Below are positions 1 through 64,000 of a stretch of DNA of 64,000 nucleotides, piece after piece; position 1 is the first letter of the stretch, and every line of letters begins with the position of its first letter. The DNA is from Chloroflexota bacterium. GTDB lineage: Bacteria; Chloroflexota; UBA6077; FW602-bin22; JACPRP01. The notes beneath the pieces were generated by a model. That model was not told the DNA's origin, ran no database searches, and saw only the letters and a program-made list of their open reading frames with translations. The position numbers were made by a program, and so were the translations under genes. Where the stretch lies: positions 1 through 64,000 of the forward strand of contig JACPRP010000035.1 in NCBI GenBank assembly GCA_016189905.1, read 5' to 3'.

Positions 1-1
1 A

Positions 2-1945
2 TCTCGGGCTATTCTCATCGTGGCGTTGGTGCTCTTGCCATTGCTTCCACCCGCTGCCGCACCGTCGGCGGCGGAAGAAATCGTAGAACTGGTGGATCCG
101 AAGGTACGCGTATGGGTTCAACAGCAGGTCAACCCTCGCTTTTTCCCGCAGACGGGATTCAATATCAGCGATGATCGATTCTTCGACTACTTCAATAAGC
201 GTGGCGGGCTGCCAACATTTGGCTTCCCCGTCTCACGCAGCTTCACCCTCCTGGGAACCACGGTACAGTTCTTCCAGCGGCGCATTATGCAGCTTCAGCC
301 GGATGGCAGTGTGGGGCTGTTAAACGTGATGGACCCGGGGCTGATGCCTTTTAACGTCATTAACGGCGCAACGCTTCCCTCACACGATCCCGCCATCGCT
401 ACCCAGGCGCCACAGCCAGGGTCACCCAATTTCGGTCCGGCGGCAACGGCATTCCTGCAGCAGTTCGCCCCCAACTCGTTCGAAGGGCGTCCGGTGAACT
501 TCTTCAATACCTTTATGGATACTGTGCCACCCGAGGCTGCGTTTCCTCCGGGGCAGCCAGTTGACCCGGGCCTTTTGCTGGGCTTCGATCTGGAGATGTG
601 GGGCTTTCCCACCAGTGCGCCAACGGTCGATCCAAACAACTTCAACTTCGTGTATCTGCGCTTTCAGCGAGGCATAATGCACTTCGACGGCACCAACGGC
701 CTCACTCAGGGGCTCCTGATGGCCGATTTTTTCAAGTCTATCATTACGGGCCAGAATCTGCCTCCCGATCTGGCGGTGCAGGCCCAGGGGAGTCCCTTTT
801 TCTTGCAATTCAATAACGCCGCACCTCTCGGGCTCAACCGGCCGGAGCAATTGCCCGGCACCGATATGACAGACGCGTTCATTCCCGAGCCTGGACCAGC
901 GGTTCCCATCCCTCCGCTCACGGGCATCAACGGGCTTCGCTATGGGATGCAGGCGCACATGTTCGGCCAGCCGCAGGATACGATCATCGATCTGCTCTAT
1001 CTGGCTGGATTCCGCTGGCTGAAGCAGCAGATACGCTGGGCCGATTTCGAGAAATCTCCAGGCAATATCGATTTCGCCACGCTGGATCAACTGGTGGATA
1101 CGGCCTCACGGCGTCAAACGCCGCTCCTCTTCAGCGTGGTAACCTCGCCATCATGGACGCGAGCGGATGGACTGATCAATGGCCCGCCGGACGACTTCAA
1201 CACTTTTGGTAACTTCCTCTTTGCCCTGGCCAGCCGCTACAGGGGGCGAGTAGCCGCCTATGAAATCTGGAACGAGCAGAACCTGAGGCGCGAATGGGCC
1301 GGTCGGCCTTTGGATCCAGGACTTTATATCGAGCTTCTGCGCGTCGCTCAGGCGCGCATCAAGCAGGCCGATCCTGGTGCCAGCGTCGTATCCGGTGCGC
1401 TGACCCCAACCGGGATCAACGATGGCGTGACTGCCGTAGACGATGTGGCCTATCTGCAGGGGATGTACACCTATCAAGGCGGCGTCTTTAAGACGCTTGC
1501 CGACGCGGTGGGGTCACATATGGCGGGATACAACAACGCGCCCGAAGATTTCGTGGATTTCCACACCGTGAACACTCCCGGTTTCAAGGACCATCCTAGC
1601 TTTTACTTCCGAAGAATAGATCAATTGCACGATGTGATGGCCGCCAACGGCGATCCAAGACAGATGTGGATCACCGAGTACGAGTGGGCATCCACGGCCC
1701 CACCTGTCCCGGTTGGGTTCGAGTGGACCACTCATCTGACGGAGGCGCAGGTATCCGATTTCCTCGTACGGAGCATTGAGAGCATTCAAACGAGCCGGCC
1801 GTGGGTGGGTGCAATCTTCATCTGGAATCTGAATTTCCGGACGTTTGGGGACCCGCACGTTAATGAAACCGCGATCTTTGGGATCCTGGATCCGGGCTTC
1901 ATTCCACGTCCGATGTACGTTGCGCTTCAGAACCTGGCTAAGTAA
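2..1945 (+). CDS. Secreted TIM-barrel glycoside hydrolase-like protein (GH39/GH5-like, clan A) with N-terminal FGFP-type module; 5' end probably outside the window
   Basis: ORF 20..1945; the frame stays open upstream to base 2 (SRAILIVALVLLPLLPPAAAPSAAEE looks like a signal peptide). Motifs YEIWNEQN and WITEYEW fit acid/base and nucleophile glutamates of clan-A hydrolases. Confidence 0.75.
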   Translation, partial: SRAILIVALVLLPLLPPAAAPSAAEEIVELVDPKVRVWVQQQVNPRFFPQTGFNISDDRFFDYFNKRGGLPTFGFPVSRSFTLLGTTVQFFQRRIMQLQPDGSVGLLNVMDPGLMPFNVINGATLPSHDPAIATQAPQPGSPNFGPAATAFLQQFAPNSFEGRPVNFFNTFMDTVPPEAAFPPGQPVDPGLLLGFDLEMWGFPTSAPTVDPNNFNFVYLRFQRGIMHFDGTNGLTQGLLMADFFKSIITGQNLPPDLAVQAQGSPFFLQFNNAAPLGLNRPEQLPGTDMTDAFIPEPGPAVPIPPLTGINGLRYGMQAHMFGQPQDTIIDLLYLAGFRWLKQQIRWADFEKSPGNIDFATLDQLVDTASRRQTPLLFSVVTSPSWTRADGLINGPPDDFNTFGNFLFALASRYRGRVAAYEIWNEQNLRREWAGRPLDPGLYIELLRVAQARIKQADPGASVVSGALTPTGINDGVTAVDDVAYLQGMYTYQGGVFKTLADAVGSHMAGYNNAPEDFVDFHTVNTPGFKDHPSFYFRRIDQLHDVMAANGDPRQMWITEYEWASTAPPVPVGFEWTTHLTEAQVSDFLVRSIESIQTSRPWVGAIFIWNLNFRTFGDPHVNETAIFGILDPGFIPRPMYVALQNLAK

Positions 1946-1962
1946 TCAGAGGAAAGCCAGAG

Positions 1963-4653
1963 ATGAAAGATATGGAGCGGGTGGCGTGGCACCAACTTGA
2001 CATCGACGACGTGGCCGCCCGGCTTGAGACGACTCAAGAGGGACTTTCCACGGAAGAGGCGAAGCGTCGGCTGGAGAGGTTCGGGCCAAATGAACTGGTA
2101 GTAGGAGAGGCGCCGCTGCCGCTAATAATTCTGCTCCGCCAGATCCGGAGCCCGCTCATATATATCCTTATTGGCGCGGGCGTCGTAACCGTCCTCCTGG
2201 GCAAATACGTCGATTCCGCGGTAATCCTCTCCGTGGTGATCCTCAACTCCGTCGTCGGCTTCATTCAGGAGTACAAAGCAGAGCAGTCTTTGCGCGCCCT
2301 CGCGCGAATGACCGCGCCCAAAGCGAGGGTACTCCGGGATGGCGAGGAGTGGGAGATCGATGCCCGTGAGGTGGTGCCCGGCGACGTGGTCCTCCTGGAG
2401 TCAGGCGTGAAGGTGCCGGCCGATCTTCGGCTCTTCCGCTCTATCGAATTGCAGGCCGACGAGTCAACCCTCACGGGGGAATCGCAGCCCGTGCTCAAGA
2501 AAATCGAGGCGATCGATGACGCGAATGCACCTCTCGGCGACCGTTTCAATATTGCCTATATGGGGACGATTATTGTGCGGGGCCGCGGTGCGGGTCTGGT
2601 TGCGGCCACAGGAATGGAGACGGTGTTCGGGCACGTCTCGGCGCAGGTGCGCCGCGTGGGAGAGGTGAAATCACCCTTACAGGCCCGCCTGGACCATCTC
2701 GCCAGGTTGATCGCCCTCTTGGTGCTGGCTGTTACAGCTCTGGTCTTCTTACTAGGGCTCCTCACAGGGGAGCCGATGGCCGATGTGCTTCTCACAGCCG
2801 TGGCCACGGCCGTAGCCACGGTACCGGAGGGTTTGCCGGTCACCATTACGGTAGCGCTGGCAGTAGGAGTTTGGCGGATGGCCCAGCGAAACGCCATCAT
2901 CCGCAAGCTCCCGGTCGTAGAGACCCTTGGCAGCACAACCACTATCTGTTCGGACAAGACCGGTACACTGACGAAGAACGAGATGACCGTCGTGAAGACC
3001 CACGCGGGAGGACGTTGTTATGAGGTCACCGGCGTTGGATATGCACCGGAAGGAGAGATTCTTCACGAAGGGCAACCGGTGCGCATGGCCGAGCACCCTG
3101 CGCTAGAATTGACACTGCGCATCGGGCTGCTCTGCAACGATTCGTCGGTTTACGAGGAAAATGGACGCTTCCGGCCAGACGGGGACCCGACAGAGGCCGC
3201 TTTGATAGTCGCGGCGATGAAAGCAGGAAAGCACCGGGAGCGCGAACTGGAGGATTACCCCATTCTGGACGAAATCCCATTTGAGTCGGACCGGCAGTAT
3301 ATGGCCACTTTGCACAGCCACAATGGGGAGAGGCTCATCTTCGTGAAGGGTGCGCCAGAGCGAATTCTGGACATGTGCGAAGCCCGCTTTATGCGGAGTA
3401 CAGCCGTGCTCGAGCGATCGCGGTTGCTGGAGGAGAGCTACAAACTTGCCTCCGAGGGGCTGCGAGTGCTGGCTATGGCGTATCGTCCGGTGCGAACTGG
3501 CATCGAACATGTGACGTGCGAAGATGTGGAAACGGCCGGCGAACTGATATTCGTCGGCTTGCAGGGGATGATCGATCCTCCACGACCAGAAGCTGTCACC
3601 GCTGTGGCGCAGTGTAAGCGCGCCGGCATCGGAGTCGTGATGATCACCGGCGATCACAGAGTAACGGCCGAGGCCATCGCTCGCCAAATGAACCTTACGG
3701 CGGACTCTGAGGTCCAGGTTGTCGATGGTCGAGAACTTGAAGCGATGGGGGACGAAGAGCTCTTCGCTCGCGTGAAAGCCATCTCGGTCTTTGCTCGCGC
3801 CGCACCTGCGCACAAGTTGCGCATCGTGCAGCAACTCCGAAGGCACGGTGAGGTGGTGGCGGTGACGGGAGATGGGGTCAACGACGCCCCGGCGCTCAAA
3901 CAAGCTGACATTGGGGTGGCGATGGGCGTGGTCGGCACCGACGTCGCTAAGGAGGCGGCGGACATGGTGCTGACCGACGACAACTTTGCCACCATCTATG
4001 CCGCCGTCGAGGAGGGACGGGTCGTCTTCGACAACACTCGCAAGGTGATCATGTTTCTCATCCCGACAGGGCTTGGTCTGGTGCTGAGCGTCATCGCCAG
4101 CATCGCGCTGGGGTTGCCTTTGCCCTTCCTGCCGGCTCAGGTTATCTGGATCAACCTGGTCACCAATGGGCTGCAAGACGTGGCGATGGCCTTCGAGCCG
4201 CCCGAGAAGGATATCGGGCGCCGGCCGCCGCGAGACCCGAGGGAGGGGGTGCTGACACGGCTGATGATCGAACGCATCATCGTGGTCGGCCTTGTCCTAC
4301 TGGCCGGTACCCTGACCGTTTTCATCTGGCAGCTAACCACCAACACCGACATCAACCACGCCCGTACGGTGGCGATGACCACGATGGTCTTGTTCCAAAA
4401 CTTCCACATCTTCAACAGCCGTTCGTTCACCAGGTCTTTGTCGCAAATGAACCCGCTATCCAACCGCTTTCTCTTAGTCACCATCGTCGTCGCCCTCGGT
4501 CTGCACATCCTCGCGCTATATTGGGGTCCACTGCAATTTGTGCTTAGCACCGTACCCCTGGATCTGGATACGTGGCTGGTGATGGTGGCAATAGCCGCGA
4601 CGGTGCTTCTGGCGGTGGAGATCGACAAGGGTATACGGCGATTACGTTCCTAA
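1963..4653 (+). CDS. Cation-transporting P-type ATPase (P2-type, CtpF/Ca2+-ATPase-like)
   Basis: TGES, PEGLP, CSDKTGTLTKNEM, KGAPERIL, TGDGVNDAPALKQADIGVAMG motifs; full-length 896 aa. Confidence 0.95.
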   Translation: MKDMERVAWHQLDIDDVAARLETTQEGLSTEEAKRRLERFGPNELVVGEAPLPLIILLRQIRSPLIYILIGAGVVTVLLGKYVDSAVILSVVILNSVVGFIQEYKAEQSLRALARMTAPKARVLRDGEEWEIDAREVVPGDVVLLESGVKVPADLRLFRSIELQADESTLTGESQPVLKKIEAIDDANAPLGDRFNIAYMGTIIVRGRGAGLVAATGMETVFGHVSAQVRRVGEVKSPLQARLDHLARLIALLVLAVTALVFLLGLLTGEPMADVLLTAVATAVATVPEGLPVTITVALAVGVWRMAQRNAIIRKLPVVETLGSTTTICSDKTGTLTKNEMTVVKTHAGGRCYEVTGVGYAPEGEILHEGQPVRMAEHPALELTLRIGLLCNDSSVYEENGRFRPDGDPTEAALIVAAMKAGKHRERELEDYPILDEIPFESDRQYMATLHSHNGERLIFVKGAPERILDMCEARFMRSTAVLERSRLLEESYKLASEGLRVLAMAYRPVRTGIEHVTCEDVETAGELIFVGLQGMIDPPRPEAVTAVAQCKRAGIGVVMITGDHRVTAEAIARQMNLTADSEVQVVDGRELEAMGDEELFARVKAISVFARAAPAHKLRIVQQLRRHGEVVAVTGDGVNDAPALKQADIGVAMGVVGTDVAKEAADMVLTDDNFATIYAAVEEGRVVFDNTRKVIMFLIPTGLGLVLSVIASIALGLPLPFLPAQVIWINLVTNGLQDVAMAFEPPEKDIGRRPPRDPREGVLTRLMIERIIVVGLVLLAGTLTVFIWQLTTNTDINHARTVAMTTMVLFQNFHIFNSRSFTRSLSQMNPLSNRFLLVTIVVALGLHILALYWGPLQFVLSTVPLDLDTWLVMVAIAATVLLAVEIDKGIRRLRS

Positions 4654-4833
4654 GAAATAAGGAGTTGAAGTCTCAGAAGGTTGGATTCAGCCATTCGACG
4701 GATGAGCAGATTCTGAGGAGGGGGAGACTGGTCGAGCTTTCGAAACGCCAGATTGAAAAATGACGATCACCGAATCCTGTATCTTCCTTGGCATTCAATG
4801 TCTCCTATTCACCGGTAACACTCCATGAACTGG

Positions 4834-5736
4834 CTATTGACCCACTACACGAGTGATGAAAACAGGGCAAGGTGAACTGCTGATCACCTTCTTCATAGTG
4901 GCCGCGCGCTCAGCCTCCAAGCGCCCGTGCCAGCCGAGGATGATTAGATCACTGTTTTGTTTTCCCGCAGTTTGCACGATCTCGTCGCCGGGTTCTCCTT
5001 TACCTAAGAGCAGACGCAACCTTATCTCTCCCGGAGCGTGGCCCAGGACGCGCAGTCGCTCCAGAAACTCACGCGTCCAGGCCGGCCACTCGTGCTGCGG
5101 TTGATCCACGTAACGCGGAGTGGCGAAAGTTCCCGGCTCGACGGGTCGTCGTGCACCAGGCACCGCAACGTGAAGCACGACCAACTCTGCCCCCGCCTTA
5201 TGTGCCAGATCGGCGGCAGGCCCGATGGCGACGGCCGTACTCGGCGTACCATCGTGGGGCAGCAACATATGCTGGAGGGTCCAGGAACGAAGTCCACGCT
5301 CTGGCCTTACCAGCACGACAGGACACGGTGCCAGCTTCAGCACATCTTCTGCCACCGGGCCAAGCTCCCCGCGCGGCTCCAACACCCCCGTATGCGTACA
5401 CATCACAATCAACCTGCTCTGCCAGTCCCGAGCAAGACGGGTGATGGCCTCCGCTGGCGTGCCGGTGATTTCCTCGATGACGGAGCCGCGAAGCTGCTCG
5501 GACGTGAGACCCAACTTGTGGAGCACTTCCTGTGGGAGAAGGACCGGTTCAGCTACGTGGACAATGTGCAGCGTGGCTCTTTCGAGCTTAGCCAACTCCT
5601 TTGCAATGGGCAAAGATACCATCGCATGGGCAGAGCCATCGAGGGGCACGATGACCCTGGATGGGTGCTTCGCCGATGGCGAATTCGATGCATCACCTGT
5701 CGCCCGGTTCGACCTCTGCTTTGGCTTCCGACTCAT
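4834..5736 (-). CDS. Universal stress protein with two UspA domains
   Basis: Two UspA-like halves (RVIVPLDGSAHAMVSLPIAKELAK...VVLVRPE; MLLPHDGTPSTAVAIGPAADLAHKAGAELVVLHV...DLIILGWHGR...CPVFITR). Confidence 0.9.
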   Translation of the reverse strand: MSRKPKQRSNRATGDASNSPSAKHPSRVIVPLDGSAHAMVSLPIAKELAKLERATLHIVHVAEPVLLPQEVLHKLGLTSEQLRGSVIEEITGTPAEAITRLARDWQSRLIVMCTHTGVLEPRGELGPVAEDVLKLAPCPVVLVRPERGLRSWTLQHMLLPHDGTPSTAVAIGPAADLAHKAGAELVVLHVAVPGARRPVEPGTFATPRYVDQPQHEWPAWTREFLERLRVLGHAPGEIRLRLLLGKGEPGDEIVQTAGKQNSDLIILGWHGRLEAERAATMKKVISSSPCPVFITRVVGQ

Positions 5737-5763
5737 CGCCGTCTCCTTTTTCCTGGGGAGAGA

Positions 5764-8700
5764 CTATTGCTCTCGGGCCGGCGCTTCATGGCACGGTTTC
5801 CATTTCGCGTTCGTCTTCCTGGTCACTATTCGGTCTCCGGGCCCAACCATCACCTGTAGGCAATTGGCCAAAGCAATGTCCACTGTGCCCTCCCCCTCGT
5901 TTTGGACCTCGATGGCGGTGGGCTGTGAGAGCACGGCAACCTGCAATTGCCGATTCCGCCACTGAGCGGGAAAGCGCAAGCCGCGCCACCGATGTGGCAG
6001 ATTGGGATCCAAGGCTAGCCCATTTGAGCGTGACAGCAACCCGGCGAAGCCGAAAACAGTGGCCTGCCACAGACCACCTTGCGCCGCTAGATGCACTCCA
6101 CCAGCGGCGTTGCCCATGTTGTTCGCCAGGTCGATCTCAGCCGACTGTTTGAAGTAACGCTCAGCCAAATCAAGATCGCCCAGGCGAGCCGCTACCAGGG
6201 CGTGGATGCTCGGGCTGAGAGAGCTGCCGTGGCCGGCGCGTGGCTCGTAGTACCGGAAATTGGCCGCGCGTACGGTTGGCGAGAAGCGATCCCATAGTAG
6301 ATAGATCAGCATAACGACGTCCGGCTGCTTTAGCACCTTCGACCGCCGGATGCGCTCCCGTCCGAGGAGCACGTCCATCGGCGCCGTGCGTCCCTCGTAA
6401 GCGGTGAGATCGATCTCTTCGAGATCGAAGTAGCCGTGAAACTGCTCGAAGAGGCCGGTCTCGGGGTCGAATCCTGTGTACATCGCCTTCGCCAATCTGA
6501 GCCACCGCTCGGGCTCCTCGGGCGTTATCCCCAGCCGCTGAGCCAGGTCTCGCCAGCGCTCAGGCCAGCGTTCTTCAAGGATACGCACCACCTCTGCCCC
6601 GCGTTCCATATTCCACTGAGCCATAACGTTGGTATAGGCGTTGTCGTCGACATCTTCGTGATATTCGTCTGGACCGATCACGTGTCGGATGTGGTAGCGA
6701 CCATCATCCTCGATCTGCCCTCGACTGGCCCAGAAGCGGGCCGTCTCTAGAAGGATCTCGGCGCCGGCATTGACGAAGAAATCGTCGTCGCCGCTGGGCT
6801 GCCAGTATTGCCAGACGGCGTAGGCGATGTCAGCGCTGATGTGATGTTCCTGCTCCCCGGATAGGACGGCGATCACCTCGCCGTCAGGCGCCAAGACAAA
6901 TCGCGGGGTCGTCTCCTCGCCGGTGTCGGCAGACTCCCAGGGATACAAGGCACCGCGATAGCCCAGGGAATCGGCCTTGGTCCGCGCCGCCGGTAAAGTG
7001 TGGTAGCGGTACGTCAGCAGCGCACGGGCCGCGGCGGGACAAGTGAGCGCATAGAAAGGGAGCATGTATATCTCGGTATCCCAGAAGACATGGCCCTTGT
7101 AGACAGCACCCGTAAACCCTCGCGCGCCGATCGAAGCTCGCTCATCTTCGGGGTTGGAAGCGCTGATAAGGTGGTAGATCGCAAAGCGAAGCGCTCGTTG
7201 CGCCTCGTCGTCCCCTTGCACTTGCACATCGGCTACTCGCCAGTACGCCTCCCAGACCTGACTGTGGGCGGTGATGTCGTTCTCCACCCCATCTTGAAGC
7301 AACTTCTCTAGACGACTCGCAGCCATCTCTTCTGGCCGCTCCGTGTCACGAGAGGTGTAAACACACGCCAGGCGGTCCAGTCGGTATGTCTCGCCAATTC
7401 GCACGTCCCAATCCCATCGCTCGATGAGTCGTGATCGACCTGATTCGATCTTCCCCTCGATGGGTTCACCCTTTTCAGCTCGTAGTCGGCCTGCCGCAGC
7501 GAAGGCGATGGTCTTGCCGGTGGCGATGGTGCGCACGGTTAGCACAACCGAGCTCAGTGGAGACGATGAGCCGTCCGTCGGAACCAAAGCGGGCGGTGGG
7601 GGTATGTTCGCGGGAACGGCGATTGTGTACCGGTCTTCATCTCGAAGTGGCTGTGCGATCTGGCACTCCAGGCATACACGACCGCTGTAGTTCTCGGGCG
7701 TGAGTGCTACGGATTGAATCAGGACGTGACGGTCCGCGATGGAAGCCAGACGCAGGAAGCTCAGACGCGTTACCCGCCCGGTCGGGTCCCGGTGCCGCCA
7801 TTCCCGCCAGAGCATCCCCTGTCGCAGGTCAAGCATCCGTCGATGTTCCAGGAACTCTCCCTCCTCCAGCTTCAACTCCCGCCCCTCCACGATTACGCGT
7901 AGCTGCGTCCAGTCAGGAGCCAGCGCCAGCTCAGGGCTAGAATCAGACAGTGGATTCGTATCGAATATGCCGGCCAGAAACGTGGCCGGGGAAGACAGAC
8001 TACTGCCCTCGGCCAACGAACCGCGCGTCCCGACATAGCCGTTAGAAACAGTGAAAAGAGACTCGATCTCGTGTTCACGGGCAAGGTTGAAGCCCTCCTC
8101 TACGAGAAGCCAGCTCCGATTGGGAGTGGGGATGGCGGGCAGATCGAGCAGGTCCAGGCCGCCCATCGCGGTGTTCCTCTGCGTCTGCACGCGCTGCTCC
8201 CCCAAAGCAACCTGACACGCGAGGATTTGCTGGAAGCGCACCGGTCCGCCGCCCAGATGAATCACCTCCGGTGGCACGCCATTGGGCTCGCGTCCCACCG
8301 ACACCAGGATAGATCCTCGCACCCCCGGCACAACCATCTTATAGTCGCTCCCCTCTATCCCATCGATAGGGCCAAACTCATCGCCGGCGATAAGGATGTC
8401 TTCGGGGAGGACCTTCATAGGATAGGCTAGCTCGCGCACAAGCCATTCAACTGCCTCAGCCTTGTCGGTGAGCCCCACCTCGATGTGTTTGACGTCGCTG
8501 GTGATGCGGGCCCCGATGCGCACAGTCTGCGAGGTATCGGGGCAGGCCCCGATTCGCACAGCCCGCGAGGTATCGGGGCAAGTATCGCTCAGGCCTTTTT
8601 CCCGGGCGATCCTTTGTGCCAAGTCGATGACTTCACGAACTCCGCCGGTAAGTCCTGCGCTCTGGAGCCTGCCTTGCACGGCCCGCAGCAGGTCGTCGAT

Positions 8701-9234
8701 GGCCGATTTCGGGGGGTCGCGCCACTCGGGCAGTGGTATAAGGTCGATCTTGCGTCGGTTCAGGCGATTATAGATTACACGTATGTCCAGGCCAGTCATA
8801 GACACGAGTGCGTCGCGTACGGCGTCCGCAATCTCGGTAAGCAACTGGTTCTCCCTCGTCGTCGCTACACGTCGCCAGAGCAAAACCGGGCGAGACTGGT
8901 CGTGAAAGTCCCGATCCTCACTTTCCTTCAATTGTATCGGGGCAAAGCCGTAAACCTCCGAGCCCCGATTGGTAGAGATGTACAGGTGGCGCTTATGAGG
9001 GCCCTGGATAGCGGCGGAAAGCTGGCGGTCGATGTTGGGGAAGCTGGTTCCAGTGATGACCACGATAGGGATGCCAAATCGGAGCAGTCTTTCCAGGAGG
9101 ACATGCACATTGCTCGCGTCCTCGCGGCGGCTCATCACAGCGGTGCCATCCCAGTCGAAGGCGATAATCTTGAACGGATGCGCGAGCGCAGGCGGTAGGT
9201 TCTCGCAAGCCGCCGGATGTTCGGACGATTTCAT
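5764..9234 (-). CDS. HAD-IIB-like phosphatase fused to GH65 disaccharide phosphorylase/hydrolase (OtsB1-like architecture)
   Basis: N-terminal FDWDGTAV...VVITGTSF...GDEFGPIDGIEGSDYKMVVPG (HAD); C-terminal GH65 signatures VFWDTEIYMLPFYALTCPAAARALLTYRYHTLPAAR, GALYPWESADTGEETTP, HVIGPDEYHEDVDDNAYTN. Confidence 0.9.
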   Translation of the reverse strand: MKSSEHPAACENLPPALAHPFKIIAFDWDGTAVMSRREDASNVHVLLERLLRFGIPIVVITGTSFPNIDRQLSAAIQGPHKRHLYISTNRGSEVYGFAPIQLKESEDRDFHDQSRPVLLWRRVATTRENQLLTEIADAVRDALVSMTGLDIRVIYNRLNRRKIDLIPLPEWRDPPKSAIDDLLRAVQGRLQSAGLTGGVREVIDLAQRIAREKGLSDTCPDTSRAVRIGACPDTSQTVRIGARITSDVKHIEVGLTDKAEAVEWLVRELAYPMKVLPEDILIAGDEFGPIDGIEGSDYKMVVPGVRGSILVSVGREPNGVPPEVIHLGGGPVRFQQILACQVALGEQRVQTQRNTAMGGLDLLDLPAIPTPNRSWLLVEEGFNLAREHEIESLFTVSNGYVGTRGSLAEGSSLSSPATFLAGIFDTNPLSDSSPELALAPDWTQLRVIVEGRELKLEEGEFLEHRRMLDLRQGMLWREWRHRDPTGRVTRLSFLRLASIADRHVLIQSVALTPENYSGRVCLECQIAQPLRDEDRYTIAVPANIPPPPALVPTDGSSSPLSSVVLTVRTIATGKTIAFAAAGRLRAEKGEPIEGKIESGRSRLIERWDWDVRIGETYRLDRLACVYTSRDTERPEEMAASRLEKLLQDGVENDITAHSQVWEAYWRVADVQVQGDDEAQRALRFAIYHLISASNPEDERASIGARGFTGAVYKGHVFWDTEIYMLPFYALTCPAAARALLTYRYHTLPAARTKADSLGYRGALYPWESADTGEETTPRFVLAPDGEVIAVLSGEQEHHISADIAYAVWQYWQPSGDDDFFVNAGAEILLETARFWASRGQIEDDGRYHIRHVIGPDEYHEDVDDNAYTNVMAQWNMERGAEVVRILEERWPERWRDLAQRLGITPEEPERWLRLAKAMYTGFDPETGLFEQFHGYFDLEEIDLTAYEGRTAPMDVLLGRERIRRSKVLKQPDVVMLIYLLWDRFSPTVRAANFRYYEPRAGHGSSLSPSIHALVAARLGDLDLAERYFKQSAEIDLANNMGNAAGGVHLAAQGGLWQATVFGFAGLLSRSNGLALDPNLPHRWRGLRFPAQWRNRQLQVAVLSQPTAIEVQNEGEGTVDIALANCLQVMVGPGDRIVTRKTNAKWKPCHEAPAREQ

Positions 9235-10163
9235 CTAAGCTCCGTGATCTGCACCTGCGGCAGCAGAGCAGCAACCATCTCTGCCGTTCCCAGCGCCGTG
9301 CCCGGCGTCATCGCCGTCGCGGCCCCCGCGGCTGTACCCAGGCGGAGTCCTTCGACGATATCGTCTCCGCGAGCGATGGCCACCGCCAAGCCCGCGACAA
9401 GCGAATCTCCCGAGCCCACGGTGCTAAGCCGTTCCACCTTTGGCGGAATAGCCTGCCAGACCTTGTCGCCTTTTACGCAGACAGCACCTTGCGCTCCCAT
9501 CGATACCACGACCACCGCAATCCCCCTTCTCACAAGCTCAGTCGCGCCTTCTACCACCGCACCCAGATCAGGCAAAGAGCGTTCCAGGAGACGCTCGGCC
9601 TCGGCCACGTTAGGCTTGATGAGGTAAGGCTTCGCTTCCATACCGTGGCGGAATGGCTCATCATCCGCGTCGAGGATGGTTTTGACGTGCTTGGAGCGCG
9701 CCAGGCGAATAAAAGAAGCGTAGGTATCATCTGACAAGCCAGGCGGGAGACTGCCAGCGAGCACGAGAACACGTCCAGCCTGCAGCCAGAACTGGAGCAA
9801 ATCATCTAGCCTGGCCAGATGTTCGCGATCGATAGCCGGGCCTGGACCATACAGGCTGGTACTCTCATCGCTGGTCTCATCCACAACCGTGACGTTGAGA
9901 CGCGTCTGGCCGGGGACGTGCACGAAGTGGTGTTGAACGCCCTCGTCATCTAGGGCATTGTGTGCGATAAGGCCGATCTCTCCAGCCAGAAAGCCGAAGG
10001 CGATGGTTGGCCAACCGAGGCGATGGGCGACCCGTGAGACATTGATACCTTTGCCAGCCGGATCTAGCTGCGGGCTTCGAAAGCGGTTCACCGCGCCAAT
10101 TTGCAGGCTATCCACCCAGACTGTCTGATCTACCGATGGGTTGGGGGTTAGCGTAATGATCAA
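9231..10163 (-). CDS. PfkB-family 1-phosphofructokinase/hexose kinase
   Basis: MIITLTPNPSVDQTVWVD start, DPAGKGINVSR, TVGSGDSLVAGLA motif; 4-bp overlap with the downstream HAD-GH65 gene. Confidence 0.92.
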   Translation of the reverse strand: MIITLTPNPSVDQTVWVDSLQIGAVNRFRSPQLDPAGKGINVSRVAHRLGWPTIAFGFLAGEIGLIAHNALDDEGVQHHFVHVPGQTRLNVTVVDETSDESTSLYGPGPAIDREHLARLDDLLQFWLQAGRVLVLAGSLPPGLSDDTYASFIRLARSKHVKTILDADDEPFRHGMEAKPYLIKPNVAEAERLLERSLPDLGAVVEGATELVRRGIAVVVVSMGAQGAVCVKGDKVWQAIPPKVERLSTVGSGDSLVAGLAVAIARGDDIVEGLRLGTAAGAATAMTPGTALGTAEMVAALLPQVQITELR

Positions 10164-10394
10164 AGGTGACAGCTCCTCTTTACATGCCGCAACTGCGCTT
10201 CGTCCTCTGCAAGTTCAATGCCAACGCGAGGTAGCTCTCTGGGGATTGGCACGCATTTTGCAGACCGATCCTTGGCACGCAAGGCAACAGGCCGTGGGTT
10301 GTGTACAGTTGATCGCGGAGAGAAAAATGGGGTTCGGCAGCATTGTGGCCAGGCATCGCGGATATCCCTCGTGCGCGAGGGAGATGGGACGTTA

Positions 10395-10414
10395 AGTCCT
10401 TCTCAGGAAGGACT
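10395..10414. repeat. Perfect hairpin agtccttc-tcag-gaaggact upstream of the + strand PQQ-dehydrogenase-like gene
   Basis: 8-bp perfect inverted repeat with 4-nt loop read directly from sequence. Confidence 0.8.
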
Positions 10415-10464
10415 CGCCTGATGGCTAAGAGTAATCGAAAAGCGCTATAAGGAGGAACATCGCT

Positions 10465-12204
10465 GTGCGTGCGCGTGTGGTCGGCCTGAGCTCTGCGACG
10501 ATGTTAGTGGTAATGTGGTTCCTTTTCGCCCGGGCTGTTTCTGTGGCCCAGCCGCAGGACTTCGATATACCTAACGGGCACTTTTTCACGCAGACGGGCG
10601 GCGATGGCGAAAAAGGCTTTGCCGTAACCGACGACGAGGGCATTCCTTTTTGGACGGAGTTTCAACGGCTCGGAGGAGTGCAGGCTATAGGGTTTCCAGT
10701 CTCACAAAGATTCATCTGGGACGGGCTGGTGTCCCAGGCCTTCCAGCGTGTGATCTTTCAATGGCAGCCGGAGAACGGGGCTGTAGCTTTCGTAAACACT
10801 TTCGATCTTATGTCCAGTGCGGGCCTCGACGATTTCCTGCTATCGGTGCGGCAGGTGCCAAAGCCGCTCGCCTTCGACGAAGCGGGCAAGCCCTTCGATC
10901 AAATCGTCTCAGAACGGCTTGCACTACTGGACGCGAATCCGGCGATCAGGGCCGCGTATTTCGGTGTCGCGGGTGATCCCGTTCAATTCAATGGGCTGCC
11001 GACGTCGGCGGTAATCGACATGGGCAACAATCTCGCTTTGCGAGCGCAACGGGTCGTCTTCCAGCAATGGAAGGAAGATGTCCCGTGGGCGAGGGCGAAC
11101 GAGGTCACTGTCGCCAATGGCGGCGACATCGCCAAAGAAGTGGGGCTGCTGCCGGACCAATCAGCTTTAGAGCCCGTCGATCCACCGGTAAGACCATTCG
11201 CACCCAGGGTTGAGGTGGTTGCCACAGGACTTCAGGTCCCCTGGGCGCTCGCGTTCGCCCCGGACGGACGGATCTTCTTTACCGAGCGTCCAGGGCGCCT
11301 GCGGGTCATCGTGGGCGGCCAATTGCAGGCAGCGCAAGTTGCACAGCTTCCGGCAACCGAAGCTGGAGAGGCAGGCTTGATGGGACTGGCGCTGGACCCA
11401 GCGTTCCAGCAGAACGGGCATCTCTACGTGATGTACACCTTTCGCAACCCCGCCGGCGAACTGAGGAATCGTGTATCGCGATTGACCGAGAGTCAGGGAA
11501 GAGCCGGCAACGAGATCGTAATCCTGGACGATCTGCCGGGAGCGACCATACACGACGGAGGCCGAATCAAGTTCGGGCCGGATGGCAAGCTGTACGTCGC
11601 AACCGGAGATGCGGCTAACACAGCGCTGCCGCAGAGGCTCGACTCTCCAGCGGGGAAGATCCTACGGATAAACGCTGACGGCACAGTGCCGATCGACAAT
11701 CCCTTTCCTGGCTCGCCGGCCTATTCGCTGGGGCATCGCAACCCGCAAGGGCTAGCCTGGCACCCGATCACAGGCCAACTGTTCAATACGGAACATGGTC
11801 CCGTGGGCAACGACGAGGTCAATATCATCCGGGTTGGCGGCAATTACGGTTGGCCAAACGTGAGCGGCGCAGGCGGCTTGCCTCAGTTCGCGGACCCGAT
11901 ACTTGTATTCAACCCCGCCGTCGCGCCATCGGGCGCCACATTCTACAATGGCAGCCAGTTGTTTCCGTGGCGGGGCAACCTGTTCTTCACAACGCTGCGA
12001 GGGCAGCACCTGCATCGCGTGTCGCTCGCGGGCCCAAGCTTCGAGGACGTAGCTGGCCAGGAGCGGCTCTTCGAGGGAGAGTTCGGCCGACTGCGAGACG
12101 TGGTAGAGGGACCGGATGGATTTCTGTACTTCACGACGAGCAATCGGGATGGCCGGGGAAGTCCGCGAGCAGGCGACGATCAAATACTGCGTATCGTCCC
12201 GTAA
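10465..12204 (+). CDS. Secreted PQQ-dependent sugar dehydrogenase-like (glucose/sorbosone dehydrogenase) with N-terminal (F/I)GFPVS module
   Basis: VVATGLQVPWALAFAPDGRIFFTERPGRLRV, ATIHDGGRIKFGPDGKLYVATGDA, SLGHRNPQGLAWHP, NTEHGPVGNDEVNII motifs. Confidence 0.9.
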   Translation: MRARVVGLSSATMLVVMWFLFARAVSVAQPQDFDIPNGHFFTQTGGDGEKGFAVTDDEGIPFWTEFQRLGGVQAIGFPVSQRFIWDGLVSQAFQRVIFQWQPENGAVAFVNTFDLMSSAGLDDFLLSVRQVPKPLAFDEAGKPFDQIVSERLALLDANPAIRAAYFGVAGDPVQFNGLPTSAVIDMGNNLALRAQRVVFQQWKEDVPWARANEVTVANGGDIAKEVGLLPDQSALEPVDPPVRPFAPRVEVVATGLQVPWALAFAPDGRIFFTERPGRLRVIVGGQLQAAQVAQLPATEAGEAGLMGLALDPAFQQNGHLYVMYTFRNPAGELRNRVSRLTESQGRAGNEIVILDDLPGATIHDGGRIKFGPDGKLYVATGDAANTALPQRLDSPAGKILRINADGTVPIDNPFPGSPAYSLGHRNPQGLAWHPITGQLFNTEHGPVGNDEVNIIRVGGNYGWPNVSGAGGLPQFADPILVFNPAVAPSGATFYNGSQLFPWRGNLFFTTLRGQHLHRVSLAGPSFEDVAGQERLFEGEFGRLRDVVEGPDGFLYFTTSNRDGRGSPRAGDDQILRIVP

Positions 12205-12374
12205 CTCCCCTTCACGAAGGTCGTTTCGTGAATAGGTAGGTCGATCCCCGAAGGTGGGTGACTGCTCCTTCCGCTGAAGGCTCTCTACCAGCATGCAGAG
12301 GCCATTCCAGTTTGCCGAGCAGCATATTTCGCGAAAACATCAACGGGAAAGGCATAATCGGGTGGCGTGTTATG

Positions 12375-13469
12375 TCACCCTTCGGACGAAGACATCAACC
12401 CGCTCTGGTTGGGACCTCTCCAGCGCACAATCAGGATGCCTTTTTGGATTTCAATGCCATCCGGCTCCGCCGGATATGAGTAGTTTTCGGGTTCTTTCTC
12501 GGGAAGGCTCCCAAATGACCGGGCTGGTGGCGTTAGCTCACTCCTAAAGTAGGCAATCGTTTCGGCCAACCCATCGCGTAAGCCCACCCGCGGCTCCCAA
12601 CCGAGAAGCGTTCTGGCCTTTTCAATGCTGGGGCGACGCCGCTGCGGATCATCGCCGACTGCTGGCTCTGTGAAGACGATGCTCGAGCGCGAGCCAGCCA
12701 ACTCACGAATGAGCTCGGCGTATTCGAGCACCGTGTGCTCTTCCGGGTTGCCGAGATTTACCACCTGGCCGCTGGCATCATCGCACGCTATCGTTCGGAT
12801 GAGCCCGTCCACCAGGTCAGAGACAAAACAGAGCGAGCGGGTCTGGGTGCCATCGCCATAAACGGTGAGAGGCGCGTCGCGCAAGGCCTGGGTGATGAAG
12901 TTTGGCACAAGCCGGCCATCGAGGGGATCGGACCGGGGTCCGTAGGTGTTGAAGATGCGCACGATGCGTGCGTCCACTCGTCGCGATCGGGCGTATGCCA
13001 TCGTCAGCGCCTCTCCATAGCGCTTGGCCTCGTCGTACATCGAGCGAGGTCCGATGGAGCTCACGTTTCCACGGTACTCCTCGCGTTGGGGATGTTCCAA
13101 CGGGTCCCCATAGGCCTCAGATGTGCTGCAGTAGAGGAAGCGGGCATTATGGGAGGCCGCGACCTCCAGCAACCTGAGAGTACCTTCGCTATTCACCCGC
13201 AAAGTCTCGATAGGATGGCGCTGGTAGCCCGGAGGGCTCGCGGGGCTGGCCAGATGGAATACGCGCTCGACGCGAGAGAGCGATGGTAACTCTTCGATAA
13301 TGTCGTGCTCGACGAATGTGAACCGCGGCCATTTCAGAAAAGGCTCGATATTCGACCGTCGCCCCGTGATCAGATTGTCGATACAAACGACTTCGCCTCC
13401 CTCGCGGAGGAGTCGCTCGCAGAGATGCGACCCGACAAAACCGGCTCCACCGGCAACTAAATCGATCAC
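12375..13469 (-). CDS. NAD-dependent epimerase/UDP-glucuronate decarboxylase-like (UXS-like), with repeat-derived C-terminal extension
   Basis: GGAGFVGSHLCERLL, CIDNLITGRRSNIEPF, YCSTSEAYGDP, YDEAKRYGEAL, RIFNTYGPR. Core appears to end near ETIAYFRSEL; the last ~50 aa come from a dispersed repeat. Confidence 0.88.
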   Translation of the reverse strand: MIDLVAGGAGFVGSHLCERLLREGGEVVCIDNLITGRRSNIEPFLKWPRFTFVEHDIIEELPSLSRVERVFHLASPASPPGYQRHPIETLRVNSEGTLRLLEVAASHNARFLYCSTSEAYGDPLEHPQREEYRGNVSSIGPRSMYDEAKRYGEALTMAYARSRRVDARIVRIFNTYGPRSDPLDGRLVPNFITQALRDAPLTVYGDGTQTRSLCFVSDLVDGLIRTIACDDASGQVVNLGNPEEHTVLEYAELIRELAGSRSSIVFTEPAVGDDPQRRRPSIEKARTLLGWEPRVGLRDGLAETIAYFRSELTPPARSFGSLPEKEPENYSYPAEPDGIEIQKGILIVRWRGPNQSGLMSSSEG

Positions 13470-13611
13470 GTTTCTAACTCCTTGCAGTAACCTCGACTTC
13501 GCAGGCGAAATAAGAATCGCTCGAAGATCTGGCCAGGCATCGGAAGGCAGGTTTGAAACCGCTTTTTCTGGCTAAGCATACACATATTCGAGGTGCCCGT
13601 ACGCTTCTCGG

Positions 13612-14970
13612 TCAGGCAACTTCCTCATCAGGATACCGAACAGGGGAGGCGGCAACGCGGTCACATTTCACGCCGTTGGCGTGGCACCCAAAGGAGAGGT
13701 AGGTATAACCCAGGCCCACGAGCATCTCCCGATTGAGCACATTGCGCCCATCGAACACGACCTGCCTCCGCATCAGCGCACGAATCTCTTTCCAGTCCAG
13801 GTTCAAGTAGCTGGACCATTCAGTCGCCAGCAGAAGCGCATCGCTCGCCTTGGCCACACTGTACGGATCAGAACAATACTCCACGTCAGGTAGCACCTGG
13901 CGGGCGTTGGCAATCGCGATTGGATCATGCGCGCGAACGCGGATACCGCGCTCGCACAACTGTCGAATGACATCTATTGCAGGTGCGCCGCGAACGTCAT
14001 CAGTGTCGGGCTTGAAGGCGAGACCGAGAACGCCCACGGTTGCATCGGTGGTTGTCCCCACGATCTCGAGCAGATGATCCACCGCGCGTCGCCGCTGACG
14101 AGCGTTCACGTCGAGCACGGCGCTGAGAATCGTGGGGTGATAGCCGTGCTGAGCGGCTATCGCTATGATGGCGTTGACATCTTTCGGCAAGCAGGCGCCC
14201 CCAAATCCAAGACCGGCGCTAAGGTAATTCGATCCGATGCGGTGATCCAAGCCTATGATCCGCGCCACCTGACTGACATCCGCATGAACCGCATCGCAAA
14301 CGGCTGCTATTTCATTCATGTACGAGATGCGCGTCGCCAGGAGCGCGTTGGCGGCATACTTCGCCAACTCGGCCGAGCGGCGGTCACACCTTACGAGGGG
14401 GGCATCTAGTGGTGCATACAACCCAGCGACTCGGGCACCGGCGGTGGCGCTCGATGCGCCGACGACAACGCGGTCGGGTTTCAGGAAGTCTGTGACGGCG
14501 GTCCCCTCGCGTAGGAATTCCGGATTGACCACAACTTCAATGTCGGGTCGTCCCGCGTCGGCCACGATTTCGGCGATGCGATCTCCCGTCCCCGGGGGGA
14601 CCGTGCTCTTGGTGACGATGATCAGCTCTGGGCGGGCGTGCTCGAGGATTTCTTGCGCCGCGGCAAAGACAAAGCTTGTGTCTGCCCCACCATCAGGGCC
14701 CTGGGGCGTCTGCACGGCGATGAACGCGAACTCGGATGCCGGAATGGCTGGAGCAAACTCGCTGGCAAAGCTCAGTCGTCCGGTCAAGCGGTGGCGAGCG
14801 ACCAGCTCGTCCAGCTCTGGCTCATATATTGGCAACTCGCCCTGTTCCAGCAGAGAAAACCGGGCCGTGTCAATCTCCACGCATGTGACGTTGTGGCCGA
14901 ACTCGGCCAGGCATGCCCCCGTGACAAGGCCAACGTATCCAGCCCCTATCACGCCTATCTTTGCCATCAA
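13612..14970 (-). CDS. ugd: UDP-glucose 6-dehydrogenase (copy 1)
   Basis: IGVIGAGYVGLVTGACLAEFGHNVTCVEID, GFGGACLPKDVNAI, GLAFKPDTDDVRGAPAI. Confidence 0.95.
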   Translation of the reverse strand: MMAKIGVIGAGYVGLVTGACLAEFGHNVTCVEIDTARFSLLEQGELPIYEPELDELVARHRLTGRLSFASEFAPAIPASEFAFIAVQTPQGPDGGADTSFVFAAAQEILEHARPELIIVTKSTVPPGTGDRIAEIVADAGRPDIEVVVNPEFLREGTAVTDFLKPDRVVVGASSATAGARVAGLYAPLDAPLVRCDRRSAELAKYAANALLATRISYMNEIAAVCDAVHADVSQVARIIGLDHRIGSNYLSAGLGFGGACLPKDVNAIIAIAAQHGYHPTILSAVLDVNARQRRRAVDHLLEIVGTTTDATVGVLGLAFKPDTDDVRGAPAIDVIRQLCERGIRVRAHDPIAIANARQVLPDVEYCSDPYSVAKASDALLLATEWSSYLNLDWKEIRALMRRQVVFDGRNVLNREMLVGLGYTYLSFGCHANGVKCDRVAASPVRYPDEEVA

Positions 14971-15182
14971 ACATCTCCTTCAAGCTCTAAACACCATCAG
15001 TCGCACAACCAACTCCGTAGTGCCGTCCTAAGATTGGTGCCTTAAGAGTATTCTACTAGTATAACTGTAGATAGATAAGTGTGTTTTCCCCCATAATCTC
15101 ATGAGGGATTTTCCCCGAAGCGCATGGATGATTTCACTCAGGGCGACCATTATGAATCAAAATGCTGGACGGAACCTGAATA

Positions 15183-15410
15183 GCGCTGGTGGGTGAGGGC
15201 AAGCGGATTGAAGCGTAGGTGAAGATGCTGGAAACGTTGTAGCGAGCCAATCGTCTGGAAGGCATTGTGAGCGCCGACATGACCTTCGACGAGATCGACA
15301 ACTTCAATCGATTCGATCCGTCAGAACTGTATCCTCAGGATTGCTCATGGTTGTGCCAGCGTTCTGTATCAGGCAAGGAGCCGTCGTCAGGACTGCGTTA
15401 TGTTTTCGAC
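15183..15410 (+). pseudogene. Possible decayed small coding region
   Basis: Frame ALVGEGKRIEA*VKMLETL*RANRLEGIVSADMTFDEIDNFNRFDPSELYPQDCSW is protein-like apart from two in-frame TAG codons; no family recognised. Confidence 0.3.
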
Positions 15411-17947
15411 TCGACACGCCGACTTCTCACCATTTGAAGACCCAACACGCCAAGCACAAAAATCCAAGACGTCACGCTGATCGCTAACCCTGCCTTGAAG
15501 GTCCACGGATCGAAGACGAATCTGATCTCGTGGGTCCCGGATGGCAACTCGACCGCTCGGAAGATATAGTTGGCCCACAACACATCGCTCTCTTTGCCAT
15601 CGACGTAGGCCTTCCAGCCCGGATACATGACGCTGTTCAAAACCAGGAAAGAGGACTCGGGACTGGTGGCGGAAACCAGCACTTCGTTAGGTGTGCGAAA
15701 AGATATGCTTTTCACCTCACCAGAGATTGGCTTACTACCAGGTTCGGTGAACATCTTCTTCGTCGAATGGAGCAACACCACTTTTGTAGGCTCGAAGGCG
15801 CTCGACTTGAGTCGATCAAGCGCCTCGTCCGGGGAGGCGATCTCTGCGCGCGGCACCACCATCGCCTGAGGCAGCTTGGTCTGGTTCACATAGACGTCAA
15901 GCGGGCCGCTGCTCTGCTTCACCAGCTTAAACTTGGTCGGGTCCAACTTGGCCCCTTTGCGCGCAATGACGTAACGCACGCCGAGCAGATCGTAGGCCCG
16001 CGTGCTCCGACTTCCAAGATTCTTCCAGAACTTCCGGTAGGCCGCATAGTACAGGGGCTTGTCCAGACCCGCCACATCGTAAAACCCATAGATCAGCGGC
16101 ATGTTGGGCTGCCACACGTCGGAAATGTCAGTGTCGGTATCTATCCGCTCTGGCGAGCGCTGTTCCAGCAGGAAGTTCACTATATCAGACCTGTCGAACG
16201 CCCTGGTAACGTCCTGGTCGGTAGGATTGAGATTACTGTTGCTAACGATGAGGTCCCCGAAAATGATGGCGAGTAGCAGGATCGGGGCTGCTTTCCTCCA
16301 CTGGGTGCTTCGAATCGCCAACCGGATGACTACCACCGCCATGGCGAGGAATGCTGCCGACCAGGCATAAGAGGTCACTGCCACAAGCGTGCGCTGAAAT
16401 ATCCCCGGGTCGGAATTGCGATTGGCGATCAGGGCCAGGCCGAAAAAGGGCGTAATCACGGCCAAGGCCGCCAAACTAAGAATCGGCAGCCTTCTGCTAA
16501 GGACTTCGATCAATCGCAGACGGGGGCCGGCATTAGTGCGAATCAAGCTCTCCAATCCGTACGCCGCGAGCAATGCCAGCGACAGGTCGACAAAAACGAG
16601 GTTTCTCCCAGCCGACCTGACCTTGTTAAACGTCGGCAGAAAGGCATACATCCAGCCGTGTAAGATGGATTCCTCCCCTAGCGCCACCAGCAGGAAGAAG
16701 ACCGCGGCCAGGGCATAGAAAGTGACCCACTTGGAGCGATGTCTCCTTGCCAGCAGCGATACCCCGGCGAGAAGTAGCGTCGCTATGCCAACATAAGCGT
16801 AGATTTCGGTGAGGCTCCAGGTCAACCCCCAGTAGTTGGCGAAGCTATTGCCGAAGAAATGTGGCACCACCATCGTGATCAGTCCGAGGGGCTCCAGCGC
16901 GTACTCGGCAGCTTTCTGGTAGGGTATATTTGCCCTCACGGACAGGCCGGCCAGCTCAAGCGTGGGCAGCAACTGGACCGCTGCAATGCCGAACCCCACC
17001 AATGGCACGAGCACGGCGTATCGTAGCGCGCCTGCCCACAGGCGCAGCCTCTGGCCAAAAGTCACTTTTAAGTCCGGCTTAACCTGCCCACCGATGACGA
17101 CTGCCCATACCCAATACAAACTAAGGAAAAAGGCGAAGTAGAGCGGCATCTGCGGGTGGCCTCCGAGGATCGACACCCCAAAAAAGGTTCCCGCCGCAAC
17201 CACGTTCCGCAACACATTTCTAGACGTGGATTTTGTCCTGCGTTCACCTTCCTTCTCCTGGAGGCTAGGTTGGGATGGAGACCCCGCCGGCGTGCAGTCA
17301 CTCGATCCGAACGGGAGCCTTTTCGAGGCACTGGCCCGTCCGGAGGCATATCCTCCCAAAGCCCTGTGGAAAAACAACAATGTCAGAGGGAACCACACCG
17401 TGGCATATAGAATATTCGGGTGCCCGAGCCGCGCGACCATAAAGCCCCCGAAGGCGAAGATGGTCCCGGCGGTGAACGCGGGTACCCTCCCGAGGCCTAG
17501 CGTTCGCGCGTAAAGGTACGTACCTGCCGCGGCGATGAAATAGTGCAACACGAGCAAGCTTTCCACGGTCACATACGTGAACGGAACGGCCACGAAGTAG
17601 GTAAATAGCAGGGGCGGGTAGAAGAGCGAGGCCTCAATGTCGGCCGCAAAGGGGCTCCCCGAATAGAGATATCCGTTCCAGAGGGGGTTAGTACCCTGCT
17701 GGATGCTCGCGGCTGCGAAACGGTAGACCGGGTAATAATAAGAGTTAAGATCTCCGCCGCCTTTGGGCATCCAGATGTTGCCCAGAAAGAGAAACTTCCA
17801 GAAGAAGACGACGGTTAGCGGAACGAAGAGCGCGACGGCAAGAATATCCAAGTGTACTGCCGTCGTGCCCGAGCGATGCGCCCGCCTCACCACCCATGCT
17901 AGCCCCAACAGCGCCAAGGCTATCATCGATAATATTAGAAGGATCAA
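15398..17947 (-). CDS. YfhO-family multi-pass membrane protein
   Basis: WNGYLYSGSPFAADIEASLFYPP, GGHPQMPLYF, C-terminal MYPGWKAYVDGKESDVLWANYIFRAVELPSGTHEIRFVFDPWTFKAGL. Confidence 0.85.
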   Translation of the reverse strand: MILLILSMIALALLGLAWVVRRAHRSGTTAVHLDILAVALFVPLTVVFFWKFLFLGNIWMPKGGGDLNSYYYPVYRFAAASIQQGTNPLWNGYLYSGSPFAADIEASLFYPPLLFTYFVAVPFTYVTVESLLVLHYFIAAAGTYLYARTLGLGRVPAFTAGTIFAFGGFMVARLGHPNILYATVWFPLTLLFFHRALGGYASGRASASKRLPFGSSDCTPAGSPSQPSLQEKEGERRTKSTSRNVLRNVVAAGTFFGVSILGGHPQMPLYFAFFLSLYWVWAVVIGGQVKPDLKVTFGQRLRLWAGALRYAVLVPLVGFGIAAVQLLPTLELAGLSVRANIPYQKAAEYALEPLGLITMVVPHFFGNSFANYWGLTWSLTEIYAYVGIATLLLAGVSLLARRHRSKWVTFYALAAVFFLLVALGEESILHGWMYAFLPTFNKVRSAGRNLVFVDLSLALLAAYGLESLIRTNAGPRLRLIEVLSRRLPILSLAALAVITPFFGLALIANRNSDPGIFQRTLVAVTSYAWSAAFLAMAVVVIRLAIRSTQWRKAAPILLLAIIFGDLIVSNSNLNPTDQDVTRAFDRSDIVNFLLEQRSPERIDTDTDISDVWQPNMPLIYGFYDVAGLDKPLYYAAYRKFWKNLGSRSTRAYDLLGVRYVIARKGAKLDPTKFKLVKQSSGPLDVYVNQTKLPQAMVVPRAEIASPDEALDRLKSSAFEPTKVVLLHSTKKMFTEPGSKPISGEVKSISFRTPNEVLVSATSPESSFLVLNSVMYPGWKAYVDGKESDVLWANYIFRAVELPSGTHEIRFVFDPWTFKAGLAISVTSWIFVLGVLGLQMVRSRRVESKT

Positions 17948-18084
17948 AGCAACCTCTCCAACCCTTTCTGAGGAGCATCTAGGCTACAAGTATACTACAG
18001 GAAGGGGGCAGAGGGATATAGTGAGCCCTTTCCAAAGAGTCAAGAAACGGTTGCTTATCTCTCTGGCGGAGGGCGAATTCCGAG

Positions 18085-20070
18085 TCATTCAACCGTGAAA
18101 GGACCCAGGAGGATACGATTGTCGTCTGGTTTGCCCGCGATCCGCACTGTCGGCCTGACGCCATCGTCTGGATTGTACATGCCCACCGCGAGCTGCCATT
18201 CGCCGGCCGGCATGACTAACGAATGGCCGTCGGTCACGACCTCCCCAGGCTTCCATTGGCTGGTAGGCGCCGTGTCTAAACCGGGCATGCTATCGTGCTG
18301 CGCCACTTTGCGCTCTGGATCACCGGCCGCTACCACATGAACAAACACTTTGTAGCTCGTGGAAATCGGCCCGGTCGCGCGCCAGAACAGCGTGACCTCG
18401 GTCGGCGCTCCTGCCCGGAGCGGGGACGATAACGACCACCCTAATAGCTCGATCTGATCACCTACCCGGGCGCCTACTCTGGACACACCTGGATCGTCGA
18501 ACTTCACCCCGGCCCCAAAAGCATAGGAAACCAGACGTATATTCTCGATCCATTCATCCGACGTCTTGGTGCCGTGCGCCTCCAGCCACGACTCTATCTG
18601 CCCGTCTGGATCATAATCCGGTGGCATGTACTTCAAGAGGTAAACGCGTTGCGCGCCTTCCGTCGCCTCCTCCAGTTGGCTCCGCAGCCGACGGATCGAA
18701 TCGTTCTGCGTCTCGCTTGTGGGCTTATTGGCAGCCCATTGGGACTTGACGAAGTATAGCACATCGGCCGGGTTCCTCAGGCTCTCGATATCGGCTACCG
18801 GCGCCAGAACGACGGGTGAAGGTCTGGCATCACCATAATAGTAAAAAAACGGCGGAACGGCCACGTTGACCAGGACGCGGTCTGCCGTGGTGACATTGGC
18901 CGCCAGCCACCGCACGGGGCCACGAAAATCGGCACGGGCTAGCGTCGGATCGGCATAGACGTGCCACAAAGACACGGCGCTCACAACGACGATGGAAAGA
19001 AGAGATATGGCGCCAAAAGCCGCCCGCTTCGTCCAGAGGAACTCGACACCCGCCGCCTGCAACAATATGAACGCGGGCAAGGCGACCAGGACATAGCGCA
19101 CCCAGGGTCCAGGGTGATCTGAGGGGAAGCCCACCAGCTCAACGCCGATCAAGACCAGGGCAAGCCAGCCGGCGATTGACCAGCTTCGACGAACCGCCAA
19201 TCCAACGAACGCCACACCCAGGCCTAATACCATCGTGGTCGTGGGAAGGCCGGTGGGCGAAGGTAATCCGTTGGCGAAAGCCTCGGCAACCCCGGATAAA
19301 TAGGATGCCAGCGGAAGCCCACGTGGCGCATCGCTAGTCGCCGTGTAAAAGAACTCGTTCCACGAGAACGCTACCCAGCCGATGGTTGGCAGGGCGGAGA
19401 GAAACGTGGCGGCGCCCCAGACAAGGAGGTGGCGTCGCGCTCTGTGAACGACCAGGACCGTGGCCAGGACCCCAAAGGCGGCCAGGTAGTGTGTCCAGAC
19501 CGAGGCGGCAGCGACCAAAGCGTAGCCAAACGCCCATCCGAACCGAATGCTGCGCTTTTGAAATGCTTCGAGGGCAAATAAGAACGTGCCAGCCGCCAGG
19601 GCTGAAGAAAGGGCGTAAGGGCGCGCGTCCTGAGCGTAATAGACCCAGAGCGGTGATAAGGCGGAGAGCAGGCCGGCCCATAACGCCCCCCTGCGCCCGA
19701 GGATGCGATCCGCTACCAACCATGTGAGCCAAACCGCAAGCGTACCAGTCACGACGGAGAGCGAGCGCAGCCCAATTTCAGTGGCGTCGAACACATGACG
19801 CCACCCCCAAAGCAGCAGGAAGTAAAAGGGGGCCTGGCTGGTCGCGATGCGCACTCTTTCGAAGACGTCCCGCAGACTACCATTTGTGTGGGCCCAGGAG
19901 TAGCCTTCATCGGTCCAGAGACTCTGATTCCCGAGCCAAAACACTCGCACCGCAAAAGCCACGAGTAGAATCGCCGCGGGCAGCCACCAGCGATCCAGGA
20001 TAGTCCGCCGGCGAGTGGATACCGAGAAGCTCCGTGAATTTCCGCCGCGGTGATCTCTATTCAATGCCAA
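18085..20070 (-). CDS. GT39/ArnT-like membrane glycosyltransferase with C-terminal beta domain
   Basis: WLGNQSLWTDEGYSWAHT, RSLSVVTGTLAVWLTWLVADRILGRRGALWAGLLSALSPLWVYYAQDARPYAL. Confidence 0.85.
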   Translation of the reverse strand: MALNRDHRGGNSRSFSVSTRRRTILDRWWLPAAILLVAFAVRVFWLGNQSLWTDEGYSWAHTNGSLRDVFERVRIATSQAPFYFLLLWGWRHVFDATEIGLRSLSVVTGTLAVWLTWLVADRILGRRGALWAGLLSALSPLWVYYAQDARPYALSSALAAGTFLFALEAFQKRSIRFGWAFGYALVAAASVWTHYLAAFGVLATVLVVHRARRHLLVWGAATFLSALPTIGWVAFSWNEFFYTATSDAPRGLPLASYLSGVAEAFANGLPSPTGLPTTTMVLGLGVAFVGLAVRRSWSIAGWLALVLIGVELVGFPSDHPGPWVRYVLVALPAFILLQAAGVEFLWTKRAAFGAISLLSIVVVSAVSLWHVYADPTLARADFRGPVRWLAANVTTADRVLVNVAVPPFFYYYGDARPSPVVLAPVADIESLRNPADVLYFVKSQWAANKPTSETQNDSIRRLRSQLEEATEGAQRVYLLKYMPPDYDPDGQIESWLEAHGTKTSDEWIENIRLVSYAFGAGVKFDDPGVSRVGARVGDQIELLGWSLSSPLRAGAPTEVTLFWRATGPISTSYKVFVHVVAAGDPERKVAQHDSMPGLDTAPTSQWKPGEVVTDGHSLVMPAGEWQLAVGMYNPDDGVRPTVRIAGKPDDNRILLGPFTVE

Positions 20071-20076
20071 GGAGAA

Positions 20077-21009
20077 TCATCCTCCACCCCGTGAATGGAA
20101 TTGCAAACGACGTGAAAGCACCGTAGACATCACGGCGAGAAACGCCTCAGCCAGCGCCGACAAGAACCGGGTTACGAACGCGGCGGTGGTAATCGCCGGC
20201 GCAGCGACGAATGTCGAACTAAGTGCGACGACGGTGGCCTCTCTCACGCCTATTCCCCCAGGGGTGAGAATCGAGAGCACCCCCACCACCCACGCAAGCG
20301 CGCTCGCCCCAATGATCGAGGGAAGCAAGCGCAGAGGAGATGGCGAGATCGAGGCCAACACCAGGAACAAGCTCACTCCGGATAAAACGTGGGAGAAGGC
20401 AAACCAGATCAGCAGGGCGAGCACCTGGGAGTAGCGCAATTCGATGTCGATCGGCTTCTTCTTCAAGGCCCGCGACGCCAGGTTCGCCAGCAGTTGCAGG
20501 CCCCGGGGGTGCGTCATCGCGATCCCAACAGGGATGAGAATCAGTAAGTAGAAATTGAATCGATCGAGGACGCCACCGCCGATGAGCACCGAGACCGTGA
20601 AGACGACCAGCCCGGACATGACGGCCAGGGCCTGCTCCAGATACATCGACACCAACAGGTCCTTGCTCGTGATGCCGATTCTGGAGCCCAAATACGCTCG
20701 CCCCGCGATGTGCCATCCCGCACCGGGCAGATAGCGTGCGGGCGTAGAGACCAGCCAGATGTGCAAGGCCGCCGCGAAATCAATGTGAGGGGCCATGGCC
20801 CTCAACGTCAGCGCCCACCCGGTGCCCATCACGAGATAGAACCCCGCGTAGAACGCGAACGCCGTCAGCAGATAAGTCGGATTCATTTGCCACGAAAGAG
20901 ATGCGAAGCTCTCCCAGTCGCGCCAGACGTAGGCAACCCAGAAGACCATCACAAATACGGCGGCGAGGTATTTGAGCGCGCTTCTCATCGCGCGCCACCT
21001 TTTTGCCAC
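20077..21009 (-). CDS. Lysylphosphatidylglycerol synthase TM-like (UPF0104/AglD-type) membrane protein
   Basis: Multi-pass hydrophobic protein; PARYLPGAGWHIAGRAYLG, LTPGGIGVREA motifs. Confidence 0.8.
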   Translation of the reverse strand: MAKRWRAMRSALKYLAAVFVMVFWVAYVWRDWESFASLSWQMNPTYLLTAFAFYAGFYLVMGTGWALTLRAMAPHIDFAAALHIWLVSTPARYLPGAGWHIAGRAYLGSRIGITSKDLLVSMYLEQALAVMSGLVVFTVSVLIGGGVLDRFNFYLLILIPVGIAMTHPRGLQLLANLASRALKKKPIDIELRYSQVLALLIWFAFSHVLSGVSLFLVLASISPSPLRLLPSIIGASALAWVVGVLSILTPGGIGVREATVVALSSTFVAAPAITTAAFVTRFLSALAEAFLAVMSTVLSRRLQFHSRGGG

Positions 21010-21012
21010 CGC

Positions 21013-22020
21013 TCACTCAAGCGTCTGCTCAATGGCGAACTCCTCTCGGGGATTGTAGGTTACGTTGCGCAGCATTTCGCCGAGGAGGCCGGTGGAAACA
21101 AGCTGAAGCCCGGCTACCATAAGGAGAACCGCCAGGATAAGGAGAGGCCTGCGGCCGATAGACGCACCCCCAAACCAGATAGCTGCCAGGTAGGCAAAAA
21201 CGATCAGGCCGATGGCAAACACGACCATCCCCAATGACCCAAAAAGCCGCAGCGGGTTACGCATGTAGGTGGTCAGGAAGAGAACTTGCACGAAGTCGAG
21301 AAACCCTGCTGAAAGGCGTCTCACACCGTACTTCGAACGACCGTACTTGCGCGACCGATGGTTCACGGGCATCTCGGTCACGTCGAACCCTTTCCAGTTA
21401 GCCAGCACGGGAATGAATCGGTGCAACTCGCCGTAGAGCGCCAGGGCAGAGACGACATCACTTCGGTACGCTTTGAGGCCGCAGTTGAAATCGTGGAGAG
21501 GGACGCCCGTTAGCGAGCGGACTGTCCAGTTGAAAAACGAGGACGGAAGCCGCTTTGACAGAGGATCTATCCTTTTCGATCGCCAGCCCGAGACCAGGTC
21601 GTATCCTTCGTCCAGCTTCGCGCAAAGGCGCAGTATCTCTGCCGGATCGTCTTGAAGATCGGCATCGATCGTCACAACCTTTTCCCCTCGCGCGAGCTGG
21701 AAGCCGGCGCTCAGCGCGGCGGTTTTGCCGAAGTTTCGCCTGAATCTGATGACCTTCACCCTCGGGTCCATCGCGTGAAGCTGTCGCAGCACCTGGAAAG
21801 ATCCATCGCGGCTGCCGTCGTCCACGAAGATGAGCTCACCTTCCTCACCTTCGATCGCGCGTGCCAGTTGATTGTACAGGGCCTCCAGGCTCTCCTTTTC
21901 CTCGTACACTGGCACGACTATCGATAAACGGGGTCGCCTCGGCGAAGTGATCTCAGCTTCTCCAGGCTGAACGTCCAGGCGTTCTTGGGCCCTGCTCGAT
22001 GGTTTAAGGTCCACCCCCAT
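21013..22020 (-). CDS. Glycosyltransferase family 2 (DPM1/GtrB-like)
   Basis: LSIVVPVYEEKESLEALY, FVDDGSRDGSF, TIDADLQDDP, HDFNCGLKAYR, two C-terminal TM segments. Confidence 0.92.
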   Translation of the reverse strand: MGVDLKPSSRAQERLDVQPGEAEITSPRRPRLSIVVPVYEEKESLEALYNQLARAIEGEEGELIFVDDGSRDGSFQVLRQLHAMDPRVKVIRFRRNFGKTAALSAGFQLARGEKVVTIDADLQDDPAEILRLCAKLDEGYDLVSGWRSKRIDPLSKRLPSSFFNWTVRSLTGVPLHDFNCGLKAYRSDVVSALALYGELHRFIPVLANWKGFDVTEMPVNHRSRKYGRSKYGVRRLSAGFLDFVQVLFLTTYMRNPLRLFGSLGMVVFAIGLIVFAYLAAIWFGGASIGRRPLLILAVLLMVAGLQLVSTGLLGEMLRNVTYNPREEFAIEQTLE

Positions 22021-22171
22021 TTCAACTAACCCTCTTCTACTTCGTTGGCGCAGCCAGAACAGTATAACACAACCGCAAACCTATGTAGAGCTAAAGTTCA
22101 TACGCCGTTATGATGCCAATTGGTCATAGAAGAGCCCTATATTGTCCCACCCCACGCAGGCTGATCTGGTA

Positions 22172-23842
22172 TTAGCGCCCGGGGGCAACGAAAATGCCGC
22201 CAGGCATGCCGCCAGGCATGCCACCGAAATTGGCGGCCCCGGGAACACGCGGGGCGGTGGTCGTCGTGGTGGGTAGGACCACCGTATCGCCCTCCTGCAG
22301 ACCGTTCGATACCTCGGTGAACTGGTCGTTGCTCATTCCCACGGTCACCGTTCGTGATTCGGGCTTCCCATCCACCATAACCTCGACCACGCGATTTCTT
22401 CCCTGCGACCGGACCGCGCGATTAGGCACCAGAAGGATATTCTCCCGCCGGGTAATCTCCACGGCCACGTTGGCCGTCATCCCTGGACGAATAGGCACAT
22501 TTGTAGGATCCAGCTCCAGCGTCACGGGGTAGAGCACCACCCCTTGCGAAGTCGTGGGGATGGCTCCGATGAAGGATACGCGCGCCGTCATATTCTGATT
22601 GGGCAGCGCATCCGCTCCGACCAGGGCAGGTTGCCCCACGACGATGCTGGCCACATCGCTTTCGTCCACCCGGGCGTCGATGCGGAACTGGTTCAGGTTG
22701 ACGATGATCATCACCGCTTTCGAGGCGGTGACCTGCTCTCCAACGTTAACGCTGATAGAATCGATGACGCCATCGAAAGGGGCTATCAGGGGAGCCTTCT
22801 GGAGAAGCTGCTGCTTCTGGCTCAGCGTAGCCTCGGCCAGACGAACCGCAACTTCCTGTGTGGCGATGTCGGTAGGAGACGCACCGGCTGTTTTCGTCTC
22901 CAATTGAGACTTCGCCTGTAGCATCGCCGCCTCCGCGGTCTTTAACTGGTCCTGAGTAGGCCCAGCCTCTATCTTCTGCAGATTGTCCTGGGCGTTGGCG
23001 CTGTCCTCCTTAGCCTTCGACACGTCGTTCTCGGCCTTGCGCAGCGCTATCTCCGCGTTTGCCCTGGCGCTATCCAGCCGCTCCTTCGCCGTCAACAGGT
23101 TTGACCAGTCTCGATCGACATCGGCCTGGCTGGCACCGCCTTGTTTGAACTTCGCCAGGGTCTCACCGTATCTGGCCTCGTACCAGTTGTGTTCGTTCTC
23201 ACGGTCGCGAAAGTTTTTGGAAACCGTGTCGCTCTTCTGTGTCAGGATGAGACTGTCCTGGATATTGGCCAGCGCCACCTCGGCGTTCCTGACGGCGGCT
23301 CTGGCAGCATCTATGTCCTCAGCCTTCGGCCGGCCCTTCAGGTCGTCGTACTTGGTGACGGCGCTGTCGTAGTTAGCCTGCGCCGCAGCGACGTCCACAG
23401 CCTTTGGCCCTTCTTTGAGCTGGGCCAGCTTCAACCTGGCCTGTTCCAAGGCTATCTCGGCCTGGGCGACCTGAAGCTCCAGGTCAGAGCTATCCAGCCT
23501 GGCCAGCACATCCCCCTGCTTAACGTTGCTGCCAACCTTGACCAGCAATTCCGTCAGTTTGCCCGCGCTTTGAAACGCCAGATTCGCCTGCGAGATGGCG
23601 GCCATCGAGCCCGTGGTGTTAACAGTGGCGGTGATCGTTCCCCGTCGCACAGGCATCGTGGTGGCACGGGCAACTGGGGCCGGCGCAGGTCTGAGCTGCT
23701 GGTAACCCACGTAGCCTATCGCTATGCTCCCTAACAGGGCGATCAATAATACGATTGTCCGCGAGAATAACCCTTTGCGTCCTCGTGAGCGGGAACGACC
23801 GGTCATCGTCTGTGCTCGAGGCAACTCTCTTTCCATTGCCAT
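22172..23842 (-). CDS. HlyD/MacA-type efflux periplasmic adaptor
   Basis: RRGTITATVNTTGSMAAISQANLAFQSAGKLTELLVKVGSNVKQGDVLARLDSSDLELQVAQAEIALEQA; coiled-coil; IAPFDGVIDSISVNVGEQV; tandem MPGGMPGGIF tail. Confidence 0.9.
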   Translation of the reverse strand: MAMERELPRAQTMTGRSRSRGRKGLFSRTIVLLIALLGSIAIGYVGYQQLRPAPAPVARATTMPVRRGTITATVNTTGSMAAISQANLAFQSAGKLTELLVKVGSNVKQGDVLARLDSSDLELQVAQAEIALEQARLKLAQLKEGPKAVDVAAAQANYDSAVTKYDDLKGRPKAEDIDAARAAVRNAEVALANIQDSLILTQKSDTVSKNFRDRENEHNWYEARYGETLAKFKQGGASQADVDRDWSNLLTAKERLDSARANAEIALRKAENDVSKAKEDSANAQDNLQKIEAGPTQDQLKTAEAAMLQAKSQLETKTAGASPTDIATQEVAVRLAEATLSQKQQLLQKAPLIAPFDGVIDSISVNVGEQVTASKAVMIIVNLNQFRIDARVDESDVASIVVGQPALVGADALPNQNMTARVSFIGAIPTTSQGVVLYPVTLELDPTNVPIRPGMTANVAVEITRRENILLVPNRAVRSQGRNRVVEVMVDGKPESRTVTVGMSNDQFTEVSNGLQEGDTVVLPTTTTTAPRVPGAANFGGMPGGMPGGIFVAPGR

Positions 23843-23913
23843 AACCCACCCCTCAATACTTTGTTATCAGAGGTCAACAGTCACCTGGCGCCCCACGTTA
23901 TCATAACCACGGT

Positions 23914-25155
23914 CTACTCGTAGCGCAGCGCATCGATTGGATTCAGGCTGGCGGCCCTCGTCGCAGGGTAAATGCCGAAGAAAATGCCGATGGCCGCCGA
24001 TACCCCCACCGCGAGGGCGACCGCGTCCGCGGAGACCACCGTGTTCAAAGTCTGTCCACCCAACGGGATCCGGCCGATCAACATCGACAGGCCAGCGCCT
24101 AACATCAGCCCGATGGCACCGCCAGCCAGGCTCACCACAATCGCCTCGATCAAGAACTGGGTCAAAATGTCGCGCTTCTTCGCCCCAATGGCCTTTCTAA
24201 TGCCTATCTCACGCGTTCGTTCCGTGACCGAAACCAGCATTATGTTCATTATGCCGATCCCGCCCACTACCAGCGATATGCCGGCTATGCTTCCCAGCAA
24301 GAGGGTCATGACCCCTGTGATCTGTGTAGCCGTGGAAAGGAGGTCCTCCTGGCTGCGAATGGTGAAATCGTCCTGGGGGGTGCGATGACGCTCGCGCAAG
24401 AGCGCGCCAATCTGCTCGACGGCATCACTCATCAGCTTCTCGTCGGCCACCTGGACGTAGATCGTATTGACGTTTTGCCCACCTCTGGCCGTGCGCTGGC
24501 GATTCAGCTTCTGCAGAAGCGTCGTCAACGGCACAATAACAATATCGTCCTGATTCCCCATCGACTGAGAGCCTTTACTTTCCATCACGCCGATCACGCG
24601 GAAGCTCACCTGATTGATTCGAATAGTCTGGCCGATGGGATCCATTCCACCGAACAGATCCGTCGCGACGTTGCTGCCGAGCACCGCGACCGACGACCTC
24701 CCGTCGACGTGCTGTTTAGAGATGAACTCACCCTGCGCTACGCGGAAGTTCCGCACTTCTTCGAACGACGGCGTCGTCCCCGTTATGCGAGTGCGGGTGT
24801 TCTGCGGACCCGCTACTATCTGGCCGACCGTCATGCTCTCGGGTGCGACCGCGACTACCGTCGGCACATTCGATGGATCGGCTATCGCATCGGCATCTTC
24901 CAGTGTAAGTGTCGGGGCTGTCCCCTGCCCCTGGCGCACGCCGCCCTGCTGCTGGTTTCCCGGCGTGACGAAGAGCAGGTTGGTTCCCATCCCTTGAATC
25001 CGAGAGCTGACCATCGCCTGGGCCCCCTTGCCCACGGACATCAGAGCGATGACCGCTCCCACGCCGATAATCATGCCCAGCATGGTTAGCGCCGAGCGCA
25101 ACTTATTCGCCCCCAGCGCCCGTAGAGCTATCCGTATGCATTCCCGCAAGCTCAT
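23914..25155 (-). CDS. MacB/FtsX-type ABC transporter permease
   Basis: LRECIRIALRALGANKLRSALTMLGMIIGVGAVIALMSVGKGAQA; GGIGIMNIMLVSVTERTREIGIRKAIGAKKRDI; TRAASLNPIDALRYE. Confidence 0.92.
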   Translation of the reverse strand: MSLRECIRIALRALGANKLRSALTMLGMIIGVGAVIALMSVGKGAQAMVSSRIQGMGTNLLFVTPGNQQQGGVRQGQGTAPTLTLEDADAIADPSNVPTVVAVAPESMTVGQIVAGPQNTRTRITGTTPSFEEVRNFRVAQGEFISKQHVDGRSSVAVLGSNVATDLFGGMDPIGQTIRINQVSFRVIGVMESKGSQSMGNQDDIVIVPLTTLLQKLNRQRTARGGQNVNTIYVQVADEKLMSDAVEQIGALLRERHRTPQDDFTIRSQEDLLSTATQITGVMTLLLGSIAGISLVVGGIGIMNIMLVSVTERTREIGIRKAIGAKKRDILTQFLIEAIVVSLAGGAIGLMLGAGLSMLIGRIPLGGQTLNTVVSADAVALAVGVSAAIGIFFGIYPATRAASLNPIDALRYE

Positions 25156-25170
25156 TTCGCAATCTCCCTA

Positions 25171-25262
25171 TCGCACAATCAGGACACCTTCATGAATTTC
25201 GATGCCACCCAGCAGCCCGAGATAAGGTGAGTTTTGGGTCCTTCCCGAGGAAGGCCCCAAAC
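25171..25262 (-). repeat. Dispersed repeat copy 2: GIEIHEGVLIVR peptide segment plus hairpin
   Basis: 25171-25206 (-) encodes GIEIHEGVLIVR followed by stop; hairpin arms 25234-25245/25249-25260 (one mismatch). Related copies at 12423-12458 and 37355-37390. Confidence 0.7.
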
Positions 25263-25624
25263 CCTCGGCATCGCAGCGCACTATGCACGCGGTATTTGCC
25301 AGCTATCTTACCACGGCCCACGTTACAATACCAGGCGGATGTTAACTCGCTGTTAAGTAAATCCTAAAAATCTGCAAAAACCTTAAGGCACAGTCAGTCA
25401 TTTCCAAAAAGCACGGCAAGAACCGCGTCCTGACCACCAGAACCAGACCACCGCACGTTGTAATTAGCTCTTGTCCTCAGCACCCAGTGGTCGCCGTCAA
25501 AAGATCGGAGCAGCGCTGTGCCTGGCTGCCACGATCCCGCCCATTCGTAGCTGCGCAGGAAAATGCTCTTTCCAGTCGATCTTTTCGCAAATGGTGTCAC
25601 CTACGGCGGTCTTCGTTAGCGCTC

Positions 25625-25714
25625 ATAGCAGTTTGCATTTTGATATGGCTACATTGCAGACGCTCGGTATATCGGTGGCTGCTCCGCTAGCCAAAATCCT
25701 TTGCAAACTGCTAT
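25625..25714. repeat. MITE-like palindromic element, copy 1 (90 bp)
   Basis: Terminal inverted repeats atagcagtttgca / tgcaaactgctat with imperfect extension to attttgatatggcta / tagccaaaat; near-identical copy at 37134-37281. Confidence 0.85.
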
Positions 25715-25923
25715 AGGGAAGGAAGTGGTATGAGAGGTAATTTGGGGAGACGGGGTGAATGAGAGACAGGCTCAGGTGGGGAGGATCTTTCGCTTTATCA
25801 AGAATATGGCGTAGAGGGAGCTTTTTGCATGACGGAATCAGGAAGCATGGCGACCATGCAGGCTGCCGAGGCTGGCCGGCCCTGGCGACATCATTTACCG
25901 CGGAACTCGATGCCCGCGTGGCA

Positions 25924-26595
25924 TCAGTTTTTGACTCCCATCAACACCAGTCTGCCCTGGAGGTCGGTAAGAAAATTGAAGGCTTCAGCATGCATACGAT
26001 TGAATTCTTCTTTCAAGAGCCAGGCCCTGCCGCTCTCACGCTCATCACCGGTCGTGAGGAACGCGATAGCGTGCGAATCGGCTTCTAGGTCCTTGGCGTA
26101 CGCAGCCGCGAGCAAATCCTGGAGCTCCCCGCCGACTATCGGCTTCTCGATAGCCCACAACTTCTCGAGAAGCGCTTGCTTTCTGCTGGAGAAATCCCTT
26201 ATCTTCTCGATCGAAGCCTGCGCGCTGGAGCTCTGCTCGCAGCACTTCTTCCAGTTGTCGATTTCCCTGGTCAAGCTCGCGTAGTCGGTTTGCACCTTGC
26301 CGACCTGTTGCACGAACTGCGCCAATATGTCGAGCGTACGGCGTGCTGTCGCCGTGGCAGTCGCGGCCGCCGCGGACCGAGAAGCCACGGCCGTCGACGT
26401 GGCCTGTACATCGGCCACGGTCGTCGGAGTGAAAAAAGGTCCTGATCGTAACGTAGGCGTTGACGACGGTCTCACTGGCATGGTTGCCAGCGGAGCACCG
26501 ATTATCCCGCCGCCGATGACACCAGCAAACAGGATGCCTGCTATCGCCATCATCCACACTCTGGACTTCATGGTAAGCTCTGCCTCCCGAGACAT
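25924..26595 (-). CDS. Hypothetical secreted/membrane-anchored protein, Ala/Thr-rich linker and helical C-terminus
   Basis: N-terminal hydrophobic segment MMAIAGILFAGVIGGGIIG then low-complexity and helical region; position within the gene row. Confidence 0.6.
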   Translation of the reverse strand: MSREAELTMKSRVWMMAIAGILFAGVIGGGIIGAPLATMPVRPSSTPTLRSGPFFTPTTVADVQATSTAVASRSAAAATATATARRTLDILAQFVQQVGKVQTDYASLTREIDNWKKCCEQSSSAQASIEKIRDFSSRKQALLEKLWAIEKPIVGGELQDLLAAAYAKDLEADSHAIAFLTTGDERESGRAWLLKEEFNRMHAEAFNFLTDLQGRLVLMGVKN

Positions 26596-27977
26596 CGAGC
26601 GCGGCCCAACGATATCGCCATCGCGATCATCGCGAAGAACAGAAACGTTGGCTTAGCCCCGACGACCACCGCATCCAGTATGCCGAACGAGGCGTAAGAC
26701 ACCAGACCTCCGAGCACGCCAATCGCCAGAGGCCGTTTTGTGCCGACGCGCAGACTCCTTATCGCGTTTGTGATCGCTACAACCAGCAACAGCACGAAAC
26801 AGGCCAAGCCCAGGAGTCCGTAGTCCAGCGCGGCTTGCAGGAACAGATTGTGGGCATGTGGCACGAAGAAATCGTTATGGTGCGAGAACGGATAACGCGA
26901 CTGGACCACGCTTGGGAAGGTGTTGAGTCCGATACCGGTGAGAGGGTAATCGCGAACCATCTGCACCCCACGCTCCCAGATCTCGAACCGCGTTGGCCGT
27001 CCCCAATCAACCGGGTCCCAGGTGAGATCGCTGGCCGATAGGAGAGGGGCGATGGCTCTCGCCTGTCGCAGTGCCTTGCCATACCAGTCGGAGCCGAAAT
27101 CGTCCGCCGAGCGAAGCTGGCCGCCGAGAGGCCCCACCAGCAGCCACACTGCAAACATTAAGACGAAGCCCGTCGCTGCCAGCGCTGCCAACCGCCTTGG
27201 CGAGATCATCATAGCCACCGACACGATGGCCGCGACGCCGAGGCTGGCCCACGCGGCCCGTGACGCGCTGATAGCAGTATAAAACATCATTAAGGCCAAC
27301 GAAGCGGCGGACGAACCCGCTATCGTCAGCGGAAGCTTACCGCCGCGTGGGAGCCCGTCTGCGGCAAAAGGGACGGCGAAGCTTATCGGAATGAGCGCGG
27401 CGAGAACGCCAGCCACCTCGTTTGGATGAAAGCCGCCGATCGTTCCATGCGAGGACTGAACGTCCGCGATCAGACGTGGGATGCGATCGTAGATGGCACG
27501 GAACTGCAAAGTCTTCGAGTACTCATCCAGCCACTGGGTTCCGACGAGGCCCACCACCGCGATGCTGAGCCCGGCTACGGTGAGCAGGATCGCCACAGCC
27601 GTGGCGCGCCGCAAGGTGACGGCGTAACGCCGCACCGCGAAGTAGACGCTAATCGCGTAGAGCAATCCAAGGAGCTTCGGCTGGCTGACTTCCGGGTCGT
27701 CGGCGATCACCGCGCCCACGATTCCCATCCCTAACAGGCCCAGCGCGGCTACATCCGCCGGGTGTAGATTGGCCCGGGCGAACAGGCGCAAGCTTTTCAC
27801 GGCGTAAGCCAGTGCGGGCACCAGCATCAGGACGCCGACAAGCGCCGTCGAGCCGGGCAAGAGCAATAGCGGCATTGCCAGCCCCACGAGTATCAGATAG
27901 AACATGTAGCTCGAGACTCCTTTTGCGAATGGTTCGGCGAGTCTAACACGAAAACACGTCAACCGCAAAGGGCACAA
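26568..27977 (-). CDS. O-antigen ligase/Wzy-like polymerase (copy A)
   Basis: Multi-TM; GGFHPNEVAGVLAALIPI; DYPLTGIGLNTFPSVV...HHNDFFVPHAHNLFLQAALDYGLLGL. Confidence 0.85.
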   Translation of the reverse strand: MCPLRLTCFRVRLAEPFAKGVSSYMFYLILVGLAMPLLLLPGSTALVGVLMLVPALAYAVKSLRLFARANLHPADVAALGLLGMGIVGAVIADDPEVSQPKLLGLLYAISVYFAVRRYAVTLRRATAVAILLTVAGLSIAVVGLVGTQWLDEYSKTLQFRAIYDRIPRLIADVQSSHGTIGGFHPNEVAGVLAALIPISFAVPFAADGLPRGGKLPLTIAGSSAASLALMMFYTAISASRAAWASLGVAAIVSVAMMISPRRLAALAATGFVLMFAVWLLVGPLGGQLRSADDFGSDWYGKALRQARAIAPLLSASDLTWDPVDWGRPTRFEIWERGVQMVRDYPLTGIGLNTFPSVVQSRYPFSHHNDFFVPHAHNLFLQAALDYGLLGLACFVLLLVVAITNAIRSLRVGTKRPLAIGVLGGLVSYASFGILDAVVVGAKPTFLFFAMIAMAISLGRARCLGRQSLP

Positions 27978-28100
27978 AGTGAAGACGGTGTACGCGGGAT
28001 TGCGGAAATTCGTTAGGAGCGGATCAGGGCATCAACGGATATAAAACAGCTAAACGGATGGGGCTGTGGTCGATGGATGTCGTTTGTATGGCGCCCTGAC

Positions 28101-29570
28101 TCACGGCACCCAGCCTGAGATTCCCAGTCCGACGACTAGAAAGCCCATCGCCACCAGGAAGAACGCCACGGCCCAGTATGTGTCACGGACAATCGGCAGA
28201 ACGAGGTCCGCAGCGCGGCGCGAGGGCGGGGTCGGGCGTTGATGGACGGCGGCCGAGGGCTTATGGCCGTGGACTGATGGCTGGCCCATGAGCCGCTCCG
28301 CAGAGACGATCAGCCCCATCATCAGCCACAGAAGGACCGTCGGCTTTGCCCCCAGCGTTATGGCGTCGGTAAGACCGAATATAAGGTAGGCGAGCAGGCC
28401 AAGGAGGAGGCCGAGGATCGCCGCGCGCATCGCGTTATCCGCCGGCGATGAACCTGCCTTCCGGTAGGCCTTCCACCCGGCGTACGCGACGCTGGCCCAG
28501 AGGGCCACGAAGCCAAGCAATCCCCCGAGGCCGAGATCCACGGCAGTCTGGAGGAATATGTTGTGGGCGTGAGGGATACGTACGTCGGGGTCGACCAGGA
28601 AGGTCGGGTAGAGGGTCTCGATAACCAGGGGAAATGTGTTAAGGCCGATGCCAGTGAAGGGGAAGTCCTCGATCATATAGCGGGCGCGATCCCAGATTTC
28701 CATCCTGGCAGCGAAGCCGAGCGTGCCGGACGCATTGTCCACGCCACCCGTGGCAGGCGCATAATCCAGGAGGGATGCTCCAGACAGGGCATAGGCTAGG
28801 ACGCAAACGGCCACGAGGGCAGCCGAGAACGCTATCCCAGGGCGTCGCCAGCGCCACACAAAGAGCACGGCGACGGCCATGGCCGTGGCGGCGAGCGCCG
28901 TGCGAGAAGCCGACAGCGCCAGAGCGCAGAGACCAAGCAACAAGGCAGCTCCCGTGGCCAGCCTCCACAGCGGCGACAAGCGCGCGCGCAGCAGCAACGC
29001 GAGCGGCAGTGGCAGGAGAAAGGCCAGCGCACCCCCTAGCTCGTTAGGGTTGAAGCCTGTGATCGGCCCGACCGAGGACTCCGCCCCCTGGATCAGCCGT
29101 GGGACGATGGTATACGCCGGTTTCAGCAGCGGGAACTTCGTCGTCATCCAGCTCGTGCCGACCAGACCGACCAGCAGGACCGCGACCAGGCCAGCGACCA
29201 GCAATCCCACGCCAAACCAGAACCGCCGGCGGCTGGTGACGGCGCCGCAGGCAGCATAATACACGGCGAAGCCCAGGAGGATGCCATAGAACTTGGGCAT
29301 ACTCAGCGAGAGGTCGACCGAGGGATAGAGGCTGGCGAGGGTCATCAGGAAGAGAATCAGGATAGGGAGATCGAGGGGGGTGCGGATGAGCCATCTATCA
29401 GTGGCAAGGCCACGGAGAAGCCAGCCCAAAGTGAGAAGCCCGAGGCCAACCCAGGGGAGAAAGCCACGGGGGAAGAGGAGGAGCGGGACCGCCAGGACCA
29501 CCAGAAACGGCTCCGCTATCGGCGAGCGAAAACTGATGGGAGCGTGCAGCCGCCGAATAAGGAAGGCCAA
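28101..29570 (-). CDS. O-antigen ligase/Wzy-like polymerase (copy B, paralogue of A)
   Basis: ITGFNPNELGGALAFLLPL; DFPFTGIGLNTFPLVI...VRIPHAHNIFLQTAVDLGLGGL. Confidence 0.85.
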   Translation of the reverse strand: MAFLIRRLHAPISFRSPIAEPFLVVLAVPLLLFPRGFLPWVGLGLLTLGWLLRGLATDRWLIRTPLDLPILILFLMTLASLYPSVDLSLSMPKFYGILLGFAVYYAACGAVTSRRRFWFGVGLLVAGLVAVLLVGLVGTSWMTTKFPLLKPAYTIVPRLIQGAESSVGPITGFNPNELGGALAFLLPLPLALLLRARLSPLWRLATGAALLLGLCALALSASRTALAATAMAVAVLFVWRWRRPGIAFSAALVAVCVLAYALSGASLLDYAPATGGVDNASGTLGFAARMEIWDRARYMIEDFPFTGIGLNTFPLVIETLYPTFLVDPDVRIPHAHNIFLQTAVDLGLGGLLGFVALWASVAYAGWKAYRKAGSSPADNAMRAAILGLLLGLLAYLIFGLTDAITLGAKPTVLLWLMMGLIVSAERLMGQPSVHGHKPSAAVHQRPTPPSRRAADLVLPIVRDTYWAVAFFLVAMGFLVVGLGISGWVP

Positions 29571-29579
29571 GGCAATCCC

Positions 29580-31862
29580 TCAGTTATCAGGTATGGCTTC
29601 GTTCACCACACCAACTGGATGCCTCTCGGCGCCCGGCCGTTGGCCCTCATCGCCGACGACATCCCAGAGCTTGGCCACGATACTGCCATTCCCCAGGTTC
29701 TCGGCAAGCTCGATCAGCTCATCTACCTGGCGTAGAATCTCGAACCGGTCTTTGCTATGTTTTTCACGTATGCGGAATATGTGCGGGTGCGTAGTGGAGG
29801 AGCGCTCTTCTTCATCGCCAAGAAGCTCCTCGTGCATCTTCTCGCCGGGGCGCACACCGGTGTACACCACGGGAATGTCTACGCCCGGTCGCAGCCCGCG
29901 AAGGCGAATAAGGCGTCGCGCCAGGTCGTCGATGCGGACCCGCTGACCCATGTCGAGCATGAATATGTCGCCGCCCTGAGTGATGGTTGCGGCCTGAATA
30001 ATCAGGCTGACCGCCTCGGGGATGCTCATGAGGTAGCGCGTCATTTCGGGGTGGGTCACAGTGACCGGCCCACCCCGATCGATCTGGCGCTCGAAGGTGG
30101 GGACCACGCTGCCCCTCGATCCAAGGACGTTGCCGAAGCGCACGGCCGTGAAGATGGTCGATCGTCTAGGGTTGAGGATCGATGATCTAGGATTGAGGGT
30201 TGATAAACTAGGGTTGAGGGTTGTCCGCCTGGCTCCGAGCGTCGGAGTCCCGTGAAGCGGGACGGACTCCGTTGGCGGAGAGGGTTGAGCGTTGTCCGCC
30301 TCGCTCCGAGCGTCGGAGTCCCGTGAAGCGGGACGGGCTCCGTTGACGGAGGGGGTTGGGGGTTGGGGGTTAAGGGTGGCCGCGTCGGCGATCATCATCT
30401 CCCCTATCCGCTTGGTCGCGCCCATCACCGAGCGCGGATTGATGGCCTTGTCGGTGGAAACGAGGACGAACCGCTCGGCCCCGTAACGGGCGGCCAGGCT
30501 GGCTGTGATGCGCGTGCCCAGAACGTTGACCCTGACGGCTTCGTCGGGGTATTCTTCCATCAGCGGGACGTGCTTGTAAGCGGCGGCGTGAAACACAACT
30601 TGAGGCTGGCGCCGGGCGAAGACAGCCCCCATTTTGGCTTCGTTTGTCACATCCGCGATGATGGGAGTGACGGGGAGGGTTGTCCGCCTTGCTCCGAGCG
30701 TCGGTCCGCCTTCCGGACTCCGACACCATTCATGGACTGGTCGGAGAGTCCCGTGAAGCGGGACGGACTCCGTTAGCGGAGAGGGTTGAGGGGTGAGGGA
30801 CGCCACGAGAACGTGCTCCACCGATTCGACCGTGTCGAAGAGGCCGGATTCGTTGTTGTCTAGCATAAGAAGCTGCCGGGGCTCGAAGGTGACGATCTGG
30901 CGGCAGAGCTCGGAACCGATGGAGCCGGCCGCGCCGGTGACCAGAACGTTCTTGTTCGCCAGCAGGTTCCTACAGGCCTCAAAGTCAATATGGACGGGGA
31001 CGCGGCCCAGCAGGTCTTCGGGGGTGACATCCCGTATTGGGAGCTGCCCACTGACACCGCTGATCACGTCGAACATATTGGGGATCACCTTGATCACCGC
31101 CGGCGTGGACTCGCAGATATCCAGGATGGCACGGAAATCCGCGCCGGAGACATTGTGGATGGCGATCACGGTGAGGTCCACACCGTGCCGGGCCACAATG
31201 TCGGGTATGGCGTGCCGTCCGCCGAGGACCTTTATGCCGTGGATGCGCATCCCGTGTTTGATAGGATCGTCGTCCACGAACCCCACCAGTCGGTATTGCT
31301 GACCCTCTTTCTGGTGCAAGAAGCGCCAGGCCAGCAATTGCCCGACCTCGCCCGCCCCAACCATTAGAACCCGCGTTCGTTCCTGATGAGGCTGGCCCAA
31401 CAGGCCCCACCAGCGCCATCGCAAGCCGCTCCAGAGCCGCCTGCGGTATCGAACACCGACGAACCCCACGAGAATGAACAGGCCGGCCAGAAGCACAACG
31501 CTGACTGGAACTGGCCTGTCTCTGAGCCAGAGCAGGTCGAGCGCGGCGAGAAAGCCTGTGCTCGCGACGACGGAGCCCGCGATGACGACGACCTCCCCGG
31601 CCGAGGCGTAGCGCCAGATGCGGTGATACAGGCGAAACAGGTAATTGATCCCGCAGTAGACGGCTATCGCCAGCAGGGAAAAGAGCATCGCGGGCTGTAG
31701 GTCGATATCGGCGGTGATGGATCGTGCGGCCCAGGCCAGGGCGAGGCTGAGCACGACGATGCTCGCGTCGAGGACGACCCAGGGGACGCGCCGGCGAATG
31801 AAGATGCGCATGCTGGAGAAGTATCGAGATTCTACGTCGCAGGGATTGTCAAGGCGACTCAT
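29580..31862 (-). CDS. CapD/PglF/WbpM-like membrane NDP-sugar 4,6-dehydratase with two in-frame repeat insertions
   Basis: NVLVTGAAGSIGSELCRQI, VFHAAAYKHVPLMEEYP, STDKAINPRSVMGATKRIGE, RFGNVLGSRGSVVPTFERQI; N-terminal TM and CoA-binding-like domain. Confidence 0.92.
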   Translation of the reverse strand: MSRLDNPCDVESRYFSSMRIFIRRRVPWVVLDASIVVLSLALAWAARSITADIDLQPAMLFSLLAIAVYCGINYLFRLYHRIWRYASAGEVVVIAGSVVASTGFLAALDLLWLRDRPVPVSVVLLAGLFILVGFVGVRYRRRLWSGLRWRWWGLLGQPHQERTRVLMVGAGEVGQLLAWRFLHQKEGQQYRLVGFVDDDPIKHGMRIHGIKVLGGRHAIPDIVARHGVDLTVIAIHNVSGADFRAILDICESTPAVIKVIPNMFDVISGVSGQLPIRDVTPEDLLGRVPVHIDFEACRNLLANKNVLVTGAAGSIGSELCRQIVTFEPRQLLMLDNNESGLFDTVESVEHVLVASLTPQPSPLTESVPLHGTLRPVHEWCRSPEGGPTLGARRTTLPVTPIIADVTNEAKMGAVFARRQPQVVFHAAAYKHVPLMEEYPDEAVRVNVLGTRITASLAARYGAERFVLVSTDKAINPRSVMGATKRIGEMMIADAATLNPQPPTPSVNGARPASRDSDARSEADNAQPSPPTESVPLHGTPTLGARRTTLNPSLSTLNPRSSILNPRRSTIFTAVRFGNVLGSRGSVVPTFERQIDRGGPVTVTHPEMTRYLMSIPEAVSLIIQAATITQGGDIFMLDMGQRVRIDDLARRLIRLRGLRPGVDIPVVYTGVRPGEKMHEELLGDEEERSSTTHPHIFRIREKHSKDRFEILRQVDELIELAENLGNGSIVAKLWDVVGDEGQRPGAERHPVGVVNEAIPDN
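30158..30378. repeat. In-frame insertion: short (TLNPRSS-like) repeats plus two 71-bp units
   Basis: Units 30214-30284 and 30285-30355: ttgag(g/c)gttgtccgcct(g/c)gctccgagcgtcggagtcccgtgaagcgggacgg(a/g)ctccgttg(g/a)cgga(g/g)(a/g)ggg; flanked by ctagggttgagg-type repeats. Confidence 0.85.
30675..30805. repeat. In-frame insertion: interrupted third copy of the same repeat unit
   Basis: gagggttgtccgccttgctccgagcgtcgg...agtcccgtgaagcgggacggactccgttagcggagagggttgagg. Confidence 0.8.
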
Positions 31863-32611
31863 CGGCGGCGCTCCTCGGAAGAGGATCGGGCAACCAGGCG
31901 ATCCGTGCCGTTGCTGCTGCCTGCTCCGAAACCATTGCCGATTCCGATGGTTTCGGAGCCGATGCCGTCACCAGCAGCCGGGCGCACGACAAGCGGAGGG
32001 TGCAAACCGCGAGGGGCGCTTCGAGAGAAGAGCGCAATGGCCACCTGAAGCAACACGAGGATATCTCCCCAAAACGACCGCAGCATGATGTACTCGACAT
32101 CCATCCACAGCTTATTAGGCAAGACAGCCGTCAAGTAAACATCCTCCAGATCTCCCCCTACCGCGAGCACCTCCTCTTCGTGTCGGTACCTGACCGCCGC
32201 CGGGCTGGCCATCCCCGGCCGAACGCCGAGCACCTGCCGCTGAGCGGGGGTGTAGTAGGCCACGTAGCGAGGGTCCTCGGGGCGTGGGCCGACCATACTC
32301 ATTTCGCCTTTGAGCACGTTGATGAGCTGGGGCACCTCGTCGATCTTGAACTTCCTCAGCCAGCGCCCTACCCGCGTGACGCGCGGGTCACCCTTGCGGG
32401 TCAGGCCCGGACCGAACCTGGCCGCGTCGACCACCATCGTGCGAAACTTGTACATGGTGAACGGCGCCCCTCCCCTACCCGCGCGGCTCGCGCGGTGAAA
32501 CACCGGCCCCCTGGAATCCAGCTTGATGAGGGCGGCTATCAGAAGAAACAGGGGCGAGAAGACGATCAGGAAGAAGACAGCGACCGAAACGTCGAAGGTG
32601 CGCTTGAGCAT
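31859..32611 (-). CDS. Undecaprenyl-phosphate sugar phosphotransferase-like (initiating bacterial sugar transferase)
   Basis: KRTFDVSVAVFFLIVFSPLFLLIAALIKLDSRGPVFHRASRAGRGG, YKFRTMVVDA, KIDEVPQLINVLKGEMSMVGPRPE. Confidence 0.93.
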   Translation of the reverse strand: MLKRTFDVSVAVFFLIVFSPLFLLIAALIKLDSRGPVFHRASRAGRGGAPFTMYKFRTMVVDAARFGPGLTRKGDPRVTRVGRWLRKFKIDEVPQLINVLKGEMSMVGPRPEDPRYVAYYTPAQRQVLGVRPGMASPAAVRYRHEEEVLAVGGDLEDVYLTAVLPNKLWMDVEYIMLRSFWGDILVLLQVAIALFSRSAPRGLHPPLVVRPAAGDGIGSETIGIGNGFGAGSSNGTDRLVARSSSEERRR

Positions 32612-32614
32612 CTT

Positions 32615-33835
32615 TCACCGCCTGAACGTGCGCGCCACGTCGGACACCGCCTCGATCACGTCATCTACGTCCTGATCGGTCATTCGTGGAAAGAGCGGGA
32701 GCGATATGATGCGCCGGTATTCACGGAAGGCCACCGGGAAATCCTCGGGCTTGTAACCGTATTTGTCGCGGTAATAGGGGTGCAAGTGGATGGGAATAAA
32801 ATGAACGCTGGTGCCGATGTTGCGGAGTTTGAGCTCCTCGATGAAACGGCCGCGGTCGATGCGCAGCATCTCCAGATTCAAACGAATCACGTAGAGATGC
32901 CAGGCGCTCTGCACATCCGGGCGCTCGACTGGAATCTGAAGCGCGTCAAGCCGGGCGAAGGCCTCGTTGTACCTGCGGACGACCTCGCGCCGGCGCGCCT
33001 GGAACCAGGGCAATCTGCCCAACTGGTGCAGGCCGATAGCGGCCTGAATGTCGGTCATGTTGTATTTGAAGCCAGGACGGATGACCTCGTAATACCAGCT
33101 TCCTTCGGCGCCGTAGCGCTTGTAGGCGTCGTGGCTCATCCCATGGAGGCTCCAGACGCGGGCCTCGTCGATTGCCTCCCGGCTGCCCACGAGCATTCCC
33201 CCCTCGGCGGTGGTCATATTTTTGGTGGCGTAGAACGAATAGGCGGCCAGTATCGGCGCGGATGAAGGGCCGGCGCCCTGGGATTCCGAGCCGATGAGCC
33301 GTCCGTTGTACATAGAGGGCAGCGCGTGGGCCGCGTCCTGGATGACCGCCAGGCCGTGCTCGCGGGCTATCCCCAGTATGGCATCCATATCACAGGCGTG
33401 GCCGTAGAGATGCACCGGAACGAGCGCCCTGACGCGGCCATTCCCGCTGCCGCTGCCAACGCTCCGCGCGTTCTTTTCAAGCGCCTCGGCGATGCGGGAC
33501 GGGTCGATATTGAGGGTATCAGGCTCCACGTCGACTAGAATGGGCGTGGCGCCCACCTGCTCGATCACGTGGATGCTCGAGCAGAAAGTCATAGGCGTGG
33601 AGATCACGCTATCGCCGGGGCCGATGCCAGCCGCCGCCAGCCCCACGTGTAGAGCGGCGGTGCAAGAGCTGACCGCGAGCGTGGCCGGCGCGCCGATGTA
33701 GCTCGCGAACTCCTCCTCGAAGCGCTTGACCTTCGGACCGGTCGTGATCCAGTCCGAGCGCAGGGTATCGACGACCTCATCGACCTCCTGATCACCCAGC
33801 ATTGGCGGAGAGAAAGAGAGAAACGTCTCACGCAT
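32615..33835 (-). CDS. DegT/DnrJ/EryC1/StrS-family sugar aminotransferase
   Basis: FEEEFASYIGAPATLAVSSCTAALHVGLAA, VIQDAAHALPSMYNG, YSFYATKNMTTAEGGMLV. Confidence 0.93.
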   Translation of the reverse strand: MRETFLSFSPPMLGDQEVDEVVDTLRSDWITTGPKVKRFEEEFASYIGAPATLAVSSCTAALHVGLAAAGIGPGDSVISTPMTFCSSIHVIEQVGATPILVDVEPDTLNIDPSRIAEALEKNARSVGSGSGNGRVRALVPVHLYGHACDMDAILGIAREHGLAVIQDAAHALPSMYNGRLIGSESQGAGPSSAPILAAYSFYATKNMTTAEGGMLVGSREAIDEARVWSLHGMSHDAYKRYGAEGSWYYEVIRPGFKYNMTDIQAAIGLHQLGRLPWFQARRREVVRRYNEAFARLDALQIPVERPDVQSAWHLYVIRLNLEMLRIDRGRFIEELKLRNIGTSVHFIPIHLHPYYRDKYGYKPEDFPVAFREYRRIISLPLFPRMTDQDVDDVIEAVSDVARTFRR

Positions 33836-34544
33836 CGGTATTCTCCTTTGGCTTGACTAAGAGTCCCAGGTAGTGCGTTCGCAACGGCCGCAGGGTGGCA
33901 AACAGAGGATAAAGCAACGGAGTTAGCGGACCAAAGCGGCGAGCCAGGGGCGGGAGCAGACCTATCGTTCGCAGATGGCTCTCGAACCCCGGAAACAGCG
34001 AGCGGATGTTTTGCATGTTCATCCCCCGTGTGTGCGGGTTCTGCGGGTTATTGTAGCGAAAATCGAACCATAACACGGCGCCGCCCGGTCGAAGCACGCG
34101 ACGAACCTCCTGCGCGACGTTGCGCCGCATGCCGCCATCGAGGATCGAGCTGAACACAGTGAACGTCATTATCAGATCGAAGTGGCTGTCCTCAAAGGGC
34201 AGGTGCTCGGCGTTGCCGCACTCAAAGCGGATATCCGGGTAAGCACGGCGCGCGGCCTCGACGCGATCGGGCAGGAGGTCCCAGCCGAGTAGATTCTGGG
34301 ACCGCGCGCCGTAGCGCGTCAGGCTTGCCAAAACATTACCTCTGCCGCAGCCAAGATCCAGAACGATCCTGTCCGTCAACGGCAAAAGCTGGTGCTCACC
34401 CAACACCTTGCCTATGCCAACAGCCCGCTCGGCCTCGGCGCGCAAATTTCCTGGATTCGCTGCGTTGCGCCGCGCCTGCACGCTCGCGCTACTGTCGTAG
34501 CCGGAATAGACCTCTTTGATTCGTCGAATCTCGTCGTATGACAA
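33828..34544 (-). CDS. Class I SAM-dependent methyltransferase
   Basis: RIVLDLGCGRGNVLASL, FDLIMTFTVFSSI, VRRVLRPGGAVLWFDFR. Confidence 0.88.
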   Translation of the reverse strand: MSYDEIRRIKEVYSGYDSSASVQARRNAANPGNLRAEAERAVGIGKVLGEHQLLPLTDRIVLDLGCGRGNVLASLTRYGARSQNLLGWDLLPDRVEAARRAYPDIRFECGNAEHLPFEDSHFDLIMTFTVFSSILDGGMRRNVAQEVRRVLRPGGAVLWFDFRYNNPQNPHTRGMNMQNIRSLFPGFESHLRTIGLLPPLARRFGPLTPLLYPLFATLRPLRTHYLGLLVKPKENTDA

Positions 34545-34547
34545 CGC

Positions 34548-35705
34548 TTATCCCTCAGAACGGTAGGCTGAAATACGGCGGCCGAGGAGCACGTTAGCCA
34601 CCCCGAGGAAAATCCCCAGGTTCATCACGCAGAAGGCGTAGATAGTTGAAGCCAGCCGCACCTTGACACGAGATCTTTCGGTTAAGTGGCCGACGACGGC
34701 GGCGGCGTAGAACGCAACCTGGAGCGCGAAGAGCAATCGATAAGCCGTCTGGTCCAGGAGAAACAGGTTGGCGAAAAAGGCCAGCAACATGAACGAAGGC
34801 GCGAACCAGCGCAGCAGCTTGTGAGAAACGATAGACCACGCCACCCCGGGATAGCGCAAGGGGTTCAACAACTGCGAGCGGCTGAGCGTTCCGGACAGGC
34901 TTCGTATCGTCATTCTGATGCGAGCCCGCAACTCGGCGCCTGGCTGGCTGATTCGATCCTCATACGCCACCGCCTCGGGTTCAAATCTCACTTCATGACC
35001 CTGCCTGATAACATCGAGGGGCACGACGACATCGTCACCGTACTGTGGCTCCATCGGCATGAAAAGGCTCCTTCGGAAAGCCATGCACGCGCCCGTGACC
35101 CACGCGAGAATACCGTGCCGACTCTCCAGACGCCAGAGCAGATGCTCGATCCGCCAGTAGAGGCTCCCGCCACCGGTAATGGCCGTCTCGCCTGGATTGC
35201 TCCATATCAGTCGCCCCGCAACACAGCCAACCTTCGGATTGGCGAACGGCTTCACGAGCCGGGTCAGGAAATCGGGCGAGAACACGGTGTCGGCATCGGT
35301 GAAGACCACGATCTCGCCCGCGGCCTGAGAAACGGCCTCGTTCTGCGCGATGCTCTTGCCCCTGCCGGTCGAACGCAGCAGACGTACGTTAGGCTCGTGA
35401 AACGCCTGCACAATCTCATCGGTTCCATCGGTCGAATGATCCGATACCACGATGATTTCCAGCCTGGAGGCAGGATAGTCGAGATCGAGACAGTTTCTTA
35501 CGCGGTCGGCGATGACCGCCTCCTCATTGTGAGCCGCGATAATCACCGTCACCGAAGGCTCCTCAGCCGGGCTAAAGGTTGGCAACTCGCCCGCGCGGCC
35601 TCGATCTCTATGTATTTTCCCCAGCGCCATTAAGCTGACAAGATATGTCAGGTAGGTGTGCGCCAGAACGGCCAGAGACAGCCAGAAGATAATCTGAGCG
35701 ATCAA
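34548..35705 (-). CDS. Glycosyltransferase family 2, membrane-associated
   Basis: EPSVTVIIAAHNEEAVIADRVRNCL, GKSIAQNEAVSQAAGEIVVFTDADTVFSPDFL, C-terminal TM segments. Confidence 0.9.
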   Translation of the reverse strand: MIAQIIFWLSLAVLAHTYLTYLVSLMALGKIHRDRGRAGELPTFSPAEEPSVTVIIAAHNEEAVIADRVRNCLDLDYPASRLEIIVVSDHSTDGTDEIVQAFHEPNVRLLRSTGRGKSIAQNEAVSQAAGEIVVFTDADTVFSPDFLTRLVKPFANPKVGCVAGRLIWSNPGETAITGGGSLYWRIEHLLWRLESRHGILAWVTGACMAFRRSLFMPMEPQYGDDVVVPLDVIRQGHEVRFEPEAVAYEDRISQPGAELRARIRMTIRSLSGTLSRSQLLNPLRYPGVAWSIVSHKLLRWFAPSFMLLAFFANLFLLDQTAYRLLFALQVAFYAAAVVGHLTERSRVKVRLASTIYAFCVMNLGIFLGVANVLLGRRISAYRSEG

Positions 35706-36577
35706 TTCATCCCCTCGCTTCGGCCGAAGGCCCTAACACGCAAAAATCGTCCGACTCCGGCGGCGCGCTCGAAGTTTTCTATCCCGACGACCCGCGCAGC
35801 GGCACTCTTAACCGAGCCAATCAGCCTCATTTTGAACGGATATGCCCCGCAGAGCATCCGCTGCATATCCCCGTCTCCCACCCGTTGATCGATTCCGAAC
35901 CTGCGCAGCACAAGAGGGCGCTCAGGTTTTCCTATGTCGTTGAACCCACGATCCGAGGTGCATATTAGACGATAGCCAACGTCATTTGCCGCTTGAAGGA
36001 CCTGGCGATTGTAGTATCCCCCGGGCACTCCAAAAAAGGCGACTTCCCTTCCCAGTTTGTCTTCGAGAATCATCTTGGACCGCCCAAGCTCTTCTCTTAT
36101 CTCTGCCAGGCTCAGTCGCGGCAGCCAGCGGTGGGTGTGCGTATGAGACCCGATCACCATACCCCCCTCTGCCATCTCCTTTATCTGGCCCCACGTCATA
36201 TGGTGGTCTGTCCCCACGCTGCCCGTGGTAATGAAAAACAGGCCGTTGTAATTGCGACCGCACAATTCGGGATAGGCGATAGTGTAATCGCTGGCGTTGC
36301 CATCGTCAAAGGTGAGCATGCATACGAGCCGCTGGCTCGTGTTGGCTGAAGAACTACTCCAAGCTTCGGAGGCCAGCAGGGCGTGCGGATCGACGACCTC
36401 TCGCCCCATGCTGCTTATATATTGAATGAGGCGTCGAAACTTGGCGGTCGAGATCGACGACGGTCGATCCCGCACATCCCTGCCATCTATGGCGTGAAGC
36501 ATCGGCACAAACAGTCTCACCATTGGTTTATCGTATCTCCCATCCAGCTTTCGAAGTAAGATGCGAAACTGCGGCAC
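35702..36577 (-). CDS. Polysaccharide deacetylase (NodB-type)
   Basis: LTFDDGNASDYTIAYP, GSHTHTHRWLPRLSLAEIREELGRSKMILED, FGVPGGYYN. Confidence 0.88.
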   Translation of the reverse strand: MPQFRILLRKLDGRYDKPMVRLFVPMLHAIDGRDVRDRPSSISTAKFRRLIQYISSMGREVVDPHALLASEAWSSSSANTSQRLVCMLTFDDGNASDYTIAYPELCGRNYNGLFFITTGSVGTDHHMTWGQIKEMAEGGMVIGSHTHTHRWLPRLSLAEIREELGRSKMILEDKLGREVAFFGVPGGYYNRQVLQAANDVGYRLICTSDRGFNDIGKPERPLVLRRFGIDQRVGDGDMQRMLCGAYPFKMRLIGSVKSAAARVVGIENFERAAGVGRFLRVRAFGRSEGMN

Positions 36578-36764
36578 AAGTGAGGCCGCAAAAGGTCAAA
36601 GTTTTCGTTTCCACAAATACCTTTTGCTGCGCGGTGTTCTTTCACGCTTTCAGTTTCGTGGTCGCACGCGTCACGGCGACGGGGACGGAGAGTCCAGGTC
36701 GATATAATCCAAAGGATTCGATGGGGATAGGTTTTCTGAGGTAGCTGCGGCCAGAACTAATCGG

Positions 36765-37109
36765 TCAAGGCCTGGGGCCTCGCTGCTGGAGCACTATCTC
36801 ACTAAGTGGCAGGCCACCAGCCATGGTAAGGCTCGCTCGTACCTCGTCTAAGGTGACGCCCGAGGCAATCTTACCTCGCAGGGTCTTACCAAGAGGGCGG
36901 ATCTTCCCTGATCCTTGCAGGACTTCTCGCGCGGTCTTATATGGAACGTTTTCGCGAGCCCGCAGGGATTCTTCCAGCAACTCACGGGTGAGCGCTTCCG
37001 GCGAGTTCCCGGCCTTTCGCGCCTCCTTAAGTCGCCTATAGGTTTCGGGCGGAACATCGACAACGTTAGTGCTCACGTTTGTGCTCCCAATGATTCTCAG
37101 GCCTCGCAC
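36765..37109 (-). CDS. Antitoxin-like small protein (RHH-type, weak call)
   Basis: STNVVDVPPETYRRLKEARKAGNSPEALTRELLEESLRARE; size and N-terminal pattern typical of RHH/VapB-like antitoxins. Confidence 0.5.
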   Translation of the reverse strand: MRGLRIIGSTNVSTNVVDVPPETYRRLKEARKAGNSPEALTRELLEESLRARENVPYKTAREVLQGSGKIRPLGKTLRGKIASGVTLDEVRASLTMAGGLPLSEIVLQQRGPRP

Positions 37110-37133
37110 AACAAGTATAGCACGGGCACCTCT

Positions 37134-37281
37134 ATAGCAGTTTGCATTTTGATATGGCTACCCGTAGCGCGGGGGCTCGTCCCCCGCCCCGCCCAGCGGG
37201 GGACGAGCCCCCGCGCTACATTGCATACACTCGGTATATCGGTGGCTGCTCCGCTAGCCAAAATCCTTTGCAAACCGCTAT
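37134..37281. repeat. MITE-like palindromic element, copy 2 (148 bp), interrupted by a nested 58-bp palindrome
   Basis: Same ends as 25625-25714; identical for most of its length except for insertion 37162-37219. Confidence 0.85.
37164..37219. repeat. Nested perfect palindrome: 23-bp arms, 10-nt loop
   Basis: gtagcgcgggggctcgtcccccg (37164-37186) / cgggggacgagcccccgcgctac (37197-37219). Confidence 0.9.
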
Positions 37282-37299
37282 AGTGCGCTACCAGGTCGG

Positions 37300-37411
37300 G
37301 GCCTTTCCCTCTTTGCGAGATATCCTCCCTGAAGAAGGCCCACTATCCCGGGGCAGCATCGAAATCCGAAAAGAGGTCCTGATCGTACGCTGCTACGAGC
37401 AATCAACAAAC
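37300..37411 (+). repeat. Dispersed repeat copy 3: SIEIRKEVLIVR peptide segment
   Basis: FPSLRDILPEEGPLSRGSIEIRKEVLIVRCYEQSTN; core 37355-37390. Confidence 0.65.
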
Positions 37412-37428
37412 TGAGATCCAGGGCTTTT

Positions 37429-38562
37429 TCACTTTAGTGGTTTGAGGTGATCCGCGTTTGCCCCACGTCTGGTGCGGCCGTACAGTTTCCGCACGAGAGG
37501 GAGAGCGCGAAGGAAAAGACGTCTTGCCAGGTCAGCGCCCATCCGTGCTCGCCAGAAATACCTGTAGGCGTGGGCCTTCGGCCCGAAGGTCTCCTTAAAA
37601 TTGTCGATTGACGGCTGGCCCTTTCCCCCCAGATCATACACGTGGAGCCCGGCGTCGGCCGCCCATTTAATCGAGTGCCAGTGCAGAAGGTTATTGGGAC
37701 GAAGCTTGTGGTACTCGGCAAAGGATGCGCCGCTCAGAAAATGGATCTCGTGCGAATCGTGAGGAAATAGACCGATGGCGATGACCTGGCCTTCGCGCCT
37801 GGCGACCAGCACGTTCATCATCCCATTAGGCACCAACCGATCACGCAGGCATTCGAATAACCGTTTGGGATGTGGTGACACTGAGTTGTGTCGGCCGAAC
37901 GTGTGCTGCAGCATCGTGTAGAAATCGTCGATGATACCGGCATCGGAAACGTTTTCGATCTCGACACCCTGTCGCTCGGCGCTGCGCACAAACCGCCTGC
38001 CACGCGATTCGAGGTTGTCCCAGAGGGCCTTTTCCCCGAGGGTCAGATCCAGAAGGTACGTCTCGCGCAGCCCGGAACTCCAGCCATTCGACCGCATGCC
38101 TTCGAGGTCTTCCCCAGAGACCTCGCGACAGCCAATCTCAACGTACTGGCATCCTAGCTGCCGGCAGCAGTAGCGATACACCTCGTCAAGATGCGCGGTG
38201 GAGCTCTGCTGCCCTGTGTGCCCGTTGGACCAGACCCATCCCAGATAGGGGGTCATGGAGCCGCGCAACGGCGATCCAAACAGCCTGAAAGGACCCTTCC
38301 GGACAATGAAGCCAGGAAGTGCTCCTACCAGGCCATCGTCGTCGGAAGCACCGACAATGGCCAGATCCCACCTCAGCCCCTCGGCTACGGCCGCGAGCCA
38401 GAGAGGATGATGAAACAACGTAGCCGCGGGGCCTTCAACGTGCCGCAGAAAACTTTCATATTCGGTGAGCGATATTGAATGAAGTCGCAATGTCTTCACG
38501 ATGCCTGCTCCACTTACAGGTAAAAGAAATACGAAGATGATTCTGCTCTCCGACCAACGCAA
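37429..38562 (-). CDS. FemAB/GNAT-like peptidyl or acyl transferase
   Basis: TLFHHPLWLAAVAEGLRWDLAIVGA, FRLFGSPLRGSMTPYLGW, LLHWHSIKWAADAGLHVYDLGGKGQPSIDNFKETFGP. Confidence 0.8.
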   Translation of the reverse strand: MRWSESRIIFVFLLPVSGAGIVKTLRLHSISLTEYESFLRHVEGPAATLFHHPLWLAAVAEGLRWDLAIVGASDDDGLVGALPGFIVRKGPFRLFGSPLRGSMTPYLGWVWSNGHTGQQSSTAHLDEVYRYCCRQLGCQYVEIGCREVSGEDLEGMRSNGWSSGLRETYLLDLTLGEKALWDNLESRGRRFVRSAERQGVEIENVSDAGIIDDFYTMLQHTFGRHNSVSPHPKRLFECLRDRLVPNGMMNVLVARREGQVIAIGLFPHDSHEIHFLSGASFAEYHKLRPNNLLHWHSIKWAADAGLHVYDLGGKGQPSIDNFKETFGPKAHAYRYFWRARMGADLARRLFLRALPLVRKLYGRTRRGANADHLKPLK

Positions 38563-38599
38563 GTCTCTCGTAGAACCATTCCAACAGCAACACGGTTGG

Positions 38600-39940
38600 C
38601 TACCTGCCCATCGACAGATAGTCGAACCCTTGCTGCTGCATCACGGCTGGCTCATAGATGTTTCTCCCATCAACTACCACTGGCCGTCGCATCATCGATT
38701 TGATCCTGCCCATATCCAGTTGCTTGAACTCGTTCCATTCCGTCAGCACCACCAGAGCATCCGCACCCCGCGCTACCTCATAGGGGCTCTTGCCGTATTC
38801 CACTCCAGTCAGATGGCGATCGGCAACGGATTGAGCGACCGGATCGAAGGCTTTGATCACAGCGCCCTCGTGCTGCATCAAATGCACGACCTCGATGGAC
38901 GGGGCATCACGCATATCGTCAGTGTTCGGCTTGAAGGAGAGTCCCAGCACGCCGATCTTCTTCTCCTGCAGCGTCCCCAGAGCCTCGCGCACCTTCTGCA
39001 CGAGGTGTCGGCGCTGGGCCTTGTTGATCTCCATCACAGCCCGCAGCAATTGCGGATGGCACCCATTCATCGCGGCCATATGCTCGAGGGCCTTCACATC
39101 CTTGGGAAAGCAGCTTCCACCCCAGCCCACACCGGCCTCGAGAAAGGCGTGCCCGATGCGGCGATCGTAGCCCATCCCAAGCGCCACCTGCTTGACGTCG
39201 GCCCCCAGGCGCTCGCAAATCCGCGAGATCTCGTTGATGAACGAGATGCGCGTCGCCAGAAAGGCATTCGAGGCGTACTTGATCATCTCGGCGGTGCGCA
39301 GGTCGGTGATCAGCACCGGGCATTTCAGGGGGCTGTAGAGCTCGGCCACCGTCTCCGCCGCCACCCTGTCTGTCGCGCCGAGCACGACGCGGTCCGGGCT
39401 CATAAAGTCGTAGACCGCCGAGCCCTCTCTAAGAAACTCGGGATTCGAGACCACCGCAAAACCTAAGTCTCTCGTTAAGTTCTTCCTGATAACATTGGCC
39501 ACGAAATCGCCAGAACCGATCGGCACGGTGCTCTTGTTGACAACGACGACCGATTTCGCCATCGACCGAGCGATCCCCACCGCCGCGGCTTCGACGTGCT
39601 GCAGGTCGGCTTCGCCTTCCTGACCGCATGGCGTGCCAACGGCGATGAAAATCACATCGGCCTGTCCGATGGCCTCGCCGTAGTCCGTGGTGAAGATCAG
39701 TCGCGACGCTTGATGGTTCCTCACGACTAGCTCTTCGAGTCCGGGCTCGAAGATGGGCAATAGGCCTTTTCTCAAAGCGTCGACTTTCTCTTTATTCGTG
39801 TCCAAGCAGAGGACCTTATTGCCCAAGTCGGCGAAGCAAGCGCCGGTGACCAACCCTACATAGCCAACACCGACGACGCAGATGTTCTTCATTATTGAAA
39901 CCGTAACCTCCAGAGACAAAGGTAGATAATTGGTGCTCAC
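38600..39940 (-). CDS. UDP-glucose/GDP-mannose dehydrogenase family (Ugd copy 2)
   Basis: ICVVGVGYVGLVTGACFADLGNKVLCLDTN, GVGWGGSCFPKDVKAL, GLSFKPNTDDMRDAPSIEVV. Confidence 0.94.
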   Translation of the reverse strand: MSTNYLPLSLEVTVSIMKNICVVGVGYVGLVTGACFADLGNKVLCLDTNKEKVDALRKGLLPIFEPGLEELVVRNHQASRLIFTTDYGEAIGQADVIFIAVGTPCGQEGEADLQHVEAAAVGIARSMAKSVVVVNKSTVPIGSGDFVANVIRKNLTRDLGFAVVSNPEFLREGSAVYDFMSPDRVVLGATDRVAAETVAELYSPLKCPVLITDLRTAEMIKYASNAFLATRISFINEISRICERLGADVKQVALGMGYDRRIGHAFLEAGVGWGGSCFPKDVKALEHMAAMNGCHPQLLRAVMEINKAQRRHLVQKVREALGTLQEKKIGVLGLSFKPNTDDMRDAPSIEVVHLMQHEGAVIKAFDPVAQSVADRHLTGVEYGKSPYEVARGADALVVLTEWNEFKQLDMGRIKSMMRRPVVVDGRNIYEPAVMQQQGFDYLSMGR

Positions 39941-40012
39941 TGGTGATACGCCGACCCGACAATCCGCCTTACATAGATGGGGCAGATCGATACTATGCTT
40001 ACCCTCACACGC

Positions 40013-40942
40013 TTAACGAACGAATCGCCAGTACATCACCTCAAACACCGACGCCCACGAGGAGGGGAAGAAGGTCATCAAATACGCCAGAACGTGCTTC
40101 TTGCGGCGCCACTTGATCGATCTCAGGTATTTCCTCGCAGATGCCGCTTTGCCCTCCATAAAAGTCGCGATACCTTTCTGGTACGCGATTTTCTCTCTGA
40201 GCAATTCGATCTCCCGCGCGTAGTCAACGGTGAAGTTCGGGACCCACTGCTGAAGTTTCTCCAGGAGCAATTCCTTTTCGCGGGGAAAGGCCGCCAGGCT
40301 GGTGTGCGTCATGCTTTTCTCGCTGATTCTCCATTTGGCGAGAACCTGGTCTACAAACGCAACGTGGTAAAGATAGGCCAGCCGTACGATGAGGTCCATG
40401 TCGGGACTCTTGTAGAACCTGGGATCGAAGCCCTCGGGCATCGCACGCAGCGACTCAGCCCGGATCATGACCGTTTCAAAGGAAACGTGGTAGTCTACGA
40501 GCAACTCACGAAATATTCTCCCCTGGGGCGGCTTCTTCCTATTGAACAACTGTCTTACGTCAGAATGCCCCTTGAAGAAAAGGGTGTCACAGTGGACCAG
40601 GCCAACTCGCTCGTCTTCAAACAAGGGAATCTGCTTCTCCAGCTTCTGCGGCAACCATAGGTCATCGGCGTCGACGAAGGCAATAAACTTCCCGGTTGAC
40701 AACTCGGCAGCCTTCTTACGTGCTGCCCCGAGACCTGCGTTTTCCTGGTAATGGTAGCGAATTGGCCAACCCTCGGCGATGTGTCGGTGCACGATCTGCC
40801 TGGTGGAGTCCGTAGAGCCGTCGTCGACGAAAATCAGTTCCCAGTTGTCGTAGGTCTGACCGAAGACGCTCTGCAGAGTCTCTTCGAGATATTTCTCGCC
40901 GTTATAGCAAGAAATGTTCACGCTAACCAAGGGCCTCATCAA
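40013..40942 (-). CDS. Glycosyltransferase family 2
   Basis: PLVSVNISCYNGEKYLEETLQSVFGQTYDNWELIFVDDGSTDST, FIAFVDADDLWLPQKLEKQ. Confidence 0.92.
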   Translation of the reverse strand: MMRPLVSVNISCYNGEKYLEETLQSVFGQTYDNWELIFVDDGSTDSTRQIVHRHIAEGWPIRYHYQENAGLGAARKKAAELSTGKFIAFVDADDLWLPQKLEKQIPLFEDERVGLVHCDTLFFKGHSDVRQLFNRKKPPQGRIFRELLVDYHVSFETVMIRAESLRAMPEGFDPRFYKSPDMDLIVRLAYLYHVAFVDQVLAKWRISEKSMTHTSLAAFPREKELLLEKLQQWVPNFTVDYAREIELLREKIAYQKGIATFMEGKAASARKYLRSIKWRRKKHVLAYLMTFFPSSWASVFEVMYWRFVR

Positions 40943-40984
40943 GCACCTCCCTGGGTCTTGTCTTCCAGTTCTCGAATGCGTGCT

Positions 40985-42892
40985 CTACTTGTGCTTTGCG
41001 TGGCTATCGGCGAGCAGGTCCAGCCAGACCGACTCCTGAACGGCCGAAAACACGGACACACTACTCGGTTCCGCTCCGTTGTGGCGGACGGACTCGATGT
41101 AGTTCCAACGGAAGCGGAGAATGGTTTCCTCCAGGTCGTGCGCACCACATAGATGTATATGATCGGGGAACACATCGACAGCCGGATCGCCCATGCAAAG
41201 CATACCCTCAGGCTCATAGCAGAGCACTGGCATGCCGAGTGCCAGTCCCTCTACGCTCATAGTCGTGTTGCAAGAGAGGAGCAGGTCAATCTGGTCCATG
41301 CAGTCGATAAGGTGAACTCCCGCCCGGGCTAACGCGCCAAAGCGATCCGGGAGGATACCGATTCGATCGAAGGGGGCGTGCGGATGGTTGCGAATGAAGA
41401 ACTTCACACCGTGCCTCATCCACAACTCATCCCTGGTGGCCAACTCCACGAGCAGCTCTCTTGCAGCCAACGCATCGTATGGTAATGCCACATAAACGCG
41501 GAGCGCTTCGTCCGCAGCAGTGGCTCGGATTTCCCACTTCTTCCCTCCATCGGTGTAAGCGGAGTAACGTAAGCTCCCGGCCATGATCGTTCTATCCGGC
41601 GGATACCCGTGGGACAGAAGCATTTCGTGCGCCCAGCAACTGCTGGTGAGCACCCAATCAGGGGACGGCAGTCGCTTTCGCTCATCCGGAGCCGGAAAGT
41701 AGCCCAAGAAGAATTTCGACACGGACGAGTGCTGATATGCGAGCATGACGACGTTCGCGGCTCCAATCCTGTTCCTGGCCAAACATAAGAGCTTCTCAAA
41801 GGACTGATTCTCGTACCAGTAGCAGATCGTCGCGCCGCCCTGCGACAACCGATCCATAAGCCGCTCGCAGGCGTGGAACCAGATGTAGCAGATCGTCAAC
41901 CCATGTCCGCGAATCTCCCTCCACTTCTCTCGCTCCAATAGATGATTGAGGCCCAGGTCCAACGACTGCAGCCTAATGCTGCCGTTGAACCGAGGGAAGC
42001 GGAACATAGAGGCGATGATCTCCGTCACGCGCGCGTTCCTGATCATCACCTCCGTCGATTCAAGGTTCTTGCTAACTAGCCGATAAAGCTTACGGTCCAT
42101 AAGTAAGTTGGTGAACCGCAGCAGGTGCTCCCCATTCTGTGCAACAAGCCGCTCTAATCCCGGGAGATACACTTCCGACATTCGGCCGTTATGATCGAAT
42201 AAGCGGTTTTCGATAAGTGCATAACTCCAGACCGTGCGTCTCTCAGCCCCGTGCGCCAATCGTTGCCCGTCTGCGCTTTCACGCCTGGTGTGGCCTGAGG
42301 CAAGGCGCGCGAAGTATAGTTTCTCATAAAGCAGGGCCAGGACTACGTAAGTCCGAGCGGCCAGCCCTCGAATGAGGTACCACCCTTTTAGCAGCAACAT
42401 CTGGAAAGATATGTTGGACTGAAAAGACACGTACTCGTGGTCGCGGTAGCGTTCTGCGAGCGTTTTGTAACACCATAAGTCTTCGACAACCACGACGAAA
42501 CTATGTTTTGGGGTTTCAATTGTATGTTTCTGCACAAGGTCATCGAAGACGAGCACGTACGCAATCAGCAGCAGGAAATCCGTGACGTCAGGAACGCGGT
42601 AAGACAGGTTGGTGCTCCACCAGAACAGTTCGTCTTGTTGCTGCCCACCGAACAGCGCGACGGCACGATTGAAATCGTCGCGAATACGTCTGGCACTCTC
42701 GTTGACCCTGCTGCCCAGCTTAACCCGCGAGCCGTTGCCCAGGATTCGCGCCACTCGGTCGCGCTTGTTTACATCCTTGCCAAGGTAAACCCATGGCACA
42801 CCGACCCTTGTCCGACCGACATCGCTAGCAGAAACCACTTGCATCATGTTGTCTGAATACCAGGAGCCCGATTTCGTCGACAAGTCTGGCAA
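40985..42892 (-). CDS. Large GT-B-like surface-polysaccharide transferase, family uncertain
   Basis: C-terminal FFIRNHPHAPFDRIG...DQIDLLLSCNTTMSVEGLALGMPVLCYEPEG resembles capsule/Kdo-type GT-B C-domains; N-terminal half not recognised. Confidence 0.6.
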   Translation of the reverse strand: MPDLSTKSGSWYSDNMMQVVSASDVGRTRVGVPWVYLGKDVNKRDRVARILGNGSRVKLGSRVNESARRIRDDFNRAVALFGGQQQDELFWWSTNLSYRVPDVTDFLLLIAYVLVFDDLVQKHTIETPKHSFVVVVEDLWCYKTLAERYRDHEYVSFQSNISFQMLLLKGWYLIRGLAARTYVVLALLYEKLYFARLASGHTRRESADGQRLAHGAERRTVWSYALIENRLFDHNGRMSEVYLPGLERLVAQNGEHLLRFTNLLMDRKLYRLVSKNLESTEVMIRNARVTEIIASMFRFPRFNGSIRLQSLDLGLNHLLEREKWREIRGHGLTICYIWFHACERLMDRLSQGGATICYWYENQSFEKLLCLARNRIGAANVVMLAYQHSSVSKFFLGYFPAPDERKRLPSPDWVLTSSCWAHEMLLSHGYPPDRTIMAGSLRYSAYTDGGKKWEIRATAADEALRVYVALPYDALAARELLVELATRDELWMRHGVKFFIRNHPHAPFDRIGILPDRFGALARAGVHLIDCMDQIDLLLSCNTTMSVEGLALGMPVLCYEPEGMLCMGDPAVDVFPDHIHLCGAHDLEETILRFRWNYIESVRHNGAEPSSVSVFSAVQESVWLDLLADSHAKHK

Positions 42893-42894
42893 CC

Positions 42895-43902
42895 CTACTC
42901 TGGCCTACGTGCCCACACCCAACAGTGCGAGCTGAGTTGGTGTTCCGAAAGGAAGGCTTGGAATGCATCAAGTACGGCTTTCCTGCGGGACAGCAAAGTA
43001 TGGACAAACCTGCCTGCATCTCTTAGCTGAACTCCGCCCGCAATAGCGTTGGCTACTATGTCGACATCCAACAGCCCAGGTGTTTCCACTGTTACGTCGA
43101 CCATGCCAGCCCGATAGAACAGACGTTTGAAGCCTTCTACAGACAAGAAATTAACGTGGTGGGGGGGGCAAACGCTGTTTGATTTCTCCCATAAGACCTG
43201 AATGTCAAATCCTTCCACACCCAGTCCCGTTACCAGGATCCAACCGCCTGGCTTGACCAGTCGACGCAGCGACTCGACCAGGGCAAGGGGATCGTGAACG
43301 TGCTCGATAACTTCAAAGCAACTGACCAGATCTGCTTTGTCGCTCCACGCGCTGGCTTCCTCAGCCACTGTTTCCAGGACTTCGATCCCCTTGTCGCGAA
43401 GTATCCTGGCCGCTGCTCGACCGGGCTCAATAGCGTACACACACGCTTGCGGGTGCGATTTTCTCCACTCCTCCAGAAAGACGCCGTTTCCCGCGCCGAC
43501 ATCTATGATTGCCCGTGGATCGGAGTTGTGGTCTGAACAGCGGCGACTGATTTCTGCCACGCGGGGGTGAAAGATGTTCGCCCTCCTTGCTTCGGATACA
43601 GCGGGAAACAGGACCTCGGCCCAATAGCGGGATGAGGCGCTGTCGTTGTAGAAGCGAATGTATTCAGCTTCGGGTGGCCTTGGAGATTGAAACAGGCTCT
43701 TACACTCCAGACACTCACGATACGAAAAACCGTGTTTGGTAAAAACGTGCTCTGCCGCCTCATCACCACATCCCGGACAGGGAATTTCGCCACGTTCGGC
43801 ACTCGAGAAATAGGTCTCAGCATCCTGGGCGCTCAGGCGAAGATACTCGGCGAAAAGCTCGGCCGGTCGAATTTCGTGTTCCCTCATCCTTGCTCTAACC
43901 AT
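42895..43902 (-). CDS. SAM-dependent methyltransferase with N-terminal Cys motif
   Basis: PCPGCGDEAAEHVFTKHGFSYRECLECKSLFQSPRP; IDVGAGNGVFLEEWRKSHP; SCFEVIEHVHDPLALVESLRRLVKPGGWILVTG. Confidence 0.88.
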   Translation of the reverse strand: MVRARMREHEIRPAELFAEYLRLSAQDAETYFSSAERGEIPCPGCGDEAAEHVFTKHGFSYRECLECKSLFQSPRPPEAEYIRFYNDSASSRYWAEVLFPAVSEARRANIFHPRVAEISRRCSDHNSDPRAIIDVGAGNGVFLEEWRKSHPQACVYAIEPGRAAARILRDKGIEVLETVAEEASAWSDKADLVSCFEVIEHVHDPLALVESLRRLVKPGGWILVTGLGVEGFDIQVLWEKSNSVCPPHHVNFLSVEGFKRLFYRAGMVDVTVETPGLLDVDIVANAIAGGVQLRDAGRFVHTLLSRRKAVLDAFQAFLSEHQLSSHCWVWARRPE

Positions 43903-43911
43903 TCTTCGTGC

Positions 43912-45807
43912 TCATGTGACCTTCAGTAGAATCTTAAGACAATCGCGCTGTTTGAACAGCTTCCACGCCTGCTCGAACTCGTGCAGAGGAAGATCCCTCT
44001 GAGTAAGTGGTTCCAGTGGCAACTCCGGCAGCAACCGGATGGCTTCTTCGAACTCAGCCGCGCTGCTCCCCACCGAGCCAATTATCATCTTGTCGTAGGC
44101 CACGATACTTTCAAAATTGAACTCTCGCCGCGAGTACGGCAGCCCTAGCAGAAGGATCGTCGCCCCGGCCCTGCTCTTCTCCACGACGGCGTCCAGCGCT
44201 CCGGGATCGCCAGTCGCCTCGACGAACACGTTAAACCGTTCGAGCCCCTGCAGGGTGGCCAACGTTTCGACGAGACCGCGCTCGAGATAACCACGGCGAC
44301 GGACATTCTGATCGTAGACGGCGACGGGGTAGCCACGGTGAGCCAGAATGCTGGCGGATAGATAGCCGATGGGCCCTCCGCCAATCACCAGGCATGCCTG
44401 GCTGCGGTCCCCGCCGATAGCGCGATCCAGTCGCGTGAGACCCTTCAGCACCACCGCTATCGGCTCACAGAGCGCCGCCCGGTGCATATCCACGTTGGCG
44501 GGCAGTTTATGAACGAACCGCCCGGGCGCGGCGACGTATTCGGCATAGGCGCCGTTCAGACCGATTACCCCCAGCTCCTTTCTTTCGGCGCAGGCGATCC
44601 AGTTTCCGCTCTTGCAGTGACCGCAGCCACCGCAGCTCTGAATGCACTCGACAACGACGGGATCGCCCACGGCCACGTGCTTCACGTTCGGGCCGACCTC
44701 GGCCACCACCCCGGAAAACTCGTGGCCAGGCACTATCGGGTACTTGGCCATGCCTTTTTCGTAATATCCAAGCCTGCGCTCGAGGATCTCCAGGTCAGTG
44801 CCACAGACGCCGACGTAAGCCGTCCGCACCAGCACCTCTCCCGGCTTGATCGGTGGCACGACCACATCTTCCAGTCTCGCCTGGCCCGGGCCGTGAATTA
44901 CGACCGCCTTGCTCGTGCGATCGAAGAAGAGCTTTTCCCGCTCGCGCGAGTCTTCCATAAGCTTACCGTCGAGAAGGCCGATCGCCGTGCCGAGGCTCTT
45001 GTTGAATCGAAACCGTACCATTTCTTTCGCCTGTCTCAGCGGGTCGGGATGGCGCGCAGCACTCGCCACGTCTTGCACGAGATGAATACCCTCGCGCAGC
45101 ACCTCGGGCACGATGTCCCTGGTGCTCTTGATGCCGATGGCTTTGGCGGCGACGGCCTCGCGATAGTACCGCTGGCGGAACTGGCGGGGAGTCGACTCGT
45201 GGATATGAACGATGGCCGCCTCGGGCTCGTAGACCACCTTGTAGCCCCGCTCCATCCAGCGCTTGGCCCAGGCGATGTCTTCCAAACCGGAGAGCCCCTC
45301 GTCGAACGGGTGCCGCTCCCACAGGTCTCGACGGATCGCGGAATTGGCGTTGTTGGCGAAGAAGCGCGGAGGCGCGAGGATTTCCTTCTTCCCACCGAAG
45401 ACGCGCAGAAAATCCCGCGCTTCGCCAAAGTTGGACTGCGCGGCGCCCACCTGGCGCCCGTAGACCATCGCCACATCATCCTGAGCCAGCGGTGCAATCA
45501 AGCTCGCCAGCCAATGATCTCCCAGGGCTTGAGTGTGGGCCGATATTATGGCGGCAAATCGTCCGGTGGCGGCGCGTATGCCGACGTTGAGCGAGTATCC
45601 AAAGGTGAAGTCATGGCTCGCGATCTCAAGCAGTCTGGCTCCATGTTCGTGGGCGATCTCTCGCGTTCGGTCGTAGGACCCCGAGTCGACGACCACCACG
45701 TCGAAGTCTCGGTACGCCTGCCGCTCGATGGACGCGAAGAGCGCTGGCAGGTATTTCTCTTCGTTGAAGGTGCGAATAATGATGGAAGTCTCTGTCACTG
45801 CTGGCAC
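43912..45807 (-). CDS. GT2 fused to zinc-dependent MDR alcohol/sorbitol dehydrogenase
   Basis: N-terminal SIIIRTFNEEKYLPALFASIERQAYRDFDVVVVDSGSYDRT (GT2); C-terminal GVCGTDLEILE, PGHEFSGVVAEVG, CIQSCGGCGHCKSGNWIAC (MDR zinc motifs). Continuous 631-aa ORF. Confidence 0.88.
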   Translation of the reverse strand: MPAVTETSIIIRTFNEEKYLPALFASIERQAYRDFDVVVVDSGSYDRTREIAHEHGARLLEIASHDFTFGYSLNVGIRAATGRFAAIISAHTQALGDHWLASLIAPLAQDDVAMVYGRQVGAAQSNFGEARDFLRVFGGKKEILAPPRFFANNANSAIRRDLWERHPFDEGLSGLEDIAWAKRWMERGYKVVYEPEAAIVHIHESTPRQFRQRYYREAVAAKAIGIKSTRDIVPEVLREGIHLVQDVASAARHPDPLRQAKEMVRFRFNKSLGTAIGLLDGKLMEDSREREKLFFDRTSKAVVIHGPGQARLEDVVVPPIKPGEVLVRTAYVGVCGTDLEILERRLGYYEKGMAKYPIVPGHEFSGVVAEVGPNVKHVAVGDPVVVECIQSCGGCGHCKSGNWIACAERKELGVIGLNGAYAEYVAAPGRFVHKLPANVDMHRAALCEPIAVVLKGLTRLDRAIGGDRSQACLVIGGGPIGYLSASILAHRGYPVAVYDQNVRRRGYLERGLVETLATLQGLERFNVFVEATGDPGALDAVVEKSRAGATILLLGLPYSRREFNFESIVAYDKMIIGSVGSSAAEFEEAIRLLPELPLEPLTQRDLPLHEFEQAWKLFKQRDCLKILLKVT

Positions 45808-45849
45808 CTGCTCACAGATGTTGCCGTCGTCTGGCGAAATCGGATGAAT

Positions 45850-46794
45850 CTATCGGTTAGCCATCCGTAGTTCTCTGATAAGATTTCGAATGGAGTTCTC
45901 GTGAACTCGTTCCCAGGCCAGAGGGCTGCTATTGGCGTTGTGCGGCGCCATATACACGTTGGGCAGCTCGCGAAGCGCACTGTCCGAAGGAAGGGGCTCG
46001 ACCTCGAACACGTCCAGCGCCGCGCCGGCGATCCGCTTCTCCCGGAGCGCCCTCACCAGCGCTGCCTCGTCGACGACCGGGCCGCGCGAAGTGTTAATCA
46101 GGTAGGCGGTGGACTTCATAAGACGCAACGCCTGTGCGTCGATGAGATGGAAGCTGGTTGGGTTCAAGTCGCAATTCAGGCTGACGAAATCGGACTTTGC
46201 GAGGAGCTGCTCTCTGGGCAACATCTCGATGCCAATTTCGTCCACGAATTCCCTGGAAACTTCGACGATGTCGTGCCCCACCAGCGTCATCCCGAAAGCC
46301 CGCGCTCGCCTGGCCACCGCCTTGCCCACGTTGCCGACACCGACGATGCCCAGCGTGCACTCCCTGAGGGAAATCGACGGGCGCTTCTCCCAGATGCCCG
46401 CTCGCATGTCGCGGTCCGCCTCGCCCAGCCGGCGCGCGAAGCAAAGGACGTAGCCCAAAACCGAATCGGCCACCGGCTCGCTGAAAGCGTTCGGCGTGTT
46501 GCAAACGGCGATGCCCAGGCCCCGCGCCGCCTGACGATCGATAGAATCGATCCCGGTGCCCCATTTCGAGATGACTTTCAGCCGTGGCGCCAAGCGCAGG
46601 ACCTTCTCGGTGAAGCGATCGTCGCCGCAGATGACGCCATCGATATCGGTGATCCAGGTCAATAGCTCCTCTTCGCTAAGCCGTTCCTTCACGGGTGGGA
46701 CGACGGCTTCGATGTCGTGCTCGGCGAAGACGTTCGCAAAACGGTCGACGACCGGCTGCATATAGGGGGCTGAGATCAGGACTCGCCAAGTCAT
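45850..46794 (-). CDS. D-2-hydroxyacid/phosphoglycerate dehydrogenase
   Basis: KWGTGIDSIDRQAARGLGIAVCNTPNAFSEPVADSVLGYVL, LGIVGVGNVGKAVARRARAFGM, LINTSRGPVVDEAALVRAL. Confidence 0.92.
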   Translation of the reverse strand: MTWRVLISAPYMQPVVDRFANVFAEHDIEAVVPPVKERLSEEELLTWITDIDGVICGDDRFTEKVLRLAPRLKVISKWGTGIDSIDRQAARGLGIAVCNTPNAFSEPVADSVLGYVLCFARRLGEADRDMRAGIWEKRPSISLRECTLGIVGVGNVGKAVARRARAFGMTLVGHDIVEVSREFVDEIGIEMLPREQLLAKSDFVSLNCDLNPTSFHLIDAQALRLMKSTAYLINTSRGPVVDEAALVRALREKRIAGAALDVFEVEPLPSDSALRELPNVYMAPHNANSSPLAWERVHENSIRNLIRELRMANR

Positions 46795-46842
46795 GTGAAA
46801 TGACCTCCAAGGTTGTTTGTTGTGATGTAATGCCGTTAACCC

Positions 46843-47613
46843 CTACTTCTCGCAATACTCCCATGTCAGCGGATCATCCCGCATCAACTGCTCGACGTGC
46901 CGCAGGTCGGCGATGGTGTCGACGGCGTGCGTTGGGAACTCTGTTTCCACCAGCCTGACTTTGTAGCCGTGCTCGAGGACGCGGAGCATGTCGATCGACT
47001 CCGCCTGCTCCAACGGCGTGGGTGCGAGCTCCGCATAACGGAAGAGGAAATCTCGCCGAAAAGGGATAATGCAGACCTGCTTGTAGGCGATAAGGCTATC
47101 GTAGCCGCCTTGCCGCCGCGAGGGAATCGGCTCGCGTGAGAAATACAGCGCGTTCCAGTTTCGATCCGTCGCGACCTTGATGGTGTTGGGGTCGAGAAAC
47201 TCATCCTCGCTCGCGATCCGCTTCACGAGGTTGACACACTGAACCGACGGATCGAGCAGCAGCGGCTCTATCGCCTGCTCGATCATTCCAGGATAGGTCA
47301 TCGGCTCGTCACCCTGAACCATCACGACGATGTCGGCGTCGATGTGCAGCGCGGCCTCGGCAACGCGGTCGCTCGCCCGCTGATGCCGATCGGAGGTCAT
47401 CACGGCTTGCCCACCGTATTGCTCGACAGCCCGGTATATCTCCTCGTCGCAGGTCGCCACATATACAGCGTGTAGGGCCTGGCACATCGCGGTTCGCCGA
47501 TAGACATGCTCGATCATGGACCTGCCCAGGATCGACGCAAGCGGCTTGCCGGGGAAGCGTGAAGAACCCATGCGCGCTGGAATTATTGCTATGACACGGC
47601 CACCTTGGACCAT
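46843..47613 (-). CDS. kdsB: KdsB-like CMP-Kdo cytidylyltransferase
   Basis: VIAIIPARMGSSRFPGKPLASILGRSMIEHVYRRT, MTSDRHQRASDRVAEA, VMVQGDEPMT. Start moved to the internal Met at 47613 (inference). Confidence 0.88.
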   Translation of the reverse strand: MVQGGRVIAIIPARMGSSRFPGKPLASILGRSMIEHVYRRTAMCQALHAVYVATCDEEIYRAVEQYGGQAVMTSDRHQRASDRVAEAALHIDADIVVMVQGDEPMTYPGMIEQAIEPLLLDPSVQCVNLVKRIASEDEFLDPNTIKVATDRNWNALYFSREPIPSRRQGGYDSLIAYKQVCIIPFRRDFLFRYAELAPTPLEQAESIDMLRVLEHGYKVRLVETEFPTHAVDTIADLRHVEQLMRDDPLTWEYCEK

Positions 47614-47669
47614 CGCTAATCCACTCCTTCCACTGTAGTGTATCAAAGATTCTCGAGCCCCTAATCACC

Positions 47670-49214
47670 TCACCGTGTAACTGGGATCGATGCGTCGTCG
47701 AGCCGATCATTCTGGCTGCAACCTGGCCTGTGCTCTCCTATCGGGGCTGGCGTCGGCGAAGTGGCCGGCGCGGCCATCTGGAGCCTGCGCAACGCGAAGG
47801 CGGTGAAGAGCAACATAGTCCAGATGAAGTAGTCTGGGGTGTTGTGATTGAAAACGTAGTGAGCGCCCAAAAAGAGCAGCATGGAGTAAGTGGACAGTTG
47901 GGCGTAAAAGAGCCCACCACGGTGGGGCCGCCCACCCCCCATCAGGAGCGAGGCTCCGAACAGACGGAACAGCATCCCGATGAACAGGGCCAATGGCACA
48001 ATGCCCAGGAAGCCGTTCTCGACGAGAAACTCCAGATAAGCGTTGTGCGACCCAGTCACGCGCCCGCCCGAAACGAGCATCTGATAGTACCAGGCGCTGT
48101 TGCTATAGTCAGGAACCGGGAGGACCGAGGGCGCGGTGGAACTCATATACCTCCGAACCGTTCCTGCACCCACTCCCAGCGGCGCCGATAGAAGAACCTC
48201 GATACTCCTGATAGCGATGCCCAGACGGCTGTTGAGGGTATCCTGGTCCAGTTGATAACTTCGTACCTCGCCACCCAGAGAAGCGCCAACGTCCTGCACC
48301 GTCTCTGGACTGGTCGCCCAAACGCCCCACGCGAGGAGCAGCGCCACGGCCAGGACGATGGGCCGAAGGTAGCCGGGGATGAGCATCCAAACAAAGAAGG
48401 CCGCCGAGGCCGCAAGGCCAAAGAGGACCGACCTCTCGTAAGCCTGAAAAATGACTATCGCGAACAGAGGCACCAGCGCCAACAACCACACTATGCGGCG
48501 CTCGAAGACGAAATACAGGCTGGCGTAGATCGCCCCGGCTGCGAAAGCCGCCGCTCGATAATGGGAGCCCGCGATGAGTCCAGTGAACCTTCCCTCTGTA
48601 GCGACCGACCACGTGCGCACCTGAGGCAACATGCCCAGGTTCTTAACGATGAAAAGCTCTGCCGCTAATTGCAGGCCCACGGCGAGCAGCATCAGGAAAA
48701 TGATCTCGATCTGCCGCCGGCTGCGCACATACTTCACCGCCCCCAAGAGCCAGATCAGAGCGCCGACAATTGAGGCCAACGAAACTATACGGTCCTGTTC
48801 GATGGTCCTACCGCCGAACTCGATTGAGCCTGTGAATACCGCCGGGTAGTTTTCCGTCGAGCTAAGGGCGATGGCAGAAACATTAGCGATCACCAGCGTC
48901 AGGATAAATGCCAGCACCAGGAGCCGAAGCGGGTTTCCCTCACGGCCCAGGCCAGGCTCAGTTTCGTTTTGCCCCCGCTTGCCGAGGATGGTGAGCAGCA
49001 CTGCCGCGGCCGCAGCGGACTCCACCAGGGTGAAAAGGGGCAGGCCTGGAATCAGGCGCACGTCGCCGATAAAAAGCAAGCTCTGTCCCTGGTGTGGGAA
49101 CAGGATCCACACGAGAAGATAGGCATAAACCGTGTGCTCGGGCCTGGCGATGAGGCCAAAGTAGATGACGTAGACGGCTAGAAAGGAAAGAAAGACGAAA
49201 ACAGCGACCGACAC
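47670..49214 (-). CDS. O-antigen ligase/Wzy-like polymerase (copy C)
   Basis: Multi-TM; SGGRVTGSHNAYLEFLVENGFLGIVPLALFIG. GTG start at 49214 directly after the upstream stop is proposed instead of the track's 49274. Confidence 0.8.
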   Translation of the reverse strand: MSVAVFVFLSFLAVYVIYFGLIARPEHTVYAYLLVWILFPHQGQSLLFIGDVRLIPGLPLFTLVESAAAAAVLLTILGKRGQNETEPGLGREGNPLRLLVLAFILTLVIANVSAIALSSTENYPAVFTGSIEFGGRTIEQDRIVSLASIVGALIWLLGAVKYVRSRRQIEIIFLMLLAVGLQLAAELFIVKNLGMLPQVRTWSVATEGRFTGLIAGSHYRAAAFAAGAIYASLYFVFERRIVWLLALVPLFAIVIFQAYERSVLFGLAASAAFFVWMLIPGYLRPIVLAVALLLAWGVWATSPETVQDVGASLGGEVRSYQLDQDTLNSRLGIAIRSIEVLLSAPLGVGAGTVRRYMSSTAPSVLPVPDYSNSAWYYQMLVSGGRVTGSHNAYLEFLVENGFLGIVPLALFIGMLFRLFGASLLMGGGRPHRGGLFYAQLSTYSMLLFLGAHYVFNHNTPDYFIWTMLLFTAFALRRLQMAAPATSPTPAPIGEHRPGCSQNDRLDDASIPVTR

Positions 49215-49215
49215 T

Positions 49216-51237
49216 TCACGCCCTCCGAGCGCTGGCCGCACAAGATTGGCTAGCCGCAAGCGTCGCCGCCCCAACGTTCATATCACCGCATAACGCGGCC
49301 GCAACGCGCTCCATCGCCTTGCCGTCGAGATAAGGATCGAGCTCGCGCAAGAACTCCCGCTGAGCCGCGGCCACCGCCTCTGGATCGTACACGGCGTCGC
49401 GAAGCATGGCGTGGAACTGGCGCTCATCTGTGGCCACCAGACACGGCAATCGGGTGAAGTGGCTCGTTTCCGGACCCAACTGGGAATAGAACACCACCGG
49501 CTTCCCCAGCAGAAGCGCGTCAACCCCAGGAGAGGTGAACCCCATAGCAGAGACCACATCCGCCTCCAGCAACGCTGACCGGTACACGTCGCGTTCGAAG
49601 GGCAGGAACTGAAAATTGGGTAGCTCCGCCTCGTCAAGACACCAGGCCAGGCGTGGATCTTCGCGAAAGTAGTCCAGGCCGATCGAGTCCTTCAGTTTCA
49701 TTTGAACGGTGACGAGCGGATTCTCTCTAGCAAACCGCGCCAACAGCTCGAGGTAAGCGCGGTTATACTCGTAGGTATAGTGGTGCCTGGTGTCGCGTCC
49801 ATGAGGCGCCACATCGCCACTGAAAGCCAGAACCGTGACGCGGCCAGCCTGTTTTCGGTTGCCATCCTGTCGAACCGTGGCAACCATCTCGGGGTCAAGG
49901 TTGATGCTCCCGACGTAATCGCTCTGCACGAGAAAGAGGTCAGCCATAGGGCTGAGGGCCTCGCGGTATTGCGGCCCCCAGAAGAAGTAGCGATCGAAAG
50001 CGTCGAAGCAGTCCTCCCATTTGCGCAAGTATGTCGATCGCGACTGCAATCCCGCGCTGGTCGTCCCGTGGCGACGAGCCAGCCCCGTTATCAATCCGGA
50101 GTTTGTCCTGAAGGACCCAACCCCATTGGGAAACGTGAGGTACAGGATATGTTTGGGACGGTGCCATATGAACAGATTGAGAAAATCGAGATAGTCCTGC
50201 CAGCATAACCTGACTGGGATGGCCAGGAAGCTCGTTTCTCGATCGATGAGCAGAGCGGAGATGCGCCACAGCGTTTGGCCTAACTCCCGCAGTCTGGATA
50301 GCGAGAATGGGAGGCCATCCAGCACCGCGAGATGGTAGCCGCGCTGGGCTGCCGCATCTGCGGCCGATCTGGCTGCTGCCTTTCCGTGGGCTCGCCGCAC
50401 ATTCTGATGCTGGCGCCGCGTGAGGAACAACAACAGGTCGCCGGGCTGAACGAGATGTCCGTCGACGATGCCATCCGCGTGCTGCGGGGAGCCGGCTATG
50501 TGCTTCGAGTCGATGAATTCGGCTGCCACCTTCCACTGTTTGGCGGATGGCGCCCTCAACACCACCCCCCGACGCAGGACGAAAGTGGCGAGGTCAAACA
50601 GCAAAGCCAAGGCCGTCAACAATCCTGTGACACGCTGCACCAGACTGCGCAATCTGGTTTGTGGCGCCAGCACATCCGCGGACTCGCCCACCCGTTGTAT
50701 CAGAAGCATCCCCATTATCTTCGGCCACGAGACAGGCAGCCAGAACGAGAAGCTCCGTCCTGGGGCTTGCGCCGCGCAGGCCATCACGCTGAGAACCGCT
50801 GGGAATATCGCTGTCTGCGCCAGCGTCTTGACAGCCAGGGAAAGCGCAGGATCCTTCTCAAGCGCCTCCCGCCAGATCGCGAAAAGGGGATCTTTCACTA
50901 TCTCGGGCAGAAGGTCAAGCAAGACGTCCGTGGTCGTCTCCAACGCCCTAGCCTGTAGCTCTGGATAGCTCTCAATCGCCGTGTCGTGCCTGATCGCAAC
51001 GAGCCGGACGTTCCGGTTGAGCAAACCGATGAGGTCAAGGACAGCATGAGGCGACGGACCCCCGAACTTAGCGAGGCCACGAAGGATTCTCGGGGGATGA
51101 TCGTAATGCACGGTGACGCGGCGATATTTCGGCTCCCGAAACTCGACGAACGTGGCCAGCAAATCCAGGAAAGTAAGCTGCGACACGCAGATATGCAGAT
51201 CGTCAATCCTTTCGTTCATAAACCCTTTCGCATTCAC
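49216..51237 (-). CDS. Large GT-B-like surface-polysaccharide transferase, family uncertain
   Basis: VTVQMKLKDSIGLDYF...FLPFERDVYRSALLEADVVSAMGFTSPGVDALLLGKPVVFYSQLG. Confidence 0.55.
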   Translation of the reverse strand: MNAKGFMNERIDDLHICVSQLTFLDLLATFVEFREPKYRRVTVHYDHPPRILRGLAKFGGPSPHAVLDLIGLLNRNVRLVAIRHDTAIESYPELQARALETTTDVLLDLLPEIVKDPLFAIWREALEKDPALSLAVKTLAQTAIFPAVLSVMACAAQAPGRSFSFWLPVSWPKIMGMLLIQRVGESADVLAPQTRLRSLVQRVTGLLTALALLFDLATFVLRRGVVLRAPSAKQWKVAAEFIDSKHIAGSPQHADGIVDGHLVQPGDLLLFLTRRQHQNVRRAHGKAAARSAADAAAQRGYHLAVLDGLPFSLSRLRELGQTLWRISALLIDRETSFLAIPVRLCWQDYLDFLNLFIWHRPKHILYLTFPNGVGSFRTNSGLITGLARRHGTTSAGLQSRSTYLRKWEDCFDAFDRYFFWGPQYREALSPMADLFLVQSDYVGSINLDPEMVATVRQDGNRKQAGRVTVLAFSGDVAPHGRDTRHHYTYEYNRAYLELLARFARENPLVTVQMKLKDSIGLDYFREDPRLAWCLDEAELPNFQFLPFERDVYRSALLEADVVSAMGFTSPGVDALLLGKPVVFYSQLGPETSHFTRLPCLVATDERQFHAMLRDAVYDPEAVAAAQREFLRELDPYLDGKAMERVAAALCGDMNVGAATLAASQSCAASARRA

Positions 51238-51267
51238 GAGAGCATCGGGCCAACTCGGCTCGCTGGC

Positions 51268-52749
51268 TCAAAGCGACCTTCCCTCAGAGCGCATAGCTTT
51301 CAACGCGGGCCATTCCCTGGCCAGGGTCCAGCCTAATGGCAGCAGAAGCAATAGCAGGCTTCGCAGCGCAGTCGCGACCAGAACGTCGGCCCCCAGCCTG
51401 AGATCCCAACCGACTGGAAGAGTGGCCAGCTCGAGCACGCTCCAGGTAAGGGCCGCGCCAGCCAGCAATATTCCCGCCGCCAGCGCCGCTCGCGGGCCAC
51501 CCCACATCGCTCTCCCGCACGTCGCGAGAAGGACTCCCATGTAAACGGCAGAGCTAACCACATAGCCCAGCGCGACCAGTTGAACATCGACGGACTGGAT
51601 AGACAGGCTTAACGTGCCTATGAGGGCACCAAAGGCGAGAACACCACCGGAGCCGGTCAAGAAAAGGGCGCGGAAGTCGGCCCTGACAACCCACAGATCT
51701 CGTATCCCGTATGCCGGAGGTAGGAAAACGCACCCGACCAGCAACAACTTGAGTATTGGCAGCGCACCGGCGTACTGTGGCATCAAGACGTATGTCACTA
51801 TCTCCCCCCCCAGGTATATCGCCAGCGCCAGACAGGGCAACACCGCCAGAGCCTGGAGGCTCAGCAGGCGAAAAACACCACGTGGAATAGACTGATCCGA
51901 GGGATCCCTGCCCAGCCGCACGCGCCAGTCATTTCGCACCGAGGCGGTCAACCGCGAGGCCACCTCCACCCCAACCGCGACGAACGTTCTCGCCGTGGCG
52001 TATAACGCAAGCGTCTCTTTGTTGTAAAGCGCCGCCACGGCGAGGGCATCTGCCGTCATAAAGACGCTCGTGGGATAATCGGCCACCCGCATCGGCACGC
52101 CGAACCTGAGCAGCCGCGCTACCGACGCGCGTGAGATATAGTGGACTTGAATGCTAATACCGAGCAGTCTGGCATAGTTCCAGCTAGATAGGGCGTTAAT
52201 GATGACCGCGGCGATTCCGCCGAGAATCAAGCCTTGCGCCCCGGCCAACAGCCCTCCGCCCAGCACGCATACCGAGCTTGTCAGGGCTATGGACACGCCC
52301 AGGTAGCCAGCGTGGTCGAAGCGCCCGTGGGCCCTGATGACGGCCTGGCCCGCGGCGTTCGCGGGAGCAAACAGTAGTATAGCAGCCGCTCCTCCCCAGG
52401 CCAGGAGGTCGTCACGGCTGCCGCCAAGCCCAAGAACCAGCGAATAGAGGACGACGGCCACCGCGCTTATCGCCCCTTGGAGCATCACCAGGATCAGCGC
52501 CGAGGACTGCAGCGAAATCACCGAGGTTGCGCGCTGCCGACCACGTTCGAGAGGTAGATCGCGCTCGATGGCGCTCACGGAGCCAAGGTCGAAGCTGCTC
52601 ACAAACTCCACGATCACCTGGGTCAGGCTCCAGAGGCCGAACTGATCGGGCGGAATCGCCCGACGGAGAAGCACCTGAGCGACCAGCGTGCTCAGCCTGC
52701 TCAGCGTCCCGGCGGCAGTATAAACGAACGTCCCCGTGTGCCTAACCAT
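51268..52749 (-). CDS. Wzx-like polysaccharide flippase (MATE/MOP superfamily)
   Basis: MVRHTGTFVYTAAGTLSRLSTLVAQVLLRRAIPPDQFGLWSLTQVIVEFVSSFDLG; multi-TM. ATG at 52749 overlaps upstream stop (ATGGTTAG). Confidence 0.85.
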   Translation of the reverse strand: MVRHTGTFVYTAAGTLSRLSTLVAQVLLRRAIPPDQFGLWSLTQVIVEFVSSFDLGSVSAIERDLPLERGRQRATSVISLQSSALILVMLQGAISAVAVVLYSLVLGLGGSRDDLLAWGGAAAILLFAPANAAGQAVIRAHGRFDHAGYLGVSIALTSSVCVLGGGLLAGAQGLILGGIAAVIINALSSWNYARLLGISIQVHYISRASVARLLRFGVPMRVADYPTSVFMTADALAVAALYNKETLALYATARTFVAVGVEVASRLTASVRNDWRVRLGRDPSDQSIPRGVFRLLSLQALAVLPCLALAIYLGGEIVTYVLMPQYAGALPILKLLLVGCVFLPPAYGIRDLWVVRADFRALFLTGSGGVLAFGALIGTLSLSIQSVDVQLVALGYVVSSAVYMGVLLATCGRAMWGGPRAALAAGILLAGAALTWSVLELATLPVGWDLRLGADVLVATALRSLLLLLLPLGWTLAREWPALKAMRSEGRSL

Positions 52750-54628
52750 CCGCCAGTCCAGCGAGCTTCGCCAAGAAGCGGCACCAGTCCTGTCGCCAGT
52801 TGGGACTGGCAAGTCCGAAGCGGTCGAGAAACGCCGTTCGCGCCTGTTGCACCGCTGGCGTGGCCCACCATTGGCGGGCCACATCGTAGACCTCGGCCGT
52901 CTTCGCCGCCGCGCTACCAGCATCGTGATGAACGATTCCAGCTCTCAAGAGCCCGTCGAAGTAAGGCTCAGAGCCCGCGCGCAGCTCCCAGAGATCGGGA
53001 TTCCAGAAGCCAATCGTCGGGACGTTCAAAGCCAGCGCTTCGATCAAGGTTGTGTCGGGGTACGTCACTACGGCCAGGCGCGCGTGTCGGTTCCACTCCG
53101 ACGCACGGTATGGTATCCCGGGCCACTCGTGCGGCAAGCGGGCCAGCGGCTCCGGGAGAGGGCCCCAGCCGTAGTCGGCATCGTAGCGCTTGTAAACCAG
53201 TTCTCCCCGCAACGCAGGCGGGAGCGCCTGCACGTAACGGACACTTCCTTCTCGATGCACGGCGAACTGGCTGCCGATGGGGCATGAGATCAAGCGGTAG
53301 GTGTACCTGGGAAGTACACCCTCCGTGAGGACTATTCTGCGCCCGCCCTTGTGTCGATCCCGCACGCGAGAGAGAAGCGGACTGGGCAAAGGCACTACAT
53401 TGCGATTCGCCCTTTCCTCGTGCCATCCCCAACTCAGGAATCCGTCCGCCATCTCGACCATCAGCCGCTCCTCGGATCTCGTGCGGAAGTAGCCATATCC
53501 TCCACCGTTCTGCACAACCCACAGCGAGCGCTCCGCCTCCGTGCATCTGGCAACGTATTCCAGCAGAGGAAGGTTGAACCCCAGCATGAAGTTTCCATCG
53601 ACCACGCAGTGTTTGGGCTGCTCGCCGTATCGTGCACGGGACTCCGCGCAAACCGCCTCGTAGGTCTCGTGGAAACACTGTGGAAGAAGGCTGGCTATCA
53701 ACTGGACGAATCTACTCTCGAAGTCATTCTCAGCCTTCACTGATTCCCACCGGATGGTCGAAAGACCGTGACGCCGGCGATGATCTTCCTGCACGTCAGA
53801 CGGTGGTATCCATGGTATGTTGGCGACCGCCACCACTCCCCGCGTCCTCAGGCGCATCATCGCCCAGTCGCGTGGCAAGTGATGGTAGGTAGCAGCCAGC
53901 AGGACCTGCCCATCGCCAGCCGCTCGGCGGAATATGATCTGGCCCAGAGTCTTCTCGATGCTGCGGGGGAGATCGCTAAACCTGCTCTTTCGAAGCCTAT
54001 CAAGCCTGATCTTCCAGAGCGATTCTCTGGCCTGTCGCCGTCCCGTGAAGTCCAGAGCGACACGATGAGCAGGTTGCCCCAGCAACTCGGATAGCCAAGC
54101 AAAGCACGCCAAGTTCCACTGGTCATCGAAACTGTCGTTGTGCGCTTGCAGCACGTCCGGCGGCGGTTTCAGCCGAGCGTTGTGAGGGACGACGACGACC
54201 CCATCCTGGGCGATTTCCTGCGCATTCTTTAGCAACAAGTGTCGATCATAGAGCACGTGGACAGCATGCATGAGCCACGAGCCCAGGAAGACCTGCCAGT
54301 ACCGGTGCGAGTGATTCGTGCCATGCAGAGAATTGAGATGCTCGGCCAGACCCGGAAACAGTCGCTGGCAAAAGTCCCAGCAGTACGCCTCCGCCTGCGC
54401 GATGCGCTCGCGGTCGTCCCAGGGGTTCGGCAGTATCGCGTACCGCAGGCCAGACGCCTCCTGACATACCGGAATGCACCACTCACCCAGGAACAACACG
54501 GGCCCGGCGGCGTCGCAAAGCTCTGCCCGTGGCGCGACCAGGATCGAACGAAACTCGCCGCGCAACTCGTCGACGGGGAAGCGGATGCTGCCAAGGGCAT
54601 CAGCCCTGGTGCTATCGGCGACTACCAC
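52742..54628 (-). CDS. LIC12162-family-like large putative transferase
   Basis: VLFLGEWCIPV, LPNPWDDRERIAQAEAYCWDF, LNSLHGTNHSHRYWQVFLGSWLMHAVHVLYDRH, TYPDTTLIEALALNVPTIGFWNP. Confidence 0.7.
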   Translation of the reverse strand: MVVADSTRADALGSIRFPVDELRGEFRSILVAPRAELCDAAGPVLFLGEWCIPVCQEASGLRYAILPNPWDDRERIAQAEAYCWDFCQRLFPGLAEHLNSLHGTNHSHRYWQVFLGSWLMHAVHVLYDRHLLLKNAQEIAQDGVVVVPHNARLKPPPDVLQAHNDSFDDQWNLACFAWLSELLGQPAHRVALDFTGRRQARESLWKIRLDRLRKSRFSDLPRSIEKTLGQIIFRRAAGDGQVLLAATYHHLPRDWAMMRLRTRGVVAVANIPWIPPSDVQEDHRRRHGLSTIRWESVKAENDFESRFVQLIASLLPQCFHETYEAVCAESRARYGEQPKHCVVDGNFMLGFNLPLLEYVARCTEAERSLWVVQNGGGYGYFRTRSEERLMVEMADGFLSWGWHEERANRNVVPLPSPLLSRVRDRHKGGRRIVLTEGVLPRYTYRLISCPIGSQFAVHREGSVRYVQALPPALRGELVYKRYDADYGWGPLPEPLARLPHEWPGIPYRASEWNRHARLAVVTYPDTTLIEALALNVPTIGFWNPDLWELRAGSEPYFDGLLRAGIVHHDAGSAAAKTAEVYDVARQWWATPAVQQARTAFLDRFGLASPNWRQDWCRFLAKLAGLADG

Positions 54629-55476
54629 GCGGTTCGCCCCCCGTCGATCACGAGGTTAGCCCCGGTCATGTACGACGAGGCGTCGGAGACGAGGAAGGCG
54701 ACGGCGGCTTTGTACTCGCCGAGGTGGGCCATGCGCCCCAGAGGGATGAGACTCGTCAGCCGCTGGACAAACGCCTCATCTTGCGAGTTGTAGACCCCCC
54801 CGAGCGTGATGGCGTTGGCGCGCACGCCTTGCTCGGCCCAGTACGTCGCCAGATAGCGCGTGAGGCCGAGGAGCGCGGTCTTCACCACCGAGTAGGTCAC
54901 CGGCTTGACGAACTGCTCGTCTTCGGGGAGGCCGGGCTGTCGATAGATGCGCTGGTCCGGCGCGATAAGAGCCAGGTCCGAGGCGATGCTCAGGATGACG
55001 CCCCTGCCACGGCGCGCCATCTCGGCGCCGAATATCTTGCTGCAAAGGAAGGCGCCGGTGAGGCCCACTGCGATATCGTCATGCCACACGTGCAGCGGAA
55101 AGTTCTCGAGGCGCGACCATCGCGAGCCGTTCATCCCGTCTTCGACCTTCGGATTATTGGCGGCGTTGTTGATCAGGATATCCACCCGGCCGAACGCGTC
55201 CAGGGTCTGGCGGAGCGCCTCAGAGACCGCCTCGGGCCGCGTGATGTTCGTGGCCAGGCCGAGCGACCTCACCCCGAACCTGTCGGCGACCCTGCCCGCG
55301 GTCCGCTCCGCCCTCGCGCCATCGACGTCGAGCAATACAGGGATGCCGCCCATCTCGGCGATAGCTTCGGCGTGTTGCTCGCCGAGCAGGCCCGCGCCGC
55401 CGGTTATGATTGCCACCCGCCCCGTCAGGTCGAGGGCGTTCATTACGCCGGCGTTAGATTGAACGTGTCTGTCCAC
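54622..55476 (-). CDS. SDR-family oxidoreductase
   Basis: LTGRVAIITGGAGLLGEQHAEAIAEMG, ILINNAANNP, YSVVKTALLGLTRYLA. Confidence 0.92.
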   Translation of the reverse strand: MDRHVQSNAGVMNALDLTGRVAIITGGAGLLGEQHAEAIAEMGGIPVLLDVDGARAERTAGRVADRFGVRSLGLATNITRPEAVSEALRQTLDAFGRVDILINNAANNPKVEDGMNGSRWSRLENFPLHVWHDDIAVGLTGAFLCSKIFGAEMARRGRGVILSIASDLALIAPDQRIYRQPGLPEDEQFVKPVTYSVVKTALLGLTRYLATYWAEQGVRANAITLGGVYNSQDEAFVQRLTSLIPLGRMAHLGEYKAAVAFLVSDASSYMTGANLVIDGGRTAW

Positions 55477-55490
55477 TGTTCATTGCCATC

Positions 55491-56135
55491 CTACGATCGA
55501 TATCCAAAATAGAACACCCCGGGCTTCAGGGCGCCAGATTCCTTCGCCCGTGCGGAATCCCAGAGTCGCAGTCCATTTCGGCGAAAATGGGCTTCCCACG
55601 TCTCTCTTTTCAGGTTCCATTGAGGCTGACCGGTAAGATCCTCGTACCAGCCCTCATCGTCCCTATCAACCCTGTAGACGCCAAGGGTCGGAATCATCAT
55701 CAGAAACAGGCCCTGTGGTTGAAGAAGTCGCGCTACTTCGTGCGCAGCCTGCGCAGGGTCCGGAAAGTGTTCCATGGAGCCGTAGCTGATCAGGATGGAG
55801 AAGTATTCGGAGTCGAAATGTGTCGCACTGGCGTCTTCGCAGAAAAGCTGCAGAGACGGATGTAGTTCTTTTCCCTTGGCGATAGCTGTATCGGCAAAGT
55901 CGACGCCAAATAGCTCAAATGAATCGCAGACCTCGGATCGTATCCTGCTCAGCAAGAAGCCGGTGCCACACCCCAGGTCGATCAATCTTTCGGAAGACCC
56001 GAGACGGCCTGCCGAGAGCTCGGTGGCGAGTGCTCGTAAAAGCACCTCCTTCCCTGGCGCAGCGTCCCAACCTTCGTCGAGGTGCCTCTCAAAGATGCGC
56101 TCGTAGTATTCCTTGCGACCACCCACCGAATTCAT
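55491..56135 (-). CDS. SAM-dependent methyltransferase
   Basis: RLIDLGCGTGFLLSRI, FSILISYGSMEHFPDPAQAAHEVARLLQPQGLFLMMIPTLG. Confidence 0.88.
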   Translation of the reverse strand: MNSVGGRKEYYERIFERHLDEGWDAAPGKEVLLRALATELSAGRLGSSERLIDLGCGTGFLLSRIRSEVCDSFELFGVDFADTAIAKGKELHPSLQLFCEDASATHFDSEYFSILISYGSMEHFPDPAQAAHEVARLLQPQGLFLMMIPTLGVYRVDRDDEGWYEDLTGQPQWNLKRETWEAHFRRNGLRLWDSARAKESGALKPGVFYFGYRS

Positions 56136-56159
56136 ACAATCTCCCCAATCATCGTGAAG

Positions 56160-57023
56160 CTAAGCCAGATGCCTCAGCCCCTCGGCATCCTCATACGCGA
56201 CCGTCAAAAGGCGTCGAACAAACTGCAGATACTGCCTGACGGTCTCGATCTCAGCACCCATCTCTCCCCTGGCAGCCTGCAGGATGAAGGGTCCCGTATA
56301 CCGCAAACGCGCCAGCGTAGAAAAGGCAGCAGCGAAATCTGCGTCGCCTTCGCCCAGGGGCACGGTTACGCCTCCCCGTAAGCGATCCTTCACGTGTACC
56401 GACTCTATCCACTGCGCCAGTAGCTCAATCTCACTCATAGTGTCGTGCCCAAGAGAAACGCAATCTCCGATGTCATACGTCACCCGTAAGGCAGGATGGT
56501 TTACGCATTCTAGGAAGTGCCTGTACCGCACGGGCTCCAGAGATGTCTCCAACGTAATGACGACTCCGTGTGCCTCGGCGAACGGTAGAATCGACTGTAG
56601 GGCGGCCACTGCCTGATGGAAGTCGTCGTCGCTCAAGATGGACGCGGAATCCACAAAAGGAATCATGATCCGCCCAATCGCGGCGGCACGGCACTGGATT
56701 ATGAGGAGGCGCAGATCCTGCAACCTCGCGTCTAGAGTTCTAGCATCGGCCCTGACGAGAGGGAAGTCTCGGAAATAGTCGCCACAGATAGAATAGACCT
56801 CGACTCGCGTCCGTTCAGAGATTCGTCGTATTTCGGCAATTCCTTCTTCGGTTAGTAAGGGGCCATCATAGTGCGCCGCCGTGTCGTAAACCCAATCCAA
56901 ACAACTGAAACCCAGATCGGCTGCGACAGCGAACTCCTGGCGCCACGTGTGAGATGGAAAGGCCTGTATTCGCCCGTCAATCGGCGGTGACAGGCGGCCC
57001 TGCATGATGCCTATCGGGTTCAT
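56160..57023 (-). CDS. Sugar phosphate isomerase/epimerase-like TIM barrel (AP-endonuclease 2 fold)
   Basis: MNPIGIMQGRLSPPIDGRIQAFPSHTWRQEFAVAADLGFSCLDWVYD; ITLETSLEP; VTYDIGDCVSLGHD; VHVKDRLRGGVTVPLGEGDADF. Confidence 0.82.
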   Translation of the reverse strand: MNPIGIMQGRLSPPIDGRIQAFPSHTWRQEFAVAADLGFSCLDWVYDTAAHYDGPLLTEEGIAEIRRISERTRVEVYSICGDYFRDFPLVRADARTLDARLQDLRLLIIQCRAAAIGRIMIPFVDSASILSDDDFHQAVAALQSILPFAEAHGVVITLETSLEPVRYRHFLECVNHPALRVTYDIGDCVSLGHDTMSEIELLAQWIESVHVKDRLRGGVTVPLGEGDADFAAAFSTLARLRYTGPFILQAARGEMGAEIETVRQYLQFVRRLLTVAYEDAEGLRHLA

Positions 57024-58009
57024 CTCTTCTTCTTGAACGAATATGGTGAGGGGCCGTCCGACGCTGCCTGTCCAGCCAGGTCCCAGGTCTTGATCTGGCC
57101 GACGATATCGACGCCGACGTTGGCGCTCCAGGCGTCCAGGAGGGACGTCGTGATCCTGCCCACTCTACCATCGCCAATCGGCGTGCCGTTGAGCGACGTG
57201 ACCGGGATCATGCAGAACGGGGTCCCGGTCATGAAGGCCTCGTCCGCCGTGATCACGTCGTAAGCCTCGATGTTCTTCTCGACGTATCTCAGCCCCAGCT
57301 TAGTGGCCAGCTCGTTCATGACGTACGCCCGGCTGATGCCGCGCAGGATGTTGCGTCCCTCTGGGGTGATGAGCACCTCGTCTTTGACGATGAAGAAGTT
57401 ATCCCCCGTGCCCTCGGCGATGAAGCCGTCGACGTCGAGGAGCAGCGCCCAGTTGTTGTCACCTTCGTGGCTGGAGGCCTCGATGTTCGCCATCAGGTAG
57501 TGCAGCCTGCTCCGGTTCTTGATCTTCGGGTCCGAAAGGTAGGCGGGCAGCGCCCGCTGCGAGGTGATGACGGCGTTGATGCCCTTGTCGAAAAGAGGCC
57601 CCATCGACGCCACGGTCCACCGCAGAGGGAAGTCGGCGATGATGACGTTGGGCCCCTTGCTCACGCCGACGACGTTGTTGGCGTAGATCGAAAGAAGTCC
57701 GCGCGAGACGTCGATCATCACCCGATGCTCGTCGTCGGGCGCAAAGATCGGGTCGTTGGCCTCGATGGTCTCGTAGACGGCCCTTTCCATCTCGTCCATT
57801 GTCATCGTCAAAGGGATGCGGACCATCTTGATGGACGCGTAGAGGCGCTCGAGATGCTCGCGAAGCTTGAATTGAACCTTGTTGAAGGACCGCGTCATCT
57901 CGAAGACCATGTCGCCAAACATCAGCGCCGAATCGTAAATCGAGATACGCGCTTCCGATTCCGGCACGAGCTGGCCATTCCACCAGACAACCCTGCCCAT
58001 ATTAGTCAT
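57020..58009 (-). CDS. Branched-chain aminotransferase-like, PLP fold-type IV
   Basis: ISIYDSALMFGDMVFEMTRSFN, LHYLMANIEASSHEGDNNWALLLDVDGFIAEGTGDNFFIVKD, RGISRAYVMNE, DEAFMTGTPFCMIPVTSLNG. Confidence 0.9.
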   Translation of the reverse strand: MTNMGRVVWWNGQLVPESEARISIYDSALMFGDMVFEMTRSFNKVQFKLREHLERLYASIKMVRIPLTMTMDEMERAVYETIEANDPIFAPDDEHRVMIDVSRGLLSIYANNVVGVSKGPNVIIADFPLRWTVASMGPLFDKGINAVITSQRALPAYLSDPKIKNRSRLHYLMANIEASSHEGDNNWALLLDVDGFIAEGTGDNFFIVKDEVLITPEGRNILRGISRAYVMNELATKLGLRYVEKNIEAYDVITADEAFMTGTPFCMIPVTSLNGTPIGDGRVGRITTSLLDAWSANVGVDIVGQIKTWDLAGQAASDGPSPYSFKKKR

Positions 58010-58012
58010 AGC

Positions 58013-58381
58013 TCATCCTCCCGCTGACTGCTCCCGTTGATTGCTCGCTGTCGCTTCGACCGGCGATGGAAGGGTCAACTGAAAGCCGCTGCGCTTCCAA
58101 TCGACATAGTTGAGCGCTTTGTCGTCGACGTAAACATCCGCGGTAGGCTTGCCCATATACAGCGCGTGGAAGCTCAATCCCCACCCCCGCAACTGGCGCT
58201 CGGTAAAATCGCGCCAGTCGATGCCCGTGGTCGCCCCACGCGCCGTGTACAGCAGTATCCGATGCCCTTCGTCGTACAGGCGGTTCACCTCGGCGATCGC
58301 GTCTCGATGTGGCTCAGCCTCGCGATAGCCGCCCTCGGTATTCGTGCAGAGCGTGCCATCGATGTCAAAACAATAGATCAT
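58013..58381 (-). CDS. Small HAD-like phosphatase (capsule-locus type)
   Basis: MIYCFDIDGTLCTNTEGGY, ILLYTARG, KPTADVYVDDKALN. Confidence 0.82.
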   Translation of the reverse strand: MIYCFDIDGTLCTNTEGGYREAEPHRDAIAEVNRLYDEGHRILLYTARGATTGIDWRDFTERQLRGWGLSFHALYMGKPTADVYVDDKALNYVDWKRSGFQLTLPSPVEATASNQREQSAGG

Positions 58382-59127
58382 TGCCGGCTCCGAAGATACA
58401 CGTGGTCATACCACGAAATAATGTCGGTGATGTGGAAGCGCGGATTGCGAGGATATAGATACTCGTAAAGCTGAGCCATAAACTCGTATTGCTCGCGCTC
58501 ATTGACGTCCAGCACCAGATCGGGACGTCGGAATTCGGCCGGGCACTGGACGGTGCCGACGCGATATCGGTCCGTGGCGGGCTGTTGCGTCTTATAGTCG
58601 AAGAAATTCAGATGCGGATGCTCGCGCCGATGGGGATCGCTCACCGTCTTCCATACCTCTTCGAGCACGTCGCGGTTGAAGACCTCCGCGCCAATGCCAT
58701 CCGGATACCCGCTGCCAAACACGCTTTCGAGATTGGTCGAGAAATCGCTTTGCCCGGTAAGATGATAGGCGATTACGCGGTCTATTTCCTCGGGCTCAGG
58801 GGTCGTATTGTCGGCGGGGATTCGCACCACAACATCGGCATTGAACGCCAGGGCAGCCTGATAGAAGCGGTCGACGAGGTCATTCTCGGCCCCGCGAAAG
58901 ACGTCGATCTCGTAGCTTCGCGCCAGATCCGCGAGGACATCGTCTTCCGCCTTCTGAGTTGTGGCCAGGACGATCGCGTCTACTCCGCGACACCGCTTGA
59001 CCCGCTCGATTATGCGCCCTACGAGAGGCGCGCCGGCCAGGTCCATCATCGACTTGCCGGGCAGGCGAGTGGAGCCCATTCTGGCTTGAAGGATCAAGAC
59101 CACTCTTGGCTTGACGGACACGGTCAT
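58378..59127 (-). CDS. SpsF-like cytidylyltransferase
   Basis: VVLILQARMGSTRLPGKSMMDLAGAPLVGRIIERVKRC, ATTQKAEDDVLADLA, VVRIPADNTTPEPEEID. Confidence 0.88.
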   Translation of the reverse strand: MTVSVKPRVVLILQARMGSTRLPGKSMMDLAGAPLVGRIIERVKRCRGVDAIVLATTQKAEDDVLADLARSYEIDVFRGAENDLVDRFYQAALAFNADVVVRIPADNTTPEPEEIDRVIAYHLTGQSDFSTNLESVFGSGYPDGIGAEVFNRDVLEEVWKTVSDPHRREHPHLNFFDYKTQQPATDRYRVGTVQCPAEFRRPDLVLDVNEREQYEFMAQLYEYLYPRNPRFHITDIISWYDHVYLRSRQ

Positions 59128-60074
59128 CGTCCCCCCCTGGCGCGCTCGGGAACGTCGAAGAACGGACCCCAGTAGCGCAGCTTCCTGGCGTTGGCGATCT
59201 CGTTTTCAGTCACGCGCTTCACGCCATCACCCATGACGGTGGGGATCGTGCGGATGTAGCCAGCCATCATCTCGAGGCCGCGCTTTTCAAGGGAGGCGGC
59301 CTGATCGCTGCCGTACATCGCCCTGTCGAGGGTGATGTGGCGCTCGACCGCCACCGCCCCGAGCATCGCGGCGATCACCCCCGGAACCATCGTCACCTCG
59401 TGTCCGCTGTAGCCAACCGGGCAATCGTAGCGCCGCCGTAGCTCGGCGATGCACTGTAGATTGAGTCCGCTCTCCGGGGCGGGATACTCCGAGACCGAGT
59501 GCATCAAGACGAACGGACAGTCGTGGCTGCGGAACACATCGACCGCCGCGTCGACGTGCTCTAAAGTGCTCATCCCGGTGGAGATGAAAGTGAGCTTCAT
59601 CTCCTCGGCCACGGTCTCCAGGAGGTCTCGGTGCGTGAGCGTCGCCGAAGCGATCTTGTTGTACTTGCAGTTATAACGGCGCAGGAACAACTGGGCGGGA
59701 ACATCCCAGGCCGAGGCGAACCAGTCGATGCCAACCTCTTTGCAGTATCTGTCTATCTCGTCGTACTCTTCTTCGCCGAACTCGAGCGCCTCTTTCTGAT
59801 GGCGCTGCGTCGTGCCCCACGGGCTCTCGCGTGGCGAATCGAGCACTTCCCTGGTATAGACGATGTCAATCGTCCTCTTCTGGAACTTGACCGCGTCGCA
59901 CCCGGCCTCTTTTGCCAGGTCGATCAGCCGTTTAGCTATGTCTATGTCGCCGTTGTGGTTGATGCCGATCTCGCCGAAGATCAGAACGTGTTTCGCCAGT
60001 TTTATGGGGCCGACGTCGATGTAGTCGAAGTGACCGTAGTTGACGCCGTGCATCATCTCAGCCATTTGCTGCAC
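59124..60074 (-). CDS. NeuB/SpsE-like nonulosonate synthase, apparently without a C-terminal SAF domain
   Basis: HVLIFGEIGINHNGDIDIAKRLIDLAKEAGCDAVKFQKR, GMSTLEHVDAAVDVFRS, LMHSVSEYPAPESGLNLQCI, GYSGHEVTMVPGVIAAMLGAVAVERHITLDRAMYGSDQAASLE. Confidence 0.9.
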   Translation of the reverse strand: MQQMAEMMHGVNYGHFDYIDVGPIKLAKHVLIFGEIGINHNGDIDIAKRLIDLAKEAGCDAVKFQKRTIDIVYTREVLDSPRESPWGTTQRHQKEALEFGEEEYDEIDRYCKEVGIDWFASAWDVPAQLFLRRYNCKYNKIASATLTHRDLLETVAEEMKLTFISTGMSTLEHVDAAVDVFRSHDCPFVLMHSVSEYPAPESGLNLQCIAELRRRYDCPVGYSGHEVTMVPGVIAAMLGAVAVERHITLDRAMYGSDQAASLEKRGLEMMAGYIRTIPTVMGDGVKRVTENEIANARKLRYWGPFFDVPERARGGR

Positions 60075-61044
60075 CTCTCTTTTGAATGGTCAAAGAAATT
60101 TGCCTCGAGATATACTTTCCGAGTGGTGTGCCTTGCACCAGACTATCGACCACCGCAGCGACACGCGAGGTCGGAGTAAACCCGAATTCCGGGTGAAAAA
60201 TGGCCTCGGTATAGCCTATCTTCCAGTAGACACTGTCCTCGAACCTGCGGGCGAGGGCCGCGAAATCTTCGGGCGTGTAATACTTGAGGTAAAGCTCATC
60301 ACGCCAGCTTTCCTTGCGATACGCATCCCCGGCCCCGTTTCGCTTTGTCGCCCCCTTGAGCATCAGAGGGAAACGATAGAAGCAATAATTGAGACTGTCC
60401 ACGACGAATCGCCCACGTTCCGCCAGTATATGTCGCACCACGTAGTCGAACGACGACTCGATCTCCTGGGCATCCGGGACGTGCTGGTAGACCTGGGTGG
60501 ACCAGACGACGTCGAATTTCAGGTTCTCGAGGGGAAGCGCCGAGAGACTGCCACACACCAGATCCGGCGCAGGAAGGCCCTTCGCTTCGTAGATGCTCTT
60601 CAGGACGAGCAAGGACTCGAAAGAAAAATCCAGCCCTACCAGGTCGATTTCGCGTGCGAAGGGAAGATAGTTGATGCCCCAGCCAATCCCGATATCGAGA
60701 ACCCGAGGCTTTGGCTCACACCGGCACGAACCCAGTGCTTTCTTGATCCTCGAGTAAGCCAGCGTTCGAAAATGGTGACGATCGTAAAACCCTTCCAACT
60801 CACGCATCGTTCGTAGAGCTTGCTCCGAGACCCTCTTCCTCAGCTCGCGTTCCTCCGTGTTGGAGAATCGCTTCGGCAAGAGCACCGGAATCCCCCGCTC
60901 GATCGCGTGAAGTGACCCGCACGAGCGGCAGGCAAGCGAGCCTTCTTCGATGGCGCTGGCCTGCACAGAATCCGCAGCGCCTTCGAAATGAAGGCTGCCA
61001 CCGCAGTCAGGGCATCTAAGGTTCTCTATCAGTTCCCTACGCAT
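60058..61044 (-). CDS. SAM methyltransferase with N-terminal Trm112-like zinc motif
   Basis: NLRCPDCGGSLHFEG...GSLACRSCGSLHAIERGIPVLLPKRF; RVLDIGIGWGINYLPFAREIDLVGLDFS. Confidence 0.88.
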   Translation of the reverse strand: MRRELIENLRCPDCGGSLHFEGAADSVQASAIEEGSLACRSCGSLHAIERGIPVLLPKRFSNTEERELRKRVSEQALRTMRELEGFYDRHHFRTLAYSRIKKALGSCRCEPKPRVLDIGIGWGINYLPFAREIDLVGLDFSFESLLVLKSIYEAKGLPAPDLVCGSLSALPLENLKFDVVWSTQVYQHVPDAQEIESSFDYVVRHILAERGRFVVDSLNYCFYRFPLMLKGATKRNGAGDAYRKESWRDELYLKYYTPEDFAALARRFEDSVYWKIGYTEAIFHPEFGFTPTSRVAAVVDSLVQGTPLGKYISRQISLTIQKRGAANG

Positions 61045-61063
61045 GCCGATCGCACCTCAACCA

Positions 61064-62251
61064 TCAATCCTCGATCTCGGAGAAAGGGCAAACCTGATCC
61101 CCACCACTGTCCCAGAATAATCCCTGCCGCTCGATGTCCGCGAGCCTATCGACGGCTTCCTGCCGGCCCGGTTCGCGTCGCAAGATTTTCTTCAGCTCCA
61201 GAGCCGCGCAGTCCTGGCGCCCAATCGTTTTGTACAGTCCGGCCATGCTGAAATGATATTGAGGCCACTCGGAGGGTGGCCAGCCACGTGAGAGCCCATC
61301 GAAGGCGAACTCGTAAGCCGCGTGTTCAGGTTGGCCCGAGTTGAGATAGTAGCTTCCACGCTCGCCGTACGAGTATGGCCTGGCCCAGGGACGGGTGGGA
61401 CCCGCGTTCACGAATCGATCCACGTTCACGGCCACAGGAACCCGCCCGGCATCGCCGTCGGCGTCGCGTGCCGCTAGTTCATCTGGCCGCTGCGACTGGA
61501 GCCAGGCCGCGCGCCTGTACCAGCCCACGGCCCGGTCGCGCTCGTGTTTCCTTCTGTACAGGTCCCCGAGCGCGACCGAATAGACAAACCTGGTTCGGGC
61601 AGGCACCGGGGAGGCGATAAGCGCGTCGGCAAGCTCGGCGTCGGGATATCCCATGCGGGCAAGGAAGGCCAGGCCCAGTCGACGCGCAAACGACGCACCT
61701 TCTGGCTCGTCGGTCAGCTCGACCGCCAGATCGACGATCTCGTCCTCTCGTCCGGCCGATCTCAGGCTCCACACCAGGCGCTCCAGGAGCGCGCAATCGC
61801 CGAGTCCCGGGACCTCCGTCCCCTGGCTGCACCCCACTTCGACGGAACGCACCAGCGTCGTCGGCAGGAGCGGGTCGTCGGTGTTAGAGGCCACCGCCTC
61901 GCGCAACGTTTTCACCGCCGCTTCGCCGTCCCCTTTGAGCGCCTGCACCATGCCAAGTCCCCGCGCGGCGGAAGCGTATCCACCACTCCCGTCGCGACTA
62001 GCAAGGACGAAGAGGGGTTCAGCACTCTGCAGAAGCTCATCGGATACCTCGTCCTCTTCGCGGCGGTCTCCGGCGACGTCGTCGGAAGCGCGAACGCTGG
62101 CGATGGCCTTGCCCAATCGCAGGTTGGCCAGATTGAGCGCGGTGAAGCGAAGAACAACATCGTACTGCGACAGAGCCGCCAGAAGAAGGACGAGCAAGAG
62201 CAGGTAGTGTACGCAAAACCTAACCTTCAACCTTTTGTGAAAGCGATCCAT
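61064..62251 (-). CDS. TPR-like hypothetical protein with N-terminal TM segment
   Basis: FCVHYLLLLVLLLAALSQY TM; repeated helical pairs. Confidence 0.55.
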   Translation of the reverse strand: MDRFHKRLKVRFCVHYLLLLVLLLAALSQYDVVLRFTALNLANLRLGKAIASVRASDDVAGDRREEDEVSDELLQSAEPLFVLASRDGSGGYASAARGLGMVQALKGDGEAAVKTLREAVASNTDDPLLPTTLVRSVEVGCSQGTEVPGLGDCALLERLVWSLRSAGREDEIVDLAVELTDEPEGASFARRLGLAFLARMGYPDAELADALIASPVPARTRFVYSVALGDLYRRKHERDRAVGWYRRAAWLQSQRPDELAARDADGDAGRVPVAVNVDRFVNAGPTRPWARPYSYGERGSYYLNSGQPEHAAYEFAFDGLSRGWPPSEWPQYHFSMAGLYKTIGRQDCAALELKKILRREPGRQEAVDRLADIERQGLFWDSGGDQVCPFSEIED

Positions 62252-62324
62252 TACCCATATCTTCGAGGAGCAAAGAGGCGATAACCCTCGCTGTCTCCCA
62301 CTTGCCAGTTAGAGTATCGGCCCC

Positions 62325-62362
62325 CTATCGTAGGGGCGCCCGGCCGGTCGCCCCTACGATAG
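62325..62362. repeat. Intergenic palindrome: 14-bp perfect arms, 10-nt loop
   Basis: ctatcgtaggggcg (62325-62338) / cgcccctacgatag (62349-62362). Confidence 0.9.
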
Positions 62363-62389
62363 ATCGGCTGCTGTCCTCCTTCTGCGGAA

Positions 62390-62417
62390 GCGTAGTTCGT
62401 CCCGAGACGAACTACGC
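62390..62417. repeat. Intergenic palindrome: 12-bp perfect arms, 4-nt loop
   Basis: gcgtagttcgtc (62390-62401) / gacgaactacgc (62406-62417). Confidence 0.9.
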
Positions 62418-62593
62418 CACCCGGTCCGCTCTCTCTGGCAAAGGGAGAGGGGACTGAACCTCGGCCCCGGCGGGGCGACTGCATTCTTCTCGCCTCCGTG
62501 CCTCCTGCCTGTCCTCCCGCATCCTTCGGCGGAATGACGCAGAAGCATGCCTCCGTGTTGCACCGGACTTGTGCGTAACGGTACAACCGGCTG

Positions 62594-63814
62594 TCAGACG
62601 CCGGCCTCGACTGGCTCTCGCTCGGCATCGAGGAAGCGCACCTTCTCGCGCGTTCCGTCCCAGCGCACATCGGGAATCAGCACCTCGCGCTTCGCTTCGA
62701 TGCGCTCCCGGTGCTTCGACAGGTCTTGAATCATAATGCGCATCTCGGCTTCGACGTCGTGAGTGGGCTGGTAGCCCAGATCGAGCAGGTGCTGATGGTC
62801 GACGGCGTAGAAATGCTCTTCCAGCTCTTTGCGCGGGTTCTCGAGATTACGTATCGTCACGTCCAATCCGAGTCCGCCGGCCACTTTCTGCACCTTGAGC
62901 GCCAGCTCGGTAATGTCGTAGACTTCCTCGAACTGGTTGAACACCCGGTACTCGCCCGCTTTGGGTGGGTTTTGCAGCGCCAGGGTCAGGCACTGCATCG
63001 AATCGCGCAGAGGCAGGAAGCCTCGCTTCTGATGGCCCTTGCCGAACGGTGTAAGCGGGTGCCCGATGACGGCCTGGCAGCAGAAGCGATTGATCGCCGT
63101 GCCGAACGCCTGATCGAAGTCAAGCCTGGTAAGCAGGCGCTCGTCGTCTCCCATCTCGTCGATGCGTGTGCCGAAGACGACCCCCTGCATTATGTCGGTG
63201 GCGCGCAGGCCCCAGAGCCTGGAGGCCATCGCTATGTTGTTCGAACCGTGCACCTTGCTCTGGTGGTACCACGACCCGGCCTGGCGGGGGAAGGGTAGTC
63301 GATCCTTGCGCCCCCGATACTCGATCTCGAAGAAGCCTTCCGGAATCGGAACATTGGGCGTTCCGTACTCTCCCATAGTGCCTAGCTTGAGCAGGTGTGC
63401 CTCCGGTCGGATGTCGCGAATGGCGAACATCAGGTTGAACGTGGAGGTGATGTTGTTGGTCTGCACGAACACCGCGTGGTGTACGTCCAGCATCGAGTAA
63501 GGGGCCGACGGGCACTCGCCAAGCTGCACGATGGCGTCCGGCTGGAACTCGCGGAAGATCCTTTCCACCGGAGCGTACTCCCGCAGATCGTCGGGATAGA
63601 AGTGAAGCTCCGTGCCGTAGCGCTCTTTGAAGGCGCCAAGCCGCTCAGCCATCGGCGCGATGGGCGTGGCGCTCCACGATCCCATCTCCTCCACCCACTG
63701 GCGGCGGAAGAAAGTGTCGGCGCCGGCCACCTCGTGCCCGCGCGCAGCCAGATACTGGGCCAGAGACCAGCCAAGATAACCGTCAACGCCCGCGATGAAA
63801 ACCCTCATTATCAC
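62594..63814 (-). CDS. UDP-sulfoquinovose synthase-like (SQD1/Agl3 family)
   Basis: GVDGYLGWSLAQYLA, SAPYSMLDVHHAVFVQTNNI, LKLGTMGEYGTPNVPIPEG, SWYHQSKVHGSNNI, WGLRATDIMQGVVFGTRIDE, GTAINRFCCQAVIGHPLTPFGKG closely match the recalled SQD1 pattern. Confidence 0.88.
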   Translation of the reverse strand: MIMRVFIAGVDGYLGWSLAQYLAARGHEVAGADTFFRRQWVEEMGSWSATPIAPMAERLGAFKERYGTELHFYPDDLREYAPVERIFREFQPDAIVQLGECPSAPYSMLDVHHAVFVQTNNITSTFNLMFAIRDIRPEAHLLKLGTMGEYGTPNVPIPEGFFEIEYRGRKDRLPFPRQAGSWYHQSKVHGSNNIAMASRLWGLRATDIMQGVVFGTRIDEMGDDERLLTRLDFDQAFGTAINRFCCQAVIGHPLTPFGKGHQKRGFLPLRDSMQCLTLALQNPPKAGEYRVFNQFEEVYDITELALKVQKVAGGLGLDVTIRNLENPRKELEEHFYAVDHQHLLDLGYQPTHDVEAEMRIMIQDLSKHRERIEAKREVLIPDVRWDGTREKVRFLDAEREPVEAGV

Positions 63815-63851
63815 ACTCCTTTATCATACTCATTGTCGGAGACTAGCGCGG

Positions 63852-64000
63852 TCAGAGACTAACGCGCTCCCCATCGCGCTTCTCTTCCGGTCGTCGTGAG
63901 TACTTGTAGCCGTAATTGTAGTAGTAATACTGGTAGTAGTACCCGTCGTGAGGGGCCTTGAACCGATTGAGGACGACACCCAGCAGCGGCGCCCCAGGAC
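63852..64000 (-). CDS. C-terminal end of a probable BY-kinase (Wzc/CpsD-like), truncated by the window edge
   Basis: Minus-strand frame reads PGAPLLGVVLNRFKAPHDGYYYQYYYYNYGYKYSRRPEEKRDGERVSL*; absent from the ORF track because the start lies outside the window. Confidence 0.7.
   Translation of the reverse strand, partial: PGAPLLGVVLNRFKAPHDGYYYQYYYYNYGYKYSRRPEEKRDGERVSL

Follow-up and report, generated by a model that had tools for sequence, protein, structure and literature searches.

In-frame palindromic repeats within two predicted loops of a PglF/CapD-like dehydratase from an uncultured Chloroflexota bacterium

A gene for a PglF/CapD-like nucleotide-sugar 4,6-dehydratase in the window, which is the full stretch of 64,000 nucleotides analysed here, carries two blocks of palindromic repeat DNA in its open frame. 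Intergenic repeats of this lineage probably entered two length-tolerant loops of the enzyme in frame, and were presumably inserted or copied from elsewhere in the genome. The source would be a multi-hairpin unit of 56 bp (or 98 bp) that lies between genes in tracts of the heptamer CAACCCT. The points of entry may have been two alpha-to-beta loops in the Rossmann fold, where only net length changes in multiples of three would have survived. In the cell, the repeats would then be translated along with the rest of the enzyme and form two disordered loops, with the fold kept and the activity presumably retained.

The dehydratase is encoded at 29580-31862 on the minus strand, in 760 codons without interruption. 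The original prediction, made from the sequence, had described a frame open through two repeat blocks, and this holds; the gene is not frameshifted. The 760-residue product matches PF02719 with E=2e-101, and its N-terminal part consists of helices and a CoA_binding_3 domain. The PF02719 domain, the conserved motifs and a PglF fold together identify it as a PglF/CapD 4,6-dehydratase, with PglF of C. jejuni as its nearest solved relative. The canonical motifs had been said to resume beside the blocks, and in comparison with homologues they are indeed undamaged on either side of both inserts. The neighbouring genes encode an O-antigen ligase (Wzy_C), a bacterial sugar transferase and a DegT aminotransferase; the region is therefore a polysaccharide locus. 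The homologues L017-L019 sit in open frames of 1367-1429 codons, which exceeds what the enzyme needs. This could be a fusion, or simply high GC.

The host genome is a draft MAG, 86% complete and in 125 contigs, with a GroEL that looks Chloroflexota-like, which is no more than a lead. Short-read assemblies fail at repeats. A misassembly or collapsed repeat, or else a gene that is already dying, might thus give a similar picture. It is very improbable however, given that at each of two separate sites the gene carries on in frame across both flanks, with the motifs intact, although the copy number within a block could be wrong.

Alignment with 13 insert-free homologues from relatives puts the excess in the dehydratase at 70 amino acids plus about 41. 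Insert B, the smaller one, covers residues 357-397 (about 30672-30794, minus strand), and insert A covers residues 499-568 (about 30159-30368, minus strand). The two blocks are therefore real, but slightly narrower than the 30158-30378 and 30675-30805 first given. The peptides had been read correctly from both; given that the gene is on the minus strand, 30675-30805 is the N-terminal block.

The spacing between conserved motifs gives the same picture. It could be scored in 84 proteins including the window's own, drawn from relatives in the class and the phylum as well as from viral contigs. At site B the spacing is 108 residues here and 52-72 in the 83 homologues. At site A it is 90 residues here and 13-24 in the homologues, with two outliers of 36 and 53. 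The original prediction would have failed if unrelated taxa carried the same loops. None of the 83 homologues does, but in L129, which accounts for the spacing of 53, site A is extended by about 32 amino acids of unrelated sequence. Site A is therefore naturally length-variable. Within the 84 proteins examined, the repeat-derived loops appear specific to the window's dehydratase, as judged from sequence comparison. The contig of the most similar homologue (56%; L016, G023:C485) ends about 30 residues ahead of insertion site B, which may be a break at a repeat, or chance.

Insert A consists of two tandem 56-bp palindromic units and insert B of one 98-bp relative, both within CAACCCT heptamer tracts. 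The coordinates in this paragraph are on the minus strand. Copy 1 of the unit in insert A is at 30295-30350 and copy 2 at 30224-30279. Upstream of these, in gene orientation, is a heptamer tract of a C-rich variant, CCAACCC (30351-30376). On the downstream side there are three heptamer-based 21-bp repeats (30153-30219), which encode TLNPSLS, TLNPRSS and ILNPRRS, the last copy reaching a few bases into host sequence. The 98-bp version in insert B (30683-30780) has TCCGC...GCGGA ends, CAACCCTC on both sides, and an extra hairpin, CTCCGACCAGTCCATGAATGGTGTCGGAG. In gene orientation the unit consensus is TCCG(C/T)(C/T)AACGGAG...GGCGGA, flanked on either side by CAACCCTC or a near copy. These flanks could be a target duplication, or just the heptamer, so that they give no clear sign of mobility.

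A repeat unit common to both blocks had been reported, and it is confirmed. Tandem 71-bp copies at 30210-30280 and 30281-30351 are 94% identical, where the period is made up of one 56-bp unit and 15 bp of heptamer sequence. Insert B matches this 71-bp unit over 50 nt at 30746-30795 (a third copy, 94%) and over 30 nt at 30675-30704 (97%).

An AlphaFold2 model of the dehydratase, built with 38 homologues, matches the PglF crystal structure 5bjw with a TM of 0.92 by target length. The pLDDT is 96-98 in the core and mostly below 50 in the inserts (segments 363-392 and 507-565). In the model, insert B joins helix 338-356 to strand 398-402, and insert A joins helix 479-497 to strand 570-576. Both inserts are thus predicted to lie in disordered alpha-to-beta loops outside the folded core, which agrees with the loop placement proposed at the outset. 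In a Rossmann fold, such loops are on the side of the sheet opposite to its catalytic end. Most likely the added loops are neutral or almost neutral, without a function of their own.

The inserts could also be removed from the product, if the RNA is processed or if ribosomes bypass them at the hairpins. The inserts are hairpin-rich and fold somewhat better than shuffles (z -1.7 to -2.0), which is only modestly above chance. However, each insert keeps the frame open and has a length divisible by three, which bypassing would not need. Such removal is extremely improbable.

An open frame across repeats may in itself seem remarkable, and this idea was rejected. Dinucleotide shuffling of the blocks leaves 52% and 61% of the shuffles open, and an open frame by itself therefore says little about selection. 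Block A is open in two of three frames and block B in one of three. Of the three sense frames, all are stop-free in the 56-bp unit and one in the 98-bp unit. A run of the sense heptamer gives the same peptide cycle in every frame, 7 and 3 being coprime. Such a run contains no stop, and the antisense run stops in all frames. Heptamer copy number (7 being 1 mod 3) can also retune the length of a block. Constraint falls on net length only; by simple counting, finding a multiple of three in both inserts would add a factor of about nine. The original prediction held that selection for frame must have acted on each insertion as a whole. Given the shuffled blocks, the all-frame 56-bp unit and the retuning by heptamers, this is too strong.

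These same lengths would allow for phase variation. A polysaccharide enzyme would be turned off and on as the gene gains or loses a 71-bp unit (2 mod 3) or a heptamer (1 mod 3), and the all-frame-open 56-bp unit would keep the repeat free of stops. The 94%-identical tandem 71-bp units and the short heptamer runs within the gene would suit this, as would the Wzy_C, sugar transferase and DegT neighbours. The heptamer runs are short and imperfect however, no variant is known, and identical heptamers are found in or beside unrelated ORFs. A switch of this kind is very improbable, and in-frame entry of intergenic repeats stays the preferred reading.

BLAST within the organism's own genome finds copies of the unit on other contigs, with E down to 1e-17; the repeat is therefore not chance. 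The palindromic unit recurs at four intergenic loci, on contigs C2, C41, C60 and C66, with no conserved ORF at these places. Within the 86%-complete draft the dehydratase is the only gene in which it was found. A count of copies within and between genes had been proposed as a check, and this came to one gene against four intergenic loci. The genome-wide counts of units and heptamers rest on pattern and similarity searches of the draft contigs. The unit was found in 0 of 28 class relatives, and a limited literature search yielded no published description of it.

The loci also contain some further hairpins. The copies L009 (C2) and L013 (C60) have flanking sequence in common, and resemble one duplicated intergenic segment instead of two independent insertions. 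Beside the units of L012 (C41) and L014 (C66) are longer hairpins that end in GTAG, of the GTAGTTCGGGGGCTTGTCCCCCGA and GTAGCGCGGGGGCTCGTCCCCCGC types, resembling GTAG REPs. At L232 (C50:4294-4320) a weak match lies within a hairpin that seems to be related (GGTCCGCCTTGCGGACTCCGAGACC...) and may have diverged from the unit. In six unrelated MAGs there are exact 19-mer matches; several of these lie in other palindromic repeats, and they were rejected as evidence of the unit's family. The 19-mer GAGTCCCGTGAAGCGGGAC, exact in unrelated phyla (L056, L058, L059, L061), is a recurrent hairpin tip, in several cases that of GTCATTGCGAG- or TCAGGATGAC-type palindromic repeats.

The heptamer is more widespread. 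Its pattern has 26 matches in the genome versus 1 for a reversed-pattern control, and relatives have 0-1. The other ORFs bearing it are those of a zinc-ribbon protein, a putative secreted protein (sub-threshold GH39 match), a glycosyltransferase and an SNF2 helicase, together with a long ORF whose only match is FlgD_ig. In the glycosyltransferase the tract is at the extreme N-terminus, and perhaps untranslated. Homologue comparison of these ORFs covered the SNF2 helicase, where the tract is in a variable loop: it is absent from a 65%-identical homologue, and a second relative carries a similarly long but different stretch there. From these sequences, the helicase loop looks like the most convincing further case in or beside ORFs. 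The antisense tracts in the SNF2 and GH39-like ORFs (L095 2001-2029 and L096 2001-2029) have a TACCCTC variant, in which the expected TGA becomes AGA; the variant is found outside an ORF too, at C84. A general link between heptamers and hairpins was put to the test and rejected.

The system of coding-tolerated repeats that had been proposed therefore stands in part. Repeat DNA is in frame and absent from homologues, but the palindrome is in one gene with its other copies intergenic, and the other ORFs share the heptamer tract only.

The repeats may also have grown in place. Slippage would have expanded a heptamer tract in each of two length-variable loops, with hairpin units added or copied locally, by template switching or gene conversion between the sites, and without a mobile element. 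Palindrome-free heptamer tracts do exist in or beside other ORFs, heptamers bound the units at both sites, and the 71-bp period is a tandem duplication. In addition, a RAYT transposase (PF01797) had no match in the genome, in searches where control profiles did match. However, unit ends and internal hairpins recur at the four distant intergenic loci, which have no heptamers; at some time the sequence must therefore have spread through the genome by copying. Nor are hairpins enriched beside the other heptamer tracts (1.79 vs 1.84 per kb). Growth in place is unlikely on this evidence, though it deserves to be taken seriously.

In-frame entry from elsewhere has precedent in Rickettsia palindromic elements (RPEs) and intragenic REPs (PMC2229807, PMC3733652). 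RPEs and the palindromic repeats of Wolbachia occur intergenically as well as in frame in conserved genes, where they are translated as extra peptide (PMC2229807). The repeat described here likewise is both intergenic and in frame within a conserved gene, which is a likeness of kind, by description. RPEs however are reported from 19 reading frames and measure 105-146 bp, whereas here there is one gene, a unit of 56 or 98 bp set in heptamers, and a different lineage.

Intragenic REPs encode up to 82 amino acids and include two insertions in one gene, as in uvrA of O. terrae and uvrB of R. conorii (PMC3733652). Some species have a single modified gene, so several genes are not needed for this kind (PMC3733652). 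The dehydratase shares with them the two insertions per gene, the grouped repeats and the long encoded peptide. REPs are marked by GTAG/CGTC. The unit differs in having several hairpins, no RAYT gene in its genome and no GTAG; by eye, a CGTC overlaps the GTCCCG stem, but inside the unit and not at its end.

Other families are similar in part. ERIC/RU and the 107-bp Correia MITEs are small intergenic repeats with open frames that can be fused in frame to genes (PMC2229807, PMC2759123), and in this they are alike. The unit differs from these families in that its terminal repeats are only about 6 bp (TCCGCC/GGCGGA in one 56-bp copy), without TA ends and with no clear target duplication. The GGGACCG heptanucleotide element of G. 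metallireducens is multi-copy, in and between genes (PMC2700814). The 7-bp repeats here are similarly multi-copy, intergenic and intragenic, but the heptamer is a different one, and is joined with a palindromic unit. The novelty is in the lineage and in the combination of a palindromic unit with heptamers; in-frame palindromic repeats as a kind are already known.

The best-known examples of such repeats come from Rickettsia, Wolbachia and some REP-rich genomes. The dehydratase adds one from an uncultured lineage, in which a single enzyme has taken two insertions and its alpha-to-beta loops give a structural reason for their tolerance. This indicates how repeat DNA can lengthen the loops of a folded enzyme. 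In addition, neither the 56-bp unit nor the sense heptamer has a stop in any of its three frames. This suggests a simple rule for the repeats that genes are able to absorb, one that is testable on other genomes.
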